In this document: in pieces, positions 1 through 64,000 of the stretch
Position numbering within the stretch: the first letter of the stretch is position 1
Layout of the letters: each line of letters opens with the position of its first letter
DNA from: Isoptericola cucumis
GTDB taxonomy: Bacteria; Actinomycetota; Actinomycetes; Actinomycetales; Cellulomonadaceae
Length of the DNA stretch: 64,000 bases
Assembly (NCBI RefSeq): GCF_014635665.1
Contig: NZ_BMDG01000010.1
Location: forward strand, 124,001 to 188,000
Direction: 5' to 3'
The notes under the pieces: generated by a model
What the model saw: only the letters and a program-made list of their open reading frames with translations
Told to the model about the DNA's origin: nothing
Database searches by the model: none
Program-made: the position numbers and the translations under genes

Positions 1-111
1 CAGGTCGCGCTCGGCCTCGGTGAACAGCTTCTCGCGCAGCCGCGGCGTGCGCTCGAGGGTCGCCATGAACCTCTCGACGTCGACGACGTCGATGCCCACC
101 CCGATGATCAT
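1..111 (-). CDS. acpS: Holo-[acyl-carrier-protein] synthase, N-terminal fragment cut by the window edge
   Basis: AcpS transfers 4'-phosphopantetheine from CoA to a serine of apo-acyl carrier protein and so activates fatty-acid synthesis in the cytosol. Only the first 37 codons are inside the window. They open [15 protein letters not shown], the first strand of the AcpS fold with the metal-binding Asp8 of the GIDVVDV motif, followed by the helix ending [10 protein letters not shown]. The ATG at 111 is preceded by a TAGGCT hexamer (minus strand, 119-124) exactly 7 nt upstream, which fits a leaderless message. The gene is divergent from the hydrolase on its right. The identification is firm for the N-terminus; the catalytic C-terminal part is not visible. 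Confidence 0.9.
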
Positions 112-118
112 GGGCCTC

Positions 119-184
119 AGCCTAGGACCCTGCGAGGCTCGCCCCCCGGGCCGGCGGGCGGATGTCGGTGCCTGCTCCTAGGGT
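119..184. promoter_or_regulatory. Divergent pair of leaderless-type -10 elements (acpS / hydrolase)
   Basis: On the minus strand TAGGCT (119-124) ends 7 nt before the acpS ATG. On the plus strand TAGGGT (179-184) ends 7 nt before the hydrolase ATG at 192. Both match the TANNNT -10 consensus at the distance where transcription starts on the A of ATG. No convincing -35 hexamer is seen. GGACCCT (125-131 region) and AGGGTCC (180-186) form a short inverted repeat across the interval. This is inferred from spacing alone. Confidence 0.55.
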
Positions 185-191
185 CCGGCCC

Positions 192-1019
192 ATGCTCGTC
201 GACGCCGCAGGCTCCCCGGTCCACTACGTCGAGCGCGGCGCCGCGGCCGGCCCCGACGCCTCCACGACGGTCCTCCTGCACGGGTTCCCGGTCGACCACC
301 GCCTCATGCTCACCGCGTTCGAGGGCGCGTTCGCGGCCCGTCCCGGGCAGCGGCGCCTCTACCTCGACCTGCCCGGCATGGGTGCGAGCCCGGCGTCCGG
401 GGTCGCGAGCACGGACGACGTGCTCGCGGTGGTGCGGGCCGCGATCGACGCGCTGGTCCCGGGCCCGTACACGCTGGTGGGCGAGTCGTACGGCGGGTAC
501 CTGGCCCGCGGCCTCGTGGCCGCAGACCCCGAACGGGTCCGAGGGCTCGGCCTGCTCTGCCCGATGATCGTGCCCGAGCACGCGGCCCGCGACGTCCCGG
601 AGCACCGGGTGCTCGTCCGCGACGAAGGGCTGCTGCGGGAGGTGGGCGCGGCCGCCCTCGACGCGGACGACGTCGGCGTCGTGCAGACGCCCGAGACCTG
701 GCGGCGCACCGAGGTCGAGGTGGCTCCCGGCCTCGCGGCCGCCGACGACGCCGCCGTGGCGCGCATCGGGTCCCGCTATGCCGGGACGTTCCCGCTCGAG
801 CCGGAGCCCTACGACGGCCCGACCCTCTTCGTGCTCGGCCGACAGGACTCCTCGACGGGGTACCGCGACGCCTGGCACCTCCTCGAGCACTACCCGCGCG
901 CCACGTTCGCCGTCCTCGACCGCGCCGGGCACAACCTGCAGATCGAGCAGCCCGCGCTGTTCGAGGCGCTCGTGGGCGAGTGGCTCGACCGCGTCGACGA
1001 GGCCGCGGCCGCCGGGTAG
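192..1019 (+). CDS. Alpha/beta hydrolase, proline iminopeptidase-like
   Basis: A 275-aa cytosolic alpha/beta hydrolase; substrate unknown. Seen (numbered from the ATG at 192): the oxyanion-hole stretch LLHGFP near residue 30, the nucleophile elbow GESYGG with Ser99, an acid Asp219 in LGRQDSS and His247 in AGHNLQIEQP, which form a complete Ser-Asp-His triad. The double glycine after the nucleophile is common in proline iminopeptidase-like and ester-cleaving members. An upstream in-frame ATG at 162 would add ten residues, but the TAGGGT box 7 nt before 192 favours the shorter leaderless form. No signal peptide or membrane segment is visible. It is a single gene, divergent from acpS. Confidence 0.8.
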   Translation: MLVDAAGSPVHYVERGAAAGPDASTTVLLHGFPVDHRLMLTAFEGAFAARPGQRRLYLDLPGMGASPASGVASTDDVLAVVRAAIDALVPGPYTLVGESYGGYLARGLVAADPERVRGLGLLCPMIVPEHAARDVPEHRVLVRDEGLLREVGAAALDADDVGVVQTPETWRRTEVEVAPGLAAADDAAVARIGSRYAGTFPLEPEPYDGPTLFVLGRQDSSTGYRDAWHLLEHYPRATFAVLDRAGHNLQIEQPALFEALVGEWLDRVDEAAAAG

Positions 1020-1059
1020 CCGAGGGCGGGCCGCGCAGGTGCCGCGCGGTCGCGGTGGG

Positions 1060-1401
1060 CTACGGCGCGCGCACCCCTGCCTCGTCCTGGGGCTCCACGA
1101 GGTGGCGGAACCTGAACCACTTGCGCTCGATCTCCGCCTCGAGGTCGACGTCGAAGCGGCGCGCGACCAGCAGCACCTGCGCGAGCACGTCCGCCAGCTC
1201 GGCCCGGAACGCCGCGTCGACGGTCGCGCCGTCGCCCCGGTCCCGCGAGCGCCCCGACCGGGCGAGGTAGGCCTGGGTGAGCTCGCCGATCTCCTCGTGC
1301 AGCTTGAGCACGAGCCAGTCGTCGGTGCGGGGCACGCCGAAGCGCCGCTCGTACACCCGCGAGATGATCTCGACCTCGTCGGTCAGCTCCGCCAGCTCCA
1401 T
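1060..1401 (-). CDS. MazG-like nucleotide pyrophosphohydrolase
   Basis: A 113-aa all-alpha NTP-PPase domain protein. The family hydrolyses NTPs or dNTPs to NMP and pyrophosphate, usually to clean the nucleotide pool. Seen: KLHEEIGELTQAYL gives the first EExxE metal-binding helix, and AELADVLAQVLLVAR gives the ExxD helix that completes the Mg site, with the short loop between them typical of the minimal family. The ATG at 1401 has TAGTCT (1408-1413, minus strand) 6 nt upstream, so the mRNA is probably leaderless. It lies just downstream of glmS (37-nt gap, same strand) but has its own -10. Substrate cannot be told from sequence. Confidence 0.75.
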   Translation of the reverse strand: MELAELTDEVEIISRVYERRFGVPRTDDWLVLKLHEEIGELTQAYLARSGRSRDRGDGATVDAAFRAELADVLAQVLLVARRFDVDLEAEIERKWFRFRHLVEPQDEAGVRAP

Positions 1402-1438
1402 GCCCGCAGACTACGCGCGCGGGCCGGCCGCGCGACGG

Positions 1439-3346
1439 TCACTCGACGGTGACGGACTTCGCCAGGTTGCGCGGCTGGTCGACGTCGAGGCCCTTCGCCG
1501 TGGCGAGCTCCATCGCGAAGATCTGCAGCGGCACCACGGCCAGCAGCGGCTGCATCAGCGACGGGGCCTTGGGGATCCAGAAGATCTCGTCGGCGTACCG
1601 GCGCACCTCGTCGTCGCCGTCCTCCGCGATGACCAGCGTCCGCGCCCCGCGGGCCCGGATCTCCTGGATGTTCGAGGTGACCTTGGCGTGCAGCTGGTCG
1701 CGCCCGCGCGGGGACGGCACCACGACGAACACGGGCTGGCCGGCGTCGATCAGCGCGATCGGTCCGTGCTTGAGCTCGCCGGCGGCGAAGCCCTCGGCGT
1801 GGATGTAGGCGAGCTCCTTGAGCTTGAGCGCCCCCTCGAGCGCGACCGGGAAGCCCACGTGCCGGCCGAGGAAGAGCACCTTGTCGGCGTCCTTCATCGA
1901 CCGCGCCGTGGCGCGCACGTACTCGCTGCGCTCGATGACGGTCTGCACCTTGCGGGGCATGTCCCGCAGCTCGTCGAGGAGCGCGGTGATCTCGTCCGCG
2001 TACTTGTTGCCGCGCAGCTGCGCGAGGTAGAGCCCGAGCACGTAGGCCGCGGTGATCTGCGACAGGAACGCCTTCGTGGAGGCGACGGCGATCTCGGGGC
2101 CGGCGTGCGTGTACAGCACGGCGTCCGACTCGCGCGGGATGGTCGACCCGTTCGTGTTGACGATCGACAGCACCTTGGCGCCCTGCTCGCGCGCGTGCCG
2201 CACGGCCATGAGGGTGTCCATGGTCTCGCCGGACTGCGAGATGGCCACCACGAGCGTCTTCTCGTTCACGATCGGGTCGCGGTAGCGGAACTCGTGCGCC
2301 AGCTCGACCTCGACCGGGATGCGGCACCAGTGCTCGATGGCGTACTTGGCGACGTGCCCGGCGTAGGCGGCGGTGCCGCACGCGATGACGATGATCTTGT
2401 CGACGGCGCGCAGCACCGACTCGTCGATGCGCAGGTCGTCCAGCACCAGGCGGCCCTGGGCGTCGGAGCGCCCGAGCAGCGTGTCGGTGACGGCCTGCGG
2501 CTGGTCGTGGATCTCCTTGTCCATGAAGGACGCGAAGCCGCCCTTCTCCGCGGCGGCCGCGTCCCAGTCGACCGTGAACCGCTTGCCCTCGGCGGGGGCG
2601 TCGTCGAAGTCGGACACCGCCACCGTGGTCGGCGTGATCGTCACGACCTGGTCCTGACCGAGCTCCAGCGCCTCCTTCGTGTGCGACACGAACGCGGCGA
2701 CGTCGGAGCCGAGGAAGTTCTCGCCCTCGCCCAGGCCGACGACCAGCGGCGAGTCGTGCCGGGCGCCGACCACGGTGTCGGGGGCGTCCACGTGGACGGC
2801 GAGCAGGGTGAACGTGCCCTCGAGGCGGCGGGCGGTGGCCGCCATCGCGGCCGTCAGGTCGCCGGTGCGCCGGTACTCGCGGGCGAGCAGCTGCGCCGCG
2901 ACCTCGGTGTCCGTCTCGGAGACGAAGACGGCGCCCTCGGCGTGCAGCTCGGCACGCAGGGCGGCGAAGTTCTCGACGATGCCGTTGTGGATGACCGCGA
3001 GGCGGCCGTCGTCGGCCAGGTGCGGGTGCGCGTTGACGTCGGTCGGCCCGCCGTGCGTGGCCCAGCGCGTGTGGCCGATGGCGGCGGTCGCCGCCGGCAG
3101 CGGCTGCGCCTCGATCTCCGCGACGAGGTTGTTCAGCTTGCCCGACTTCTTCGCGGAGCGGACCCGCGGCTGCCCCGGGCCGACGAGCGCGACGCCGGCC
3201 GAGTCGTACCCGCGGTACTCCAGGCGGCGCAGGCCCTCGAGGGCGACCTCCAGGGGACGCCCCGACGGGCTCGGGGAGGTGGTGTCCCCTGAGATGGACG
3301 CACCTTCGGCGAGTCCCAGACCGGTGTATCCGACGATGCCGCACAT
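1439..3346 (-). CDS. glmS: Glutamine--fructose-6-phosphate aminotransferase (isomerizing)
   Basis: GlmS makes glucosamine-6-phosphate from fructose-6-phosphate and glutamine, the entry to UDP-GlcNAc and peptidoglycan. The 635-aa protein starts MCGIVGYTG with nucleophile Cys2 of the glutaminase domain. [10 protein letters not shown] and HTRWATHGG follow, then two SIS sugar-binding domains ([38 protein letters not shown]) and the C-terminal LAKSVTVE tail. Relative to the Escherichia coli enzyme there is an extra low-complexity loop at about residues 10-30. The start is ATG 3346 because Cys2 must be exposed, and TAGACT (3354-3359, minus strand) sits 7 nt upstream. It pairs functionally with glmM 2.6 kb away. 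No glmS ribozyme is visible: there is essentially no 5' leader. Confidence 0.97.
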
Positions 3347-3353
3347 GGGGGCG

Positions 3354-3420
3354 AGTCTACCGGCGCGCCCACCGTGGCCCGACGCCCGGTTGGGGATGCT
3401 CGGCGCGCATCGGGCAGAAT
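3354..3420. promoter_or_regulatory. Divergent leaderless-type promoters of glmS and coaA
   Basis: TAGACT (3354-3359, minus strand) stands 7 nt before the glmS ATG. CAGAAT (3415-3420, plus strand) stands 7 nt before the coaA GTG at 3428. The 81-nt gap between the two starts therefore holds both promoters, with almost no untranslated leader on either side. TTGGGG (3390-3395) is a possible but poorly spaced -35 for coaA. Confidence 0.55.
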
Positions 3421-3427
3421 CGGGCGG

Positions 3428-4462
3428 GTGGTACCTCTGCCTCCCGAACCGGCGCCCGCGGACGCCCCCGGCACCGCGCCGTCCCGCACGTCCCCGCAGC
3501 CGCTCGGCGACCACCTCACGCGCCTGGCGCCCGCCTCGCCGTACGTGGACCTCGACCGCGCGGCGTGGAGCCGGCTGTCCGCGTCGACGCCGCTGCCGCT
3601 GACGGACGCAGACGTCGAGCGGCTGCGCGGCCTGGGCGACCCGATCGACCTCGCGGAGGTCGACGCCGTCTACCGGCCCCTCTCGCGGCTGCTCAACCTG
3701 TACGTGTCGGCGACGGCGGGCCTGCACCGCGCGACGTCCACGTTCCTGCACGAGGAGCCGCCGCGCACCCCGTACGTCATCGGCGTCGCCGGCTCGGTCG
3801 CCGTCGGCAAGTCGACCACCGCCCGCGTGCTGCGGGAGATGATGGCCCGCTGGCCCGACACCCCGCACGTGGAGCTCGTGACCACCGACGGGTTCCTGTA
3901 CCCCAACGCCGAGCTGCAGCGCCGCGGGATCATGGACCGCAAGGGCTTCCCCGAGTCGTACGACCGGCGCGCGCTCATCCGGTTCCTGTCGAAGATCAAG
4001 GCCGGCCACTCCGAGGTGCGCGCCCCGGTGTACTCGCACGTGGTCTACGACATCGTGCCCGGCGAGGAGGTCGTGGTGCGGCGCCCCGAGGTGCTGATCG
4101 TCGAGGGCCTCAACGTGCTGCAGCCCGCGCGCCCCTCCTCCGTCGACGAGTCGACGGTCGCCGTCAGCGACTTCTTCGACTTCTCCATCTACGTCGACGC
4201 CCGCACCCGCAACGTCCGGCAGTGGTACGTCGAGCGGTTCCTGCAGCTGCGTCGCACGGCGTTCAGCCGGCCGGAGTCGTACTTCCGGCGCTACGCCGAC
4301 CTGTCGGACGCCGAGGCGACCGCCAAGGCGCTGTCGATCTGGGAGTCGATCAACGCCCCGAACCTGGAGCAGAACGTACTGCCCACCCGCGGTCGGGCGA
4401 CGCTGGTGCTCACGAAGGGTTCCGACCACTCCGTCCAGCGGGTGCGCCTGCGCAAGCTCTGA
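3428..4462 (+). CDS. coaA: Type I pantothenate kinase
   Basis: CoaA phosphorylates pantothenate with ATP, the first and regulated step of CoA synthesis. The 344-aa protein has a P-loop [17 protein letters not shown], the [13 protein letters not shown] strand, the [11 protein letters not shown] loop and YVERFLQLR typical of the bacterial type I enzyme. The GTG at 3428 is preferred over an upstream ATG at 3374: the longer form would start only 28 nt from the divergent glmS start, and CAGAAT lies 7 nt before the GTG. The N-terminal 20 residues are Pro/Ala-rich and probably disordered. It converges on the DedA gene with a 3-nt gap between stop codons. Confidence 0.95.
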
Positions 4463-4465
4463 CGG

Positions 4466-5161
4466 TCACGCCGCCTGGCGCGTCTCGTCGGTCTCCTCGC
4501 CCTCCGGGGTGGCCGGCGGCCGCTCGGCGAGGGCGGGCAGCCGCCCGGCGCCGGTGATCCGCTGCACCACCTGGTCGACGAGGATGCCGAGCAGGATGCC
4601 CGCCACGACGCCCACGGCCATGGCGAGCAGCGTGTTGTGGCCGAGCCAGGACGCCGCGGCCAGACCGATGAGCATCGAGTAGATCCCCCAGGTCACGGCG
4701 GCGATCGCCGAGACCAGCATGAACCGGGCGCGCGGGTAGCCCACCGCCCCCGCGGTCATGTTCACCGCGACGCGCCCGATCGGCACGTACCGCGCCGCCA
4801 TGATGAACGACGCCCCCCGGTGGTCGAGGGCGTGCCGCGCCCACGCCACGGCCTTGCGGCCGCGCGCGGAGCGCAGGAAGCCGAACCGCTCCGTGCCGAC
4901 GGCGCGACCGATCTGGTAGGCGATCTGGTCGCCCGTCCACGCCCCGGCGACGGCGAGGGCGAGGATTCCCGGCAGCCAGGGCACCCCCTCCGCGTGCGCG
5001 AGCACGGTGAGGGTGATGACCACGGACTCGCTGGGGATCGGCGGGAAGAACCCGTCGATCGTGGCGAAGACGTACATCGCGGGGTAGATCCACGCGGACG
5101 CACCCAGGTGAATGATCCAGGTCTCCAGCTGACCCAGCATCGTCGACAGCGTCTCCAGCAC
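4466..5161 (-). CDS. DedA-family membrane protein
   Basis: A 231-aa polytopic inner-membrane protein of the DedA/SNARE-associated family, which includes undecaprenyl-phosphate and phospholipid flippases; the substrate here is not known. Seen: the amphipathic N-terminal helix, FATIDGFFPPIPSESVV with the conserved Phe/Pro and Glu, GAWTGDQIAYQIGR, and the second half-motif RYVPIGRVAVNMTAGAVGY with the essential arginines, then several hydrophobic helices and a charged C-tail. The GTG at 5161 is chosen because GAGGGA stands just upstream; another GTG at 5224 would add 21 residues unlike family members. It ends 3 nt from the coaA stop. Confidence 0.85.
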   Translation of the reverse strand: MLETLSTMLGQLETWIIHLGASAWIYPAMYVFATIDGFFPPIPSESVVITLTVLAHAEGVPWLPGILALAVAGAWTGDQIAYQIGRAVGTERFGFLRSARGRKAVAWARHALDHRGASFIMAARYVPIGRVAVNMTAGAVGYPRARFMLVSAIAAVTWGIYSMLIGLAAASWLGHNTLLAMAVGVVAGILLGILVDQVVQRITGAGRLPALAERPPATPEGEETDETRQAA

Positions 5162-5284
5162 GGTCCCTCGGTTCGTCGGCCGGCAGGGTGCCTCCGGCGG
5201 TCGCACGACGCCGGACGGCGTCACGGCACCAGCCTAGGCAGAGGTGGCGCCCAGGAAGCATGGGGATTTCCCCCGGTTCCACCC

Positions 5285-5312
5285 TGAACCCGGAAGATTC
5301 ACCCGGGGTTCA
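5285..5312. terminator. Inverted repeat over the def stop codon
   Basis: TGAACCC (5285-5291) and GGGTTCA (5306-5312) form a 7-bp stem with a 14-nt loop. The right arm includes the def stop codon. It could end the def transcript, but there is no U-run and the stem is modest. Confidence 0.35.
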
Positions 5313-5987
5313 CGAGTCGCCGCGCGCGACGGGCAGCGCGAAGCCCAGACCTGCCGCGGCGGGCGCCGGGTCCGGGCTCGCGGCCCAGTACCGCGCGAGG
5401 TTCTCGTTCGACGTCAGCGAGCGGGTCTCGGCGTGGTCGAGGTAGAGCTCGCCCGCCAGGTGGTCGGTCTCGTGCTGCACGATCCGCGCCGGCCAGCCGG
5501 TCAGCACCTCGTCGACGGGCTCCCCCGCCTCGTCGGTGCCCGTGAGCCGCACGCGCCGGTGCCGCGCGACGACCGCCGACCAGCCGGCGACCGACAGGCA
5601 CCCCTCGAAGAACGCGACACGCTCCGCCCCTGCGCCCCCGCCGGCTGGGCCGGGCAGCGGCTCGTAGCGGGGGTTGACCAGCACCCGGAACGGCACCGCG
5701 GTCCGCTCCCGCGGGTCGTCGTCCACCGTCCCGGCGTCCTCGACCACGGCGATCGCCAGGGAGATGCCCACCTGCGGCGCCGCGAGCCCGACCCCGGGCG
5801 CGGCGCGCATGGTCCGGCGCATCGCCTCCACCAGCCGGGGCAGGAGGTCGCCGAGCTGACCGTCGTAGCGGGCGGCGGGCGCGCGCAGCACGGGCGCGCC
5901 GGCCTGGACGATCGGCAGGACGCCCTCGGACCGCTCGTCGGCCCGGTCCAGCAGGTCCGCCACGGCGGCCCGCAGCGCGTCGCTCAC
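5310..5987 (-). CDS. def: Peptide deformylase
   Basis: Def removes the formyl group from the initiator methionine of nascent proteins at the ribosome exit. The 225-aa metalloenzyme shows all three motifs in order: GVGLAAPQVG (motif 1), EGCLS (motif 2, metal Cys) and QHETDHL (motif 3, HExxH metal and catalytic Glu). Extra N-terminal residues make it longer than the roughly 170-aa enterobacterial enzyme, as in many actinomycetes. The start is GTG 5987, 10 nt beyond the glmM stop, so the two are probably cotranscribed. Confidence 0.94.
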   Translation of the reverse strand: MSDALRAAVADLLDRADERSEGVLPIVQAGAPVLRAPAARYDGQLGDLLPRLVEAMRRTMRAAPGVGLAAPQVGISLAIAVVEDAGTVDDDPRERTAVPFRVLVNPRYEPLPGPAGGGAGAERVAFFEGCLSVAGWSAVVARHRRVRLTGTDEAGEPVDEVLTGWPARIVQHETDHLAGELYLDHAETRSLTSNENLARYWAASPDPAPAAAGLGFALPVARGDS

Positions 5988-5997
5988 CGGCCGGCGC

Positions 5998-7359
5998 TCA
6001 CAGCGCGAGGCGGTCGCGCACCACCGCCGCGAGCGTGTCGGCGACGCCGTCGGCCTGCGTCTGGGTGGAGGCCTCCACCATGACGCGCACCACGGGCTCG
6101 GTGCCCGACGGGCGCAGCAGCACCCGGCCGGTCTCGCCGAGCAGCGCCTCCGCGTTCGCGACCGCCGTGAGCACGCCCTCGTCGTCGCCGGCGCGGGCCT
6201 TGTCGACGCCCTTGACGTTGAGGAGCGTCTGCGGCAGCCGGGGGACGTCGCCCGCGAGGTCGGCGAGGCGGCGGCCGGTGGACTTCACGCGTGCCGCCAG
6301 GTGCAGGGCCGTGAGGACGCCGTCGCCGGTGGTGGCGTGGTCGGACAGGATGATGTGGCCGGACTGCTCCCCGCCGAGCCCGTAGCCGTGGGCGCGCATC
6401 TCCTCCAGCACGTACCGGTCCCCCACCCCGGTCTGCACGGTGGAGATGCCGGCCTCGCGCATCGCGAGCAGGAGCCCGAGGTTGCTCATCACGGTCACGA
6501 CGAGCGTGTCGCCGGGCAGGCGCCCCTCGTCGTGGAGCGACCGGGCCAGGATCCCGAGGATCTGGTCGCCGTCGACGAGCGCGCCCCCGTGGTCCACCGC
6601 GAGACAGCGGTCCGCGTCGCCGTCGAACGCGACGCCGAAGTCGGCCTCGGCCGCGACGACCACGGCCTGCAGCTGCTCGGGGTGCGTGGAGCCGGCCTTC
6701 TCGTTGATGTTGCGCCCGTCGGGGCTGGCGTTGATGACGACGACGTCGGCGCCGGCCTCGCGCAGCGCGTCGGGACCCACCTGGCTGGCGGCGCCGTTGG
6801 CGGCGTCCACGGCGATCCGCAGGCCCTCCAGCGGGCGGGTGTCGGGCGTCGTGCCGACGCTGGCCACGAGGTGCTCGACGTACTGCTGCGCGGCGATGCC
6901 CGTGTCGGAGCGCATGCGCCCGACGTCGGCACCGACGGGCAGCTCCCACTCGCGCCCGAGGCACTTCTCGATCTCGTCCTCGACGGTGTCGGGCAGCTTG
7001 AAGCCGCCACGGGCGAAGAACTTGATGCCGTTGTCGGGCATCGGGTTGTGCGACGCGGAGATCATGACGCCGAGATCCATGTCCATGGCCCCGACCAGGT
7101 GTGCCAGCGCCGGGGTCGGCAGGACGCCGAGGTCGACCACGTCGACGCCGGAGCTCGCGAGCCCGGCGGCCACGGCGGCGGACAGGAACTCGCCCGACGC
7201 GCGGGGGTCGCGCCCCACCACGGCACGAGGACGGTGCCCCGCGAACTCGCCCGAGGCCCCCAGCACGTGCGCGGCCGCGCCGCCCAGCTGGAGCGCCAGC
7301 TCTGCGGTCACGTCCCGGTTCGCCAGGCCACGGACCCCGTCCGTGCCGAACAGTCGCAC
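5998..7359 (-). CDS. glmM: Phosphoglucosamine mutase
   Basis: GlmM converts glucosamine-6-phosphate (the GlmS product) to glucosamine-1-phosphate for UDP-GlcNAc synthesis. The 453-aa protein begins [14 protein letters not shown], carries the active-site phosphoserine loop [16 protein letters not shown], the metal loop DGDADR and the sugar/phosphate-binding [14 protein letters not shown] near the C-terminus. GTG 7359 is chosen because a strong GAGGAGGAAGA Shine-Dalgarno lies just before it and it matches the usual N-terminus. It is followed by def. With glmS nearby, the region supplies amino sugars for the cell wall. Confidence 0.96.
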
Positions 7360-7451
7360 GATGTCTTCCTCCTCAGGACCGGCTGCCGGCGGGCTTCCCC
7401 CGCCGGCGGTGCGTCCCGCCACGGCCGGCGCACCGGTCGATCGTAGCGGGA

Positions 7452-7493
7452 CGGACGAACGGCCCCGCCGGATCTCTCCGACGGGGCCGTCCG
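7452..7493 (-). terminator. Terminator after rplM-rpsI
   Basis: CGGAC/GTCCG and GGCCCCG/CGGGGCC arms fold into a long G+C hairpin with a GAA-type bulge and a small TCTC loop region. It sits 46 nt beyond the rpsI stop and before the glmM start, so it most likely ends the r-protein message. Confidence 0.6.
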
Positions 7494-7538
7494 GTGCTGC
7501 ACGTCGCACTGCCGATCGTTCGGCAGGGCGACGGTGGA

Positions 7539-8024
7539 TCAGCGCTTCGAGTACTGCGGCGCCTTGCGGGCCTTCTTGAGACCGGCCTTCTTGGACTCCA
7601 CGGCACGCGGGTCGCGGGTCAGGAAGCCCGCCTTCTTCAGCGCGGGGCGGTTCGCCTCGGTGTCGATGGCGTTGAGCGCGCGGGCGATGCCCAGGCGCAG
7701 CGCACCGGCCTGGCCCGAGGGGCCACCGCCGGCAATGCGGGCGATGACGTCGAAACGGCCCTCGACCTCGACGAGCTTCAGCGGGTCGTTGACCAGCTGC
7801 TGGTGCACCTTGTTCGGGAAGTAGTCCTCGAGGGTGCGACCGTTGATCTTCCACTGCCCGGTGCCGGGGACGAGGCGCACGCGCGCCACGGCCTCCTTGC
7901 GGCGGCCGACGGCCTGGCCCGGAGCGGTGATGGACTGGCCGCCGTCCGCGACGGGCGCGGCGGTCTCGGTGGTGTAAGAGCTGGGCGTGTTGTCCAGCTC
8001 GGTGTCGACGGTGGTCTCTGCCAC
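7539..8024 (-). CDS. rpsI: 30S ribosomal protein S9
   Basis: S9 binds the head of the small subunit, and its C-terminal arginine reaches the P-site tRNA. The 161-aa protein has the S9 core [37 protein letters not shown] and ends with the invariant YSKR tail. The first 35 residues are an acidic/Thr-rich extension common in actinomycetes. GTG 8024 is chosen because GAAGGAA lies 6-8 nt upstream; the farther in-frame ATG at 8045 overlaps the intergenic spacer. It is the second gene of the rplM-rpsI unit (32-nt gap). Confidence 0.96.
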
Positions 8025-8056
8025 TGTGATTCCTTCGCTTTGCATCCGGCAGCGGC

Positions 8057-8506
8057 TCAGGCCTGCTGCGAAACCTGGGTGATCTCGAACGGCTGGGGCT
8101 GCTGCGCCGCGTGGGGGTGCTCGGAGCCTCGGTAGACCTTGAGCTTGTCGAGCTGGGCGCGGCCGAGCGAGGTCTTGGGGAGCATGCCGTTGACGGCCTT
8201 CTCCACGGCCCGCTCCGGGTTCTTCTCGAGGAGCTCGCCGTAGTTGACCGAGCGCAGACCGCCCGGGTAGCCCGAGTGGCGGTAGGCCAGCTTGGTCTCG
8301 CGCTTGTTGCCGCTCAGGGCGACCTTGTCCGCGTTGATGACGATGACGAAGTCACCGCCGTCGACGTGCGGAGCAAAGGTCGGCTTGTGCTTCCCGCGCA
8401 GGAGCGTGGCGACCTGGCTCGCCAGGCGGCCCAGGACGACGTCGGTAGCGTCGACGACGTACCAGTCGCGCTGGACCTCGCCGGGCTTGGGGGTGTAAGT
8501 ACGCAC
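8057..8506 (-). CDS. rplM: 50S ribosomal protein L13
   Basis: L13 is an early-assembly protein of the large subunit. The 149-aa protein has the family's length and starts [20 protein letters not shown], with [20 protein letters not shown] and the [19 protein letters not shown] block near the C-terminus. The GTG at 8506 follows AAAAGGTGA. A longer in-frame reading to 8662 runs across the promoter and is rejected. First gene of the rplM-rpsI operon. Confidence 0.97.
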
Positions 8507-8671
8507 GGTTGCGTCACCTTTTCGTGTTCGTGGTCGTCGGGCCGAAGCGTTGCCCGATGAGACAGGTGTTGTGCGCGGGTGCTCCATGATGGCGTCCTGG
8601 CCAGGGCGAGGTCGGTGCGAGTGGGCGCGCTGACGACGCGGGACGCCGGAGTCAAAGCACAACGGCTGTCA

Positions 8672-8700
8672 AGTCTAGCGACCGCGACGCCGCGGAGCAA
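8672..8700 (-). promoter_or_regulatory. Promoter of rplM-rpsI
   Basis: On the minus strand -35 TTGCTC (8695-8700) and -10 TAGACT (8672-8677) are separated by 17 nt, close to the main vegetative sigma consensus. The predicted start leaves a leader of about 160 nt before rplM, room for control that cannot be defined by eye. Confidence 0.65.
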
Positions 8701-8762
8701 AGCGGCGTCCGCCACACGGCGCCGCGGGTGCGGGCGCCGACCCTCCGTTGCACCGTGGAGAG

Positions 8763-9176
8763 ATGACGGACGAGACACCGGGCACCACACCGAACCCGCT
8801 CACCGGCGCGGAGGGCGACGAGGACCAGCTCCCCGAGGAGGACACCCTGCTCGACCCCGAGCTCACGGACAAGCTCGACGAGGGGTACTCGCCGCTCGAG
8901 CGGCCGCGCTCCAACCACTGGGGCGAGACGGCGTGGGAGGAGTCCGCCGGTGAGCCCTTCGACCGCCGGCTGCGCGAGGAGGAGCCGGACGTCTGGGAGT
9001 CCGACCCGCTCGACCGCCCCGACACCAGCCGCGCCGGCCGCCTGGTGGCCGACGACGAGGCAGACCCCGGCGAGGACGGGGACCGGGACAACGACGTCTA
9101 CGGCGAGGACGCCGGCATCGACGGCGCGGGGGCCAGCGCCGAGGAGGCCGCCGTGCACTGGGTCGACGAGCCCTGA
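8763..9176 (+). CDS. Acidic DUF5709-like protein
   Basis: A 137-aa, strongly acidic protein with no membrane segment. It contains LLDPELTDKLDEGYSPLERP and a WGETAWEE stretch that resemble the actinobacterial DUF5709 family; no function is known for that family and none is assigned. Asp and Glu dominate the whole length, which suggests a disordered, water-soluble protein. ATG 8763 is chosen because GGAGAG lies directly upstream; a TTG five codons earlier lacks such a site. It is divergent from rplM and converges on truA. Confidence 0.7.
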   Translation: MTDETPGTTPNPLTGAEGDEDQLPEEDTLLDPELTDKLDEGYSPLERPRSNHWGETAWEESAGEPFDRRLREEEPDVWESDPLDRPDTSRAGRLVADDEADPGEDGDRDNDVYGEDAGIDGAGASAEEAAVHWVDEP

Positions 9177-9270
9177 GGCGGAGCACAGCGGAGGGTGCGG
9201 GCCGAGGAACGAGGCACTCGCCCGTAGCGGAGCGCAGCCTCAGGGCGATCGAAGGAACGAGCCCTGAGGC
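9173..9270. repeat. Two diverged copies of a ~48-nt extragenic unit
   Basis: Between the acidic-protein stop and truA, two similar units follow each other. Each has GCGGAGC(A/G)CAGC, then GGAACGAG some 20 nt later. The second unit is bounded by GCCTCAGGG (9237-9245) and CCCTGAGGC (9262-9270), a perfect 9-bp inverted repeat. The same TGAGGCGGAG...CAGCGGA start recurs after the ROK gene stop at about 11070. It looks like a small dispersed extragenic palindrome family. Confidence 0.5.
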
Positions 9271-9271
9271 C

Positions 9272-9306
9272 CCGGGACCCCGCCGGGTCAGCCGGCGGGG
9301 TCCCGG
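9272..9306. terminator. Perfect 15-bp hairpin over the truA stop, bidirectional
   Basis: CCGGGACCCCGCCGG (9272-9286) pairs perfectly with 9292-9306 across a 5-nt loop. The loop contains part of the truA stop codon (TCA at 9288-9290 on the plus strand). It lies between convergent genes and can end transcripts from both sides. No U-run is present, as usual in this G+C range. Confidence 0.65.
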
Positions 9307-10199
9307 TCGACCTCGTCCGCGCGGCGCCGGGCACGGATCCGCTCGGCACGGTCGGCGAGCCCGGCGTCGTCGGGGTACGCGACCTCCTCGAGCACCAGGC
9401 CCCGCGCCGCGACCACGGCCGCGGCGGCGGACCGCGAGCGCCCCGCGAGCACCTCGGCGGGGTCGGACTCCGCCCGCCGCCCCTCGCCCACGGCGATCGA
9501 CATCCCGACCAGCGCGCGCACCATCGAGTGACAGAAGGCGTCGGCCTGGACCGTCGCGACCACCAGGCCCTCGTCGGGGCCCGCCGTGGGGCGCTCCCAG
9601 GACAGCCGGGTGAGCTCGCGGATCGTCGTGGCGCCCTCCCGCGGCCTGCAGAAGGCCGCGAAGTCGTGCAGCCCGACGAGCGGCTGCACCGCACGGTGCA
9701 TCGCGTCGACGTCGAGCGGCCGGCGGTGCCACAGCACCCAGTCCCGTCGCAACGGGTCGCGCAGGCCGGGAGCGTCGGCGATCCGGTACGCGTACCGGCG
9801 GTGGAGCGCGGAGAACCGGGCGTCGAAGCCGTCGGGGGCCGCGCTCGCGCGATGCACCACGACGTCGGGCGGCAGGACGCCGGCGAGGCGGTCCGCGAGC
9901 GCTTCGCCCGGCGCACGGTCCGACCGCCCGGGCATGGCGGCCCAGCGGTCGGCAGGGACGTCGACGTGCGCCACCTGGCCACGCGCGTGCACCCCGGCGT
10001 CGGTGCGCCCGGCGACGGTGAGCCGCGGCCGGGGCAGGCCCAGCGGCCCGGTGCGCAGCACGGTCGCCAGGGCGTCCTCGAGCACGCCCTGCACGGTCCG
10101 CAGCCGCGGTTGCGCGGCCCAGCCCGCGAACCGGGTGCCGTCGTACGCCAGGTCGAGCCGGACCCGCAGGGAGCCGTCCGGGGGTGTCGTGGTGCTCAC
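9288..10199 (-). CDS. truA: tRNA pseudouridine(38-40) synthase
   Basis: TruA converts uridines 38-40 of tRNA anticodon arms to pseudouridine. The 303-aa protein has the RLDLAYDGTRFAGWAAQP start, the catalytic-Asp motif AGRTDAGVHARGQV, the RRYAYRI strand and FCHSMVRALVGM near the C-terminus, all in family order. The start is GTG 10199, where CACAAT (10206-10211, minus strand) stands 6 nt upstream as a leaderless -10. It is divergent from the ROK gene. The C-terminal end is part of the shared hairpin. Confidence 0.95.
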   Translation of the reverse strand: MSTTTPPDGSLRVRLDLAYDGTRFAGWAAQPRLRTVQGVLEDALATVLRTGPLGLPRPRLTVAGRTDAGVHARGQVAHVDVPADRWAAMPGRSDRAPGEALADRLAGVLPPDVVVHRASAAPDGFDARFSALHRRYAYRIADAPGLRDPLRRDWVLWHRRPLDVDAMHRAVQPLVGLHDFAAFCRPREGATTIRELTRLSWERPTAGPDEGLVVATVQADAFCHSMVRALVGMSIAVGEGRRAESDPAEVLAGRSRSAAAAVVAARGLVLEEVAYPDDAGLADRAERIRARRRADEVDRDPAG

Positions 10200-10205
10200 C
10201 GCCCC

Positions 10206-10221
10206 ATTGTGGCCGGATGAT
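10206..10221. promoter_or_regulatory. Overlapping leaderless-type promoters of truA and the ROK gene
   Basis: CACAAT on the minus strand (10206-10211) is 6 nt from the truA GTG. GATGAT on the plus strand (10216-10221) is 6 nt from the ROK ATG. The two starts are only 28 nt apart, so both transcripts must begin at or very near their start codons. Confidence 0.5.
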
Positions 10222-10227
10222 GGCTGG

Positions 10228-11073
10228 ATGCCCGACCCACGACCCGTGACCCGGCCCGCCCCGCACACCGGCGACTCCCCACGCCCTCGGACGGCGGCCG
10301 AGCCCGACAGCCCGCCGCACGCCGTCCTCACCCTCGCCGTCGACTGCGGCGGCGGGGGGATCAAGGCGAACGTGCTCGACGCCGCCGGCACCGCGCACGC
10401 CGCGCCGGTGCGCGTGCCGACCCCCTATCCCCTGCCGCCGTCCCTGCTGGTGGACACGGTCGCGCAGATCGCCGGCTCGCTGCCTCCGGCCGACCGGGTC
10501 GCGCTGGGCATGCCGGGGATGGTCCGCCACGGGGTCGTCGTGCACACGCCCCACTACGTCACCCGCGCGGGCCCGAGGACGCGGGTGCTGCCCGAGCTCG
10601 TGGACGCGTGGGCGAGCTTCGACGTGCGGGGCGCGCTCGCGGCCCGGCTCGGCATGCCTGCGCTGGTGCTCAACGACGCGGAGATGCACGGCGCCGGGGT
10701 CATCGCCGGGTCCGGCGTGGAGCTCGTGCTCACCCTCGGCACCGGGCTGGGCTCCGCCCTGTTCGACGGCGGCCGCCTCGCGCCGCACCTCGAGTGGTCG
10801 CGCGCCCCGGTGCGCCGCGGCGCCTCCTACGACCAGTACATCGGCGAGCCGGAGCGCAGGCGCCTCGGTGACGGGCTGTGGTCGCGCCGCGTCGTGACCA
10901 TGATCGACGGCCTGCGACCCGTGTTCTGGTGGGACCGGCTCTACCTGGGCGGGGGGAACTCCCGGCGCGTGACGCCACCGGCCCTGGCGCGGCTGGGCGA
11001 CGACGTCGTCGTGGTCCCGAACTCGGCTGCGCTGGTCGGCGGCGCCCGGGCGTGGGACCTGCCGCTCGACTGA
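10228..11073 (+). CDS. ROK-family sugar kinase-like protein (polyphosphate glucokinase-like)
   Basis: A 281-aa cytosolic protein of the ROK fold, which holds glucokinases, polyphosphate glucokinases and transcriptional repressors. Seen: a phosphate-loop strand LAVDCGGGGIKANVLD, an LGMPGMVR strand, the LNDAEMHGAGV catalytic-Asp region and LTLGTGLGSALFDGG, then LYLGGGNSR. There is no N-terminal helix-turn-helix, so it is probably an enzyme. Odd: the family loop DxGGTxxK reads DCGGGGIK, with Gly where Thr is usual. The N-terminal 35 residues are Pro-rich. Start ATG 10228 lies 6 nt after GATGAT. Substrate and phosphate donor cannot be told. Confidence 0.7.
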   Translation: MPDPRPVTRPAPHTGDSPRPRTAAEPDSPPHAVLTLAVDCGGGGIKANVLDAAGTAHAAPVRVPTPYPLPPSLLVDTVAQIAGSLPPADRVALGMPGMVRHGVVVHTPHYVTRAGPRTRVLPELVDAWASFDVRGALAARLGMPALVLNDAEMHGAGVIAGSGVELVLTLGTGLGSALFDGGRLAPHLEWSRAPVRRGASYDQYIGEPERRRLGDGLWSRRVVTMIDGLRPVFWWDRLYLGGGNSRRVTPPALARLGDDVVVVPNSAALVGGARAWDLPLD

Positions 11074-11099
11074 GGCGGAGGTGCAGCGGAACCGCAGAC

Positions 11100-11903
11100 T
11101 CAGGCGACAGGCAGCTCGACTGCGGCCACGGCCTCGAGCAGCGTGCGGGTGAACGTCACGGGGGCATCGAGGCTGACCAGGTGCCGCGCCCCGGGGACGA
11201 CGACGAGCCTCGCCGTCGCCCCGCCCGCGCGCACGGCGTCGAGCATCGCACGCTCCGACCCGCGGAAGTGGTCGTACCGGCCGTTGACGAACCACATCGG
11301 GCCGGAGCCCGTCCGGAGTGCGGCGAGCGTGTCGATGCGGGCGACCTCGCCGAGCACCTGCGCCATGGAGGTCAGCGCGAACCCGCCGGCGCCGAGGTCG
11401 TCGGCGCCCTCGGTCGTGAGCAGGAGCCGCACGAAGGTGTCGTTCAGCCACGCCCCGTGGTCGGGCCAGCCCTCGATCCAGCGGGCGAGCCGCAACCACG
11501 CCGGGCGCAGCGGCGACGACGTCGGCGTGCTGCAGGCGGCCGCCACGACGCCGGCGCACTCGGCGGGGTGCCGGGCCCGGTGCTCGATCGCGAGATAGCC
11601 GCCCAGGGACAGCCCCGCCACCAGGGCCCGGCCCCCGAGGGCGTGGACGCCGTCGCGCACCGCGTCCACGGCGCCGTCCAGCGTGAACGGTTCCGCGCGG
11701 CGCTCGCCGTGCCCCGGAAGGTCCACCGCCACGGCCGCGACGCCCGCCGCCCCGAGCGAGGACAGCTGCCTGCGCCACATCGTGCGTGACGTGCGCGACC
11801 CGTGGACCAGGACGACGGGCGGCGGCGCGGGCGGACGCCGTCGCCCGCCCTCCCGCGCGCGTGCGTTCGGCATGGTCACGGCGTCCGTGGTCCCGGCCTG
11901 CAT
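11100..11903 (-). CDS. Alpha/beta hydrolase
   Basis: A 267-aa alpha/beta hydrolase of unknown substrate. Seen: VVLVHGSRTSRTMW (oxyanion region), VDLPGHGERR, nucleophile elbow GLSLGGYLAI, an acid Asp in FVNGRYDHF and the catalytic His in PGARHLVSLDAP. The cap region is helical and Trp-rich. The first 30 residues are basic and Ala/Pro-rich without a hydrophobic core, so not an evident signal peptide. ATG 11903 follows GGTGGGA; a second ATG ten codons on is possible. It lies downstream of rplQ but beyond its terminator. Confidence 0.78.
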   Translation of the reverse strand: MQAGTTDAVTMPNARAREGGRRRPPAPPPVVLVHGSRTSRTMWRRQLSSLGAAGVAAVAVDLPGHGERRAEPFTLDGAVDAVRDGVHALGGRALVAGLSLGGYLAIEHRARHPAECAGVVAAACSTPTSSPLRPAWLRLARWIEGWPDHGAWLNDTFVRLLLTTEGADDLGAGGFALTSMAQVLGEVARIDTLAALRTGSGPMWFVNGRYDHFRGSERAMLDAVRAGGATARLVVVPGARHLVSLDAPVTFTRTLLEAVAAVELPVA

Positions 11904-11924
11904 GGTCCCACCGTAGGAACGAGA

Positions 11925-11958
11925 GAGCCCCGCGCCACCGGAGGGTGGTGCGGGGCTC
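11925..11958 (-). terminator. Terminator of the alpha operon (after rplQ)
   Basis: GAGCCCCGCGCCACC (11925-11939) pairs with 11944-11958 over a 4-nt loop, 15 bp with one G-U pair. It begins 35 nt beyond the rplQ stop and marks the end of the infA-rplQ unit. Confidence 0.75.
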
Positions 11959-11992
11959 GCTCGTCGGTCGCTCGAGGCGCGGGAGCCGGAGG

Positions 11993-12523
11993 TCAGGCCT
12001 CCTTGGTCTCCTCGGTCGCGTCGTCGGCCTTGGCCTCGGCCGGAGCCTCGGTCGCCTCGTCGGCGGGGGCCTCGGTGGTCTCCTCGACCGGCTCCTCGGC
12101 CTTCTTCGGCGCAGCCTTCTCGGCGGCCTTCGTGGCCTCCTTGACGACGGCCTGCTTGGGGCTGACCGGCTCGGTCACGAGCTCGATGACCGCCATGGGC
12201 GCGTTGTCGCCCTTACGGTTGCCGACCTTGGTGATACGCGTGTAGCCACCGTTGCGCTCGGCCATGGCCGGGGCGATCTCGGTGAACAGCGTGTGCACCA
12301 CGGACTTGTCGCGGATGACGGTCAGCACGCGACGACGCGCGTGCAGGTCGCCGCGCTTCGCGAACGTGATGAGGCGCTCAGCCAGGGGGCGCAGGCGCTT
12401 GGCCTTCGTCTCCGTGGTGGTGATGCGGCCGTGCTCGAAGAGCGCCGTCGACAGGTTCGCGAGGATCAGTCGCTCGTGCGCCGGGCCGCCGCCGAGACGC
12501 GGACCCTTGGTGGGGGTAGGCAT
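11993..12523 (-). CDS. rplQ: 50S ribosomal protein L17
   Basis: L17 sits near the peptide exit tunnel. The 176-aa protein has the standard core: [39 protein letters not shown] and [24 protein letters not shown]. After residue 120 there is a long Ala/Glu/Pro/Lys-rich tail absent from the roughly 127-aa E. coli protein; such tails are common in high-G+C actinomycetes. Last gene of the alpha operon, 76 nt after rpoA. Confidence 0.97.
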
Positions 12524-12599
12524 TTCTGGTTCTCCTTGAGGGTGGTTCCGCGCCGCGCGGCCCAGTCAGGCTGAGCGGGCCGCTGCGGGCGCGGAGGCG

Positions 12600-13616
12600 T
12601 CAGTACGACTGCTCGTCGGGGTACGCCGACCCGTCGTCCGAACCGCTGAAGTACGCGGCGCCGGACGGGTCGAAGTCGAGCGGCGAGTCCTTGAGGGCCA
12701 GGCCGAGCTCGGCGAGCTTCTCCTTGACCTCGTTGATGGACTTCGCACCGAAGTTGCGGATGTCGAGCAGGTCGGCCTCGCTGCGCGCCACGAGCTCACC
12801 CACCTGGTGGATGCCCTCGCGCTTGAGGCAGTTGTACGACCGGATCGTGAGGTTGAGCTCCTCGATCGGCAGCGCCAGGTCCGCGGCCAGCGCGGTGTCC
12901 GTCGGCGACGGACCGATCTCGATGCCCTCGGCCTCGACGTTCAGCTCGCGGGCGAGACCGAACAACTCGACGAGCGTCTTGCCGGCGGAGGCGAGCGCGT
13001 CGCGCGGCGCGATGGCCGGCTTCGACTCGACGTCGACGATCAGCTTGTCGAAGTCCGTGCGCTGCTCGACACGGGTGGCCTCGACCTTGTAGGTGACCTT
13101 GAGGACCGGCGAGTAGATCGAGTCGACCGGGATGCGGCCGATCTCGGCCTCGTCCGACTTGTTCTGCGCGGCGGACACGTAGCCACGCCCACGCTCGACG
13201 GTCAGCTCGATCTCGAGCTTGCCCTTGTCGTTGAGCGTGGCGATGTGCAGGTCGGGGTTGTGCACCTCGACGCCCGCCGGCGGGACGATGTCCGCGGCGG
13301 TGACCACGCCCGCGCCCGTCTTGCGCAGGTACATCACGACCGGCTCGTCGTTCTCGGAGGAGACGACGAGGTTCTTGATGTTGAGGATGACCTCGGTGAC
13401 GTCCTCCTTGACGCCCGGCACGGTGGAGAACTCGTGCAGGACGCCGTCGATGCGGATGGAGGTGACGGCCGCACCGGGGATGGACGACAGGAGCGTCCGG
13501 CGCAGGGAGTTGCCGAGGGTGTAGCCGAAGCCAGGCTCGAGCGGCTCGATGGAGAAGCGCGAACGGTGCTCCGAGATGACCTCTTCGGTCAGGGTGGGGC
13601 GCTGTGCGATCAGCAC
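12600..13616 (-). CDS. rpoA: DNA-directed RNA polymerase subunit alpha
   Basis: The 338-aa alpha subunit dimerises to scaffold RNA polymerase, and its C-terminal domain contacts UP elements and activators. Seen: the N-terminal domain start [32 protein letters not shown], and the C-terminal domain [19 protein letters not shown] with [19 protein letters not shown], followed by a short acidic tail. The ATG at 13616 gives the family N-terminus. The upstream 148-nt gap to rpsK holds a perfect 15-bp hairpin. Confidence 0.98.
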
Positions 13617-13723
13617 TGTGAAGGTCCTTTCAGTGTGCGTCCGCCATATGACGCATCACGGATCCGCGATCACTACTCGCGGCCCGGGGCGGGCTTCGGT
13701 CCACCCGCCCGGGCAGACTGCGG

Positions 13724-13755
13724 CGTCGTGGCGCCCGGTGCCGGGCGCCACGACG
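13724..13755 (-). terminator. Perfect 15-bp hairpin between rpsK and rpoA
   Basis: CGTCGTGGCGCCCGG (13724-13738) pairs with 13741-13755 across a 2-nt loop. It begins 9 nt after the rpsK stop and 108 nt before rpoA. It is terminator-like but lies inside the alpha operon. It may terminate part of the transcripts or mark an mRNA processing point that sets rpoA output. Confidence 0.55.
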
Positions 13756-13764
13756 TCGGGAGGG

Positions 13765-14172
13765 TCAGACGCGGCGACGCTTCGGGGGGCGGCAGCCGTT
13801 GTGCGCCTGGGGCGTCACGTCCTGGATCGAGCCGACCTCGAGGCCGGTCGCCTGCAGGGAGCGGATGGCGGTCTCACGACCGGAACCCGGGCCCTTGACG
13901 AAGACGTCGACCTTCTTCACGCCGTGCTCCTGGGCACGGCGGGCCGCCGACTCGGCGGCGAGCTGGGCGGCGTACGGGGTCGACTTGCGCGAGCCCTTGA
14001 AGCCGACGTGGCCGGCCGAGGCCCACGAGATCACGGCGCCCGAGGGGTCGGTGATCGAGACGATCGTGTTGTTGAAGGTGCTCTTGATGTGCGCCTGGCC
14101 GAGCGGGACGTTCTTCTTGTCCTTGCGGCGCGGCTTGCGCGAAGCAGCCGTGGCACGAGTCTTGGGAGGCAT
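13765..14172 (-). CDS. rpsK: 30S ribosomal protein S11
   Basis: S11 forms part of the platform next to the mRNA exit. The 135-aa protein has [59 protein letters not shown] and ends with [12 protein letters not shown]. Length and motifs are standard. ATG 14172 gives the usual Lys/Arg-rich N-terminus. It follows rpsM by 71 nt. Confidence 0.98.
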
Positions 14173-14243
14173 GTGCTCGTTCTCTCCTGGTCTGAGGTCG
14201 TCGGACCGGGGCGGGCGCTAGCCCGCCTTCCGGACTGCTGGCG

Positions 14244-14618
14244 TCAGCGGGACTTCTTCTTGCCCGCGACGGTGCGCTTCGGGCCCTTGCGGGTGCGCGC
14301 GTTGGTCTTGGTGCGCTGGCCACGCACGGGGAGCCCGCGACGGTGACGCAGACCCTGGTAGGTGCCGATCTCGACCTTGCGGCGGATGTCGGCGGCGACC
14401 TCACGGCGGAGGTCACCCTCGAGCTGGAAGTTGCCCTCCAGGTAGTCGCGCAGCGCGACGAGCTCGGCGTCGCCGAGGTCCTTGACGCGCAGGTCCGGGC
14501 TGACCCCGGTCGCCGCCAGCGTCTGCTGGGCGCGGGTACGGCCGACGCCGTAGATGTAGGTGAGCGCAACCTCGAGCCGCTTCTCGCGGGGGAGGTCAAC
14601 GCCGATAAGACGTGCCAT
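14244..14618 (-). CDS. rpsM: 30S ribosomal protein S13
   Basis: S13 in the small-subunit head bridges to the large subunit and contacts P-site tRNA. The 124-aa protein begins [20 protein letters not shown] and contains [14 protein letters not shown] and [20 protein letters not shown] before a basic tail, the family layout. ATG 14618 is used because the upstream ATG at 14663 would add 15 unrelated residues. It follows rpmJ by 176 nt; that spacer shows only a small GACGGC/GCCGTC hairpin. Confidence 0.97.
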
Positions 14619-14794
14619 GTGCCTTCCGGCTCCTGTACTTCGTCCAGAGGTCTGGAGCACCATCTCCCCGCGACGACCGCGGGCCCCGGCCCCTGGACCG
14701 AGGGTTCCCCCGCCCCCGCAGAGGGGTCGGGTTCGTGGTGGTGCACTGCTGGCGACGGCGAGCCGTCACCGGGTCGATCTCGTGATCGGGGCGA

Positions 14795-14908
14795 TCAGCC
14801 CTGGCGCTGCTTGTGGCGCAGGTTGTCGCAGATCACCATGACGCGACCGTGCCGGCGGATCACCTTGCACTTGTCGCAGATCTTCTTGACGCTCGGCTTG
14901 ACCTTCAT
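14795..14908 (-). CDS. rpmJ: 50S ribosomal protein L36 (zinc-ribbon form)
   Basis: A 37-aa protein, the smallest of the large subunit. It begins [20 protein letters not shown]. Cys11, Cys14, Cys27 and His32 form the zinc site, so this is the zinc-binding (C+) paralogue. It is complete and lies between infA and rpsM, the classical actinobacterial position. GAGGAACAC upstream serves as ribosome binding site. Confidence 0.95.
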
Positions 14909-14978
14909 CAGTGTTCCTCCGCCGCCGCGCGCACGCCGGCCGGTGCCGGCGCCACGACGGCGCTCGATGGGGTGGTGG

Positions 14979-15200
14979 TTACTTGTAGCGGTAGACGATC
15001 CGGCCGCGGGACAGGTCGTACGGGCTGAGCTCGACCACGACCCGGTCCTCGGGAAGGATCCGGATGTAGTGCTGACGCATCTTGCCCGAGATGTGAGCGA
15101 GGACCTTGTGACCGTTGGCCAGCTCCACGCGGAACATCGCGTTCGGCAGGGCTTCGATCACGCTGCCCTCGATCTCGATGACGCCGTCCTTCTTTGCCAT
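14979..15200 (-). CDS. infA: Translation initiation factor IF-1
   Basis: IF-1 binds the ribosomal A site during initiation. The 73-aa OB-fold protein begins [20 protein letters not shown] and ends [16 protein letters not shown], full length for the family. A longer in-frame reading to 15305 runs into the leader and is rejected; ATG 15200 has AGCGGAGGAC upstream. It opens the infA-rpmJ-rpsM-rpsK-rpoA-rplQ operon. Confidence 0.98.
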
Positions 15201-15423
15201 GTCCTCCGCTAACTCTCGTCTGGTCCCGGGCACCCGCCAACAACGCGCGGGAGGCTCGGATGTCGTGCGTGCCGCCTGCTCACCCTCGGCCTCGCCCACC
15301 GGCACGGAGCCGGACGAACTCTGGGCTGCATCGAGGAACTGCCGAACGGACTACACCCGACAGAACATCGTACTCCATCGCACCAGCAGGTGCGACCGGC
15401 GTCCGTGTGCGCCCGGACACCTC
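15201..15423 (-). promoter_or_regulatory. Leader and likely promoter region of the alpha operon
   Basis: Between the map terminator and infA lie about 220 nt that must hold the infA promoter. On the minus strand a TACGAT hexamer around 15366-15371 is the best -10 candidate, with no clear -35 at 17 nt. Nothing else with evident structure is seen here. Confidence 0.35.
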
Positions 15424-15451
15424 CGTCCGCGGCCCCGCCGGGCCGCGGACG
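15424..15451 (-). terminator. Terminator after map
   Basis: CGTCCGCGGCCC (15424-15435) pairs perfectly with 15440-15451 across a 4-nt loop, 5 nt beyond the map stop. It closes the secY-adk-map unit. Confidence 0.75.
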
Positions 15452-15456
15452 GCGCT

Positions 15457-16353
15457 TCAGTCGTCCAGCGCGACGGGCGTCACGCCGAACGGCGCGAGCC
15501 CCGCGCGACCGCCGTCCTGCGCGGTCAGCACGCTGATCCCCGCGTCGGTGATCGCGACGCTGTGCTCCCAGTGGGCGGCACGCGACCCGTCGGAGGTCAC
15601 GACCGTCCAGTCGTCCTCCAGGACCCGCGTCGCCCCGCTGCCCGACGTGACCATCGGCTCCACGGCCAGGCACATCCCCGTCCGCAGACGGGGCCCGCGG
15701 TCGGAGGTGCGGAAGTTCACGACGTCCGGCGGCTGGTGCATCGCGGAGCCGATCCCGTGGCCGACGTACTCCTCCACGATGCCGTACTCCACGCCCTCGG
15801 CGTCACCCGCCAGCTCGACCGCCGTCTCCACCGCCGCACCGACAGCGCCCAGCCTGCCGCCGTCGGCCGCGAGGGCGGCGATGCCGGCCCACATCGCGGT
15901 GCGCGTGGCCCGGGCCAGCGCCACGTCGGGCGCATGCCCGCCCGTGCCGTCCTGCTCCCCCCGCACGAACCCGTCGAGGTCGATCGGCCCGGTGGGACCG
16001 AGCACCATCGTCATGGCGGAGTCCCCGTGCCAGCCGTCGACGACGGCCCCGCAGTCGATGGACACGACGTCCCCGACCTCGAGCACACGGTCGGAGGGGA
16101 TGCCGTGGATGACCTCGTCGTTGACCGACGCGCACAGGGTCGCGGGGTACCCGTGGTAGCCGAGGAAGTTCGGGGTCGCCCCCGCCTCGGCGATGACGCG
16201 GGCGGCCACGGCGTCCAGGTCCGCCGTCGTCACGCCAGGACGGGCGGCGTCACGCACGGCCGCGAGGGCGCGCGCGACGACGAGCCCCGCGCGACGCATC
16301 ACACGGATCTGGTCGAGCGTCTTGATCTCGACACGCTCGCGGGAGAAGAACAC
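15457..16353 (-). CDS. map: Type I methionine aminopeptidase
   Basis: Map trims N-terminal methionine from deformylated nascent proteins. The 298-aa enzyme has ASVNDEVIHGIPSDR, the metal residues in VVSIDCGAVVDGWHGDSAMT, GHGIGSAMHQPP, VEPMVTSGSG and EHSVAITDAG, giving the usual D-D-H-E-E dinuclear site. It lacks an N-terminal SH3-like extension. The start is GTG 16353, 14 nt beyond the adk stop, with GAGGGG before it. Part of secY-adk-map; it acts downstream of Def. Confidence 0.96.
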   Translation of the reverse strand: MFFSRERVEIKTLDQIRVMRRAGLVVARALAAVRDAARPGVTTADLDAVAARVIAEAGATPNFLGYHGYPATLCASVNDEVIHGIPSDRVLEVGDVVSIDCGAVVDGWHGDSAMTMVLGPTGPIDLDGFVRGEQDGTGGHAPDVALARATRTAMWAGIAALAADGGRLGAVGAAVETAVELAGDAEGVEYGIVEEYVGHGIGSAMHQPPDVVNFRTSDRGPRLRTGMCLAVEPMVTSGSGATRVLEDDWTVVTSDGSRAAHWEHSVAITDAGISVLTAQDGGRAGLAPFGVTPVALDD

Positions 16354-16367
16354 GCCTGCGGTGCCCC

Positions 16368-17021
16368 TCAGCCCAGCTCCGACGCCAGCGCCTGGACGAC
16401 CCGCTCGGTGACCTCGTCGATCTCCCCGATGCCGTCGACCTTGGCCAGCAGGCCCCGCTCGGCGTAGGCGGCCGTCAGCGGCGCGGTCTGCTCGTCGTAG
16501 ATGTCGAGCCGGCGCGCGATCGCCTCCGGCGTGTCGTCCTCACGGCCCTCGAGCTCGGCGCGCTTGGTGATCCGGGCCAGCAGCTCGTCCCGATCGGCCG
16601 TGAGCTCCACGACGCCGTCCAGCTGCCAGCCGAGGTCGGCGAGGATGCCGTCGAGCGCCTCGACCTGGTGGGCGTTGCGCGGGTAACCGTCCAGCAGGAA
16701 CCCGCCGCTGACGTCGTCCTCGCCCAGGCGCGAGCGCACCATGGCGTCCGTGACCTCGTCGGGCACGAGCTCGCCCTTGGCGGTGTACTCCTGGGCGAGG
16801 CGGCCGAGCTCGGTGCCGCCCTTGATGTTGGCGCGGAAGATGTCGCCCGTGGAGATCGCCGGGATCTCGAAGAGCTCGGCGAGACGCGCAGCCTGCGTGC
16901 CCTTGCCCGCGCCCTGCGGCCCCATGATCACCAGGCGGGTGACACGGGCCTCGGAGCTCGGGGCGCCGTGCAGCTCACGGCGGGTGGTCGGGGCGCTCGC
17001 GCCCCCGTTCGTCTCGGTCAA
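16368..17021 (-). CDS. adk: Adenylate kinase, short-lid form with N-terminal extension
   Basis: Adk equilibrates ATP + AMP with 2 ADP. The P-loop GPQGAGKGT is at residues 34-42, followed by STGDIFRANI, GFLLDGYPRN and a short lid (TPEAIARRLDIYDEQTAPL), the compact actinobacterial type. The only start that keeps the first beta strand is TTG 17021. It overlaps the secY stop (TTGA) and gives 217 aa with a 25-residue Thr/Ser/Gly/Arg extension before TRLVIM. Internal GTG and ATG codons fall within that strand and would break the fold. Gln36 replaces the usual second Pro of GPPGAGKG. Translation is probably coupled to secY. Confidence 0.93.
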   Translation of the reverse strand: MTETNGGASAPTTRRELHGAPSSEARVTRLVIMGPQGAGKGTQAARLAELFEIPAISTGDIFRANIKGGTELGRLAQEYTAKGELVPDEVTDAMVRSRLGEDDVSGGFLLDGYPRNAHQVEALDGILADLGWQLDGVVELTADRDELLARITKRAELEGREDDTPEAIARRLDIYDEQTAPLTAAYAERGLLAKVDGIGEIDEVTERVVQALASELG

Positions 17022-18316
17022 CGGAGGAACCCTTCGTAATGACGCTGCTGGAGCTGGGAGTCGATCTGCTTCACGGTCTCCAGACCGACACCGACGATGA
17101 TGAGGATCGACGTGCCGCCGAACGGGATGTTCGTGGTCACGCCGAGCATGACGAGCACGATCGTCGGGATGAGCGCGACGATCGCGAGGTACACGGAGCC
17201 GGCTGCCGTGATGCGGGTGATCACGTAGTCCAGGTACTCCGCGGTGGGCCGCCCGGCACGGATGCCCGGGATGAACCCGCCGTACTTCTTCATGTTGTCC
17301 GCGACCTCGTCCGGGTTGAACGTGATCGACGTGTAGAAGAAGGCGAAGAAGATGACCATCACGACGTACAGCGCGATGTACAGCGGGTCGTCCTGCTGGA
17401 CCAGGTTGTTGGAGATCCACACCACCCAGTCCGCGGTCTGGTCGCCGAACTGGGCGAGCAGGCCCGGGATCGCAAGGATCGACGCCGCGAAGATGACCGG
17501 GATGACGCCGGCCATGTTGATCTTGATCGGGATGTAGGTGCTCGTCCCGCCGTACATGCGGCGGCCCACCATGCGCTTGGCGTACTGGACCGGGATGCGG
17601 CGCTGGGACTGCTCGACGAAGACGACGAGCCCCACGACGAGCACGATCACCAGGATCATGATGATGAAGTTCAGCGGACCGTTGGCGCCGCCCGCGATCG
17701 ACCACAGGGCCGACGGGAAGCTCGCCGCGATCGACGTGAAGATGAGCAGCGACATGCCGTTGCCGACGCCGCGCTCGGTGATCATCTCGCCGAGCCACAT
17801 GACCAGGCCGGTGCCCGCGGTCATCGTGATCACCATGAGCGTCGCCGTCATGAAGCTGTCGTCGGCGATGACGTCCACCGGGCAGCCGGGGAACAGCATC
17901 CCCGTGCGCGCCGTCGTGATGATCGTGGTCGACTGCAGGATCGCCAGGGCGATCGTGAGGTACCGCGTGTACTGGGTGAGCTTCGACTGACCCGACTGGC
18001 CCTCCTTGTGCAGGGCCTCGAAACGTGGGATCACGACGCGCAGCAGCTGCACGATGATGCTCGCGGTGATGTACGGCATGATGCCGAGCGCGAAGATCGA
18101 CAGCTGCAGGAGCGCCCCGCCGCTGAAGACGTTGACGAGGCCGAGCAGCGACGTGCTGCCCTCGAGCACCGCCACGCACTGCTGGACGTTGCCGTAGTCG
18201 ACGCCTGGGGTCGGCACGAGCGACCCCACACGGAAGAGCGCCATGATCGCGATCGTGAACAGCAGCTTGCGCCGCAGGTCCGGTGTCCGGAAAGCCCGGC
18301 CGAATGCGCTGAGCAC
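17018..18316 (-). CDS. secY: Preprotein translocase subunit SecY
   Basis: SecY is the channel of the Sec translocon in the cytoplasmic membrane. The 432-aa protein starts with a basic stretch RAFRTPDLRRKLLFT, then RVGSLVPTPGVD, a TM2 region LLGLVNVFSGGALLQLSIFA with the plug, and ten hydrophobic helices including KRMVGRRMYGG and the AEYLDYVITRIT segment before the C-terminal tail. GTG 18316 has AGGAGG at good spacing. First gene of secY-adk-map, with a separate promoter region upstream; its stop overlaps the adk start. Confidence 0.97.
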   Translation of the reverse strand: MLSAFGRAFRTPDLRRKLLFTIAIMALFRVGSLVPTPGVDYGNVQQCVAVLEGSTSLLGLVNVFSGGALLQLSIFALGIMPYITASIIVQLLRVVIPRFEALHKEGQSGQSKLTQYTRYLTIALAILQSTTIITTARTGMLFPGCPVDVIADDSFMTATLMVITMTAGTGLVMWLGEMITERGVGNGMSLLIFTSIAASFPSALWSIAGGANGPLNFIIMILVIVLVVGLVVFVEQSQRRIPVQYAKRMVGRRMYGGTSTYIPIKINMAGVIPVIFAASILAIPGLLAQFGDQTADWVVWISNNLVQQDDPLYIALYVVMVIFFAFFYTSITFNPDEVADNMKKYGGFIPGIRAGRPTAEYLDYVITRITAAGSVYLAIVALIPTIVLVMLGVTTNIPFGGTSILIIVGVGLETVKQIDSQLQQRHYEGFLR

Positions 18317-18578
18317 CTATCCTCCTGGCCCGCCGCGGCGGGTGGTCGTGTCGCCGGTCTCCCGGCGAGGTGTGACGCGAGACGCGCCCGGACCCTGGGG
18401 CCCCGTCGCCGTCGCGCCGACTCGGTCGTGGGTCCGGCCGGACGTCCCGGCGAGCGTCGCACGCCCGCCTGTCGGGCGCGCGACGCGGACCGTGACGGAT
18501 TCTACGTGCCCCCGACGCGTGATCCGGACCACACGCCGCGAGTGCGGCCGCGCGGTACGCCGTCGGTCGGGAGCACAC
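18317..18578 (-). promoter_or_regulatory. secY promoter and leader region
   Basis: After the rplO terminator, the minus strand carries TAGAAT (18499-18504), a good -10 hexamer, but no strong -35 at 17 nt. It would give a leader of about 180 nt to secY. No gene is seen in this stretch. Confidence 0.45.
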
Positions 18579-18610
18579 AGGGCCGGCAGCGCGTGCGCGC
18601 TACCGGCCCT
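18579..18610 (-). terminator. Terminator of the S10/spc string (after rplO)
   Basis: AGGGCCGGCAGCGCG (18579-18593) pairs with 18596-18610, 15 bp with one mismatch and a 2-nt loop. It lies 11 nt beyond the rplO stop, so in this genome secY is separated from the spc operon. Confidence 0.7.
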
Positions 18611-18621
18611 GCGACAGGACG

Positions 18622-19086
18622 TCAGTCCTCGGAGACCGAGCCGCCGGCCGCCAGGATCTTGTCCTTGGCGGAGCCGGACAGCGCGTCGACCGCGACGTCC
18701 AGCTTGACGGTGATCTCCCCCGTGCCGAGCACCTTCACCGGCTGACCCTTGCGGACCGCGCCCTTGGCGACGAGGTCCTCGACGGTGACGGAGCCACCCT
18801 CGGGGTACAGCGAGGCGAGCTTGTCCAGGTTCACGACCTGGTACTCGACGCGGAACGGGTTGGTGAACCCACGCAGCTTCGGGAGGCGCATGTGCAGAGG
18901 CATCTGCCCGCCCTCGAAGCCCGCGGGGACCTGGTAACGAGCCTTCGTACCCTTGGTACCGCGGCCCGCCGTCTTGCCCTTCGACGCCTCGCCTCGACCC
19001 ACGCGGGTCTTGGCGGTCTTGGCGCCGGGAGCCGGACGCAGGTGGTGCATCTTGAGAGGCTGCGCCTTCTCGGTGTTGTCGGCCAT
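18622..19086 (-). CDS. rplO: 50S ribosomal protein L15
   Basis: L15 is a late-assembling large-subunit protein. The 154-aa protein has [52 protein letters not shown] and an IL-rich C-terminal domain. ATG 19086 follows the rpmD stop by 2 nt, with AGGAGG inside the rpmD end, so translation is coupled. Last gene before the terminator. Confidence 0.97.
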
Positions 19087-19088
19087 AA

Positions 19089-19271
19089 TCACTCGACCTC
19101 CTCGACGGTGACGAGATGCGCCACCGTGGTGACCATGCCGCGGATCTCCGGGCGGTCCTCCTTCACGGCGGTGTCGCCGATCCGCTTGAGGCCGAGGGTC
19201 CGCAGCGTGTCACGCTGGTTCTGCTTGCCGCCGATGGCGGACTTGACCTGGGTGACCTTGAGCCTGGCCAT
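19089..19271 (-). CDS. rpmD: 50S ribosomal protein L30
   Basis: A 60-aa L30, complete: [20 protein letters not shown], then [15 protein letters not shown] and a C-terminal [14 protein letters not shown]. Its ATG shares one base with the rpsE stop (TGATG), the tightest coupling. Length and motifs are standard for the bacterial form. Confidence 0.96.
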
Positions 19272-19939
19272 CACGCACCCACCTTCTCGCCGGACTTCTC
19301 CGCCTTGGCGGCGAGGCCCGCGGCCTGGGCACGAAGGAGCGGGGCCGGAGCCACGTCCTCGAGCGGCAGGCCACGACGCGCGGCCACGGCGGCCGGCTCC
19401 TCGAGGCCCTTGAGGGCCGCGACGGTGGCACGCACGATGTTCAGCGCGTTCACCGAGCCGAGCGACTTGCTCAGCACGTCGTGGATACCGGCGCACTCCA
19501 GCACGGCGCGCACCGGACCACCGGCGATCACACCGGTACCCGGCGACGCCGGACGCAGGAACACGACGCCGGCGGCGTCCTCACCCGTGATGGGGTGCGG
19601 GATGGTGCCCTGGATGCGAGGGACGCGGAAGAAGTTCTTCTTCGCCTCCTCGACGCCCTTGGCGATCGCCGCGGGCACCTCCTTGGCCTTGCCGTAGCCG
19701 ACACCCACGGTGCCGTCGCCGTCGCCCACCACGACCAGCGCGGTGAAGCTGAAGCGGCGACCACCCTTGACGACCTTCGAGACGCGGTTGATCGTGACCA
19801 CGCGCTCGACGAAGGCGTTCTTGTCGGCCGCGTCGCCGCGGCCGCCGCGCCGGTCGTCGCGACGGCCGCCGCGGCGACCGTCGCCCTTGTTGGACTCGTT
19901 GGCGCCCTGGGGGGCGCCGGTGCGCTGCCCTGCAGCCAT
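19271..19939 (-). CDS. rpsE: 30S ribosomal protein S5
   Basis: S5 lies at the mRNA entry and affects fidelity. The 222-aa protein has the double-stranded RNA-binding-like core ([40 protein letters not shown]) and the C-terminal half with [19 protein letters not shown] and [13 protein letters not shown]. The first 50 residues are a Gly/Arg/Asp-rich extension ([16 protein letters not shown]) and the C-tail is Ala/Lys-rich, both beyond the 166-aa E. coli protein. ATG 19939 overlaps the stop of the 14-codon ORF before it. Confidence 0.97.
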
Positions 19940-19983
19940 CAGAGGATCCTCATCTTCCGTGCGAAATCGCGGACGTCGGCCAT
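19939..19983 (-). CDS. 14-codon minigene between rplR and rpsE
   Basis: An open frame of 14 codons ([14 protein letters not shown], stop). Its ATG shares a base with the rplR stop (TGATG) and its TGA shares a base with the rpsE ATG (TGATG). No such gene is standard in the spc operon. It may act as a translational bridge carrying terminating ribosomes from rplR to rpsE, which otherwise would be 43 nt apart, or it may be the broken remnant of an rpsE N-terminus. The peptide is basic and amphipathic. Coding function is not established. Confidence 0.5.
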
Positions 19984-20354
19984 CACAGCTCCAGCCCCGC
20001 TTCCCGGGCGCCGTCGGCGACCGCAGCCACCCGGCCGTGGTACTTGTTGCCACCGCGGTCGAAGACCACGGTCTCGACGCCGGCAGCCTTGGCACGCGCC
20101 GCGACGAGCTCGCCCACCTTGCGGGCCTTGGCGGTCTTGTCGGCCTCGAGGGTGCGCAGGTCCGCCTCGAGCGTCGAGGCGGAGGCGACCGTCTTGCCGA
20201 CGGTGTCGTCCACGACCTGCGCCACCATGTGGCGCGAGGAGCGGGTGACGACCAGGCGCGGACGAGCCGCGGTGCCCTTGATCTTCTTGCGCAGGCGAAG
20301 ATGACGGCGCTGACGAGCGACGGACTTGCCCTTGCCCAGTACCTTCAGTGCCAT
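19983..20354 (-). CDS. rplR: 50S ribosomal protein L18
   Basis: L18 binds 5S rRNA with L5 in the central protuberance. The 123-aa protein has [40 protein letters not shown] and the C-terminal [23 protein letters not shown] 20354 overlaps the rplF stop (TGATG); a GTG one codon earlier is also possible. Standard length. Confidence 0.97.
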
Positions 20355-20890
20355 CACTTACCAGCCTTTCCGACCTTGCGGCGGACGACCTCGCCGGCGT
20401 AACGCACACCCTTGCCCTTGTAGGGCTCGGGCTTGCGGATCTTGCGGATGTTCGCTGCGACCTCGCCGACCTGCTGCTTGTCGATGCCGGCCACGGAGAA
20501 CTTCGTGGGGCTCTCCACCGTGAAGGTGATGCCCTCGGGGGCCGAGACGACCACCGGGTGCGAGAACCCGAGAGCGAACTCGAGGGTCTGACCCTTGGCG
20601 GCGACACGGTAACCGGTGCCGACGATCTCGAGCTTCTTCTCGTAGCCCTGGCTGACACCGGTGACGATGTTCGACAGCAGGGTGCGGGTCAGGCCGTGCA
20701 GCGCACGGGACTCGCGCTCGTCGTCAGGACGGGACACCACGAGGGTGGCCTCCTCCTGCGCGACCGTGATGGGGGCGGGCACCGTGTGCTCGAGGGTCCC
20801 CTTGGGGCCCTTGATGGTCACGAGTGCACCGCTGATGGTGACGTCCACGCCGGCCGGGACCGGAACGGGGAGCTTGCCGATTCGAGACAT
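20354..20890 (-). CDS. rplF: 50S ribosomal protein L6
   Basis: L6 lies near the sarcin-ricin loop where GTPase factors bind. The 178-aa protein has [48 protein letters not shown] and the C-terminal [20 protein letters not shown] signature. Start ATG 20890 follows GGAAAGGAGA. It comes 19 nt after rpsH. Confidence 0.98.
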
Positions 20891-20909
20891 GGCGGTTCTC
20901 CTTTCCGGA

Positions 20910-21308
20910 TTACCAGACGTAGGCGAGGACTTCGCCGCCGACGCCCTTGGCCTGGGCCTGACGGTCGGTCAGCAGACCGGAGGACGTGGACAGGATCGCC
21001 ACGCCCAGTCCGCCGAGGACCTTGGGCAGGTTGGTGGACTTCGCGTAGACGCGCAGACCGGGCTTGGACACGCGGCGCACGCCGGACAGCGCGCGCTCAC
21101 GGCTGGGGCCGTACTTGAGCGAGAGGGTGAGGCTCTTGCCCACCTTCGCGTCCTCGACGTTCCAGCCGGTGATGTAGCCCTCGGCCTGGAGGATCTCGGC
21201 GATGTGCGACTTCAGCTTCGAGTGCGGCATGGTGACCGTCTCGTGGTGGGCCGAGTTCGCGTTTCGCAGACGCGTGAGCATGTCTGCGATCGGGTCGGTC
21301 ATGGTCAT
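20910..21308 (-). CDS. rpsH: 30S ribosomal protein S8
   Basis: S8 organises the central domain of 16S rRNA and in many bacteria represses the spc operon. The 132-aa protein begins [17 protein letters not shown], with the C-terminal [20 protein letters not shown] block that contacts rRNA. ATG 21308 is kept since MTMTDP is the common actinobacterial form; an ATG two codons later is possible. Gap of 79 nt to rpsN. Confidence 0.97.
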
Positions 21309-21387
21309 TGGGCTCTAGCCCTTCCTCACCGGGGTATCCGGGCGGCGACGCTCTGCGCGCACCGCCCGGACCTACGGCGTAGTGGTT

Positions 21388-21573
21388 TTACCAGCTGCTC
21401 TTGGTGACGCCGGGAAGCTCGCCACGGTGCGCCATGTCGCGGAGGCAGACACGGCACAGGCCGAACTTCCGGTACACCGAGTGCGGACGACCGCACTTCT
21501 GGCACCGGGTGTAGGCGCGGACGGCGAACTTCGGCTTGGCGTTCGCCTTGTTGATCAGGGCCTTCTTCGCCAT
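21388..21573 (-). CDS. rpsZ: 30S ribosomal protein S14, zinc-binding type Z
   Basis: A 61-aa S14 with two CxxC pairs (RCQKCGRPH and LCRVCLRD) that hold zinc. This is the short type Z, not the longer zinc-free paralogue used under zinc limitation. It starts [20 protein letters not shown] and ends GVTKSSW. Its ATG follows the rplE stop by one base. Position between rplE and rpsH is standard. Confidence 0.96.
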
Positions 21574-21574
21574 G

Positions 21575-22147
21575 TCAGTTCTCCTTGAAGGGGAAGCCGA
21601 GACGGCGCAGCAGGGAGCGGCCCTCGTCATCGGTCGTCGCCGTGGTCACGACCGTGATGTCCATACCGCGGACACGGTCGATCTTGTCCTGGTCGATCTC
21701 GTGGAACATCGACTGCTCCGTGAGACCGAAGGTGTAGTTCCCGTGGCCGTCGAACTGCTTGGGGCTCAGGCCGCGGAAGTCGCGGATGCGCGGCAGCGCG
21801 ACCGACAGCAGCCGGTCGAGGAACTCCCACATCCGGTCGCCGCGCAGCGTGACGTGCGCGCCGATCGGCATGCCCTCGCGCAGCTTGAACTGCGCGATCG
21901 ACTTGCGGGCCCGGGTGACCTGCGGCTTCTGACCGGTGATCGCGGTCAGGTCGCGGATGGCGCCCTCGATGAGCTTGGAGTCCTTGGCGGCGTCACCGAC
22001 ACCCATGTTGACGACGATCTTCGTCAGACCGGCGACCTGGTGGATGTTCTGGTGGCCGAACTCCTCGGTCAGCGCCGCGATGATCTCGTTGCGGTACTTC
22101 TCCTTGAGGCGCGGCGTCGCCGGGGCCTCGAGAGTGGTCTCGGTCAT
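21575..22147 (-). CDS. rplE: 50S ribosomal protein L5
   Basis: L5 binds 5S rRNA and touches P-site tRNA. The 190-aa protein has [58 protein letters not shown] and [21 protein letters not shown] short Thr/Glu-rich N-terminus precedes the core. The ATG overlaps the rplX stop (TGATG). Confidence 0.98.
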
Positions 22148-22488
22148 CAGATGTCCTTCCCGGAACGCTTGGCGACGCGCACGCGGACCGTGCGGGTACG
22201 ACCGTCGCGCTCGACCTGCTCGGTGCGGAACCCGACGCGGGTGCCCTTCTTGGTCTCCGGGTCGACGAGCATCACGTTCGAGACGTGGATCGAGGCCTCG
22301 ACGGTCTCGATGCCACCCGTGCGGGTGCCGCGAGCCGTCTGGCCGGCCTTGACGTGCTTCGTGACGCGCTGCACGCCCTCGACCACGAGACGGTCGGTCT
22401 CGGTCAGCACCTCGAGCACGCGGCCCGTCTTGCCCTTGTCACGACCGGCGATCACGATCACCTGGTCGCCCTTCTTGATCTTCGCCAT
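22147..22488 (-). CDS. rplX: 50S ribosomal protein L24
   Basis: L24 starts large-subunit assembly by binding the 5' end of 23S rRNA. The 113-aa KOW-fold protein starts [20 protein letters not shown], followed by [20 protein letters not shown]. It is about 10 residues longer than E. coli L24, with a basic C-terminal tail. ATG 22488 is 2 nt from the rplN stop. Confidence 0.97.
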
Positions 22489-22490
22489 GG

Positions 22491-22859
22491 TCAGAGCACC
22501 TCCGGTGCGAGCGAGATGATCTTCATGAACCGCTTGTCGCGCAGCTCACGGCCGACCGGGCCGAAGATGCGGGTGCCACGGGGCTCGCCGTCGTTCTTCA
22601 GGATCACGGCGGCGTTCTCGTCGAACTTGATGTAGGAACCGTCGGGACGACGGCGCTCCTTGGCGGTCCGGACGATGACAGCCTTGATGACGTCGCCCTT
22701 CTTCACGTTGCCGCCCGGGATCGCGTCCTTGACGGTGGCGACGATGGTGTCGCCGATACCGGCGTAGCGACGGCCGGATCCACCGAGAACACGGATGCAG
22801 AGAATCTCCTTGGCACCCGTGTTGTCGGCGACCCGCAGTCGCGACTCCTGCTGGATCAT
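22491..22859 (-). CDS. rplN: 50S ribosomal protein L14
   Basis: L14 sits at the subunit interface near helix 95. The 122-aa protein is standard from [20 protein letters not shown] to [12 protein letters not shown], with [20 protein letters not shown] inside. It is the first gene of the classical spc operon, and the 140-nt gap upstream contains a hairpin that may separate it from the S10 operon. ATG 22859 follows CAGGAGA. Confidence 0.98.
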
Positions 22860-22933
22860 CGATTGATCTCCTGTCGTCGAGCTGGTTCTCGTCCCTCGCG
22901 GGCGAGCCTTGCCGAACGGATAGTTGCTGTGGT

Positions 22934-22976
22934 GGCCGGGACGGACCGCATACGTGTGTCACGGCCCGCCCCGGCC
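22934..22976 (-). terminator. Hairpin at the S10/spc boundary (rpsQ-rplN)
   Basis: Arms 22934-22948 and 22962-22976 pair over 15 positions with two mismatches and a 13-nt loop, 24 nt beyond the rpsQ stop. In many bacteria this is the S10/spc border. The hairpin may terminate or attenuate S10 transcripts; a separate spc promoter between here and rplN is possible but not obvious. Confidence 0.5.
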
Positions 22977-22999
22977 GAAGGATCAGAGACCCTCAGGGG

Positions 23000-23290
23000 T
23001 CACTTGGCCTTCTCGAGGATCTCCGTCAGGCGCCACCGCTTGGTCGCGGACAGCGGACGGGTCTCCATGATCTCGACCAGGTCGCCGATGCCGGCGGAGT
23101 CCTGCTCGTCGTGCGCCTTCACCTTGGTGGTGGTGCGCAGGACCTTGCCGTAGAGCGGGTGCTTCTTGCGGTCCTCGACCTCGACGACGATGGTCTTGGC
23201 CATCTTGTCGCTGACGACGTACCCGCGACGCACCTTGCGCGTGCTGCGCTCGGCCTCGACGGCGGCCTCGGTGTTCGTGTTGTCGCTCAT
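23000..23290 (-). CDS. rpsQ: 30S ribosomal protein S17
   Basis: S17 is an OB-fold primary rRNA-binding protein of the small subunit. The 96-aa protein has [39 protein letters not shown] and [20 protein letters not shown]. An N-terminal acidic extension of about 18 residues precedes the fold. ATG 23290 is 7 nt from the rpmC stop. Last gene before the S10/spc boundary hairpin. Confidence 0.97.
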
Positions 23291-23297
23291 CGCTGCC

Positions 23298-23537
23298 TCA
23301 CTCACTCACGCTCGGTGCCGTACGGATGCCGAGCTCGCGCTCCCGCAGGATCGTGTAGATCCGCGAGATGTCGCGCTTCACGGCCTTGATCCGACCGTGG
23401 GACTCCAGCTGGCCGGTGGCCGACTGGAAACGGAGGTTGAACAGCTCCTCCTTGGCCTTCTTCAGCTCCGCGACGAGCTTCTCGTCGTCGAAGCCGTCCA
23501 GGTCGGCAGGAGCCATGCCCTTGGTTCCGACTGCCAT
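23298..23537 (-). CDS. rpmC: 50S ribosomal protein L29
   Basis: L29 lies at the tunnel exit next to L23, near SRP and trigger-factor binding. The 79-aa helical hairpin protein has [20 protein letters not shown], then [22 protein letters not shown] 23537 shares a base with the rplP stop (TGATG). An N-terminal stretch of about 15 residues precedes the first helix. Confidence 0.96.
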
Positions 23538-23956
23538 CAGTTCGCACCACCCTCGCGCACCACGAAACGGCACTTCATCGGGAGCTTGTGGATCGCGCGG
23601 CGCATGGCCTCACGGGCCAGCTGCTCGTCGACACCGGCCAGCTCGAAGACGATGCGGCCGGGCTTGACGTTGGCGACCCACCACTCGGGCGAGCCCTTAC
23701 CGGAACCCATGCGGGTCTCGGCGGGCTTCTTGGTCAGGGGGCGGTCCGGGTAGATGTTGATCCAGACCTTGCCGCCACGCTTGATGTGGCGGGTCATCGC
23801 AATACGAGCAGCCTCGATCTGCCGGTTGGTGACGTAGGCGGGCTCGAGAGCCTGGATGCCGTAGTCGCCGAAGGCGATCGTGGTGCCACCCTTGGCCGCG
23901 CCGGAGCGCGACGGGTGGTGCTGCTTGCGGTGCTTGAGCCTGCGCGGGATCAGCAT
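23537..23956 (-). CDS. rplP: 50S ribosomal protein L16
   Basis: L16 positions A-site tRNA and is needed for peptidyl transfer. The 139-aa protein starts [19 protein letters not shown], with [40 protein letters not shown] and [20 protein letters not shown], all standard. It is 3 nt downstream of rpsC. Confidence 0.98.
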
Positions 23957-23959
23957 GAC

Positions 23960-24799
23960 TCAGGCCTCCGTTCCGGACTCGGGGGCCGGCGCCGCCTGCT
24001 CGGCCGGGGCCTGCGCCGCGCCGGACGCGGGTGCTGCCTCGGCGGCGGGCTGGGCCGGACGCTCGGTGCGGCGACCGCCACCACGACGCTCACCACGCTC
24101 CGGACGACCGCCACGACCCCCACGGGGTGCGGAGGTGGCCTGCTGCGCGGCGAACTCCTTCTCGGTCATGTCGCCCTTGTAGATCCACACCTTCACGCCG
24201 ATGCGGCCGAAGGTGGTGCGGGCCTCGTAGAAGCCGTAGTCGATGTACGCGCGCAGCGTGTGCAGCGGCACACGACCCTCGCGGTAGAACTCCGAACGGC
24301 TCATCTCGGCGCCGCCGAGGCGGCCCGAGACCTGCACGCGGATGCCCTTCGCACCGGCGCGCTGCGCGGACTGGATGCCCTTGCGCATGGCGCGGCGGAA
24401 CGAGACACGGCTCGCGAGCTGCTCGGCGATACCCTGCGCGACGAGCTGCGAGTCGATCTCCGCGTTCTTGACCTCGAGGATGTTGAGCTGGACCTGCTTG
24501 CCGGTGAGCTTCTCGAGCTCGCCGCGGATGCGGTCCGCCTCGGCACCCCGGCGGCCGATGACGATGCCCGGGCGCGCCGTGTGGATGTCCACGCGGACGC
24601 GGTCGCGGGTGCGCTCGACCTCGACCTTGGAGATGCCGGCCCGCTCGAGGCCGGTGCTCATCAGCTTGCGGATCTGCACGTCCTCGCGGACGTAGTCGCG
24701 GTACCGCTGTCCGGGCTTGGTGCTGTCGGCGAACCAGCGCGACCGGTGGTCGGTGGTGATGCCGAGGCGGTACCCGTGCGGGTGAACCTTCTGCCCCAC
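23960..24799 (-). CDS. rpsC: 30S ribosomal protein S3
   Basis: S3 forms part of the mRNA entry helicase site. The 279-aa protein begins [20 protein letters not shown], has the KH domain with [20 protein letters not shown] and the C-terminal domain [20 protein letters not shown]. After residue 220 a Gly/Arg then Ala/Pro/Glu-rich tail extends it beyond the 233-aa E. coli protein. GTG 24799 overlaps the rplV stop (TAGTG), so translation is coupled. Confidence 0.98.
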
Positions 24800-25167
24800 T
24801 ATCGGGCCCCTTCCTTCTGCTCACGCGGTGCGACGACCACGGTGATGTGGCTGGTGCGCTTGAGGACCTGGCTCGCACGACCCTGCGCCCGCGGCCGGAA
24901 CCGCTTGAGCGTCGGCCCCTCGTCGACGAACGCCGCCGAGACGAAGAGCTCCGTCTCGTCGAAGCGCTCGCTGGCGCGGTCGGCCTTCACCCGAGCGTTC
25001 GCGACGGCGCTCTCCACAACCTTGCGGATCGGCTCGCTCGCCGCCTGCGGCGCGAACTTCAGCACCGCGACGGCCTCAGCGGCCTGCTTGCCACGGATGA
25101 GGTCCACGACGCGCCGGGCCTTCTGGGGCGTGACACGGACGAACCGCGCCTGCGCCTTGGCTTCCAT
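24799..25167 (-). CDS. rplV: 50S ribosomal protein L22
   Basis: L22 lines the exit tunnel and can carry macrolide-resistance changes. The 122-aa protein has [39 protein letters not shown] and [20 protein letters not shown] with the tunnel loop intact. ATG 25167; 58 nt after rpsS. Confidence 0.97.
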
Positions 25168-25225
25168 TGCTGTCCTGCTTCCTTTTCTCAGACCGTCAGG
25201 GTCCGTCGCCAGGCTGACCCGGGGG

Positions 25226-25507
25226 TCAGCGGCGACGGCCCTTCTTGTCGTCCTTCACGTGGCCGCGGAAGGTTCGCGTGGGAGCGAACTCGCCGAGCTT
25301 GTGACCGACCATCGACTCGGTCACGAAAACCGGGGTGTGCTTCCGGCCGTCGTGCACGGCGAAGGTGTGGCCGAGGAAGTCGGGCGTGATGACCGACCGG
25401 CGGGACCAGGTCTTGATGACGTTCTTGGTCCCCTTCTCGTTCTGACCGTCCACCTTCTTCTGCAGGTGGTCGTCGACGAAGGGGCCCTTCTTCAGGCTAC
25501 GAGGCAT
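25226..25507 (-). CDS. rpsS: 30S ribosomal protein S19
   Basis: S19 with S13 forms the head contact to the large subunit. The 93-aa protein is standard: [58 protein letters not shown]. It follows rplB by 14 nt. Confidence 0.98.
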
Positions 25508-25521
25508 GTGTCAGGCTCCTA

Positions 25522-26358
<837 letters not shown>

Positions 26359-26389
26359 GGAAAGTGTCCTCGATCTGCTCTCGTCCGGG

Positions 26390-26692
26390 TCAGCCGACCG
26401 GACCGCCGAAGATGTCGATCGTGCCCTCACGGAGGGTGACGATCGCGCGCTTCGTGTCCTTGCGCTTGCCCAGGCCGTAGCGCGTGCGACGCGCCTTGCC
26501 CTTGCGGTTGATCGTGTTCACCGAGTCGACCTTGACGCCGAAGACCTGCTCGACCGCGATCTTGATCTCGGTCTTGTTGGCCCGCGGGTCCACGACGAAG
26601 GTGTACTTGCCCTCGTCGAGGAGGTTGTAGGACTTCTCGGAGACGACCGGCGCGATCAGGATGTCGCGCGGGTCCTTCGTCACGGCGGTCAC
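26390..26692 (-). CDS. rplW: 50S ribosomal protein L23
   Basis: L23 docks trigger factor and SRP at the tunnel exit. The 100-aa protein has [39 protein letters not shown] and the [20 protein letters not shown] loop. GTG 26692 overlaps the rplD stop by four bases (GTGA). Confidence 0.97.
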
Positions 26693-27387
26693 TTCGTGGC
26701 CTCCTCGGTCTCGGCCGCCTCGGACTCCGTGGCGACGGCCTTCACCGACTTGCCCGTGGCCGGGCCAGCCAGGAACGCGTCGAGCGCGCCCTGCGTGAAG
26801 ACGACGTCGTCGGAGACGAGCACGTCGTAGGTGTTGAGCTGGTCCGCCGAGATGAGGTGGACACGCTCGACGTTGCGCAGCGACTTGATGGTCAGCTCGT
26901 CCGCGCGCTCGGTGACCACGAGGACGTGCGTGCGCTCGGTGAGCGCCTCGATCGTCTTCACGGCGGTCTTGGTCGACGGCACGCCGTCGATGCCGAAGCC
27001 GGCGACGACGTGCACGCGACCGGCACGGGCCCGGTCGGAGAGGGCACCGCGCAGGGCGGCGGCCTTCATCTTCTTCGGGGTCCGCTGGTCGTAGCTGCGC
27101 GGCTGCGGGCCGTGGACGGTGCCACCGCCGGCGAACTGCGGGGCGCGCGTCGAACCCTGGCGGGCGCGGCCGGTGCCCTTCTGCTTGTAGGGCTTGCGGC
27201 CACCGCCGCGGACCTCGCCGCGGGTCTTGGTGGCGTGCGTGCCCTGCCGGGCGGCGGCGCGCTGGGCGACGACCACCTGGTGGATCAGCGGGACGTTGGT
27301 GACGACGTCGAACACCTCAGCGGGGAGCTCGGCGGAGCCGGCCTTCTTGCCCTGGGCGTCGAGCACGTCGACAGTCTGGTGAGCCAT
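26689..27387 (-). CDS. rplD: 50S ribosomal protein L4
   Basis: L4 reaches into the exit tunnel and in E. coli represses the S10 operon. The 232-aa protein has [20 protein letters not shown], the tunnel loop [24 protein letters not shown] region and [20 protein letters not shown]. The C-tail is Ala/Glu-rich. ATG 27387 is 5 nt after the rplC stop. Confidence 0.97.
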
Positions 27388-27392
27388 TGGTG

Positions 27393-28046
27393 TCACGCAC
27401 CCTTCGCAGCGGTACGCACGACGACGACGCCACCCTTGGGGCCGGGCACCGCGCCCTTGACGAGCAGCAGGCCCTTCTCGGCGTCGACCGCGTGGACGGT
27501 CAGGTTCTGGACGGTCTGACGGACGTGGCCCATCCGACCGGCCATGCGCAGGCCCTTGAAGACTCGCGACGGCGTCGAGGCGCCACCGATCGAGCCGGCC
27601 TTGCGGTGGTTGCGGTGCGCACCGTGGGAGGCGCCCACGCCGGAGAAGCCGTGACGCTTCATGACGCCGGCGGTGCCCTTGCCCTTGGTGGTGCCGGTGA
27701 CGTCGACCACGGCGCCGGCCTCGAAGGCCTCCGCGGTGATCTCCTGCCCGAGCGTGAACTCGGCGGCGTCGGAGGTGCGAACCTCGGCCACGTGACGGCG
27801 CGGCGTGACGCCGGCCTTCTCGAAGTGGCCCTTGAGCGGCTTGGTGACCTTGCGCGGGTCGATCTGGCCGGCCGCGAGCTGGACGGCGGCGTAGCCGTCG
27901 CCCTCCGCGGAGCGGACCTGGGTCACGACGTTCGTGGGCACTGCCACGACGGTGACGGGGACCAGGCGGCCGTTCTCGTCCCACAGCTGGGTCATGCCGA
28001 GCTTGGTGCCGAGCAGCGCGGTCACGTTCTTCTGCTGGTTGGTCAT
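27393..28046 (-). CDS. rplC: 50S ribosomal protein L3
   Basis: L3 touches the peptidyl-transferase centre; its loop is a tiamulin and linezolid resistance site in other bacteria. The 217-aa protein has [20 protein letters not shown], the [23 protein letters not shown] loop and the [20 protein letters not shown] segment, wild type by eye. It follows rpsJ by 14 nt. Confidence 0.98.
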
Positions 28047-28060
28047 GATCTCCCCCAGCC

Positions 28061-28369
28061 TCAGAGCTTGATCTCGATGTTCACGTCAGCCGGCAGGTCG
28101 ATACGCATGAGCGAGTCGACGGCCTTCGGCGTGGGGTCGATGATGTCGATGAGCCGCTTGTGCGTGCGCATCTCGAAGTGCTCGCGGCTGTCCTTGTACT
28201 TGTGAGGCGACCGGATGACGGTGAAGACGTTCTTCTCCGTCGGCAGCGGCACCGGACCCACGACCGTCGCACCAGCGCGCGTCACCGTGTCGACGATCTT
28301 GCGCGCCGAGCTGTCGATGACCTCGTGGTCGTAGGACTTGAGCCGGATGCGGATCTTCTGTCCCGCCAT
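28061..28369 (-). CDS. rpsJ: 30S ribosomal protein S10
   Basis: S10 is a head protein and, with NusB, part of antitermination complexes. The 102-aa protein is standard from [20 protein letters not shown] to [11 protein letters not shown]. It opens the S10 operon. A much longer in-frame reading to 28735 crosses the promoter and is rejected. Confidence 0.98.
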
Positions 28370-28772
28370 GGCGTCGTCTGACTCTCTCTCTCGAACCGCT
28401 ACTGTCCGACCCCCGCGCTCGGGCGTGTCGCCATTGGCGACGGTCCCGGGCGCACACCGAATCGGTGAGGGCCGTTGAATGTGGTCCGCAGCGCGGACCA
28501 CGACGTCTGTCGAGCCTGTCGAGACGTGTGTGTCTCGCGGGGCGCTCGTGCGTGTCGACAGCCGGCAACCCCGCGAACCCCGCACGGCGGGGACCGCTCC
28601 AGGTGACAGGGCCGGATCCCGGATGACTCCGGGACCGGACATGCACCGTGGTGCTACACACTGTTCGACACGAGAAAGAACGCGCCCGTGACAGGCAACC
28701 TGAACATCTTGCCACACGAGTCCGCCCCGGACCAAGCCGGAAGGCGTACGACGGGGTGTGACGCCCGACGCA
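28370..28772 (-). promoter_or_regulatory. S10 operon promoter and long leader
   Basis: On the minus strand -35 TTGGTC (28730-28735) and -10 CAAGAT (28706-28711) are 18 nt apart. Start of transcription near 28700 leaves a leader of about 330 nt before rpsJ, long enough for regulated folding as in other S10 leaders, though no L4-type hairpin can be assigned by eye. TGGTCCGC/GCGGACCA at about 28481-28501 forms an 8-bp inverted repeat within the leader. No open gene is seen. Confidence 0.5.
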
Positions 28773-28830
28773 CCGGAGGCCCGGACCCCTGCGGGGCCCG
28801 AGCCTCCGGGTGCTGAGCGGAAGGCTCAGC
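28773..28830 (-). terminator. Two hairpins after tuf
   Basis: GCTGAGC (28812-28818) pairs with 28824-28830 just beyond the tuf stop. Then arms 28773-28789 and 28793-28809 form a 17-position stem with two mismatches. Together they look like the terminator of the rpsL-rpsG-fusA-tuf unit. Confidence 0.65.
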
Positions 28831-28838
28831 CGGTCAGA

Positions 28839-30035
28839 TCACTTGATGATCTTGGTGACGCGGCCGGACCCGACCGTGCGGCCACCCTCACGGATGGCGA
28901 AGCCGAGGCCCTCCTCCATGGCGATCGGCTGGATCAGCTCGACCGTCATCTCGGTGTTGTCGCCGGGCATGACCATCTCGGTGCCCTCGGGCAGCGTGAT
29001 GACGCCGGTGACGTCGGTGGTGCGGAAGTAGAACTGCGGACGGTAGTTCGAGTAGAACGGGTTGTGACGCCCGCCCTCGTCCTTGCCCAGGATGTAGACC
29101 TGAGCCTCGAAGTCCGTGTGCGGGGTGATCGAACCCGGCTTCACGACGACCTGGCCGCGCTCGACGTCGTCACGCTTGAGACCGCGCAGCAGCAGACCGG
29201 TGTTGTCGCCGGCCTGAGCCTGGTCCATCTGCTTGTGGAACGTCTCGATACCGGTGACCGTGGTCTTCTGCGGGGAGCGGATGCCGACGATCTCGACCTC
29301 GGAGTTGACGTCGAGCGTGCCGCGCTCCACCTTGCCGGTCACGACGGTGCCGCGGCCGGTGATGGTGAAGACGTCCTCGACGGGCATGAGGAACGGCTTG
29401 TCGAGCTCACGCTGCGGCTCGGGGACGTTCTCGTCCACGGCCTCCATGAGCTCGAGCACCTTGGCGGTCCACTCGGGGTCGCCCTCGAGCGCCTTGAGGC
29501 CGGAGACGCGCACGACCGGCGCGTTGTCGCCGTCGAACTCCTGCGACGACAGCAGCTCGCGGACCTCCATCTCGACGAGCTCGAGGATCTCCTCGTCGTC
29601 GACCATGTCGGCCTTGTTCAGCGCCACCAGCAGGTAGGGCACGCCCACCTGGCGGGCCAGGAGCACGTGCTCGCGCGTCTGGGCCATCGGGCCGTCGGTC
29701 GCCGCGACCACGAGGATCGCGCCGTCCATCTGCGCCGCACCGGTGATCATGTTCTTGATGTAGTCGGCGTGACCCGGGGCGTCGACGTGCGCGTAGTGGC
29801 GCGCCGGCGTCTCGTACTCGATGTGCGCGATGTTGATCGTGATACCGCGCTGCTTCTCCTCCGGCGCGGCGTCGATCTCGTCGAAGTTACGCAGCGTGTT
29901 CGCCGGCAGGTCCGGGTACTTCTCCGCAAGCGTCTTCGAGATCGCGGCGGTCAGCGTCGTCTTACCGTGGTCGACGTGCCCGATCGTGCCGATGTTGACG
30001 TGCGGCTTGGTCCGCTCGAACTTGGCCTTAGCCAC
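28839..30035 (-). CDS. tuf: Translation elongation factor Tu
   Basis: EF-Tu delivers aminoacyl-tRNA to the ribosome in a GTP-dependent way. The 398-aa protein has [20 protein letters not shown] (G1), [14 protein letters not shown] (G2), [20 protein letters not shown] (G3), LNKADMV (G4), then domains 2 and 3 ending [14 protein letters not shown]. All GTPase motifs are intact. ATG 30035 follows CAGGAGGA. It is the last gene of the str operon, 128 nt after fusA, with a possible extra promoter in that gap. Confidence 0.99.
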
Positions 30036-30092
30036 TGGGGTCCTCCTGGGACTTGGGTAGATGTTCCCGAACGTTGCGAGACTCGGCCAAGA

Positions 30093-30098
30093 AGCCTA
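30093..30098 (-). promoter_or_regulatory. Possible extra -10 for tuf
   Basis: TAGGCT on the minus strand 58 nt before the tuf ATG matches the -10 consensus, but the -35 region is weak. Independent tuf promoters are known in other actinomycetes; here it is only a candidate. Confidence 0.3.
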
Positions 30099-30163
30099 CA
30101 TCCCGCGGGGCGACGGGGTTTCCTACAGGTTGATTGTCGTGCTGGTCGTCGACCTGTGGGGAC

Positions 30164-32266
<2,103 letters not shown>

Positions 32267-32302
32267 GGTGTCTTACCCCTTGTCGGTGGAAGGTCGGAAG
32301 CC

Positions 32303-32373
32303 GGGGCCGGAGGACCGGCCCCCGGCCGGCTCCGGATCCGCGGACGGCCCCGGGGGTCACCCGGGGCCGTCCG
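32303..32373 (-). terminator. Two perfect hairpins between rpsG and fusA
   Basis: CGGACGGCCCCGGG (32341-32354) pairs perfectly with 32360-32373, 14 bp, 7 nt beyond the rpsG stop. GGGGCCGG (32303-32310) pairs with 32315-32322. They sit inside the str operon and so probably act as partial terminators or processing and stability elements that let r-protein and EF-G yields differ. Confidence 0.55.
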
Positions 32374-32379
32374 AGCGCA

Positions 32380-32850
32380 TCACCAGCGGTAGTGCGCGAA
32401 GGCCTTGTTGGAGTCGGCCATCTTGTGCATGTCCTCGCGACGCTTCACCGCGGCACCGAGGCCGTTCGACGCGTCCAGGATCTCGTTCATCAGCCGCTCG
32501 GTCATGGTCTTCTCGCGGCGAGCGCGCGAGAAGTCCGTGAGCCAGCGCAGGGCGAGCGTCGTCGAGCGCGCGGGGCGCACGTCGACCGGCACCTGGTAGG
32601 TGGCGCCACCGACACGGCGCGAGCGGACCTCGAGCGCCGGGCGGACGTTCTCCAGCGCGCGCTTGAGCACGACGACGGGGTCCTGGTCGGTCTTGGCGCG
32701 GACGCCCTCGAGGGCGCCGTAGACGATCGCCTCGGCGGTCGACTTCTTGCCGTCGACGAGGACCTTGTTGATCAGCTGCGTCACGACGGGCGACCCGTAG
32801 ACGGGGTCGACGATGAGCGGCCGCTTGGGGGCCGGACCCTTGCGAGGCAT
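32380..32850 (-). CDS. rpsG: 30S ribosomal protein S7
   Basis: S7 nucleates assembly of the 16S head and contacts E-site tRNA. The 156-aa protein starts [20 protein letters not shown], has [20 protein letters not shown] and ends [14 protein letters not shown] 32850 shares a base with the rpsL stop (TGATG), so synthesis is coupled to S12. Confidence 0.98.
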
Positions 32851-33224
32851 CAGGCCTTCTCCTTCTTCGCGCCGTACTTGCTACGAGCCTGCTTGCGGTT
32901 CTTGACACCCTGGGTGTCGAGCGCGCCGCGCACGATCTTGTAGCGGACACCCGGGAGGTCCTTCACACGACCACCGCGCACGAGCACGATCGAGTGCTCC
33001 TGCAGGTTGTGGCCGACGCCGGGGATGTACGCGGTGACCTCGGTACCGGAGGAGAGCTTCACACGCGCGACCTTGCGGAGCGCGGAGTTCGGCTTCTTGG
33101 GGGTGGTGGTGTACACGCGGGTGCACACGCCGCGCCGCTGGGGGGAGTCCCGGAGGGCCGGCGTCTTGGACGCCACGGCCTTCGTGCTCCGGCCCTTGCG
33201 GACGAGCTGCTGGATCGTAGGCAC
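32850..33224 (-). CDS. rpsL: 30S ribosomal protein S12
   Basis: S12 shapes the decoding site. The 124-aa protein begins [20 protein letters not shown] and has [19 protein letters not shown] with Lys43 and [20 protein letters not shown] with Lys88, the streptomycin-sensitive wild-type residues. GTG 33224 is the family start. First gene of the rpsL-rpsG-fusA-tuf operon behind a strong promoter 304 nt upstream. Confidence 0.98.
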
Positions 33225-33527
33225 TACGTCTCCGTCGTCTTCTCGAGCTCTCGAGAGCCGGCCGGCCCTCGACGGTGGTCTGTCTGGCTTGTGCGTGCCG
33301 ATCGCATGCGGCACCCGCGGCCCTCACGGACCGCAACGCCACTTACCACCGGCTCGATGGCCCGGGCCGCTCCCCCGCCCTCACGGGCGGTCGGGTGCAG
33401 ACCGCGGGATGCTCGTGCGCTCGCGACGCCTGCGCCTCCGGCGGACCCCTCGAGCGCTTCCCTCGACGAACGAGGGACTCGGGTGGTCAGCGGGTGGCAC
33501 GGCACGACGGCACGGGCACGGCTACCA
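33225..33527 (-). other. Long 5' leader of the str operon
   Basis: About 300 nt between the predicted transcription start near 33521 and rpsL. It is G+C-rich with several short inverted repeats, such as CTCGAGAGCTC-like runs near 33241-33256 and CGGGCGG/CCCGCCC-type segments near 33370-33392. No gene is seen. A leader of this length may fold for r-protein feedback, but no known element is recognised. Confidence 0.4.
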
Positions 33528-33556
33528 AGATTACCCGCGGAATCAAGCGGGGTCAA
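33528..33556 (-). promoter_or_regulatory. Promoter of the str operon
   Basis: On the minus strand -35 TTGACC (33551-33556) and -10 TAATCT (33528-33533) are spaced by exactly 17 nt, the best consensus promoter in the window. It lies directly after the rpoC terminator and drives rpsL-rpsG-fusA-tuf. Confidence 0.75.
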
Positions 33557-33564
33557 AGGAAGCA

Positions 33565-33595
33565 GGAGGGGCGCACGTGTGACGTGCGCCCCTCC
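33565..33595 (-). terminator. Terminator of rpoBC
   Basis: GGAGGGGCGCACGT (33565-33578) pairs perfectly with 33582-33595 across a 3-nt loop, 24 nt beyond the rpoC stop. Confidence 0.8.
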
Positions 33596-33618
33596 CGTGC
33601 TACCACTGCGTCAGGAGA

Positions 33619-37500
<3,882 letters not shown>

Positions 37501-37557
37501 GATGTCCTACTTCCTCAAAGCTTCTTGAATGTCGTGAAGTTCAGCTGGTCGCTGGGA

Positions 37558-40500
37558 TCAGATCTCGTCGACGGTGGCGGCCGAGTTGGGGCGGCGGGAC
37601 AGGTCGATCCCGAGCTCCTCCGCGGCGCGGTACACCTCGTCGTCCGACTCCTTCATCTCGATGGAGGAGCCGTCGCTCGAGAGCACCTCGACGTTCAGGC
37701 ACAGCGACTGCATCTCCTTGAGGAGCACCTTGAAGGACTCCGGGATGCCCGAGTCGGGGATGTTCTCGCCCTTGACGATCGCCTCGTACACCTTGACGCG
37801 GCCGGGGACGTCGTCCGACTTGATGGTGAGCAGCTCCTGCAGCGTGTAGGCCGCGCCGTACGCCTCGAGGGCCCACACCTCCATCTCGCCGAACCGCTGG
37901 CCACCGAACTGCGCCTTACCACCCAGCGGCTGCTGCGTGATCATCGAGTACGGGCCGGTCGAGCGCGCGTGGATCTTGTCGTCGACCAGGTGGTGGAGCT
38001 TGAGGATGTACATGTAGCCCACCGACACCGGGTCGCCGAACGGCTCCCCGGAACGGCCGTCGAACAGGTGCGCCTTGCCGTCGGTGGCGACCATGCGCTC
38101 GCCGTCACGGTTCGGCAGCGTCGAGGAGATGAGGCCGCGCAGGGCGTCCTCCTCCAGACCGTCGAAGACCGGCGTCGCCACCGGGGTGCCCGGCTGCGAC
38201 GTCGCCGCGACCGCGGGGACCTTCTCCTTCCAGGAGAGGTCGTCGCCCTCGGCCAGCTCGACGTCCCAGCCACGGCTGGCCACCCAGCCGAGGTGGGTCT
38301 CGAGGACCTGGCCGACGTTCATGCGGCCGGGCACGCCCAGCGGGTTGAGGATGACGTCGACCGGCGTGCCGTCAGGCAGGAACGGCATGTCCTCCTGCGG
38401 CAGGATCTTCGAGATGACGCCCTTGTTGCCGTGACGACCCGCGAGCTTGTCGCCCACGGTGATCTTGCGGCGCTGGGCGATGTAGACGCGGACCAGCTGG
38501 TTCACGCCGGCGGGCAGCTCGTCGCCGTCCTCGCGGTTGAACTCGCGGACGCCGATGACGGTGCCGGACTCGCCGTGGGGCACCTTGAGGGACGTGTCGC
38601 GCACCTCGCGGGCCTTCTCGCCGAAGATGGCGCGCAGCAGGCGCTCCTCCGGGGTCAGCTCGGTCTCGCCCTTCGGCGTGACCTTGCCGACCAGCACGTC
38701 GCCGGCGCCGACCTCGGCGCCGATACGGATGACACCGCGCTCGTCGAGGTCCGCCAGGACGTCCTCGGCGACGTTCGGGATGTCCCGGGTGATCTCCTCG
38801 GGGCCGAGCTTCGTGTCGCGGGCGTCGACCTCGTGCTCCTCGATGTGGATCGAGGACAGCACGTCGTCCTCCACGAGGCGCTGCGACAGGATGATCGCGT
38901 CCTCGTAGTTGTGGCCCTCCCACGACATGAACGCCACGAGCAGGTTGCGGCCGAGCGCGAGGTCGCCCTCGTCGGTCGCCGGGCCGTCGGCCAGCACGGA
39001 GCCGACCTCGACCCGCTGGCCCTCGTCGACCAGCACGCGCTGGTTGTAGCTCGTGCCCTGGTTCGAGCGGCGGAACTTCGCCGCGCGGTAGGAGCCCGTG
39101 GTGCCGTCGTCGTTCGCGACGAGCACCAGGTCCGCGGAGACCTCCGTGACGACACCGGGCTTGGTGGCCACGATGACGTCGCCGGCGTCGACCGCCGCGC
39201 GCCGCTCCATGCCGGTGCCGACCAGCGGCGCCTCGGAGCGGACCAGCGGCACGGCCTGGCGCTGCATGTTCGCGCCCATGAGGGCACGGTTCGCGTCGTC
39301 GTGCTCGAGGAACGGGATGAGCGCCGTCGCGACCGACACCATCTGGCGCGGGGAGACGTCCATGAAGTCGACCTCGGTCGGCGGCAGGTCGTCCGTCTCG
39401 CCGCCCTTGGTGCGCACCAGGACGCGGTCGGAGAGGAACGAGCCGTCGGCCGCGAGGGCGGTGTTCGCCTGCGCGATGACGTAACGGTCCTCGTCGTCGG
39501 CCGTGAGGTACACGACCTCGTCGGTGACCTTGCTGTTCACGACCTTGCGGTACGGCGTCTCGATGAAGCCGAACGGGTTGATGCGACCGAACGACGCGAG
39601 CGAGCCGATGAGGCCGATGTTCGGGCCCTCAGGGGTCTCGATCGGGCACATGCGGCCGTAGTGCGACGGGTGGACGTCACGGACCTCCATGCCGGCGCGG
39701 TCGCGGGACAGACCACCCGGGCCGAGGGCGTTGAGGCGACGCTTGTGCGTCAGGCCCGCGAGCGGGTTGTTCTGGTCCATGAACTGCGACAGCTGCGAGG
39801 TGCCGAAGAACTCGCGGATCGACGCCACCACCGGGCGGATGTTGATCAGCGTCTGCGGGGTGATCGCCTCGACGTCCTGCGTGGTCATGCGCTCGCGCAC
39901 GACGCGCTCCATGCGGGACAGGCCGGTGCGGACCTGGTTCTGGATGAGCTCGCCGACGGCGCGGATGCGGCGGTTGCCGAAGTGGTCGATGTCGTCCGTC
40001 TCGACGCGCACCTCGACCGGCTCGCCGTCGCGCGTGCCCGGCATGGTCGCGTGGTCGGCGTGCAGGGCGGCGAGGTACTTGATCGTCGCGACGACGTCCG
40101 TGATCGACAGCGTCGAGTCGGACAGCGGCGCGTCGACGCCCAGCTTCTTGCTGACCTTGTAACGACCGACCTTGGCCAGGTCGTAACGCTTCGGGTTGAA
40201 GTAGAAGTTCTCCAGCAGCGCGCGGCCGGCCTCGACCGTGGGCGGCTCGCCCGGGCGGATCTTGCGGTACAGGTCGACGAGCGCCTCGTCCTGGGTGTGG
40301 ACGTGGTCCTTCTCGAGCGTGTCCAGCACCGACGGGTACTCGGCGAACTCCTCGCGGATCTCCGACTCGGTCATGCCGAGCGCCTTGAGCAGCACCGTGA
40401 CGGGCTGCTTGCGCTTGCGGTCGACGCGCACGCCGACGGCGTCGCGCTTGTCGATCTCGAACTCGAGCCAGGCACCGCGCGAGGGGATGACCTTCGCGGA

Positions 40501-41070
40501 GAAGACGTCCTTGTCGCTCGTCTTGTCGGGCTGACGCTCGAAGTACACGCCCGGGGACCGCACGAGCTGGCTGACGACGACGCGCTCCGTGCCGTTGATG
40601 ACGAACGTGCCGCGCTCGGTCATGAGCGGGAAGTCGCCCATGAAGACCGTCTGGCTCTTGATCTCACCGGTCGTGTAGTTGACGAACTCCGCGGTCACGA
40701 ACAGCGGGGCCGCGTAGGTGAAGTCCTTCTCCTTGCACTCCTCCGACGTGTACTTCGGGGGCTCGAAGCGGTGGTTCGAGAAGGAGAGGGACATCGACTG
40801 GCCGAAGTCCTCGATCGGCGAGATCTCCTCGAAGATCTCCTCGAGGCCGGAGGCGGCCGGGACGTCCTGTCGCCCGGAGGCGGTGGCCGCCTCCACCCGG
40901 GCCTGCCAGGCCGGGTTGCCGAGGAGCCAGTCGAAGCTCTCGGTCTGCAGCCCGAGGAGGTCGGGGACCTCGAGCGGCTCGTAGATCTTGGCGAAGGAGA
41001 CGCGGCGGGAAGCGGTGCGGTTCGCGATGGCGTCGGCGGACGGAGCAGAAGGGGTGCGCGAGGCAGCCAA
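37558..41070 (-). CDS. rpoB: DNA-directed RNA polymerase subunit beta
   Basis: The 1170-aa beta subunit. Seen: [19 protein letters not shown] at the N-terminus, the rifampicin region [20 protein letters not shown] then [16 protein letters not shown] with all resistance positions (Gln, Asp, His, Ser-equivalents) wild type, [20 protein letters not shown], and the C-terminal [20 protein letters not shown] clamp. TTG 41070 ([14 protein letters not shown]) is chosen since GGAAGGA lies 7-8 nt upstream and it gives the usual AASR N-terminus; a GTG at 41100 overlaps that site. Confidence 0.99.
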
Positions 41071-41234
41071 GAGGGGTCCTTCCCTGCAGTTCGATGGCAC
41101 GCTGTACGCTCTGCGAGGCTGGGGGCGCCGGACCGCGGGCGCGAGAACCGTCCAGGGGTCACGAAGTGGTGACCACGGGTGGGCGGGACTTCGTCGGCGG
41201 GGAGGCGTCGGGGCACAAGCGAGCGCAAAGCGCT

Positions 41235-41263
41235 AGCGTAGCCGGAACGTCGAGACTTGTCCA
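41235..41263 (-). promoter_or_regulatory. Promoter of rpoBC
   Basis: On the minus strand -35 TGGACA (41258-41263) and -10 TACGCT (41235-41240) lie 17 nt apart, giving a leader of about 158 nt before rpoB. This lets RNA polymerase genes be expressed separately from rplJL. Confidence 0.6.
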
Positions 41264-41485
41264 CTCGCACGGGCACACCAGTGGACGCCCTCGATTCCGG
41301 GTGATGAGGACGTTGTCTCGGTGGCCGCCATATGCCGCCCAAGAAACGGTTGTCGTCCCACGATACCCGCACCCTCCGGCCCGCACCACCCTCGGCCACG
41401 CGCCCCGGCGGAGGCGTCCGTCACAGACGGATGCCGGGAACGACGCACGACGCACCGCGGCCCGAGCGACCCCTGGAGGCACGAC
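41264..41485 (-). other. Intergenic stretch between rplL terminator and rpoB promoter
   Basis: About 220 nt with no supported gene. A second weak -10-like TATCGT is seen on the minus strand near 41361, without a good -35. Nothing else with clear structure is visible. Confidence 0.3.
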
Positions 41486-41517
41486 GAGGCCCGCACCCCT
41501 CAGGGGATGCGGGCCTC
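41486..41517 (-). terminator. Terminator after rplJL
   Basis: GAGGCCCGCA plus CCCC (41486-41499) pairs with GGGG and TGCGGGCCTC (41503-41517) with one bulged A, 87 nt beyond the rplL stop. It is probably the (possibly leaky) end of the rplJL message before rpoBC. Confidence 0.65.
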
Positions 41518-41603
41518 GTGCGGCGAGCTGCGGCTCAGACCGCGGCGGTCACGTCAAAATGTGCGACGACATCCTCGGCGACCGCGCGGCCGGGCCGCGT
41601 CGA

Positions 41604-41993
41604 TCACTTGAGGGTGACCGTGGCGCCGGCGCCCTCGAGAGCGGCCTTGGCCTTCTCGGCGGCGTCCTTGTCGGCAGCCTCGAGAACCGGCTTCGGCGCG
41701 CCGTCGACCAGGTCCTTGGCCTCCTTGAGACCGAGGGACGTGAGCGCGCGCACCTCCTTGATGACCTGGATCTTCTTGTCACCGGCGGCCTCGAGGATGA
41801 CGTCGAACTCCGTCTTCTCCTCGGCGGCGGCAGCCTCGCCACCGCCGGCGGCGGGGGCGGCGACGGCAACGGCGGCCGGCGCAGCAGCGGTGACCTCGAA
41901 GGTCTCCTCGAAGGCCTTCACGAAGTCGTTGAGCTCGATGAGGGTGAGCTCCTTGAAAGCGTCCAGCAGCTCGTCGGTGGTGAGCTTCGCCAT
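41604..41993 (-). CDS. rplL: 50S ribosomal protein L7/L12
   Basis: L7/L12 forms the flexible stalk that recruits GTPase factors, in several copies per ribosome. The 129-aa protein has the N-terminal dimer domain ([20 protein letters not shown]), an Ala-rich hinge and the C-terminal domain [20 protein letters not shown] with [18 protein letters not shown] 41993; 119 nt after rplJ. Confidence 0.98.
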
Positions 41994-42112
41994 GGTGGCG
42001 TTCCTTTCGATCTGTGTCCCGTGGCGCCTGTCGGCCGTCCACGTGATCCGGGGGTGCGTCCTGGGGCCTGCGCCCGGCAGAAGCAGAGGGGGTTGTGCTT
42101 GCCGTACCGCCG

Positions 42113-42643
42113 TCAGGCGGCGACGGCCTCCGATTCCTGCTTCTGACGCAGGGCATCGATGACGCGAGCGGCCTCGGCGGGCTTCGCGGTGAAGGCGTAG
42201 GCAGCCTGGTAGAGCTTGGCCTTCATCGCGCCGGCCGCCTTGGCCAGCAGGACCTCGCGGGACTCGAGGTCCGCGAGCTGGGTGATCTCTGCAGCGGTCA
42301 GGGCGTTCCCGTCGAGGACACCGCCCTTGATGACCAGAGCAGGGTTCGCCTTGGCGAAGTCACGCAGACCCTTGGCGGCCTCGACCGGGTCCCCGGTCAC
42401 GAACGCGATCGCGGAAGGACCCTTGAGGTCGGCGTCGAGGGACTCGATGCCGGCTTCCTTGGCCGCGATGGACGTCAGCGTGTTCTTCACCACGGCGTAG
42501 GTTGCGTTGCCGCTGAGCGACCGACGCAGCTCCTTGAGCTGCGCGACGGTGAGCCCGCGGTACTCGGTCAGCACGGCCGCGTTCGACCCGCGGAACTTGT
42601 CCGCGACCTCTGCGACTGCGGCTGCCTTGTCCGGCCTCGCCAT
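42113..42643 (-). CDS. rplJ: 50S ribosomal protein L10
   Basis: L10 anchors L7/L12 on 23S rRNA and represses its own message by binding the leader. The 176-aa protein has [39 protein letters not shown] and [20 protein letters not shown]. The tail is Gln/Glu/Ala-rich. ATG 42643 follows GGAAGGAT. It is the first gene of rplJL, behind a 200-nt leader. Confidence 0.97.
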
Positions 42644-42848
42644 GGCAATCCTTCCGGTGGTGGTGCCACCGGTACCCGGGAGACGAGAAGAGCCCCGGCG
42701 CAGGTGCGCACGGGGCTCGGAGCTCACAGCGGGCTGTGGTTCGTCGTTCGTGTCGCCTGCGCAGGCCCCCGCACGTTCACGGGACTTCGGTCTTCGGCTT
42801 CCTGGGCGGACCCGGGCAGCGTCTGACGACCGGCGGTCTTGGGTTACC
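42644..42848 (-). ncRNA. L10 leader with attenuator hairpin
   Basis: The minus-strand leader of rplJ contains the AAGACCGCCGGTCGTC segment typical of actinobacterial L10-binding leaders, near 42820-42838. Farther down, GAGCCCCG (42711-42718) pairs with CGGGGCTC (42690-42697 region), extended by an inner GCGCA stem and followed by CTTCTCGTCTC, a terminator-like attenuator. L10(L12)4 binding would be expected to lower rplJL expression. Assignment rests on position and these motifs. Confidence 0.6.
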
Positions 42849-42853
42849 CGAGA

Positions 42854-42859
42854 ACAATA
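42854..42859 (-). promoter_or_regulatory. -10 element of rplJL
   Basis: TATTGT on the minus strand stands about 6 nt before the L10 leader. The region 17 nt upstream (GCGGTC) is a weak -35. There is no strong hairpin between this promoter and the CHAT gene stop at 42921, so read-through from the upstream operon is possible. Confidence 0.45.
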
Positions 42860-42920
42860 CACGACGACGGACACCCGACCGCACCCGCCCGGTGTGGCTT
42901 GGGCCACGGTCTCCCCGGCG

Positions 42921-45482
42921 TCACAGGACGAGCGGGCCGAAGCAGACGAGCGGGACCGGCTCGGGCTCGTCGGCGACCGCGCGCGCGAGCGCCTCCCCCG
43001 GTCGCAGCCCGGCGCGCAGGCCCTCGTGGAGTGCGGGCATGACCCGCACCGCGACGTCGTCCCGCAAGGGGGCGACCGCCGCGATCACCGCCCGTGCGCC
43101 CATACGCAGCAGCACGCTCGTCAGACCGAGCGGCTCCCCTCCGTGCCGGATGCTCACCGACCCGACGTCACAGGCGGACAGCACCACGACCGACCGCGAG
43201 AGATCGCGGCCGTCGAGCTCGTGGGCGAACAGCGGACCGTCGGCCAGGAGGAGGCTCGAGAACATCGGGTTCTCCGGCTCGTGGGTCCCGTGGGCCGCGA
43301 CGTGGACTACCGGCGCCCCCTCGATGGCCTCCGACACGGCCGCGCACGTGGCGGCGGGCCCGGTCAGGAGCCGGGCCCCGCTCCCCCAGGCGGCCGCGAC
43401 CTGCTCGGCCTCCGTGACCGCCTGGCCCAGACCTGCCCCGGCCACCGAGAGCCCCGGACCTGGCGTCCAGTCGGCCTCGCCGCGGGCGACCCACGAGTTG
43501 ACCACCGTCGACAGCCCACGTCGGGACGGCAGGGCCGCCCACGGCAACGACACCAGCCTGTCACGGGCCGCGACGTAGACGGGCCGTGCGCCGATGTCGA
43601 GCTGCCCGAGCAGGAGCCCGTCGAGACGTCCCAGAGCGGCCCGCAGCGAGGCAAGCACCACCTCCCGCATCGCGGTCGGCAGCAGAGGGTTCGCCAGGAC
43701 CTGCTGGTCGGCGCGGACCCTCCGCGCGAGCTCGAGGTAGGGCGGCAACGGACCGAGGTCGATCAGCCGTGCCCCGGCCCCGTCGAGCCGGATCACGCGC
43801 ACGCGGCCACCGTTCATCGTCAGGTTCAACACGACCCGGTCGGAGCCGGCGGCCCGGAGCTCGGCGCGCAGCGCCCGGGCCGACGCGGGGGTGGGAACGC
43901 CCCCGTCTCCGCCGGAGTGCCAGGTGCGCTCCCTCGCCTGGTGCTGCAGCTGCCGAGCGTCCCGGTGCAGGCCTGCTCGGGCGCCCATGTCCCGGCCCGT
44001 GGCCTGCTCGTCGGCCCTGAGCAGCCTGGCGCGCTCCATGAGGCGTCTTGCCGACACCACGAGCTCCGCCGTCCGCGGGTCGTCCGGCGGCCGCACCCTG
44101 CCGGAGCCGGCGAACGTCGCGCGACCGCGTTCCAGCGCGTCGAAGAGCGGGTCCGGGGAGGTCGAGAGCAGTGCCGCGTCGATGTCCACACCCTGGAGAC
44201 GGATGCCGTGCGCGGCGGCGCCGGTCACCGCCTCGACAGCGCCGAGCTGCTGCCGCTGCCCGGCGAGAAGGCGGTATCCCCGCCGTACCGCCGTGAGTCC
44301 CGAGCGCCGGTTCCCCTCACCGAACGTGCAGAGCGCGGCGACGACCTGCGCCCGCACGCGTGCGCCGAGCGCCATCCCCGGTGCCGGGGGGAGCATGCGC
44401 AGCTGCGCCCGCGACTCGTCGAACCTCCCGGCGCGGGCCCAGGCCTCCGCGGACAGCAGCCGGGCGTCGATGAGGATGCGTTCACCGCCCGGTTCGGCGC
44501 TCGCCCGCTCGCCGAGCTCCTCGGCGGCACGTGCCACCCGCAGGAGCTGAGCTCCCGAGGTGTCCTCGACGATCATGCCGAACCGCGCGTCCAGACCCAC
44601 GAGCTCGGCGCGCAGCGCGATGACACCATGGCCCGCCCGGCGGGCCCGGTCGCGCACCCGCCCGGCGAGCGCCTGCGCCTCGGCGTGCCGGGCGAGGCCC
44701 ACGAGGCACCGTGCCTGCTCGAGCTCCGCGTCCAGCAGGTCGCGCGCTCCGCCCGTGGCCGCCAGGATCTCCGCCGCCCTCCGGAGCGCGGACTCCGCAT
44801 CGGTCAGGAGCCCCGCCTCGTACAGCACCGCAGCCTTGTCCATGAGCCCGACGCCGGCGTGCTCCGGCGGCGCCGCCTCCGCAGCCCCGTCCATCGCACG
44901 GAGCGCCGCCGGCAGGTCGCCCCCCAGGTACAGGGCGTACCCGAGGTTGTGCTCGGCCATCGGGACGAGCTGCCCGTCACCGACCGCCCGCGCGATCTCC
45001 AGGCATCGTTGGAGGTCGTCGACCGCCTCGTCGATCTCGCCGACCTCGAGAAGCAGGGAACCGCGGTTGATGAGCACCGGGAGCATCTCGGTCTCGTCCA
45101 CCAAGCCCTCCAGCGCCGTGTCGAGCTCGCGCCGTGCGCCGTCGTGGTCTCCCGAGCGCAGGAGCTGCAGCCCGAGGCTCGCGTGGACGAGCGCGACCAG
45201 CTCGGCGCTGCCGGCGCGCAGCGCCATCGCACCCGCGGCGGCGAGCTTGGCGAGGACGACCTCGCGGTCGGCGCCCAGCTCTCCCTCGCACGCGGCGATC
45301 CCCACGAGCACGCGGGCACGAAGGGCGGCGACCTGGCCGGCCGCGACGTCGGCATCGAGCGCGTCGAGCCGCGCCAGCACGCCCCGGTAGCGATCGAGCG
45401 CGCCGGCGAACTGCCGGTGAGCGCGCGCGTGCGCCCGGATCTGGTCGACTTCGCCTCGGACGGCCGCCAGCGCGTCGCTCAT
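42921..45482 (-). CDS. TPR-CHAT protein (caspase-like protease domain)
   Basis: An 853-aa cytosolic protein. Residues ~30-450 are helical TPR-like repeats (for example [20 protein letters not shown] and LLINRGS-type pairs), a scaffold for sensing or binding partners. The C-terminal ~280 residues form a CHAT domain, a clan CD caspase-like peptidase: His731 in [19 protein letters not shown] and Cys771 in [10 protein letters not shown] give the dyad. No signal peptide or transmembrane helix is seen. It is last in the sigma / 171-aa / subtilisin / CHAT unit, 17 nt after the subtilisin. The family includes TPR-CHAT effectors of bacterial conflict systems; its target here is unknown, and proteolysis is inferred from the intact dyad. 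Confidence 0.85.
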
Positions 45483-45499
45483 GCCTCACCCTTCGTGCA

Positions 45500-47302
45500 T
45501 CACCCCGGGGTGGACACGTCGCCGTGCGACAGGCCTCCTGTCGCCCCTGAGATGGCTCGCCAGACCGCCGCCACTCGCTCCGCGGCGCCCCCGTCGGCCG
45601 AGCCGACCGATCCGGCGAGCGTAGCGTCGTCGCCCCGGGCACGCCGGTCCCGGTCCGCGAGCAGCTCGCGGGCGATCTCGCCCGCGAGGACCGGTGCCGC
45701 GAACGACGTGCCGCTCCAGGTCGCGAAGCCTCCCTGGAAGCCCTCGGGGTCGATCGTGGAGCGGACCGCGTCGTCGTAGCGCTCCTTCAGCCGCACCGAC
45801 GGTGTGAGCGGGCCGTCGAGCGTCTGCGGGACGGTGCTGACGACGGCCGCCCCCGGCCGGGTGCACGTCACCCAGGGACCGTCGTTGCTGAAGAGCGCGG
45901 TCGTCCCGTCGGGGTTCGTCGCCCCGACGGCGAGGATCGGCGGCCGGTTCTCGCTCGTGTCGCGCGGGACGGTGATCCGCGGTGGGGTCGCGCGCCGGTC
46001 GACCTCGGGGGCGAAGGCGGCCGGGTACTCGGGCCGTGTCTCGCCGTCGTTCCCCGCGGCGACCACGACCGCCACACCCTCCTCGCGCAGGCGCGCGAGG
46101 ACCTCCGAGAGCGGGTGATCCCACTGCAGGTCCTCGGGCTGCTCGTGGTAGTAGCCCAGGGGCAGGACCACGACGTCGATCGCGACGCTGTCCGGTTCGC
46201 CCGCGAGGCCGCGGCGGTGGAACCGGAGGAGCCGTCGCAGGGACTCGATCACCTCGGACTCGACCGCGGACCCCGACCCGCCGACCGCGCGGACCGGCAG
46301 GAGCAGCGCGTCCGGGCAGGTCTGGTGGACGATCCCCGCGATGAACGTCCCGTGCCCCGCGACCGGGTCCAGCGGTCCTGTGAGCGGGGCCGTGCTCGCG
46401 CCGCCGATCTCGGCGTCCTCCTCGGGCAGGCGCGGCGTCGGGTACGTACCGATCGGGCCGTCCGGGAGCGAGGCCCCGCGGATCACCACGCCGTTGCCGT
46501 CGTCCGACCCGGACCCGTAGGTCCCGAACCACTCGTGGGTCCCGATGCCCGTGTCGACGATCGCGACCACGGGACGCGCCCCGCCGTCCGGGGTCCGGAA
46601 GTGGTCGCCGTCCTCCCGCACGCGCCGCGGCGGCGGCGACCCGAGCCTCGCCACCGGGGACCGGCCCCCGCTGCCCGGGGCGCCGTACTCCCGCATGCCG
46701 TGGGCGGTGAAGGGATGGGTGGTGAACGGGTGCGTCGTGAACGGGTGCGTCGTGAACGGATGCGTCGTGAACGGGTGCGTCGTGAACGGATGCGTCGTGA
46801 ACGGGAGCGCCGACATCACGTGGTCCAGGTTGAGCCGCCACGGCACGGACTCGTCGCGGGAGTCCGCCTCGAGCACCTCCCAGGCGTCGGGCTGGACGTC
46901 CGGACGGTCGGCGATGAGCCGCAGGACGAAGCCCTGGTCCTCGTCGACGAGGTCCAGGGGATCCGTGTCCGCGGACGCCTCTGCGCCCTGGCGGTACCTC
47001 ACCTCCACACCCAGGTGGCAGCCCTGGCTCCGCGCGGCGCGCTCGAACCCCGCGACCTCGGCGTCGTCGTCGGCGCTCGGGTCGAGCTGGAGGACCGAGG
47101 GCAGGTCCGGGGTGTCGTCCGGCCGACGGAGCCTTCCTCTGATCGGGTCCGGGAGCCCGCCCTGGACGAGGAGACGGTCGGCGACGTACCAGGTCGGCGC
47201 GACGTCACGCTGCCCGGGACGGCGTCGGACGGTGCTGGGGTCCAGGTATCGGACCGACGGGTCGGGCCTTCTGGGCGCCGGTCCTACGGGCGACTCGCTC
47301 AC
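45500..47302 (-). CDS. Intracellular S8 (subtilisin) peptidase with PFTTH repeats
   Basis: A 600-aa serine protease of the subtilase family without signal peptide. The triad is complete: Asp250 (VVAIVDTGIGTHEW), His317 (AGHGTFIAGIV) and Ser533 (SGTSFAAPVLAGE), with oxyanion Asn418 (AAGNDG). Residues 1-165 are an unrecognised N-terminal domain. Residues 167-201 are seven tandem pentapeptides (six PFTTH and one PFTAH) between that domain and the catalytic part, perhaps a flexible or cleavable linker. GTG 47302 follows GAAGGGGAG. Between a 171-aa protein and the CHAT protein in one unit, it may activate, or be activated by, the CHAT protease. Substrate unknown. Confidence 0.88.
   Translation of the reverse strand: MSESPVGPAPRRPDPSVRYLDPSTVRRRPGQRDVAPTWYVADRLLVQGGLPDPIRGRLRRPDDTPDLPSVLQLDPSADDDAEVAGFERAARSQGCHLGVEVRYRQGAEASADTDPLDLVDEDQGFVLRLIADRPDVQPDAWEVLEADSRDESVPWRLNLDHVMSALPFTTHPFTTHPFTTHPFTTHPFTTHPFTTHPFTAHGMREYGAPGSGGRSPVARLGSPPPRRVREDGDHFRTPDGGARPVVAIVDTGIGTHEWFGTYGSGSDDGNGVVIRGASLPDGPIGTYPTPRLPEEDAEIGGASTAPLTGPLDPVAGHGTFIAGIVHQTCPDALLLPVRAVGGSGSAVESEVIESLRRLLRFHRRGLAGEPDSVAIDVVVLPLGYYHEQPEDLQWDHPLSEVLARLREEGVAVVVAAGNDGETRPEYPAAFAPEVDRRATPPRITVPRDTSENRPPILAVGATNPDGTTALFSNDGPWVTCTRPGAAVVSTVPQTLDGPLTPSVRLKERYDDAVRSTIDPEGFQGGFATWSGTSFAAPVLAGEIARELLADRDRRARGDDATLAGSVGSADGGAAERVAAVWRAISGATGGLSHGDVSTPG
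46700..46804 (-). repeat. Seven 15-bp tandem repeats inside the subtilisin gene
   Basis: Unit CCGTTCACGACGCAY (minus strand) is repeated in frame seven times, encoding PFTTH. The five upstream copies are nearly identical and alternate CAT and CAC for His; the last two have diverged (ACCACC, ACCGCC). Copy number is likely to vary among strains by slippage without breaking the frame. Confidence 0.95.
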
Positions 47303-47414
47303 GTGCTCCCCTTCCAGGTGGCGCGCGTCGGTGGACGCGCGGCGGGGCGGCGGTGTGGTGCCGCGCCCAGGACTGCTCAGGTCGTCGAGGTCAGATGTGA
47401 CGTCGTCCGGGAGA

Positions 47415-47930
47415 TCAGAGCTCGATCACCGGAGTGGCGACGGTGACGTCGTCACCGCCGGCCAGGTGCACGAGCAGGCTCGTCGGCCCACGATCGACGG
47501 CGGAGAACGCGAAGCGACCGTCGGCATCGGCGTCGGTGGTGCGCTCGCCCCCCGGCTGGCGCAGCTCCACCGTGAGCGTGTCGGCCGGCGCGACCCAGCC
47601 GTCGACGCGCACGTGCGCGCCGTCGTCGTCCGCGGACAGGGCGATCATGACCGTCAGCCGTTCGTGCGTGAACGTGATGGTGCGCGCCTCGAGCGGTGCG
47701 GCGTCGCCGCGCACGGAGCCCGCCGGCGCGGTGATCTGCTGCAGCTCCATCACCTCGGCCTCGAGCCGGGCGAGCGTCATCGCGAACAGCGACCGCTCGA
47801 CGAGGCTCTCCGGCACCGGGTCGGTGGCGCGCACGGCGCGTCCCAGCCGGTCCAGCAGCGCCACGTCGACGTGGTCGAGGGCGTCGTCCTCCCCGGGCAC
47901 GGGCGTGCTTCCTGCGTCCTGCCTGCTCAT
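47415..47930 (-). CDS. 171-aa partner protein, unknown function
   Basis: Not recognised. The first ~65 residues are charged and helical (VALLDRLGRAV, LFAMTLARLEAEVMELQQI). Residues ~85-171 look like a beta-sandwich with an ERTTDADADGRFAFSAVDRG turn, reminiscent of carboxypeptidase-regulatory or transthyretin-like domains. There is no transmembrane helix and no HxxxCxxC zinc motif, so it is not a classical anti-sigma factor, although its place directly behind the sigma gene (ATGA overlap) suggests a regulatory partner. It precedes the subtilisin by 112 nt. Confidence 0.7.
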   Translation of the reverse strand: MSRQDAGSTPVPGEDDALDHVDVALLDRLGRAVRATDPVPESLVERSLFAMTLARLEAEVMELQQITAPAGSVRGDAAPLEARTITFTHERLTVMIALSADDDGAHVRVDGWVAPADTLTVELRQPGGERTTDADADGRFAFSAVDRGPTSLLVHLAGGDDVTVATPVIEL

Positions 47931-48562
47931 GTCCACGAGGCCTCCCCCTGCTCCGTGAGGACGGCGCGCAGCTTCGCCAGGCACCGTCCCCGAGTGGCAC
48001 CGATGCTTCCCACCGGCATGCCGATCGATGCCGAGATCGCCTTGTAGTCCGGGCGGTCGGCGAGCGAGACGAGCCGCAGCAGCTCCTGGCACCGCTGCGG
48101 GAGCCGCTTGAGCGACGACCACAGCAACCGGTCGCGCTCGTCGCGCAGCACCTCGTCCTCCGGCCCCGGGCCGAAGTCCGGCAGGGCCGCAGCTCCTTCC
48201 GTCACGTCGTCGGGCAGCTCGGTGCGCCGCCGTGCGTCCGTGCGGTCCTTGCGCACCGCCTGCCACGCGGCCCGGCGCGCCGTGACCAGCAGCCACTTCA
48301 GCACGGCCTTCGGCTCCGCGATGGTGTCGGCGTGCCGCACCAGCGCCGCCCAGGTGGACTGCACGACGTCGTCCGCGACGTCCCGGTCGGCTCCCTGGGC
48401 CCGCACCGTGTGCCACAGCAGCGGGGTGGCCTCGCGCACGAGGTCGGTGAGGGCGTCGGTCCGCCCCTCGCGGTACTCCAGCAGCGCGCGGGCGGCCCGG
48501 TCCCCCAGGCTCTCCTCCGCGTCGCGGGCACCGCCGAGCGGGTCGTGGCTGGTGGGTGACAT
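47927..48562 (-). CDS. ECF-like RNA polymerase sigma factor
   Basis: A 211-aa sigma-70 family protein with region 2 (DRDVADDVVQSTWAALVRHA and VLKWLLVTARRAAWQ) and region 4 (LLWSSLKRLPQRCQELLRLV, then DYKAISASIGMPVGSIGATR), no region 1 or 3, hence ECF type. ATG 48562 is chosen since GAGGTGCG lies upstream; earlier ATGs at 48670 and 48739 would add an unstructured stretch. It overlaps the 171-aa gene by 4 nt (ATGA) and heads the protease unit, so it probably controls these genes or couples a signal to them. No anti-sigma gene of known type is adjacent. Confidence 0.86.
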   Translation of the reverse strand: MSPTSHDPLGGARDAEESLGDRAARALLEYREGRTDALTDLVREATPLLWHTVRAQGADRDVADDVVQSTWAALVRHADTIAEPKAVLKWLLVTARRAAWQAVRKDRTDARRRTELPDDVTEGAAALPDFGPGPEDEVLRDERDRLLWSSLKRLPQRCQELLRLVSLADRPDYKAISASIGMPVGSIGATRGRCLAKLRAVLTEQGEASWT

Positions 48563-48790
48563 TGCTGGTCGCACCTCACGAGGGCTCGTCGATTCGCCGG
48601 GGCTACCTTGCCCCGCAGCCTTAGAGCCTACGGCGTGCGCCGACGACGCACTGCCGGGTCGCGTCGTCATGCGGGGTCTCCCTCCGGGCGCGTGCCGGTG
48701 CGGTGTGCTCGTCATCGCACGGTAGGGAGCGTGGTCCACGGGCCCTGATACACGCCGTCACCACCGGATCCGTCGTCGGTCCCGGGGACG
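48563..48790 (-). other. Upstream region of the sigma-protease unit
   Basis: About 230 nt between the rplA terminator and the sigma gene. A TATCAG hexamer on the minus strand near 48746-48751 could be a -10, but no matching -35 and no clear ECF-type promoter pair is seen. Confidence 0.3.
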
Positions 48791-48828
48791 ACGACGGCCC
48801 GGCACCCTCGCGGGTGCCGGGCCGTCGT
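48791..48828 (-). terminator. Terminator after rplK-rplA
   Basis: ACGACGGCCCGGCACCC (48791-48807) pairs perfectly with 48812-48828 across TCGC, a 17-bp stem 32 nt beyond the rplA stop. It insulates the ribosomal genes from the sigma-protease island. Confidence 0.85.
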
Positions 48829-48859
48829 GGCAGCTCTCGTCAGCGGGTCCCCGTGGGGA

Positions 48860-49570
48860 TCACGCCTCCTCGAGGAGCTTCGTGGTGCGCGACTGGTCGA
48901 GCGGGATGCCCGGGCCCATCGTCGTCGCCATCGTGGCCTTGGTGATGTACCGGCCCTTCGAGGACGACGGCTTCAGACGCAGGACCTCGTCGAGCGCCGC
49001 CGCGTAGTTCTCCACCAGCGCCTTCTCGTCGAAGGAGGCCTTGCCGATGATGAAGTGCAGGTTCGAGTGCTTGTCGACGCGGAACTCGATCTTGCCGCCC
49101 TTGATGTCGTTGACAGCCTTGGTCACGTCCATCGTCACGGTGCCGGTCTTCGGGTTCGGCATGAGACCGCGGGGGCCCAGCACCTTGCCCAGACGACCGA
49201 CCTTGCCCATGAGGTCCGGCGTCGCCACGGCGGCGTCGAAGTCGGTGTACCCGCCCGCGACCTTGGCGATCAGGTCGTCGCCACCGACCTCGTCGGCGCC
49301 GGCGGCGAGGGCCTCCTCGGCCTTCGCGGCGTTCGCGAAGACGAGCACGCGGGCCGTCTTGCCGGTGCCGTGCGGCAGGTTGACCGTGCCGCGGACCATC
49401 TGGTCGGCCTTGCGAGGGTCGACGCCCAGGCGGAACACGACCTCGACGGTCGCGTCGTACTTGACCGTCGCGGTCTCCTTGGCGAGGCGGACCGCCTCGA
49501 GGGGGCTGTAGAGCTCGTCGCGGTCGATCTTCGCCGCGGCGGCGCGGTATGCCTTGCTGCGCGTTGCCAT
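48860..49570 (-). CDS. rplA: 50S ribosomal protein L1
   Basis: L1 moves deacylated tRNA at the E site and represses its own operon in E. coli. The 236-aa protein has [56 protein letters not shown] and [19 protein letters not shown] 49570 follows AGAAGGAGAAG. A longer reading to 49690 crosses the hairpins and is rejected. Confidence 0.98.
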
Positions 49571-49623
49571 CTGCTTCTCCTTCTGCAGTCGTGGTGAGCG
49601 GGTCCGCGCGGACCCTGCCACGT

Positions 49624-49680
49624 GCCCGGCGACGATCGCCGGGCGGGTCGCGCCGGCCCGGATCGCTCCGGGCCGGCGCG
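49624..49680 (-). terminator. Two perfect hairpins between rplK and rplA
   Basis: CGCGCCGGCCCGGA (49649-49662) pairs with 49667-49680, 14 bp, 6 nt after the rplK stop. GCCCGGCGA (49624-49632) pairs with 49636-49644. They are terminator-like but lie inside the operon, before rplA, so they may attenuate it or be processing or L1-binding structures. Confidence 0.5.
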
Positions 49681-49686
49681 GGGTCG

Positions 49687-50121
49687 TCACTCGGAAACGG
49701 TGATGCCCATCGAGCGGGCGGTGCCCGCGACGATCTTCATCGCCGAGTCGATGTCGTTCGCGTTGAGGTCGGCCAGCTTGGTCTGGGCGATCTCACGGAC
49801 CTGGTCCGGCGTCAGCGACGCGACCTTGACGGTGTGCGGGGTCGCGGAACCCTTGGCCACACCCGCGGCCTTCTTGATGAGCTCGGCCGCCGGCGGCGTC
49901 TTCGTGATGAACGTGAACGAGCGGTCCTCGTACACGGTGATCTCGACGGGGACCACGTTGCCGCGCTGCGACTCGGTGGCCGCGTTGTAGGCCTTGCAGA
50001 ACTCCATGATGTTCACGCCATGCTGACCGAGCGCGGGGCCGATCGGCGGGGCGGGCGTGGCCGCACCGGCGTTGATCTGGAGCTTGATGAGGCCGGAGAC
50101 CTTCTTGGACTTGGGAGGCAT
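49687..50121 (-). CDS. rplK: 50S ribosomal protein L11
   Basis: L11 forms the GTPase-associated centre and is the thiostrepton target region. The 144-aa protein is standard: [40 protein letters not shown] and [20 protein letters not shown]. The Pro-rich N-terminal segment is intact. It follows nusG by 102 nt. Confidence 0.98.
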
Positions 50122-50223
50122 GAGCTTTCCTGGCTTCCTGTTTCGTGGGCCGACGCCGTGGGCGATGACCCGGTTGCACTGCTGCCGCTGCGGCGGTCGC
50201 GACGGGCGCGACCACCGACGGGA

Positions 50224-51069
50224 TCAGATCTTGGCGACCTGGTTGAACGACAGCTCGACCGGGGTCTCCCGGCCGAAGATGGAGACGAGGACCTTGAGCT
50301 TGGCGGCCTCGACGTTGATCTCGGAGATCGTGGCGGGGAGCGTGTCGAACGGGCCGTCCGTGACGGTCACCGACTCGCCCACCTCGAAGTCGACCTCGAC
50401 GGGCGCGGCCGCGGTCGCCCCGGACGACGCGGCGGCCGACCCGGTCTGCGCGGCGGCGGCCGGCTGCGCCTCGAGGAACGACGGCGCGAGCATCGAGTAC
50501 ACCTCGTCGAGCGTCAGCGGGACGGGCTGGTGGGTGTGCCCCACGAAGCCGGTGACGCCCGGGGTGTGGCGCACGGCGCCCCACGACTCGTCGGTGAGGT
50601 CCATGCGCACGAGGACGTAACCGGGGATCCGGACGCGGCGGACGGTCTTCTTCTGCGCGTTCTTGATCTCGGTCACCTCCTCCATGGGGACCTCGATCTG
50701 GAAGATGTAGTCCTCCATGTTCAGGCTCTGGATGCGGTTCTCCAGGTTCGCCTTCACACGGTTCTCGTAGCCGGCGTACGAGTGGATGACGTACCAGTCG
50801 CCGAACTGCGTGCGCAGCGTGCGGCGGAACTCCTCGGCCGGGTCCTCGATGACGTCGCCGTCGGCGTCCGCCGGGCGCTCGGCGTCCTCGGGCTCGTCGA
50901 CCTCGCCCGGCTCGTCGGCGGCCTCGGCCGGCGCCTCGTCGTCGTCCGCCTGCGCAGCCGTCACGTCCGTGGTCTCGTCCGCGGGCACGTCGACGTCCGC
51001 CGCGTCGCCGGCGGCGTCGGGCTGCGTGGGGTCGACGTTCTCCGTCTGGTCCAGCGGATCCTGGGACAC
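50224..51069 (-). CDS. nusG: Transcription termination/antitermination protein NusG, extended
   Basis: NusG binds RNA polymerase beta' and links it to Rho or the ribosome. The 281-aa protein has the NGN domain ([48 protein letters not shown]) and KOW ([20 protein letters not shown]). It is about 100 residues longer than E. coli NusG: an N-terminal acidic tail of about 85 residues rich in Asp, Glu and Ala, and an Ala/Ser/Thr linker between NGN and KOW. GTG 51069 is preferred because no later start keeps the acidic tail, which is common in actinomycetes. It follows secE by 71 nt. Confidence 0.96.
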
Positions 51070-51140
51070 GAACGAACCTGCTTTCTGACTGCTGCTGGGT
51101 GTGGGACGGGCGCCCTGGCGGGTGCCCGACGGGTCGGGCG

Positions 51141-51389
51141 TCAGTCGCCGAAGACGGCGAGGACGCCCAGGCCGATGACGTAGTCGAGCGCCGTCACGAA
51201 GAGCATGACCACGGTGACGAACACCAGGACGACGATCGTGTAGTTGATCAGCTCCGACCGCGTCGGGGTGACCACCTTGCGCAGCTCGCCGACGACCTGC
51301 CGGACGAAGAGCGCGATACGGGCGAACACGTTGCGACGCTTGCCCTCGCGGGCGCCGTCGTGCACGGCCTCGGCCGGCGACTCGCTCAC
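51141..51389 (-). CDS. secE: Preprotein translocase subunit SecE
   Basis: SecE clamps SecY in the Sec translocon. The 82-aa protein has the amphipathic helix [19 protein letters not shown], the conserved [15 protein letters not shown] and one transmembrane helix to ALDYVIGLG. An N-terminal acidic segment precedes it. GTG 51389 start. It stands between tRNA-Trp and nusG, the usual actinobacterial order. Confidence 0.95.
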
Positions 51390-51524
51390 TGCTGTACCCC
51401 GTTTCGCGTTCGAACCGCGGCCGCGCCACCTGCCGGTGACGCACCCACGGCACAGACTCCTGGCGTTCCGGGGTCACGTGGCGTGCGGCCCCGCTGCGCG
51501 CGGCCCCGCGGGGGATCACGCTGG

Positions 51525-51597
51525 CAGGGTAGACAGGACTCGAACCTGCAACCTGCGGTTTTGGAGACCGCTGCGCTACCAATTGCGCCACTACCCT
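51525..51597 (-). tRNA. tRNA-Trp (anticodon CCA)
   Basis: A 73-nt cloverleaf: acceptor AGGGTAG/CTACCCT, D arm GCGC/GCGC, anticodon stem GCGGT/ACCGC with loop CTCCAAA (anticodon CCA), T arm GCAGG/CCTGT with loop TTCGAGT, discriminator G. CCA is encoded directly after it (51522-51524). It stands upstream of secE-nusG, as in other actinomycetes, and may be cotranscribed with them. Confidence 0.97.
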
Positions 51598-51670
51598 TCG
51601 TGCCCGACGCCCGCACGAACCACCCCGCAGGGCGCGTTCGAGCTTGGTGGGCATCAACCACCGAGGGACA

Positions 51671-51714
51671 ACTGTACGCGACGCCGGGGCGTGGGTCGAA
51701 CCACGCCCCGGCGT
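51671..51714 (-). promoter_or_regulatory. Promoter of tRNA-Trp-secE overlapped by a perfect palindrome
   Basis: On the minus strand -35 TTCGAC (51695-51700) and -10 TACAGT (51671-51676) are 18 nt apart. ACGCCGGGGCGTGG (51681-51694) and its perfect complement (51701-51714) form a 14-bp palindrome centred on the -35. It might be an operator, or a hairpin at the divergent ABC gene side. Confidence 0.5.
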
Positions 51715-51788
51715 CCGTCGACCGGTGGACACGAGGTCCAGCCGTCCGGTGCTCGTGCACGGCACCCGCGCCGCGCGAGGCTCGGGTC

Positions 51789-52769
51789 ATGACCACCACG
51801 AGGACGCCCGCACCCACCCCCGGGAGCCCGCCCGGCTCCCCCGGGACGTCGACCCCTGCCGCGCCCGCGGCGGCGCCCCGGCCGAAGGCGCCGCCCGTCG
51901 TCCGGGTCCGCGACCTGCGCAAGCGGTACGGCGAGAAGCAGGCCGTCGCGGGGATCGACCTCGACATCGACCCCGGCGAGATCGTGGCCGTGCTCGGGCC
52001 GAACGGCGCCGGCAAGACCACCACGGTCGAGATCCTCGAGGGCTTCCGCGCCCGCGACGCCGGCGAGGTCCGCGTGCTCGGCGAGGACCCCGCCACCGCG
52101 GGGCGTGGCTGGCGCGCACGGCTCGGCGTCGTCGCGCAGGACTCCCGCGACCAGGCGGAGCTCACCGTCGCGGAGTCCGTGCGGTACACCGCCCGCTACT
52201 ACCCCGACCCCGCCGAACCGGACGAGGTCGTGGCGGCCGTGGGCCTGTCCGCGAAGGCCGGCGCGCGTGCGCGGTCGCTCTCGGGCGGGCAGCGCCGCCG
52301 GCTCGACGTGGCCCTCGGGATCGTGGGACGGCCGGAGCTGCTCTTCCTCGACGAGCCCACCACGGGCTTCGACCCCCAGGCCCGCCGCACCTTCTGGGAC
52401 CTCGTCAACCGGCTCCGCGACGGCGGCACCACGATCCTGCTCACCACCCACGACCTCGCCGAGGCGGCGTACCTCGCCGACCGGGTCGCCGTCGTGCGCG
52501 ACGGCGAGGTGGTGGCCACCGGCTCGCCCGAGACGCTCGGCGGCGCACAGGCACGCGTCCCGCAGGTCTCGTGGACCGCGGACGGCGTCCAACGGTCCGA
52601 GCGCACCCCCGCCCCGACCGCCCTCGTCGCCCGCCTGGCCGCCACCGCCGCCGGGACCGACGGCGAGATCACCGACCTGCGCGTGTCCCGGCCGACCCTC
52701 GAGGACGTGTACCTCGGGCTGGTCGGTCACGACCCGAGCGCGGCACACCGGACCGAGGAGACCTCATGA
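51789..52769 (+). CDS. ABC transporter ATP-binding protein
   Basis: A 326-aa exporter ATPase of the drug/DrrA-like type. Walker A GPNGAGKTTTVEIL (~residues 75-90), Q-loop VVAQDSRDQ, signature LSGGQRRRLDVAL, Walker B LLFLDEPTTGFD and H-loop TTHDLAEA are all intact. A Pro/Thr-rich N-terminal stretch of about 40 residues and a C-terminal extra domain surround the core. ATG 51789 is used; the upstream in-frame region is noncoding. It overlaps the permease by ATGA, so both are cotranscribed with the two-component genes. Confidence 0.93.
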   Translation: MTTTRTPAPTPGSPPGSPGTSTPAAPAAAPRPKAPPVVRVRDLRKRYGEKQAVAGIDLDIDPGEIVAVLGPNGAGKTTTVEILEGFRARDAGEVRVLGEDPATAGRGWRARLGVVAQDSRDQAELTVAESVRYTARYYPDPAEPDEVVAAVGLSAKAGARARSLSGGQRRRLDVALGIVGRPELLFLDEPTTGFDPQARRTFWDLVNRLRDGGTTILLTTHDLAEAAYLADRVAVVRDGEVVATGSPETLGGAQARVPQVSWTADGVQRSERTPAPTALVARLAATAAGTDGEITDLRVSRPTLEDVYLGLVGHDPSAAHRTEETS

Positions 52770-53635
52770 CCGCCACCACCCCGACGACGATCCCGCGCAC
52801 GTCCGGCGGGGCGCACCCCGACGCGCCGCTGCCCGGGGTCGCCCGCCTCGCCCTGGTGCGCGCCGGGGCGGAGGTGCGCCAGTTCTGGCGCGAGCGCGAC
52901 GCCGTGGTCTTCGTCTTCGCCTACCCGATCATCATGCTGGCGATCTTCTCGACCGTGTTCGGCGGCGAGAACCAGGGCAGCGCCGCCGCCGAGGTGGACT
53001 TCGCGCGGTACTTCCTGCCCGGCATGATCGCGACCGGCATCATGCTCACCAGCTTCCAGTCGCTGGCGATCTCCATCGCCGTCGAGCGCGACGACGGCAC
53101 GCTGCGGCGGCTGCGCGCGACGCCGCTGCCCGCCACGTCCTACTTCGGCGGCAAGATCCTGCTCACCCTGGCGACCTCGCTCGCGCAGACCGCCGCGCTG
53201 CTCGCGGTGGCCGCCGGCCTCTACGACGTGCCGCTGCCCACGGACCCCGGGCGCTGGGCGACGTTCGCCTGGGTGTTCGTCCTCGGCACGGCCACCGGCA
53301 CCATCTGCGGCGTCGCGTTCTCGTCGCTGCCCCGCTCCGGCCGGTCCGCGAGCGCCGTGGTGACCCCCGTCGTCCTGGTGCTGCAGTTCATCTCCGGGGT
53401 GTTCTTCGCGTTCTACGCGCTGCCGTCCTGGATGCAGACGGTGGCGTCCGTGTTCCCGCTGAAGTGGATCGCCCAGGGCATGCGGTCGGTGTTCCTCCCC
53501 GAGGACATGGTCGCGCTGGAGCCCAGCGGGTCGTGGCAGCTCCCCGCGACGGCTGCTGTACTGGTCGCATGGTTGCTGGTCGGCCTCGTGGTCGGGGTCC
53601 GCACGTTCCGCTGGCGCCGTCGTGACGACGGCTGA
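52766..53635 (+). CDS. ABC-2 type transporter permease
   Basis: A 289-aa integral membrane protein with six hydrophobic helices of the ABC-2 fold (VVFVFAYPIIMLAIFSTVF, FLPGMIATGIMLTSFQSLAI, LVLQFISGVFFAFYALPSWM and LVAWLLVGLVVGV). The amphipathic RDDGTLRRLRATPL coupling segment follows the second helix. Partner of the ATPase before it; likely exports a small hydrophobic compound or lipid-like drug. ATG overlaps the ATPase stop. Confidence 0.93.
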   Translation: MTATTPTTIPRTSGGAHPDAPLPGVARLALVRAGAEVRQFWRERDAVVFVFAYPIIMLAIFSTVFGGENQGSAAAEVDFARYFLPGMIATGIMLTSFQSLAISIAVERDDGTLRRLRATPLPATSYFGGKILLTLATSLAQTAALLAVAAGLYDVPLPTDPGRWATFAWVFVLGTATGTICGVAFSSLPRSGRSASAVVTPVVLVLQFISGVFFAFYALPSWMQTVASVFPLKWIAQGMRSVFLPEDMVALEPSGSWQLPATAAVLVAWLLVGLVVGVRTFRWRRRDDG

Positions 53636-54869
53636 CGGCGCGCGCCCGGACGCCGAGGACGTCGCGCGGTACGACGCCGCCGACGTCGACCACTGGCAGA
53701 AGCAGGTCGTCTGGTGGGACCGGACGTTCGTCGCGATCGTCGTGCTGACGGCGATCGCCCTCCCGCTGGCGGGCCAGTCGGGTCGTGAGCTGTGGACGGC
53801 GTACGCCGCGATGGCCGTGATCCTCGTCGCGTACGCCGTCTGGGGTGCGTCGGCGGCACGCTCGCGCGACCAGCGCAGGGCGGGGGCCTACGTCGTGGTG
53901 CTGATCGCCGGCACGACGGTCACGGTCGCCCAGAACGGCATCGCGACGCTGCTGCTGTTCGGCGCGTTCACGCAGCTGTGGATGCTGCTGGAGCCGGTGC
54001 GCCGCGCCGTCGTGGCGTCCGTCGTGCTCGCGGCGGCGTCGTCGTTCGGCATCGCCTTCCAGGAGGGCTTCGACGTGCCGACCCTCCTCGAGGCGGCCCC
54101 CCAGATGGCGATCGCGCTGGCGTTCGCCATCATGCTCGGCCTCTGGGTCGCGACGACGATGCAGCGCTCCGACGAGCGTGCCCGGCTGCTGCACGAGCTG
54201 CGGCACGCGCAGGCGGAGGTCGCCGCGTCGCACCACGCCGCGGGGGTCACGGCGGAGCGCGAGCGCATCGCCCGGGAGATCCACGACACCCTCGCGCAGG
54301 GTTTCACCAGCGTCGTCACGCAGGCGCAGGCCGCCGTGAGCGACCTGGACCGGGGCCAGCAGGACCGCGCCCTGGAGCGGCTGCACCTCGTCGAGCAGAC
54401 GGCGCGGGACAACCTCGCGGAGGCGCGCGCCCTCGTCGCGGCGTTCGCCCCCGTGCCGTTGCAGGGGTCCACGCTCGCCGAGGCGCTGCGTCGCCTGGCC
54501 GACCGGTTCACCGCCGAGACGGGCGTCGCGGTCCGCCTCGACGTCTCCGGCACCGGTCCGGCTGACGCGCCCCGGGACGCCGCGGCCGACGTCGTCGTGC
54601 TGCGCGCCGCGCAGGAGGCCCTGGCCAACGTGCGGCGGCACGCGGGGGCCGACGCCGTGACGATCAGGCTCGACGCCGGCACCGACGCCGCCCTCCGCCT
54701 CGAGGTGACCGACGACGGGCGCGGCCTGCCCGCGGAGCACGCGGAGGGCCTCGGGCTGGCGGGGATGCGCGAGCGCGTCGCGGCGGCCGGCGGGCGGCTC
54801 GACGTCGGCCCCGCGGGCGACCACGGCACCCGCGTCGCGGTGAGCCTGCCGCTCGAGGAGACGTCGTGA
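53622..54869 (+). CDS. NarL-type sensor histidine kinase
   Basis: A 415-aa membrane sensor kinase. Residues ~30-180 hold five or six transmembrane helices with little outside, then a HisKA_3 helix with phospho-acceptor His221 in IAREIHDTLAQGFTS, and an ATPase domain with the N-box-like QEALANVRRHAGA and the G-box DDGRGLP. Start GTG 53622 lies inside the permease end (14-nt overlap). The intramembrane sensing shape and the neighbouring exporter suggest a drug or envelope-stress sensor of the LiaS/LnrJ kind; this is inference. Confidence 0.9.
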   Translation: MTTADGARPDAEDVARYDAADVDHWQKQVVWWDRTFVAIVVLTAIALPLAGQSGRELWTAYAAMAVILVAYAVWGASAARSRDQRRAGAYVVVLIAGTTVTVAQNGIATLLLFGAFTQLWMLLEPVRRAVVASVVLAAASSFGIAFQEGFDVPTLLEAAPQMAIALAFAIMLGLWVATTMQRSDERARLLHELRHAQAEVAASHHAAGVTAERERIAREIHDTLAQGFTSVVTQAQAAVSDLDRGQQDRALERLHLVEQTARDNLAEARALVAAFAPVPLQGSTLAEALRRLADRFTAETGVAVRLDVSGTGPADAPRDAAADVVVLRAAQEALANVRRHAGADAVTIRLDAGTDAALRLEVTDDGRGLPAEHAEGLGLAGMRERVAAAGGRLDVGPAGDHGTRVAVSLPLEETS

Positions 54870-55495
54870 CCGCCGTGCGGGTGCTCGTCGCCGACGACCA
54901 CCCGGTGGTGCGGTCCGGGATCATCGGCATGCTCGACGGCGAGCCGGACATCGAGGTCGTGGGCGAGGCACCGGACGGCGAGTCCGCCGTGACGCTGGCC
55001 GGCGAGCTGGCGCCCGACGTCGTGCTCATGGACCTGCGGATGCCGCGGCTCGACGGCGTGGGCGCGACCCGGCGGATCGCTGGCTCCCAGGCGGGCCGCC
55101 GGCCCGTGGTCGTCGTGCTCACCACGTACGACACCGACGCCGACATCCTGCGGGCCGTGGAGGCCGGGGCCACCGGCTACCTGCTCAAGGACACGCCGCG
55201 GGACGTGCTCGTGGCCGGCGTACGCGCGGCGGCCCGGGGGGAGACCGTCCTGGCGCCCGGGGTCGCCACGCGCCTGGTGAGCACGGTGCGGACGGCCGGC
55301 GAGCGCCCCACCCCCCGCGAGGCCGAGGTGCTGGCGCTCGTGGCCCGCGGGCTGTCCAACGCTGCCGTCGGGCGGGAGCTGTTCATCGCCGAGGCGACGG
55401 TCAAGACGCACCTGCTGCGGGCCTTCGCCAAGCTGGGCGTCGACGACCGGACCGCGGCCGTGACCGTGGCGCGCGAGCGCGGCTGGCTCTCCTGA
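54866..55495 (+). CDS. NarL-type response regulator
   Basis: A 209-aa regulator: receiver domain with Asp56 (VVLMDLRMPRLDG), Thr and Lys of the LTTYDTD and LLKDTP motifs, and a LuxR-type helix-turn-helix (LTPREAEVL-like PTPREAEVLALVARGLSNAA with EATVKTHLLRAFAKLG). GTG 54866 overlaps the kinase stop (GTGA). It is the partner of the kinase before it and probably controls the ABC genes. Confidence 0.95.
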   Translation: MTAVRVLVADDHPVVRSGIIGMLDGEPDIEVVGEAPDGESAVTLAGELAPDVVLMDLRMPRLDGVGATRRIAGSQAGRRPVVVVLTTYDTDADILRAVEAGATGYLLKDTPRDVLVAGVRAAARGETVLAPGVATRLVSTVRTAGERPTPREAEVLALVARGLSNAAVGRELFIAEATVKTHLLRAFAKLGVDDRTAAVTVARERGWLS

Positions 55496-55522
55496 CCCCC
55501 GGCGCCGAGCGCCGCGACCAGG

Positions 55523-55528
55523 CAGACT
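55523..55528 (+). promoter_or_regulatory. Leaderless-type -10 of the deaminase gene
   Basis: CAGACT ends 6 nt before the GTG at 55535, the spacing seen at other leaderless genes in this window. Confidence 0.45.
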
Positions 55529-55534
55529 GACGCC

Positions 55535-56566
55535 GTGCGCGACCTGGCAAAGCTCCCCAAGGCCCATCTGCACCTGCACTTCACCGGATCGATGAGGGTG
55601 GCGACCCTGCGCGACCTCGCGGCCCAGTACGAGGTCCGGCTGCCGTCGGCGCTCACGGACGACGACCCGCTGCGCGTGCCCGCCGACGAGCGGGGGTGGT
55701 TCCGGTTCCAGCGCCTGTACGACGCGGCGCGGGCGTGCGTGCGCTCGGAGGCGGACATGCGGCGCCTGGTCGACGAGGCGGCGCAGGACGACGCGGCGGA
55801 GGGCTCGGGCCGGCTCGAGATCCAGGTGGACCCGACGTCGTACGCGCCGTTCGTCGGGGGCATCACGCCCGCGGTCGAGATCGTGCTCGACGCCGCGCGG
55901 ACGGCGAGCGCGGCGCACGGCACCGAGGTGGCGGTGGTCGTGGCTGCCTCCCGCACGCGCCACCCGCTGGACGCCCGCACCCTCGCCCGGCTCGCCGCCC
56001 GCTATGCGGGCGAGGGGCCCGGCGAGGTCGTCGGCTTCGGGCTGAGCAACGACGAGCGGCGCGGCGACACCGACGAGTTCGCCGCCGCGTTCCGGATCGC
56101 CCGGCGCGCGGGGCTGGCGTCCGTCCCGCACGGCGGCGAGCTGCTCGGGCCGGCGCACGTGCGCCAGGTCGTGGACGCGCTGGCCCCGGACCGGCTGGGG
56201 CACGGGGTGCGCGCCGGGGAGGACCCGGCCCTGCTCGGCGCGCTCGTGGACGGCGGCGTCGCCCTGGAGGTGTGCCCGGCGTCGAACGTGGGCCTGGGGG
56301 TGTACCCCGACGTCGCGGACGTCCCGCTGCGGGCGCTGGTCGACGCGGGCGCGCAGGTCGCGCTCGGCGCCGACGACCCGCTCCTCTTCGGCTCCCGGCT
56401 CGGCGCCCAGTACCGGGCCGCCCGCGACGCCCACGGCTTCACCGACGCCGAGCTCGCCGACCTCGCGCGGGCGTCCGTGCGGGCGAGCCGCGCGTCGGAC
56501 GACACACGCGCCCGCCTGCTCGCCGACGTCGACGCGTGGCTCGCGGCGCCCGACCCGGACGCCTGA
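55535..56566 (+). CDS. Adenosine deaminase-family amidohydrolase
   Basis: A 343-aa cytosolic TIM-barrel metal hydrolase. Metal and catalytic motifs of the family are present in divergent form: KAHLHLHFTGSM (HxH), SVPHGGELLGPAHV (where HAGE is usual), DRLGHGV, EVCPASNVGLGVY and LGADDPLLFGS (where TDDP is usual). The fold and order match purine/adenosine deaminases of actinomycetes, but substrate (adenosine, adenine or another aminopurine) cannot be fixed. GTG 55535 is chosen since CAGACT lies 6 nt upstream. Confidence 0.8.
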   Translation: MRDLAKLPKAHLHLHFTGSMRVATLRDLAAQYEVRLPSALTDDDPLRVPADERGWFRFQRLYDAARACVRSEADMRRLVDEAAQDDAAEGSGRLEIQVDPTSYAPFVGGITPAVEIVLDAARTASAAHGTEVAVVVAASRTRHPLDARTLARLAARYAGEGPGEVVGFGLSNDERRGDTDEFAAAFRIARRAGLASVPHGGELLGPAHVRQVVDALAPDRLGHGVRAGEDPALLGALVDGGVALEVCPASNVGLGVYPDVADVPLRALVDAGAQVALGADDPLLFGSRLGAQYRAARDAHGFTDAELADLARASVRASRASDDTRARLLADVDAWLAAPDPDA

Positions 56567-56590
56567 CGCTGCCCGGTGTGAAACCCCTGC

Positions 56591-56608
56591 TCTCATCTCC
56601 GTCTCATC
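56591..56608 (+). promoter_or_regulatory. Direct heptamer repeat upstream of the two-component operon
   Basis: TCTCATC (56591-56597) and TCTCATC (56602-56608) are identical and 11 bp apart. They end 9 nt before CATGAT (56618-56623), a -10 that stands 7 nt before ATG 56631. The layout is that of an OmpR/PhoB-type regulator site in place of a -35. Similar pairs occur at 62131-62170 and 63675-63692. Confidence 0.6.
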
Positions 56609-56630
56609 CGTCCACGCCATGATCAGGGGC

Positions 56631-57053
56631 ATGGGTCAGGGTGAGTCGGGGCAGGGTGAACCGGGGCAGGGTGAGCCGGGACAGGGCGGGCCGGGCCGGC
56701 GCTCGGTGCGCCGGGTGCTGCCGTGGGTGCTGGGGATCGTGCTGCTCGTCGCGGCCGGCGGGATCGTGATGGCCACCACGATGTCCGAGCCGGACGACCG
56801 CGAGGTCGGCACGGTGGTCGTCGTCTCGCCGTCTCCCGACCCTTCACCCTCCGCGTCCTCGCCGACCGGCCCGACGTCCCCCGAGCCGGAGGAGCCGAAG
56901 AAGCCGAAACCGGGCAAGACCGAGAAGCCGAAGACGGAGAAGCCCTCCCCGCCCGACGACGACCGCACCGTCGCGCCGGTCCCCCCGGCGGACGACGATG
57001 ATGATGATGACGACGACGATGACGATGACGACGACGATGACGGGGACGACTGA
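56631..57053 (+). CDS. Single-pass membrane protein with poly-aspartate tail
   Basis: A 140-aa protein: residues 1-25 are Gly/Gln/Glu/Pro repeats (GESGQGEPGQGEPGQGGPG), then a basic RRSVRR and one transmembrane helix (VLPWVLGIVLLVAAGGIVM), then an outside part rich in Pro/Ser/Lys and ending in a run of about 17 aspartates. The tail could bind Ca or other cations near the membrane. ATG 56631 is chosen because CATGAT is 7 nt upstream; ATG 56619 is possible. It precedes the kinase gene by 2 nt and may modulate its sensing. No family is recognised. Confidence 0.75.
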   Translation: MGQGESGQGEPGQGEPGQGGPGRRSVRRVLPWVLGIVLLVAAGGIVMATTMSEPDDREVGTVVVVSPSPDPSPSASSPTGPTSPEPEEPKKPKPGKTEKPKTEKPSPPDDDRTVAPVPPADDDDDDDDDDDDDDDDDGDD

Positions 57054-57055
57054 CG

Positions 57056-58744
57056 GTGCGAGCACAAGGCCCCCACGGCGGGTTGACCGTCCGCACGCGC
57101 ATCCTCGCGACGCTGCTCGCGCTCACGGCGCTCGCGCTGGCGTTCGCCGGCACCACGGCGTACATCCTCACCTACCAGAACGTCGACGAGGGCATCGACG
57201 ACGACCTGATCGAGAGCGCCAGCGAGCTGCGCACGCTCGCCGCCTCCGGCGTCGACCCGGTGACGGGTGACCCGTTCTCGTCCGCCGAGGAGGTCGTCGT
57301 CGCCGCGATCCAGCTCGACGTCCCCGCCCGGCACGAGGGCGTCCTCGGGCTGCGTGCCGGCCAGCGGCCCCTGGTGTCCCAGCAGGCGATCGAGGTGCAC
57401 CTCGAGAACGACCCCGAGCTCGTCGAGGCGGTGACCCCACTGCTCGACTCCGACCAGGTGGTGCTGCGCACCATCAGCACGGCCACGACCGAGTACCGGG
57501 CGCTCGTCGCCCCCGTGTCCGCGCTCCCCGAGGCGGCCGACGCCGCCGGGCTGTCGGACGAGCCGGCCGCGCTCGTGCTCGCGTACGACCGCGTCGCCGA
57601 GCACGCCGTCACCCAGGCGACCTTCCGCAGCTACGCGGTCGTCGCCCTCGCGGCCCTGGCGGTCACCGGCGTCGTCGGCTGGCTGCTGACCGGCCGGCTG
57701 CTGCACCCCATCCGCGTGCTCGCCCGCACCGCCCAGAACATCAGCGACACCGACCTGTCCGCGCGCATCCCCGAGAGCGGCAACGACGACCTGACCCACC
57801 TCACGCGCGCGTTCAACGGGATGCTCGAGCGGCTCGAGGGCTCGTTCGACGCCCAGCGTCGCCTCCTGGACGACGTGGGTCACGAGCTGCGCACACCGCT
57901 GACGATCGTCCGCGGCCACCTCGAGCTCATGGACCCCGCCGACCCGGCCGACACCACCGAGACGCGCCACCTGGCGCTCGACGAGCTCGACCGGATGCAC
58001 CGCCTCGTCGACGACCTCGTCACCCTCGCGACCGTCGGCCAGCCCGACTTCGTGCGGCCCGTGCCGGTCGAGCTGGGGCGGCTGACCGACGACGTGCTGG
58101 ACAAGGCCCGGCCGCTCGGCGACCGCACCTGGCTCGTGGACTCGCGCACCGACGCCCGCACCGTCGCCGACGCGCAGCGGCTGACCCAGGCGTGGCTGCA
58201 GCTCGCCGCGAACGCCGTGAAGTTCTCCGAGCCGGGCAGCGTCGTCGCCATCGGCTCGCGCACCAACTCCGACGGCTCGCGCGTGCACCTGTGGGTGCGC
58301 GACGAAGGCATCGGCATCCCGGCGGACGAGGTGGCGCACGTCTTCGACCGGTTCGCCCGGGGCGACCACGGCGGGCAGCGCCGCGAGGGCTCGGGCCTGG
58401 GCCTCGCGATCGTGTCCGCGATCGCCGAGGGGCACGACGGCGAGGTGACCGTGGACTCCGAGCCGGGGCGCGGCTCGACGTTCAGCATCGTCATCCCCGT
58501 GCGCCCGGTGCCGGACGCCGACGCCGGCGACCCGGCGAGCGGTCCCGCCGGGACGACCTCCCGCCCGGTGCCCCCGGTGCCGCCCGCGCCGCCGCTGCAG
58601 CGGACGGTGGCGAGCCCCCCGACCGCACCCACCCCGTCCCTGCCGCCCGCGCTCCGCCCGGTCCCGCCGCCGTCGGTGCCCCCGGCCAGCGCAGGGCGCA
58701 CCTCGCCGCACTCCCCCGACCCGGAAGGTAGGACCGCCCCGTGA
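57056..58744 (+). CDS. OmpR-type sensor histidine kinase
   Basis: A 562-aa two-helix membrane sensor: TM1 ILATLLALTALALAFAGTTA, an external domain of about 150 residues, TM2 YAVVALAALAVTGVVGWLL, HAMP, HisKA with His276 in LDDVGHELRTPLTIVRG, and the ATPase with WLQLAANAVKFSEP (N), DEGIGIP (G1) and REGSGLGLAIVSAIAEGH (G2). After the ATPase comes a Pro-rich tail of about 60 residues of unknown role. GTG 57056 start; its stop overlaps the regulator start (GTGA). Confidence 0.93.
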   Translation: MRAQGPHGGLTVRTRILATLLALTALALAFAGTTAYILTYQNVDEGIDDDLIESASELRTLAASGVDPVTGDPFSSAEEVVVAAIQLDVPARHEGVLGLRAGQRPLVSQQAIEVHLENDPELVEAVTPLLDSDQVVLRTISTATTEYRALVAPVSALPEAADAAGLSDEPAALVLAYDRVAEHAVTQATFRSYAVVALAALAVTGVVGWLLTGRLLHPIRVLARTAQNISDTDLSARIPESGNDDLTHLTRAFNGMLERLEGSFDAQRRLLDDVGHELRTPLTIVRGHLELMDPADPADTTETRHLALDELDRMHRLVDDLVTLATVGQPDFVRPVPVELGRLTDDVLDKARPLGDRTWLVDSRTDARTVADAQRLTQAWLQLAANAVKFSEPGSVVAIGSRTNSDGSRVHLWVRDEGIGIPADEVAHVFDRFARGDHGGQRREGSGLGLAIVSAIAEGHDGEVTVDSEPGRGSTFSIVIPVRPVPDADAGDPASGPAGTTSRPVPPVPPAPPLQRTVASPPTAPTPSLPPALRPVPPPSVPPASAGRTSPHSPDPEGRTAP

Positions 58745-59397
58745 GCCAGATCCTCGTCGCCGAGGACGAGACGCGCATCGCGTCGTTCGTCGCCAAGGGC
58801 CTGCGCTCGGCCGGCTACGCCAGCACGACCGTCGCGACCGCCCGCGAGGCGTTCGACCTGGCGAGCACCGGCGACTTCGACCTCATGGTGCTCGACCTGG
58901 GGCTGCCCGACCAGGACGGCTTCACCGTGCTGCGCCGGCTGCGGGAGGCGAAGGTGACGCTGCCCGTCATCATCCTCACGGCCCGTACCTCGGTGTCGGA
59001 CACGGTGGCCGGCCTGGAGGGCGGCGCGGACGACTACATGCCGAAGCCGTTCCGGTTCGAGGAGCTGCTGGCCCGCATCCGTCTGCGGCTGCGCGCGGAG
59101 CCGGCCGGCGAGGTCACCGTGCTCAGCCACGGCGACCTCAGCCTCGACCTGCGCACCCGGCGGGCGACGGCGGGCGGCGCGGAGGTCGACCTGTCGGCCC
59201 GCGAGTTCGCGCTCGCCGAGGCGTTCCTGCGCAACCCCGGGCAGGTGCTCAGCCGCGAGCAGCTGCTGTCGCGCGTGTGGGGGTACGACTTCGACCCCGG
59301 CTCCAACGTCGTGGACGTGTACGTGCGCTACCTGCGCAACAAGCTCGGGGCCGAGCGGTTCGTCACCGTCCGCGGGATGGGGTACCGGCTGGCGTGA
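58741..59397 (+). CDS. OmpR/PhoB-type response regulator
   Basis: A 218-aa regulator: receiver domain with Asp52 (LMVLDLGLPDQDG), LTARTS and YMPKPF, then a winged-helix DNA-binding domain (LSAREFALAEAFLRNPGQVL, SNVVDVYVRYLRNKLG, VTVRGMGYRLA). Such regulators bind 7-bp direct repeats on an 11-bp pitch, the arrangement of the TCTCATC boxes. Its last 35 nt overlap the convergent padR-like gene tail to tail. Confidence 0.95.
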   Translation: MSQILVAEDETRIASFVAKGLRSAGYASTTVATAREAFDLASTGDFDLMVLDLGLPDQDGFTVLRRLREAKVTLPVIILTARTSVSDTVAGLEGGADDYMPKPFRFEELLARIRLRLRAEPAGEVTVLSHGDLSLDLRTRRATAGGAEVDLSAREFALAEAFLRNPGQVLSREQLLSRVWGYDFDPGSNVVDVYVRYLRNKLGAERFVTVRGMGYRLA

Positions 59398-59989
59398 CCG
59401 ACCGGCCCGCGGCCGCGCCGCGCGTCTCCCCGCGCGTCTCCCCGCGCATCGTGTACGCACCGTCCTGGAGGCGCTGCACGAGGTCCTGCGTCCACTCGAC
59501 GGCGCTGTCGGCCGTGCGCGCCCACAGCCGCACCGCCTCGACGTGGTGGCCCCAGTCCTCGTCGGCGGTGCGGTCGTACTCGTCGACCACGCGGGCGCGC
59601 CGGCGGCGGTAGGCGTCGACCCGCAGCCGCAGCAGCTCGATCGCGCGCTCGCGCGTCAGCTCGGTGATGAACCCGACTCCCGCGATCGTCTCCGCCAGAC
59701 CCGCCTCGTCGGACCGCAGGGCGTCCTCCAGGAGCTCGACGAACGCGCGCTCACCGTCCTCGGTCAGCCCGTACGACGTGCGGGTGGGACCGGCCGCGGG
59801 CGCCGTCGTGGGGACCACCTCGAGCAGGCCCTCGCCCTCGAGCTTGCGCAGCCCGTGGTAGATCGACCCCTGCCGGATGTTGCCCCACAGGTGCACGCCC
59901 CACGACTCGAGGTCGCGCCGGACCTGGTAGCCGTGCGCGCTCCCCCGTTCGCGGACCGCGCCGAGGATGAGCAGTCGTGTCGCCGTCAT
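59363..59989 (-). CDS. PadR-family transcriptional regulator
   Basis: A 208-aa repressor-type protein: the N-terminal winged helix (RLLILGAVRERGSAHGYQVR, NIRQGSIYHGLRKLEGEGLL, SYGLTEDGERAFVELL) and a helical C-terminal dimer domain of the Vir/PadR-s2 type. The last residues contain a GETRGETRGA duplication. ATG 59989 follows GGGAGGGA. It is divergent from the NAD(P)-binding gene and probably represses both, judging from the operator-like repeats between them. Its 3' end overlaps the regulator gene by 35 nt. Confidence 0.9.
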   Translation of the reverse strand: MTATRLLILGAVRERGSAHGYQVRRDLESWGVHLWGNIRQGSIYHGLRKLEGEGLLEVVPTTAPAAGPTRTSYGLTEDGERAFVELLEDALRSDEAGLAETIAGVGFITELTRERAIELLRLRVDAYRRRRARVVDEYDRTADEDWGHHVEAVRLWARTADSAVEWTQDLVQRLQDGAYTMRGETRGETRGAAAGRSVTPAGTPSRGR

Positions 59990-60006
59990 CGTCCCTCCCG
60001 GCCCCG

Positions 60007-60078
60007 AGTCTAGGTCGCTCGTACAGGTTGACTAGCGACACCGGTGTCCCTAGGTTCTAGACAAGTTGTACTAGTGTC
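60007..60078. promoter_or_regulatory. Divergent promoters with PadR operator-like inverted repeat
   Basis: Plus strand: -35 TTGACT (60028-60033), 17 nt, -10 TAGGTT (60051-60056). Minus strand: -10 TAGACT (60007-60012) for padR. GTCGCTCGTACAGGTTG (60014-60030) and CAAGTTGTACTAGTGTC (60062-60078) are imperfect inverted copies (12 of 17 match) around a perfect 12-bp palindrome GACACCGGTGTC (60037-60048). Each arm covers one promoter, fitting autorepression and repression of the divergent unit. Confidence 0.6.
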
Positions 60079-60119
60079 GCGGCCCGCGGCACCGGCCGAC
60101 CACCCCGCAAGGAGCACGG

Positions 60120-60812
60120 ATGCACCTCGCCGTCAGCGGCGCCTCGGGCGCCACCGGCCGCCTCGTCGTGGAGCAGGCCCTCGCGGCCGGGCACCGCGTG
60201 ACCGCCCTGGTCCGCGAACCGCGCCGGTACCACGCCCCCGCCGGGGTCGACGTCGTCGCCGCCGAGGTGGTCGCCGACCCGGACCTCGAGCTGCCGCCGG
60301 GCGTCGACGCGGTCGTCTCCACCCTCGGCAAGCGCACCGCGAAGGACCCCGTCCCCGTCTGCGCCGACGGCACCGCCCACCTCCTGGCGGCGATGCGCCG
60401 CCACGACGTACGGCGCATCGTCACCGTCTCCGCCTCCCCCGTGCTGCGTACCGGGCACGGCGAGCCGTGGTGGTTCCGGCGCGCGGTCCGGCCGTACGTC
60501 CACCGGGTGGGGCGCGGCATCTACGCCGACCTCGAGGCGATGGAGGCGACGCTGCGCGCCGCGAGCCCAGCGGTCCGCTGGACCGTGCTGCGCCCCGGCT
60601 ACCTGACCGACCGCCCGGCCACCGGCTACCGGCTCGTGCCCGAGGCGAACGCCGTCGGGTCGGTGCAGCGGGCCGACCTCGCCGCCGCCCTGCTGCAGGT
60701 GGTCGCCGATCCCGCGACGGTGGGGCACGCGTACGGGCTGGCGGCCGGACGCCGCGCACGTCGCCCGGCCCGCCGGCCCGCCGGCGCCGCTCCCGCGGGG
60801 GCGGAGCGATGA
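60120..60812 (+). CDS. NAD(P)-binding SDR-like protein
   Basis: A 230-aa Rossmann-fold protein of the atypical SDR (NAD(P)H-binding / NmrA-like) group: nucleotide motif VSGASGATGRLVVEQAL at the N-terminus, DAVVSTLGKRT, and RWTVLRPGYLTDRPATG. No canonical YxxxK pair is evident. The substrate is unknown. ATG 60120 follows AAGGAG. Its stop overlaps the next gene (ATGA). Likely under the divergent PadR regulator. Confidence 0.8.
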   Translation: MHLAVSGASGATGRLVVEQALAAGHRVTALVREPRRYHAPAGVDVVAAEVVADPDLELPPGVDAVVSTLGKRTAKDPVPVCADGTAHLLAAMRRHDVRRIVTVSASPVLRTGHGEPWWFRRAVRPYVHRVGRGIYADLEAMEATLRAASPAVRWTVLRPGYLTDRPATGYRLVPEANAVGSVQRADLAAALLQVVADPATVGHAYGLAAGRRARRPARRPAGAAPAGAER

Positions 60813-61225
60813 GCGGGCGCACGCCCCCGGGCGACCGCGGCGGGGCGGTCCTGCGCGGCGGCTTCGTCGCGGACGGCGTGTTCAAGCTGGCGACGGCGGC
60901 GCTCTTCGCCGTCGGGGCGCGGTGGCTCGCCACCCGTCTCGACGCACCCGCCTGGCTCGTCCTGGCCGCGGCCGTCACGCTGGCCCTGTGCGGTGTCGTC
61001 GAGCTCGCGCTCGCCCGCACCGGCGACCTGCGGCGATCGACCAGGTTCCTCGTCGCGTACGACTCCGGCTGGGTGCTGGTGACGGTCGCGGCCGCGCTGC
61101 TGGCGTGGTCGACGACCCCGGGCGGCGGCTGGGCATGGTTCGGCTATCAGGCGGTCGGGGCCACTGCCCTCGGCGCGGTCTTCGCCGTCGCCGTCCGGCG
61201 CGCCCGCGCCACAGCGGGTCGGTAG
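60809..61225 (+). CDS. Four-helix membrane protein, unknown function
   Basis: Not recognised. A 138-aa protein with four hydrophobic segments (LATAALFAVGARWLA, LVLAAAVTLALCGVVELAL, GWVLVTVAAALLAW and AVGATALGAVFAVAV) and a basic C-terminus. It is translationally coupled (ATGA) to the SDR-like gene, so it shares the PadR-controlled unit. Confidence 0.7.
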   Translation: MSGRTPPGDRGGAVLRGGFVADGVFKLATAALFAVGARWLATRLDAPAWLVLAAAVTLALCGVVELALARTGDLRRSTRFLVAYDSGWVLVTVAAALLAWSTTPGGGWAWFGYQAVGATALGAVFAVAVRRARATAGR

Positions 61226-61231
61226 GGCCGG

Positions 61232-61597
61232 TCAGGCCGGATCGGCAGCCGGGACGAGCGTGGCGGCCAGGACCAGCCAGCCCTCGTCCGCCCGCACCCA
61301 GAGGCGCGTGTACGTCAACCTCGCGGAGACGGCGGCGCCGTCCTGGATGGCCTCCACGGCGGCGACCAGCCGGGTCACCCCGCTCGAGGCGTCCTCCTGG
61401 ACGTCCAGCGACTCCTCCTCCAGGCGGGTGATCCGCAGCGAGCCCGAGCGGTGGCTCTCGAGGTCGTCCTCCTTGGAGAAGACGGACCCGTCCGGGCCGG
61501 AGCCGACGCACCGAGGGTGCAGCAGCACCTCCAGCGCGTCGACGTCGCCGGCACGCTGGGCGGCCTGGAGCGCGTGCTCCGCAGCAAGAAGGCTCAT
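61232..61597 (-). CDS. NTF2-like (SnoaL/DUF4440-type) protein
   Basis: A 121-aa cone-fold protein: the N-terminal helices (LLAAEHALQAAQRAGDVDAL), LHPRCVGSGPDGSVFSKEDD and the beta-sheet strands TYTRLWVRADEGWLVLAATL fit small NTF2-like enzymes or binding proteins. No catalytic residue can be named. TAGAGT (61604-61609, minus strand) stands 6 nt before ATG 61597, a leaderless pattern. It converges on the four-helix protein gene. Confidence 0.7.
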   Translation of the reverse strand: MSLLAAEHALQAAQRAGDVDALEVLLHPRCVGSGPDGSVFSKEDDLESHRSGSLRITRLEEESLDVQEDASSGVTRLVAAVEAIQDGAAVSARLTYTRLWVRADEGWLVLAATLVPAADPA

Positions 61598-61611
61598 CGC
61601 CCGACTCTACG

Positions 61612-61643
61612 CACCGGGACCCGCCTCGGGGCGGGCCCCGGTG
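61612..61643 (-). terminator. Terminator after the small exported protein gene
   Basis: CACCGGGACCCGCC (61612-61625) pairs with 61630-61643 with one mismatch and a TCGG loop, 13 nt beyond the stop of the gene at 61657. Confidence 0.65.
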
Positions 61644-61656
61644 CGGGGGCCGGTGA

Positions 61657-62046
61657 TCAGTCCGTCGAGGCGGCGGTCTTCGCCGACTGCGGCGTCATCG
61701 GGCTCACGGGCGACGACGCGGTCGCCGGGCTGGCGGGCGTCTGGGCAGTCTGGGCGGTCTGGGCCGAGCCCGCGGTGTCCGCCGTGTTCGTCGTCGGCGC
61801 GGTGGACGGGGTGGCGACCGAGCCCGCCGTCACCGTGGTGATCGACGTGCCGTTCTGCACCGCCGTGGGGGACGGGGCCGCGGCCGTGCTCGCCGCGGCG
61901 GCCGAGTCGTCGCCCACCTGCACGGCGGACGCGACGACGGCGTCGGACGGGGTCTGGTCGAAGGTCCCCTGCGCCGCGGCGATCCCGGCGCCCAGGCCGA
62001 CGGCGCCGAGCGCCCCGGTGACGATCCATGCGCTGCGTGCCTTCAT
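61657..62046 (-). CDS. Small exported Ala/Thr-rich protein
   Basis: A 129-aa protein with a signal peptide (MKARSAWIVTGALGAVGLG, ending near AAAQ) followed by a low-complexity region rich in Ala, Thr, Ser and Pro with QTAQTAQT. No domain is recognised. ATG 62046 has GAAGGAG upstream. A heptamer array TCTCACG on the 11-bp pitch lies upstream, so it may be a target of the OmpR-type regulator. Confidence 0.7.
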   Translation of the reverse strand: MKARSAWIVTGALGAVGLGAGIAAAQGTFDQTPSDAVVASAVQVGDDSAAAASTAAAPSPTAVQNGTSITTVTAGSVATPSTAPTTNTADTAGSAQTAQTAQTPASPATASSPVSPMTPQSAKTAASTD

Positions 62047-62130
62047 CGTGGTGCTCCTTCGTGTGGTGCTTCCGTGTCGTGCGTTCCCTCGGGCTGGTCC
62101 GCCCGACTGGTTCCCAGCCTCGGCGGCGAA

Positions 62131-62170
62131 CGTGAGACCGCCGGGAGCCGGGCGTGAGAGGACTCTCAGA
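62131..62170 (-). promoter_or_regulatory. Heptamer array upstream of the exported protein gene
   Basis: On the minus strand TCTGAGA (62164-62170), TCTCACG (62153-62159) and TCTCACG (62131-62137) fall at 11 and 22 bp steps, helically in phase. The last box ends 9 nt before GAGGCT, a weak -10-like hexamer, the same distance as at 56608. It shares the box with the two-component operon. Confidence 0.5.
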
Positions 62171-63641
62171 CTTCCGCGGCCTGCTCGACGAGCCGCTCCG
62201 CGACCGCCAGCCACTCCAGGGCGTGCGCGGCGTCGTCGGCGCCCGCGGCGAGCGACACGACCACCGCCGCGGCCCGGGCCCGCAGGAGGGCCGGGTCGAC
62301 CTGCTCGCCGAACGCGGCGAGGAACGTCTCGACCAGCCCCGGCACGCCGGCGTAGGTGTCGGGCGCGAGCGCCGGCAGCACGGCGAGGTGCGCGACGCAG
62401 CACGCCAGGTCGTCCACCAGGTGTCCGGGCCCGAGGGTGTCGACGTCGAGCACGGCGCCGACCCGCGGGCCGGCGTCGGGGCCGTCGCTCTGCCCACCGT
62501 CCTGCCCGTCGTCGTGCCCGCCGTCGTGCGCCGGCGAGAGCAGGAGGTTCGCGGCGTGCAGGTCGCCGTGGGTCACGACGAGCGGGCCCGCGTCCCGGGT
62601 CGCGACGACGGCGCGGATCTCCGCACCCAGCAGCTCGACCCGCCCGGACGGCACGTCGTGCACCACGGGCAGGGCGGCGAGGTAGTGGTCCAGCCGGTCG
62701 GCCCACGCCGGCCGGCGCGGCAGCGCCCTGCCGGCCCGCGGGAGGGCGGCGGCCACCCGCAGCACCTCCGCCGGGTCGATGCAGGCCGCCTGGCCGGCCG
62801 CGGGCGTCGCGGCGACCAGGTCGGCGACGGACCGGCCGGGCGCCTCTTCGAGGAGGACCACGCCGTCGGCCGCCCAGGTGAGGACACCGGGGGCGGCGAC
62901 CGCGCCCGGCCCGGGACCACGCCGCGCGGGCTCGGCCGTGCGGGCCGCCCGGCGCCCGGCGCCGCGACCGGCGAGCGGCTCGCCCGCCGCCCCCGCGAAG
63001 AGCGCGTGCCGCCGCACCAGGTCGCCCACCCTCGACGGCCGCACCACCTTGACGTAGACGGTGCCGGCGGTGGTGCGCGCCCGCAGCACGGCGCGGCGCA
63101 GCGGCCGGTAGGTCACCGTCTCCAGCGACAGCACCCGCGCGTCGGTGCCGGCGGCGCGCAGCCTGTCCTCCACGCGCGCGGGGGTGCTGCCCGCGGCGAG
63201 GCCCGGCAGGGCCGGGTCGTGGGGATGGCGCCACACGTGCAGGCTGCGGTCGCCGTCGTCGAGCCGCACCACGCCCGGGCCGAGGTCGCCCTCCCGTCCG
63301 TCGCGACGCGCGCCGCGGGCCGAGCCCGCCGCGCCGTCGTCGGAGCGCAGCGCGCGCCGGAACGTCGACGCCGGCGCGCTGGTGGCGAACAGGTGCTCCT
63401 GCGCGACGACCGCGTCGGCGCCCTCGCCGCGCCGGGCGACCACCTCGTAGGCGGCGGTGACCTCGGCACCCGGCCGGGCGTGCACCTCGCGCAGCGACCA
63501 GGACCCGAGCTCGGCGCCGTCCGCCGCCAGCGCCGCCCCGAGGATGCCCGCGGCCGCGTCGCCGCCGAACAGGTCGAGCCAGGCCCGCTGGTCGTCGGGC
63601 CCGGTCGTCGTGGCTGGGGCGACAGAGGGTGCGGGGGTCAT
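62166..63641 (-). CDS. APH-like phosphotransferase family protein
   Basis: A 491-aa protein with a kinase-like C-terminal half: VVTHGDLHAANLLLSPA (catalytic loop, Asp and Asn) and GAVLDVDTLGPGHLVDDLA (metal Asp), as in choline/aminoglycoside phosphotransferases. The N-terminal ~240 residues are less conserved; VYVKVVRPSRVGDL provides the candidate ATP-anchoring Lys. The substrate is unknown; antibiotic resistance cannot be claimed. A His/Asp/Gly-rich insert lies after the catalytic loop. ATG 63641 is chosen over a GTG at 63674 that would fall in the heptamer boxes. Confidence 0.75.
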   Translation of the reverse strand: MTPAPSVAPATTTGPDDQRAWLDLFGGDAAAGILGAALAADGAELGSWSLREVHARPGAEVTAAYEVVARRGEGADAVVAQEHLFATSAPASTFRRALRSDDGAAGSARGARRDGREGDLGPGVVRLDDGDRSLHVWRHPHDPALPGLAAGSTPARVEDRLRAAGTDARVLSLETVTYRPLRRAVLRARTTAGTVYVKVVRPSRVGDLVRRHALFAGAAGEPLAGRGAGRRAARTAEPARRGPGPGAVAAPGVLTWAADGVVLLEEAPGRSVADLVAATPAAGQAACIDPAEVLRVAAALPRAGRALPRRPAWADRLDHYLAALPVVHDVPSGRVELLGAEIRAVVATRDAGPLVVTHGDLHAANLLLSPAHDGGHDDGQDGGQSDGPDAGPRVGAVLDVDTLGPGHLVDDLACCVAHLAVLPALAPDTYAGVPGLVETFLAAFGEQVDPALLRARAAAVVVSLAAGADDAAHALEWLAVAERLVEQAAEV

Positions 63642-63674
63642 GGCGGCGATCCGACCATCGGGCCCCGAGCCCAC

Positions 63675-63703
63675 GGTGAGAGCCAGATGAGAGCCTTCTC
63701 ATC
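63675..63703. promoter_or_regulatory. Heptamer boxes upstream of the phosphotransferase gene
   Basis: Minus strand TCTCATC (63686-63692) and TCTCACC (63675-63681) are 11 bp apart. One plus-strand TCTCATC (63697-63703) faces the next gene. Same motif as at 56591-56608. Confidence 0.5.
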
Positions 63704-63712
63704 GGCCCCGCG

Positions 63713-63764
63713 GGTCGGCCCGGCAGGTCGGCCCGGCAGGTCGGCCCGGCAGGTCGGCCCGGCA
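63713..63764. repeat. Four perfect 13-bp tandem repeats
   Basis: GGTCGGCCCGGCA is repeated four times without change between two divergent genes. The length is not a multiple of three and it is noncoding. It is a short variable-number tract with no known role. Confidence 0.9.
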
Positions 63765-63825
63765 TGGTCCCGGAGGACGACGGCGCCCGGCACCCCGGTC
63801 GGACGCGCCGCCGGCGGCCGCGGCG

Positions 63826-63831
63826 TAGCGT
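63826..63831 (+). promoter_or_regulatory. Leaderless-type -10 of the last gene
   Basis: TAGCGT ends 7 nt before ATG 63839. Confidence 0.45.
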
Positions 63832-63838
63832 GCCGGAC

Positions 63839-64000
63839 ATGGATCTCGGCCCGCTCGACCGGTGGCGCCCCCGGGTGTTCCTCGGCGTGGCGCTGGCCGT
63901 CGTCGTGCTGGTCGGCACGGTCGGGGCGTCGCACTGGCAGGCGGGGGCACGCGACCTCGACCTGCTGGGCCTGGCGCTCGCTCTCGTCGGCCCGGCGCTC
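63839..64000 (+). CDS. N-terminal fragment of a membrane protein, possibly a sensor kinase
   Basis: 54 codons before the window ends. It begins MDLGPLDRWRPRVFLGVALA, with one hydrophobic helix (VFLGVALAVVVLVGTVGA) and the start of a second (LLGLALALVGPAL). The short cytosolic lead and quick helix pair resemble actinobacterial histidine kinases of the NarL type, but too little is seen to assign function. Confidence 0.5.
   Translation, partial: MDLGPLDRWRPRVFLGVALAVVVLVGTVGASHWQAGARDLDLLGLALALVGPAL

Follow-up and report, generated by a model that had tools for sequence, protein, structure and literature searches.

The window analysed here, a stretch of 64,000 nucleotides from Isoptericola cucumis, contains a module of four minus-strand genes located beside rplA. 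From the rplA side, these genes encode an ECF-type sigma factor (211 aa, 47927..48562; TIGR02937, E 4.8e-18), a 171-aa protein termed p171 (47415..47930), a subtilase of family S8 (600 aa, GTG start, 45500..47302) and a TPR-CHAT protein (853 aa, 42921..45482). The open reading frames and Pfam matches agree with the four genes described in an earlier note on this DNA. The junction of the sigma and p171 genes contains ATGA, and 17 nt (45483-45499) separate the S8 and TPR-CHAT genes, both as described before; the catalytic residues of both proteases (D250, H317 and S533 in S8, H731 and C771 in CHAT) are likewise intact. The 17-bp terminator proposed on the rplA side is retained in part: the gap between rplA and the sigma gene harbors a minus-strand hairpin with a 17-pair inner stem (48788..48828, ends approximate; fold -42.9 kcal/mol), but this hairpin has no T tail and was not called by a terminator scan. 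An Rfam search returned two matches with E 0.9-1, both far under their gathering scores.

The sigma factor matches Pfam Sigma70_r2 (E 1.6e-7), and among the best 25 of 52 NCBIfam families only TIGR02937 (sigma70-ECF) reached its cut-off. p171 is composed of two helices (residues 20-36 and 43-61) followed by an Ig-like beta sandwich; its structure alignment comprised 65 of 74 references with the window protein first. Its sole Pfam match, CarboxypepD_reg, is sub-threshold (20.8 vs 32.3 bits), and a fold search gave nothing significant (best E 0.01). The p171 gene overlaps or abuts the sigma gene; from this adjacency and by analogy, we propose p171 as a candidate partner or inhibitor of the sigma factor.

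The TPR-CHAT protein combines TPRs with a CHAT domain (Pfam, E 4.3e-27). Its helical TPR solenoid spans about residues 48-438 (44169..45341, boundaries from predicted helices), and the Pfam-matched catalytic region, residues 685-836 (42975..43430), contains H731 and C771, which are invariant across 63 aligned CHAT proteins (62 of 92 references, plus the window protein placed first). The structural model resembles Csx29 (8eey_B; Foldseek E 1e-12, TM 0.41/0.46), and its TPR part resembles pheromone-bound Rap (8rsv; Foldseek TM 0.65 by target length). The transmembrane anti-sigma factor DdvA (8rw5, 8rot) is also among the top Foldseek matches (E about 1e-13); however, the TM is low (0.24-0.33), and DdvA is membrane-bound by title, whereas no membrane part is evident in the CHAT protein. 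Identity with Csx29 was rejected: the protein scores 15.1 bits with NF041237, whose cut-off is 300.

The subtilase (Pfam Peptidase_S8, E 5.6e-17) has its catalytic domain at residues 242-545 (45668..46579). Ahead of this domain, and flanked by two conserved stretches, lies a tandem array of six PFTTH units and one PFTAH unit (residues 167-201, 46700..46804). Such arrays are found in 98 of 146 S8 proteins and in none of 2920 shuffled copies; the same scan detected them in 0 of 172 sigma factors, 0 of 161 p171 proteins and 2 of 171 CHAT proteins. The remaining 48 S8 proteins, including those of Promicromonospora loci with two CHAT genes, have no array at the threshold used. Across loci the units are 5-9 residues long, mostly 6, and 64 different units occur among 96 arrays. 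They are near-identical inside one protein and differ between lineages, and their copy number is variable. Neighbouring copies in these 96 arrays differ by 958 synonymous vs 35 nonsynonymous codon changes, a ratio that is an upper estimate because array detection favours similar copies. Five other S8 genes are present in the same genome, and the four read within the fetched stretch carry no array over threshold; the search motif did not pick up the fifth. Assignment of the module's S8 protein as a type VII mycosin was rejected (TIGR03921, 58.6 bits vs a cut-off of 278.75).

The earlier note held that its idea of a system would fail if the four genes did not travel together in related genomes. 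Sigma, p171 and CHAT genes occur together in 86 of 92 family loci, nearly all of them chosen by CHAT match and with some genomes counted twice, and in 70 of 87 loci from outside the family, where S8 is also present in 66 of the 70. These counts leave out L131, a filler locus, and L202, which comes from the L100 genome, and a further set of 80 loci, which overlaps those counted, was not added. Among the 86 family core loci, the second protease is S8 in 73, trypsin-like in 11 and neither in 2; thus the core is kept as a travelling set, whereas the subtilase is replaceable. In one Cellulomonas branch, the subtilase is absent and a divergent trypsin/NAL1-like protease bears PFTE/PFTQ arrays instead, so that a P[FY]T[EQ]-type motif is retained across the protease swap. 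Sequence comparison of the loci shows a conserved core of sigma factor, p171 and TPR-CHAT protein joined by a second protease, either S8 or S1/NAL1-like. Within the family the module lies mostly between rplA and rplJ, with both flanks visible in 65 of the 86 loci that hold the core. In the rest of the phylum it occupies other sites.

Upstream of the sigma gene, a pattern match identifies a promoter-like element, GTATCAGGGCCCGTGGACCACGCTCCC (48725..48751, minus strand), as a candidate site for the sigma factor that the module encodes. Nearer the sigma gene, TAGGCT (48625..48630, minus strand) may be the -10 element of a further promoter of the ordinary kind: the commonest 9-mer in the upstream regions is TAGACTCGG-like (20/76). 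A sigma70-promoter scan called no promoter. Both the promoter-like element (48751-48725) and the PFTTH array (46804-46700) are absent from the earlier note. Of 156 core loci, 120 carry the pattern GTATC-N17/18-CTC[CT] ahead of the sigma or S8 gene and 36 do not; it also stands before the divergent S1 protease in 16 of 18 cases, and shuffled controls for these counts carry it in 8 of 3440. This conserved element upstream of the module fits autoregulation. In addition, GTATC-N17-CTC[CT] precedes a Tle1-like phospholipase gene in many genomes. Among the 30 of 31 PF09994 genes that have a locus, the pattern precedes 20 (shuffles 1/3000) with the N17/18 spacing, which was picked after the sequences were viewed, and 13 (shuffles 4/1500) with strict spacing. 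Genome-wide, reversing the pattern as a control often yields just as many sites, and therefore single sites outside the module mean little. For genes 3' of other GTATC sites a codon-position score was used, the longest ORF being unreliable at this GC content.

The array unit varies together with the TPR region of the CHAT protein. A single S8 gene and a single long CHAT gene are present at 123 loci, of which 90 have arrays; 89 of these entered the correlation, one acidic low-complexity case being left out. Of the regions tested, the TPR region shows the highest partial rank correlation with unit distance, 0.575 over the 89 loci, a value inflated because deep clades contribute; inside two gene orders it is again highest, dropping to 0.32 (62 loci) and 0.26 (22 loci). 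The CHAT catalytic region gives 0.13 overall and 0.02 and 0.15 in the two gene orders. Unit identity hence tracks the TPR region better than the other tested regions in both common gene orders, in a method that cannot fully separate shared ancestry. In a nearest-neighbour test, TPR residues 61-300 are best only at the strictest cut-off, and residues 301-440 are marginally ahead at two looser ones. Positions of the TPR groove are not enriched among the covarying columns (25 vs 127 columns, p=0.19). For the 11 S1-array loci, the five nearest neighbours bear P[FY]T[EQ] units most often when ranked by TPR (52/55), followed by mid (39), p171 (32), TPR 301-440 (31), CHAT catalytic (25) and sigma (23); we discount this as independent evidence because sigma and mid likewise score 11/11 for the first neighbour and the loci seem to form a single branch.

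Taken together, the array and TPR data suggest docking between the two proteases, with no direction of activation indicated, and we propose the TPR solenoid as the candidate reader of the array. Our preferred reading, which we hold tentatively and at somewhat less than even confidence, is a self-amplifying, protease-gated sigma switch, in which the caspase-like protease docks on the second protease via a lineage-specific repeat code. p171 would keep the sigma factor inactive until a stress signal switches the proteases on, and these would take away p171 or its hold; the freed sigma factor would then transcribe its own operon and the Tle1-like hydrolase gene. The solenoid may bind the repeat units and so bring several copies of the caspase-like protein together on the second protease, a multivalent docking and co-activation in which the array would serve as a docking code rather than as a CHAT cleavage site. 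Slightly more doubtful is the code in its specific form: the TPR superhelix would read the tandem array on whichever second protease its lineage has, both sides would change together, and a private code would insulate the switch, leaving the carrier swappable with a P[FY]T[EQ]-type motif kept. The sensor, sigma and protease circuit inferred in the earlier note is supported in part: a sigma-protease circuit is plausible, and the upstream promoter-like element is in line with autoregulation. Activation of one protease by the other, as that note also has it, would be a further, hypothetical step.

A different mechanism is in print for the ECF54 sigma group, an actinobacterial group whose constant neighbours are carboxypeptidase, subtilase and CHAT proteins (PMC8999054, citing Casas-Pastor 2021 and Huang 2015). 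On the strength of this neighbourhood, the review passage proposes that the sigma factor itself is degraded by the proteases and stays off until a signal blocks them, with no anti-sigma factor. Our gene-content data fit this equally well, yet it leaves p171 without a role at its place beside the sigma gene and does not explain the arrays, and we consider it rather unlikely. Flexibility or spacing may instead be all that counts, the array being a plain linker or self-cleavage region in which slippage expands any unit. Its place between conserved stretches, its variable copy number and its lack in some S8 proteins are in line with such a linker; the synonymous excess, however, indicates that the array letters matter, and an unrelated S1 protease bears a similar motif, which makes this explanation improbable.

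The TPR domains of RRNPP receptors (Rap, PlcR, NprR) bind short peptides, as we propose for the TPR domain of the module, and the array could correspondingly be a peptide precursor, cut to TPR ligands of 5-6 residues that signal within or between cells. The near-identical copies, the predominant unit length of 6, the resemblance to Rap and the TPR covariation all agree with this. No shared cleavage residue is evident between units in the unit list, though, and no export signal was seen by eye on the S8 protein; moreover, the array sits inside a protease, not in a small propeptide. In the module, unlike in RRNPP systems, the proposed reader of the repeat is itself a protease. We judge a precursor about as improbable as a linker. 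CHAT proteases and lipases are effectors of known systems, and the caspase-like protease and lipase might kill infected cells in an abortive-infection module. The excerpt of PMC12799240 describes caspase loci that include TPR and Ig-like parts, and the Tle1-like gene often carries the module's promoter-like element. Against this, the module within the family keeps mostly one ribosomal-cluster place, unlike mobile defence genes, and PADLOC gave nothing beyond the generic 'subtilase' model (26.7 bits) and weak matches to BovA, IetS and DpdI, with no system-specific anti-phage protein model matched. The conflict or phage-defence role put forward earlier is thus unsupported, and defence is the least probable of these explanations.

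The switch that we favour shares its gene neighbours with ECF54, although the module's carboxypeptidase-type match is sub-threshold; because that neighbourhood is already published (PMC8999054), the gene content is not new. The comparison is one of gene neighbours alone, and the review passage says nothing of an array, a promoter, an inhibitor or a place among ribosomal genes. In the literature searched, we found no earlier description of the subtilase array, the promoter-like element, the covariation of unit and TPR region, or the protease swap with an array on the S1/NAL1-like carrier. If correct, the switch would equip ECF54, a group characterised chiefly by its neighbours, with a partner, a promoter and a target gene that can be tested. 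In the type III-E CRISPR system Craspase, as excerpted in PMC10028731, the TPR-CHAT protease Csx29 frees CASP-sigma by cutting the inhibitor Csx30, which is a precedent for the proposed switch. Both loci combine a TPR-CHAT protease of similar fold, a sigma factor and a third protein, whereas our module has a second protease with an array and, as read, no CRISPR effector among its genes; if the switch is correct, it may represent a CRISPR-free counterpart to TPR-CHAT sigma release. Designed peptide binders based on superhelical matching (PMC10115654, in the part consulted) also have a repeat protein read a repeating peptide in register, but they are not natural. The module would provide dozens of naturally occurring paired solutions to this problem, and its 64 units with their partner TPR domains would form a test set for specificity.

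The four minus-strand genes between rplA and rplJ encode an ECF-type sigma factor (48562-47927), a 171-aa protein (p171, 47930-47415), a subtilase protease (S8, 47302-45500) and a TPR-CHAT protein (45482-42921). The ATGA overlap of the first two genes, the 17-nt gap between the protease genes and the catalytic residues are present in the window sequence, as described in the earlier note; of the 17-bp terminator claimed there, the hairpin is present and the T tail is absent. The expectation that the genes travel together is borne out. Sigma, p171 and CHAT (the core) occur together in 86 of 92 Cellulomonadaceae loci, among 179 loci analysed, nearly all picked through a CHAT or p171 match and with a few genomes represented twice. 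The second protease of these 86 loci is S8 in 73 and an S1-type (trypsin/NAL1-like) protease without S8 in 11, and two have neither. Ribosomal genes flank the family core on both sides in 65 of the 86 and on neither side in 7, counts in which contig or fetch ends conceal some ribosomal neighbours. In other families the core is found in 70 of 87 loci (66 with S8, one with S1 only, three with neither), and one of these 70 lies between ribosomal genes. The module is thus more widespread than its ribosomal position, which is for the most part a lineage trait. CHAT relatives, some of them weak paralogues, are found at E <= 0.001 in 140 of 200 family genomes, and in 131 of the 184 of good quality; samples of 396 genomes each from the order and from the phylum contain 85 and 39, respectively, with a p171 relative.

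In the 80 titled loci, the genera with the module at the ribosomal position are Isoptericola, Krasilnikoviella, Cellulosimicrobium, Oerskovia, Promicromonospora, Actinotalea and Cellulomonas; MAG contigs bearing the labels Jatrophihabitans, Frankiales and Pseudonocardiales also show it. In MAG contigs with other-order labels (L290-L292, L296) the module lies beside rplJ, and in three of them beside rplA too; possible explanations are an origin of this position before the family arose, a transfer, or mistaken labels.

The gene arrangement is not uniform either. A branch labelled Cellulomonas lacks the S8 gene; there a divergent protease of ~520-650 aa, whose Trypsin_2 and NAL1-type matches are both sub-threshold, stands between rplA and sigma and bears tandem PFTE or PFTQ arrays. 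Such a protease, divergent to sigma, replaces S8 in L065, L067-L071, L074-L077, L091 and many of L271-L297, and many of these loci have back-to-back promoter-like elements. In L081, L085-L088 and L123, sigma and S8 are inverted inside the rplA-rplJ interval; here the CHAT protein is distant and S8 lacks arrays. Promicromonospora and Antribacter loci (L241, L246-L249, L252, L254, L257, L258, L260, L262, L266) carry two consecutive CHAT genes and an array-less S8. Two genomes (L132, L134) each have several p171, S8 and CHAT genes in a single cluster, and the array unit differs from S8 to S8.

The S8 array, as read from the sequences, lies between an LDHV-type and a GxGG-type stretch, ahead of the catalytic domain. 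Arrays over threshold are present in 98 of 146 S8 proteins versus none of 2920 shuffled copies, in 2 of 171 CHAT proteins, and in none of 161 p171, 172 sigma and 294 sequences of four ribosomal proteins. The window genome has one CHAT match in a genome search and five S8 matches besides the module's S8; four of these five, over the stretch retrieved, show no array above threshold. Removal of one duplicate and of acidic low-complexity runs leaves 96 arrays with 64 distinct rotation-normalised units; in 79 of the 96 arrays the unit is six residues long (unit examples: PFTTH, the window type, PFTSH, PLTASH, PITMGH, PYSTPL, PMYAGH, NPFHST, PYWDPV, GYGDGV, NPAYQG). Adjacent copies differ by 958 synonymous versus 35 nonsynonymous codon changes, a ratio that is an upper estimate because detection favours similar copies; the synonymous share expected is 0.24, as calculated from a previous collection of S8 and S1 arrays. 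Even allowing for the detection bias, this excess of silent over other differences speaks for selection of a single identical unit within each protein. S1 arrays are looser (in sum ~295 synonymous versus 169 nonsynonymous differences).

Unit distance was related to the distances of individual protein regions by partial rank correlation, with sigma+p171 distance as the control variable. Across 89 loci the correlation is highest for TPR 61-300 of the CHAT protein (0.575), followed by the S8 catalytic domain (0.46), the mid region (0.40), TPR 301-440 (0.38), the S8 N-terminus (0.17) and the CHAT catalytic region (0.13). TPR 61-300 exceeds every other region in 200 of 200 subsamples. For every region the observed value lay beyond all 300 label permutations, so the ranking alone is informative. 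TPR also leads within the order sigma-p171-S8-CHAT (62 loci; 0.32, next region 0.20) and within S8-sigma-p171-CHAT (22 loci; 0.26, next 0.20). In the latter order sigma and p171 separate the array from the TPR gene, so physical linkage alone is insufficient for the ranking. Two results weigh against TPR 61-300 as the proposed reader of the array: TPR groove positions are not enriched among covarying columns (p=0.19), and in a nearest-neighbour test both TPR stretches perform best at two cut-offs, 301-440 being marginally ahead, with TPR 61-300 leading at the strictest. The CHAT protein model is confident (pLDDT 91.7) and resembles separase, Csx29 and DdvA, and its TPR part Rap, with low to moderate TM-scores.

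A promoter-like element lies upstream of sigma (48751-48725). Its loose pattern (GTATC, gap 14-17, pyrimidine-TC motif) has 185 matches in 200 loci versus 59 in shuffled DNA, clustering upstream of sigma, or of S8 where S8 leads, and bidirectionally between sigma and S1. The form GTATC-N17/18-CTC[CT] is present upstream of sigma or S8 in 120 of 156 core loci, with a count of 16 of 18 for S1, compared with 8 of 3440 shuffled sigma upstream sequences. The window genome contains two matches to the strict GTATCW-N16-CTCYY, one at the module and the other at a different contig's edge, and none to the reversed control. Among the matches listed, 95 of 121 family genomes have the pattern, mostly at a few sites each, and the module site is the sole match in several (e.g. 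G007, G025, G058, G073, G085, G104); yet the reversed control frequently matches just as many times, and little weight can be given to isolated sites. A recurrent further site precedes PF09994 (Tle1-like phospholipase) genes, a family present in 31 of the 121 genomes. With a spacing relaxed after the sequences had been inspected, the element lies <=260 nt upstream of the conserved protein-start motif in 20 of 30 PF09994 genes (shuffles, 1 of 3000); the strict form with <=1 mismatch precedes 13 of 30 (shuffles, 4 of 1500). The only PF09994 gene of the window genome has the element, one mismatch away from the strict form; several Oerskovia-type genes lack it.

We favour a switch in which p171, as a putative inhibitor, restrains sigma, and CHAT and the second protease, docked via the array, would lift this restraint; freed sigma would then amplify its own operon and the lipid hydrolase gene of the predicted regulon. 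The nearest worked example is Csx29-Csx30-CASP-sigma (PMC10028731). A published proposal for the ECF54 sigma group holds that sigma itself is proteolysed, without an anti-sigma factor, and the present data fit both models without separating them. The sigma/protease gene neighbourhood is already published as ECF54 context (PMC8999054), and no title in the open literature searched concerns the arrays, the promoter-like element or the ribosomal position; PMC8195603, PMC7159879 and PMC12799240 describe different caspase or protease systems.

Other promoter-like sites were noted. At 41341-41366 of the window, minus strand, upstream of rpoB, GTATCGTGGGACGACAACCGTTTCTT (identical in L253) fits the loose pattern only and may be unrelated. 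L300-L303 and L319-L349 contain PF09994 genes, many with an upstream promoter-like element. In addition, an animal-haem-peroxidase-type gene follows such a site in L307, and two same-genus genomes (L315, L316) encode a similar protein downstream of one, the L316 copy matching a GDSL-like lipase.
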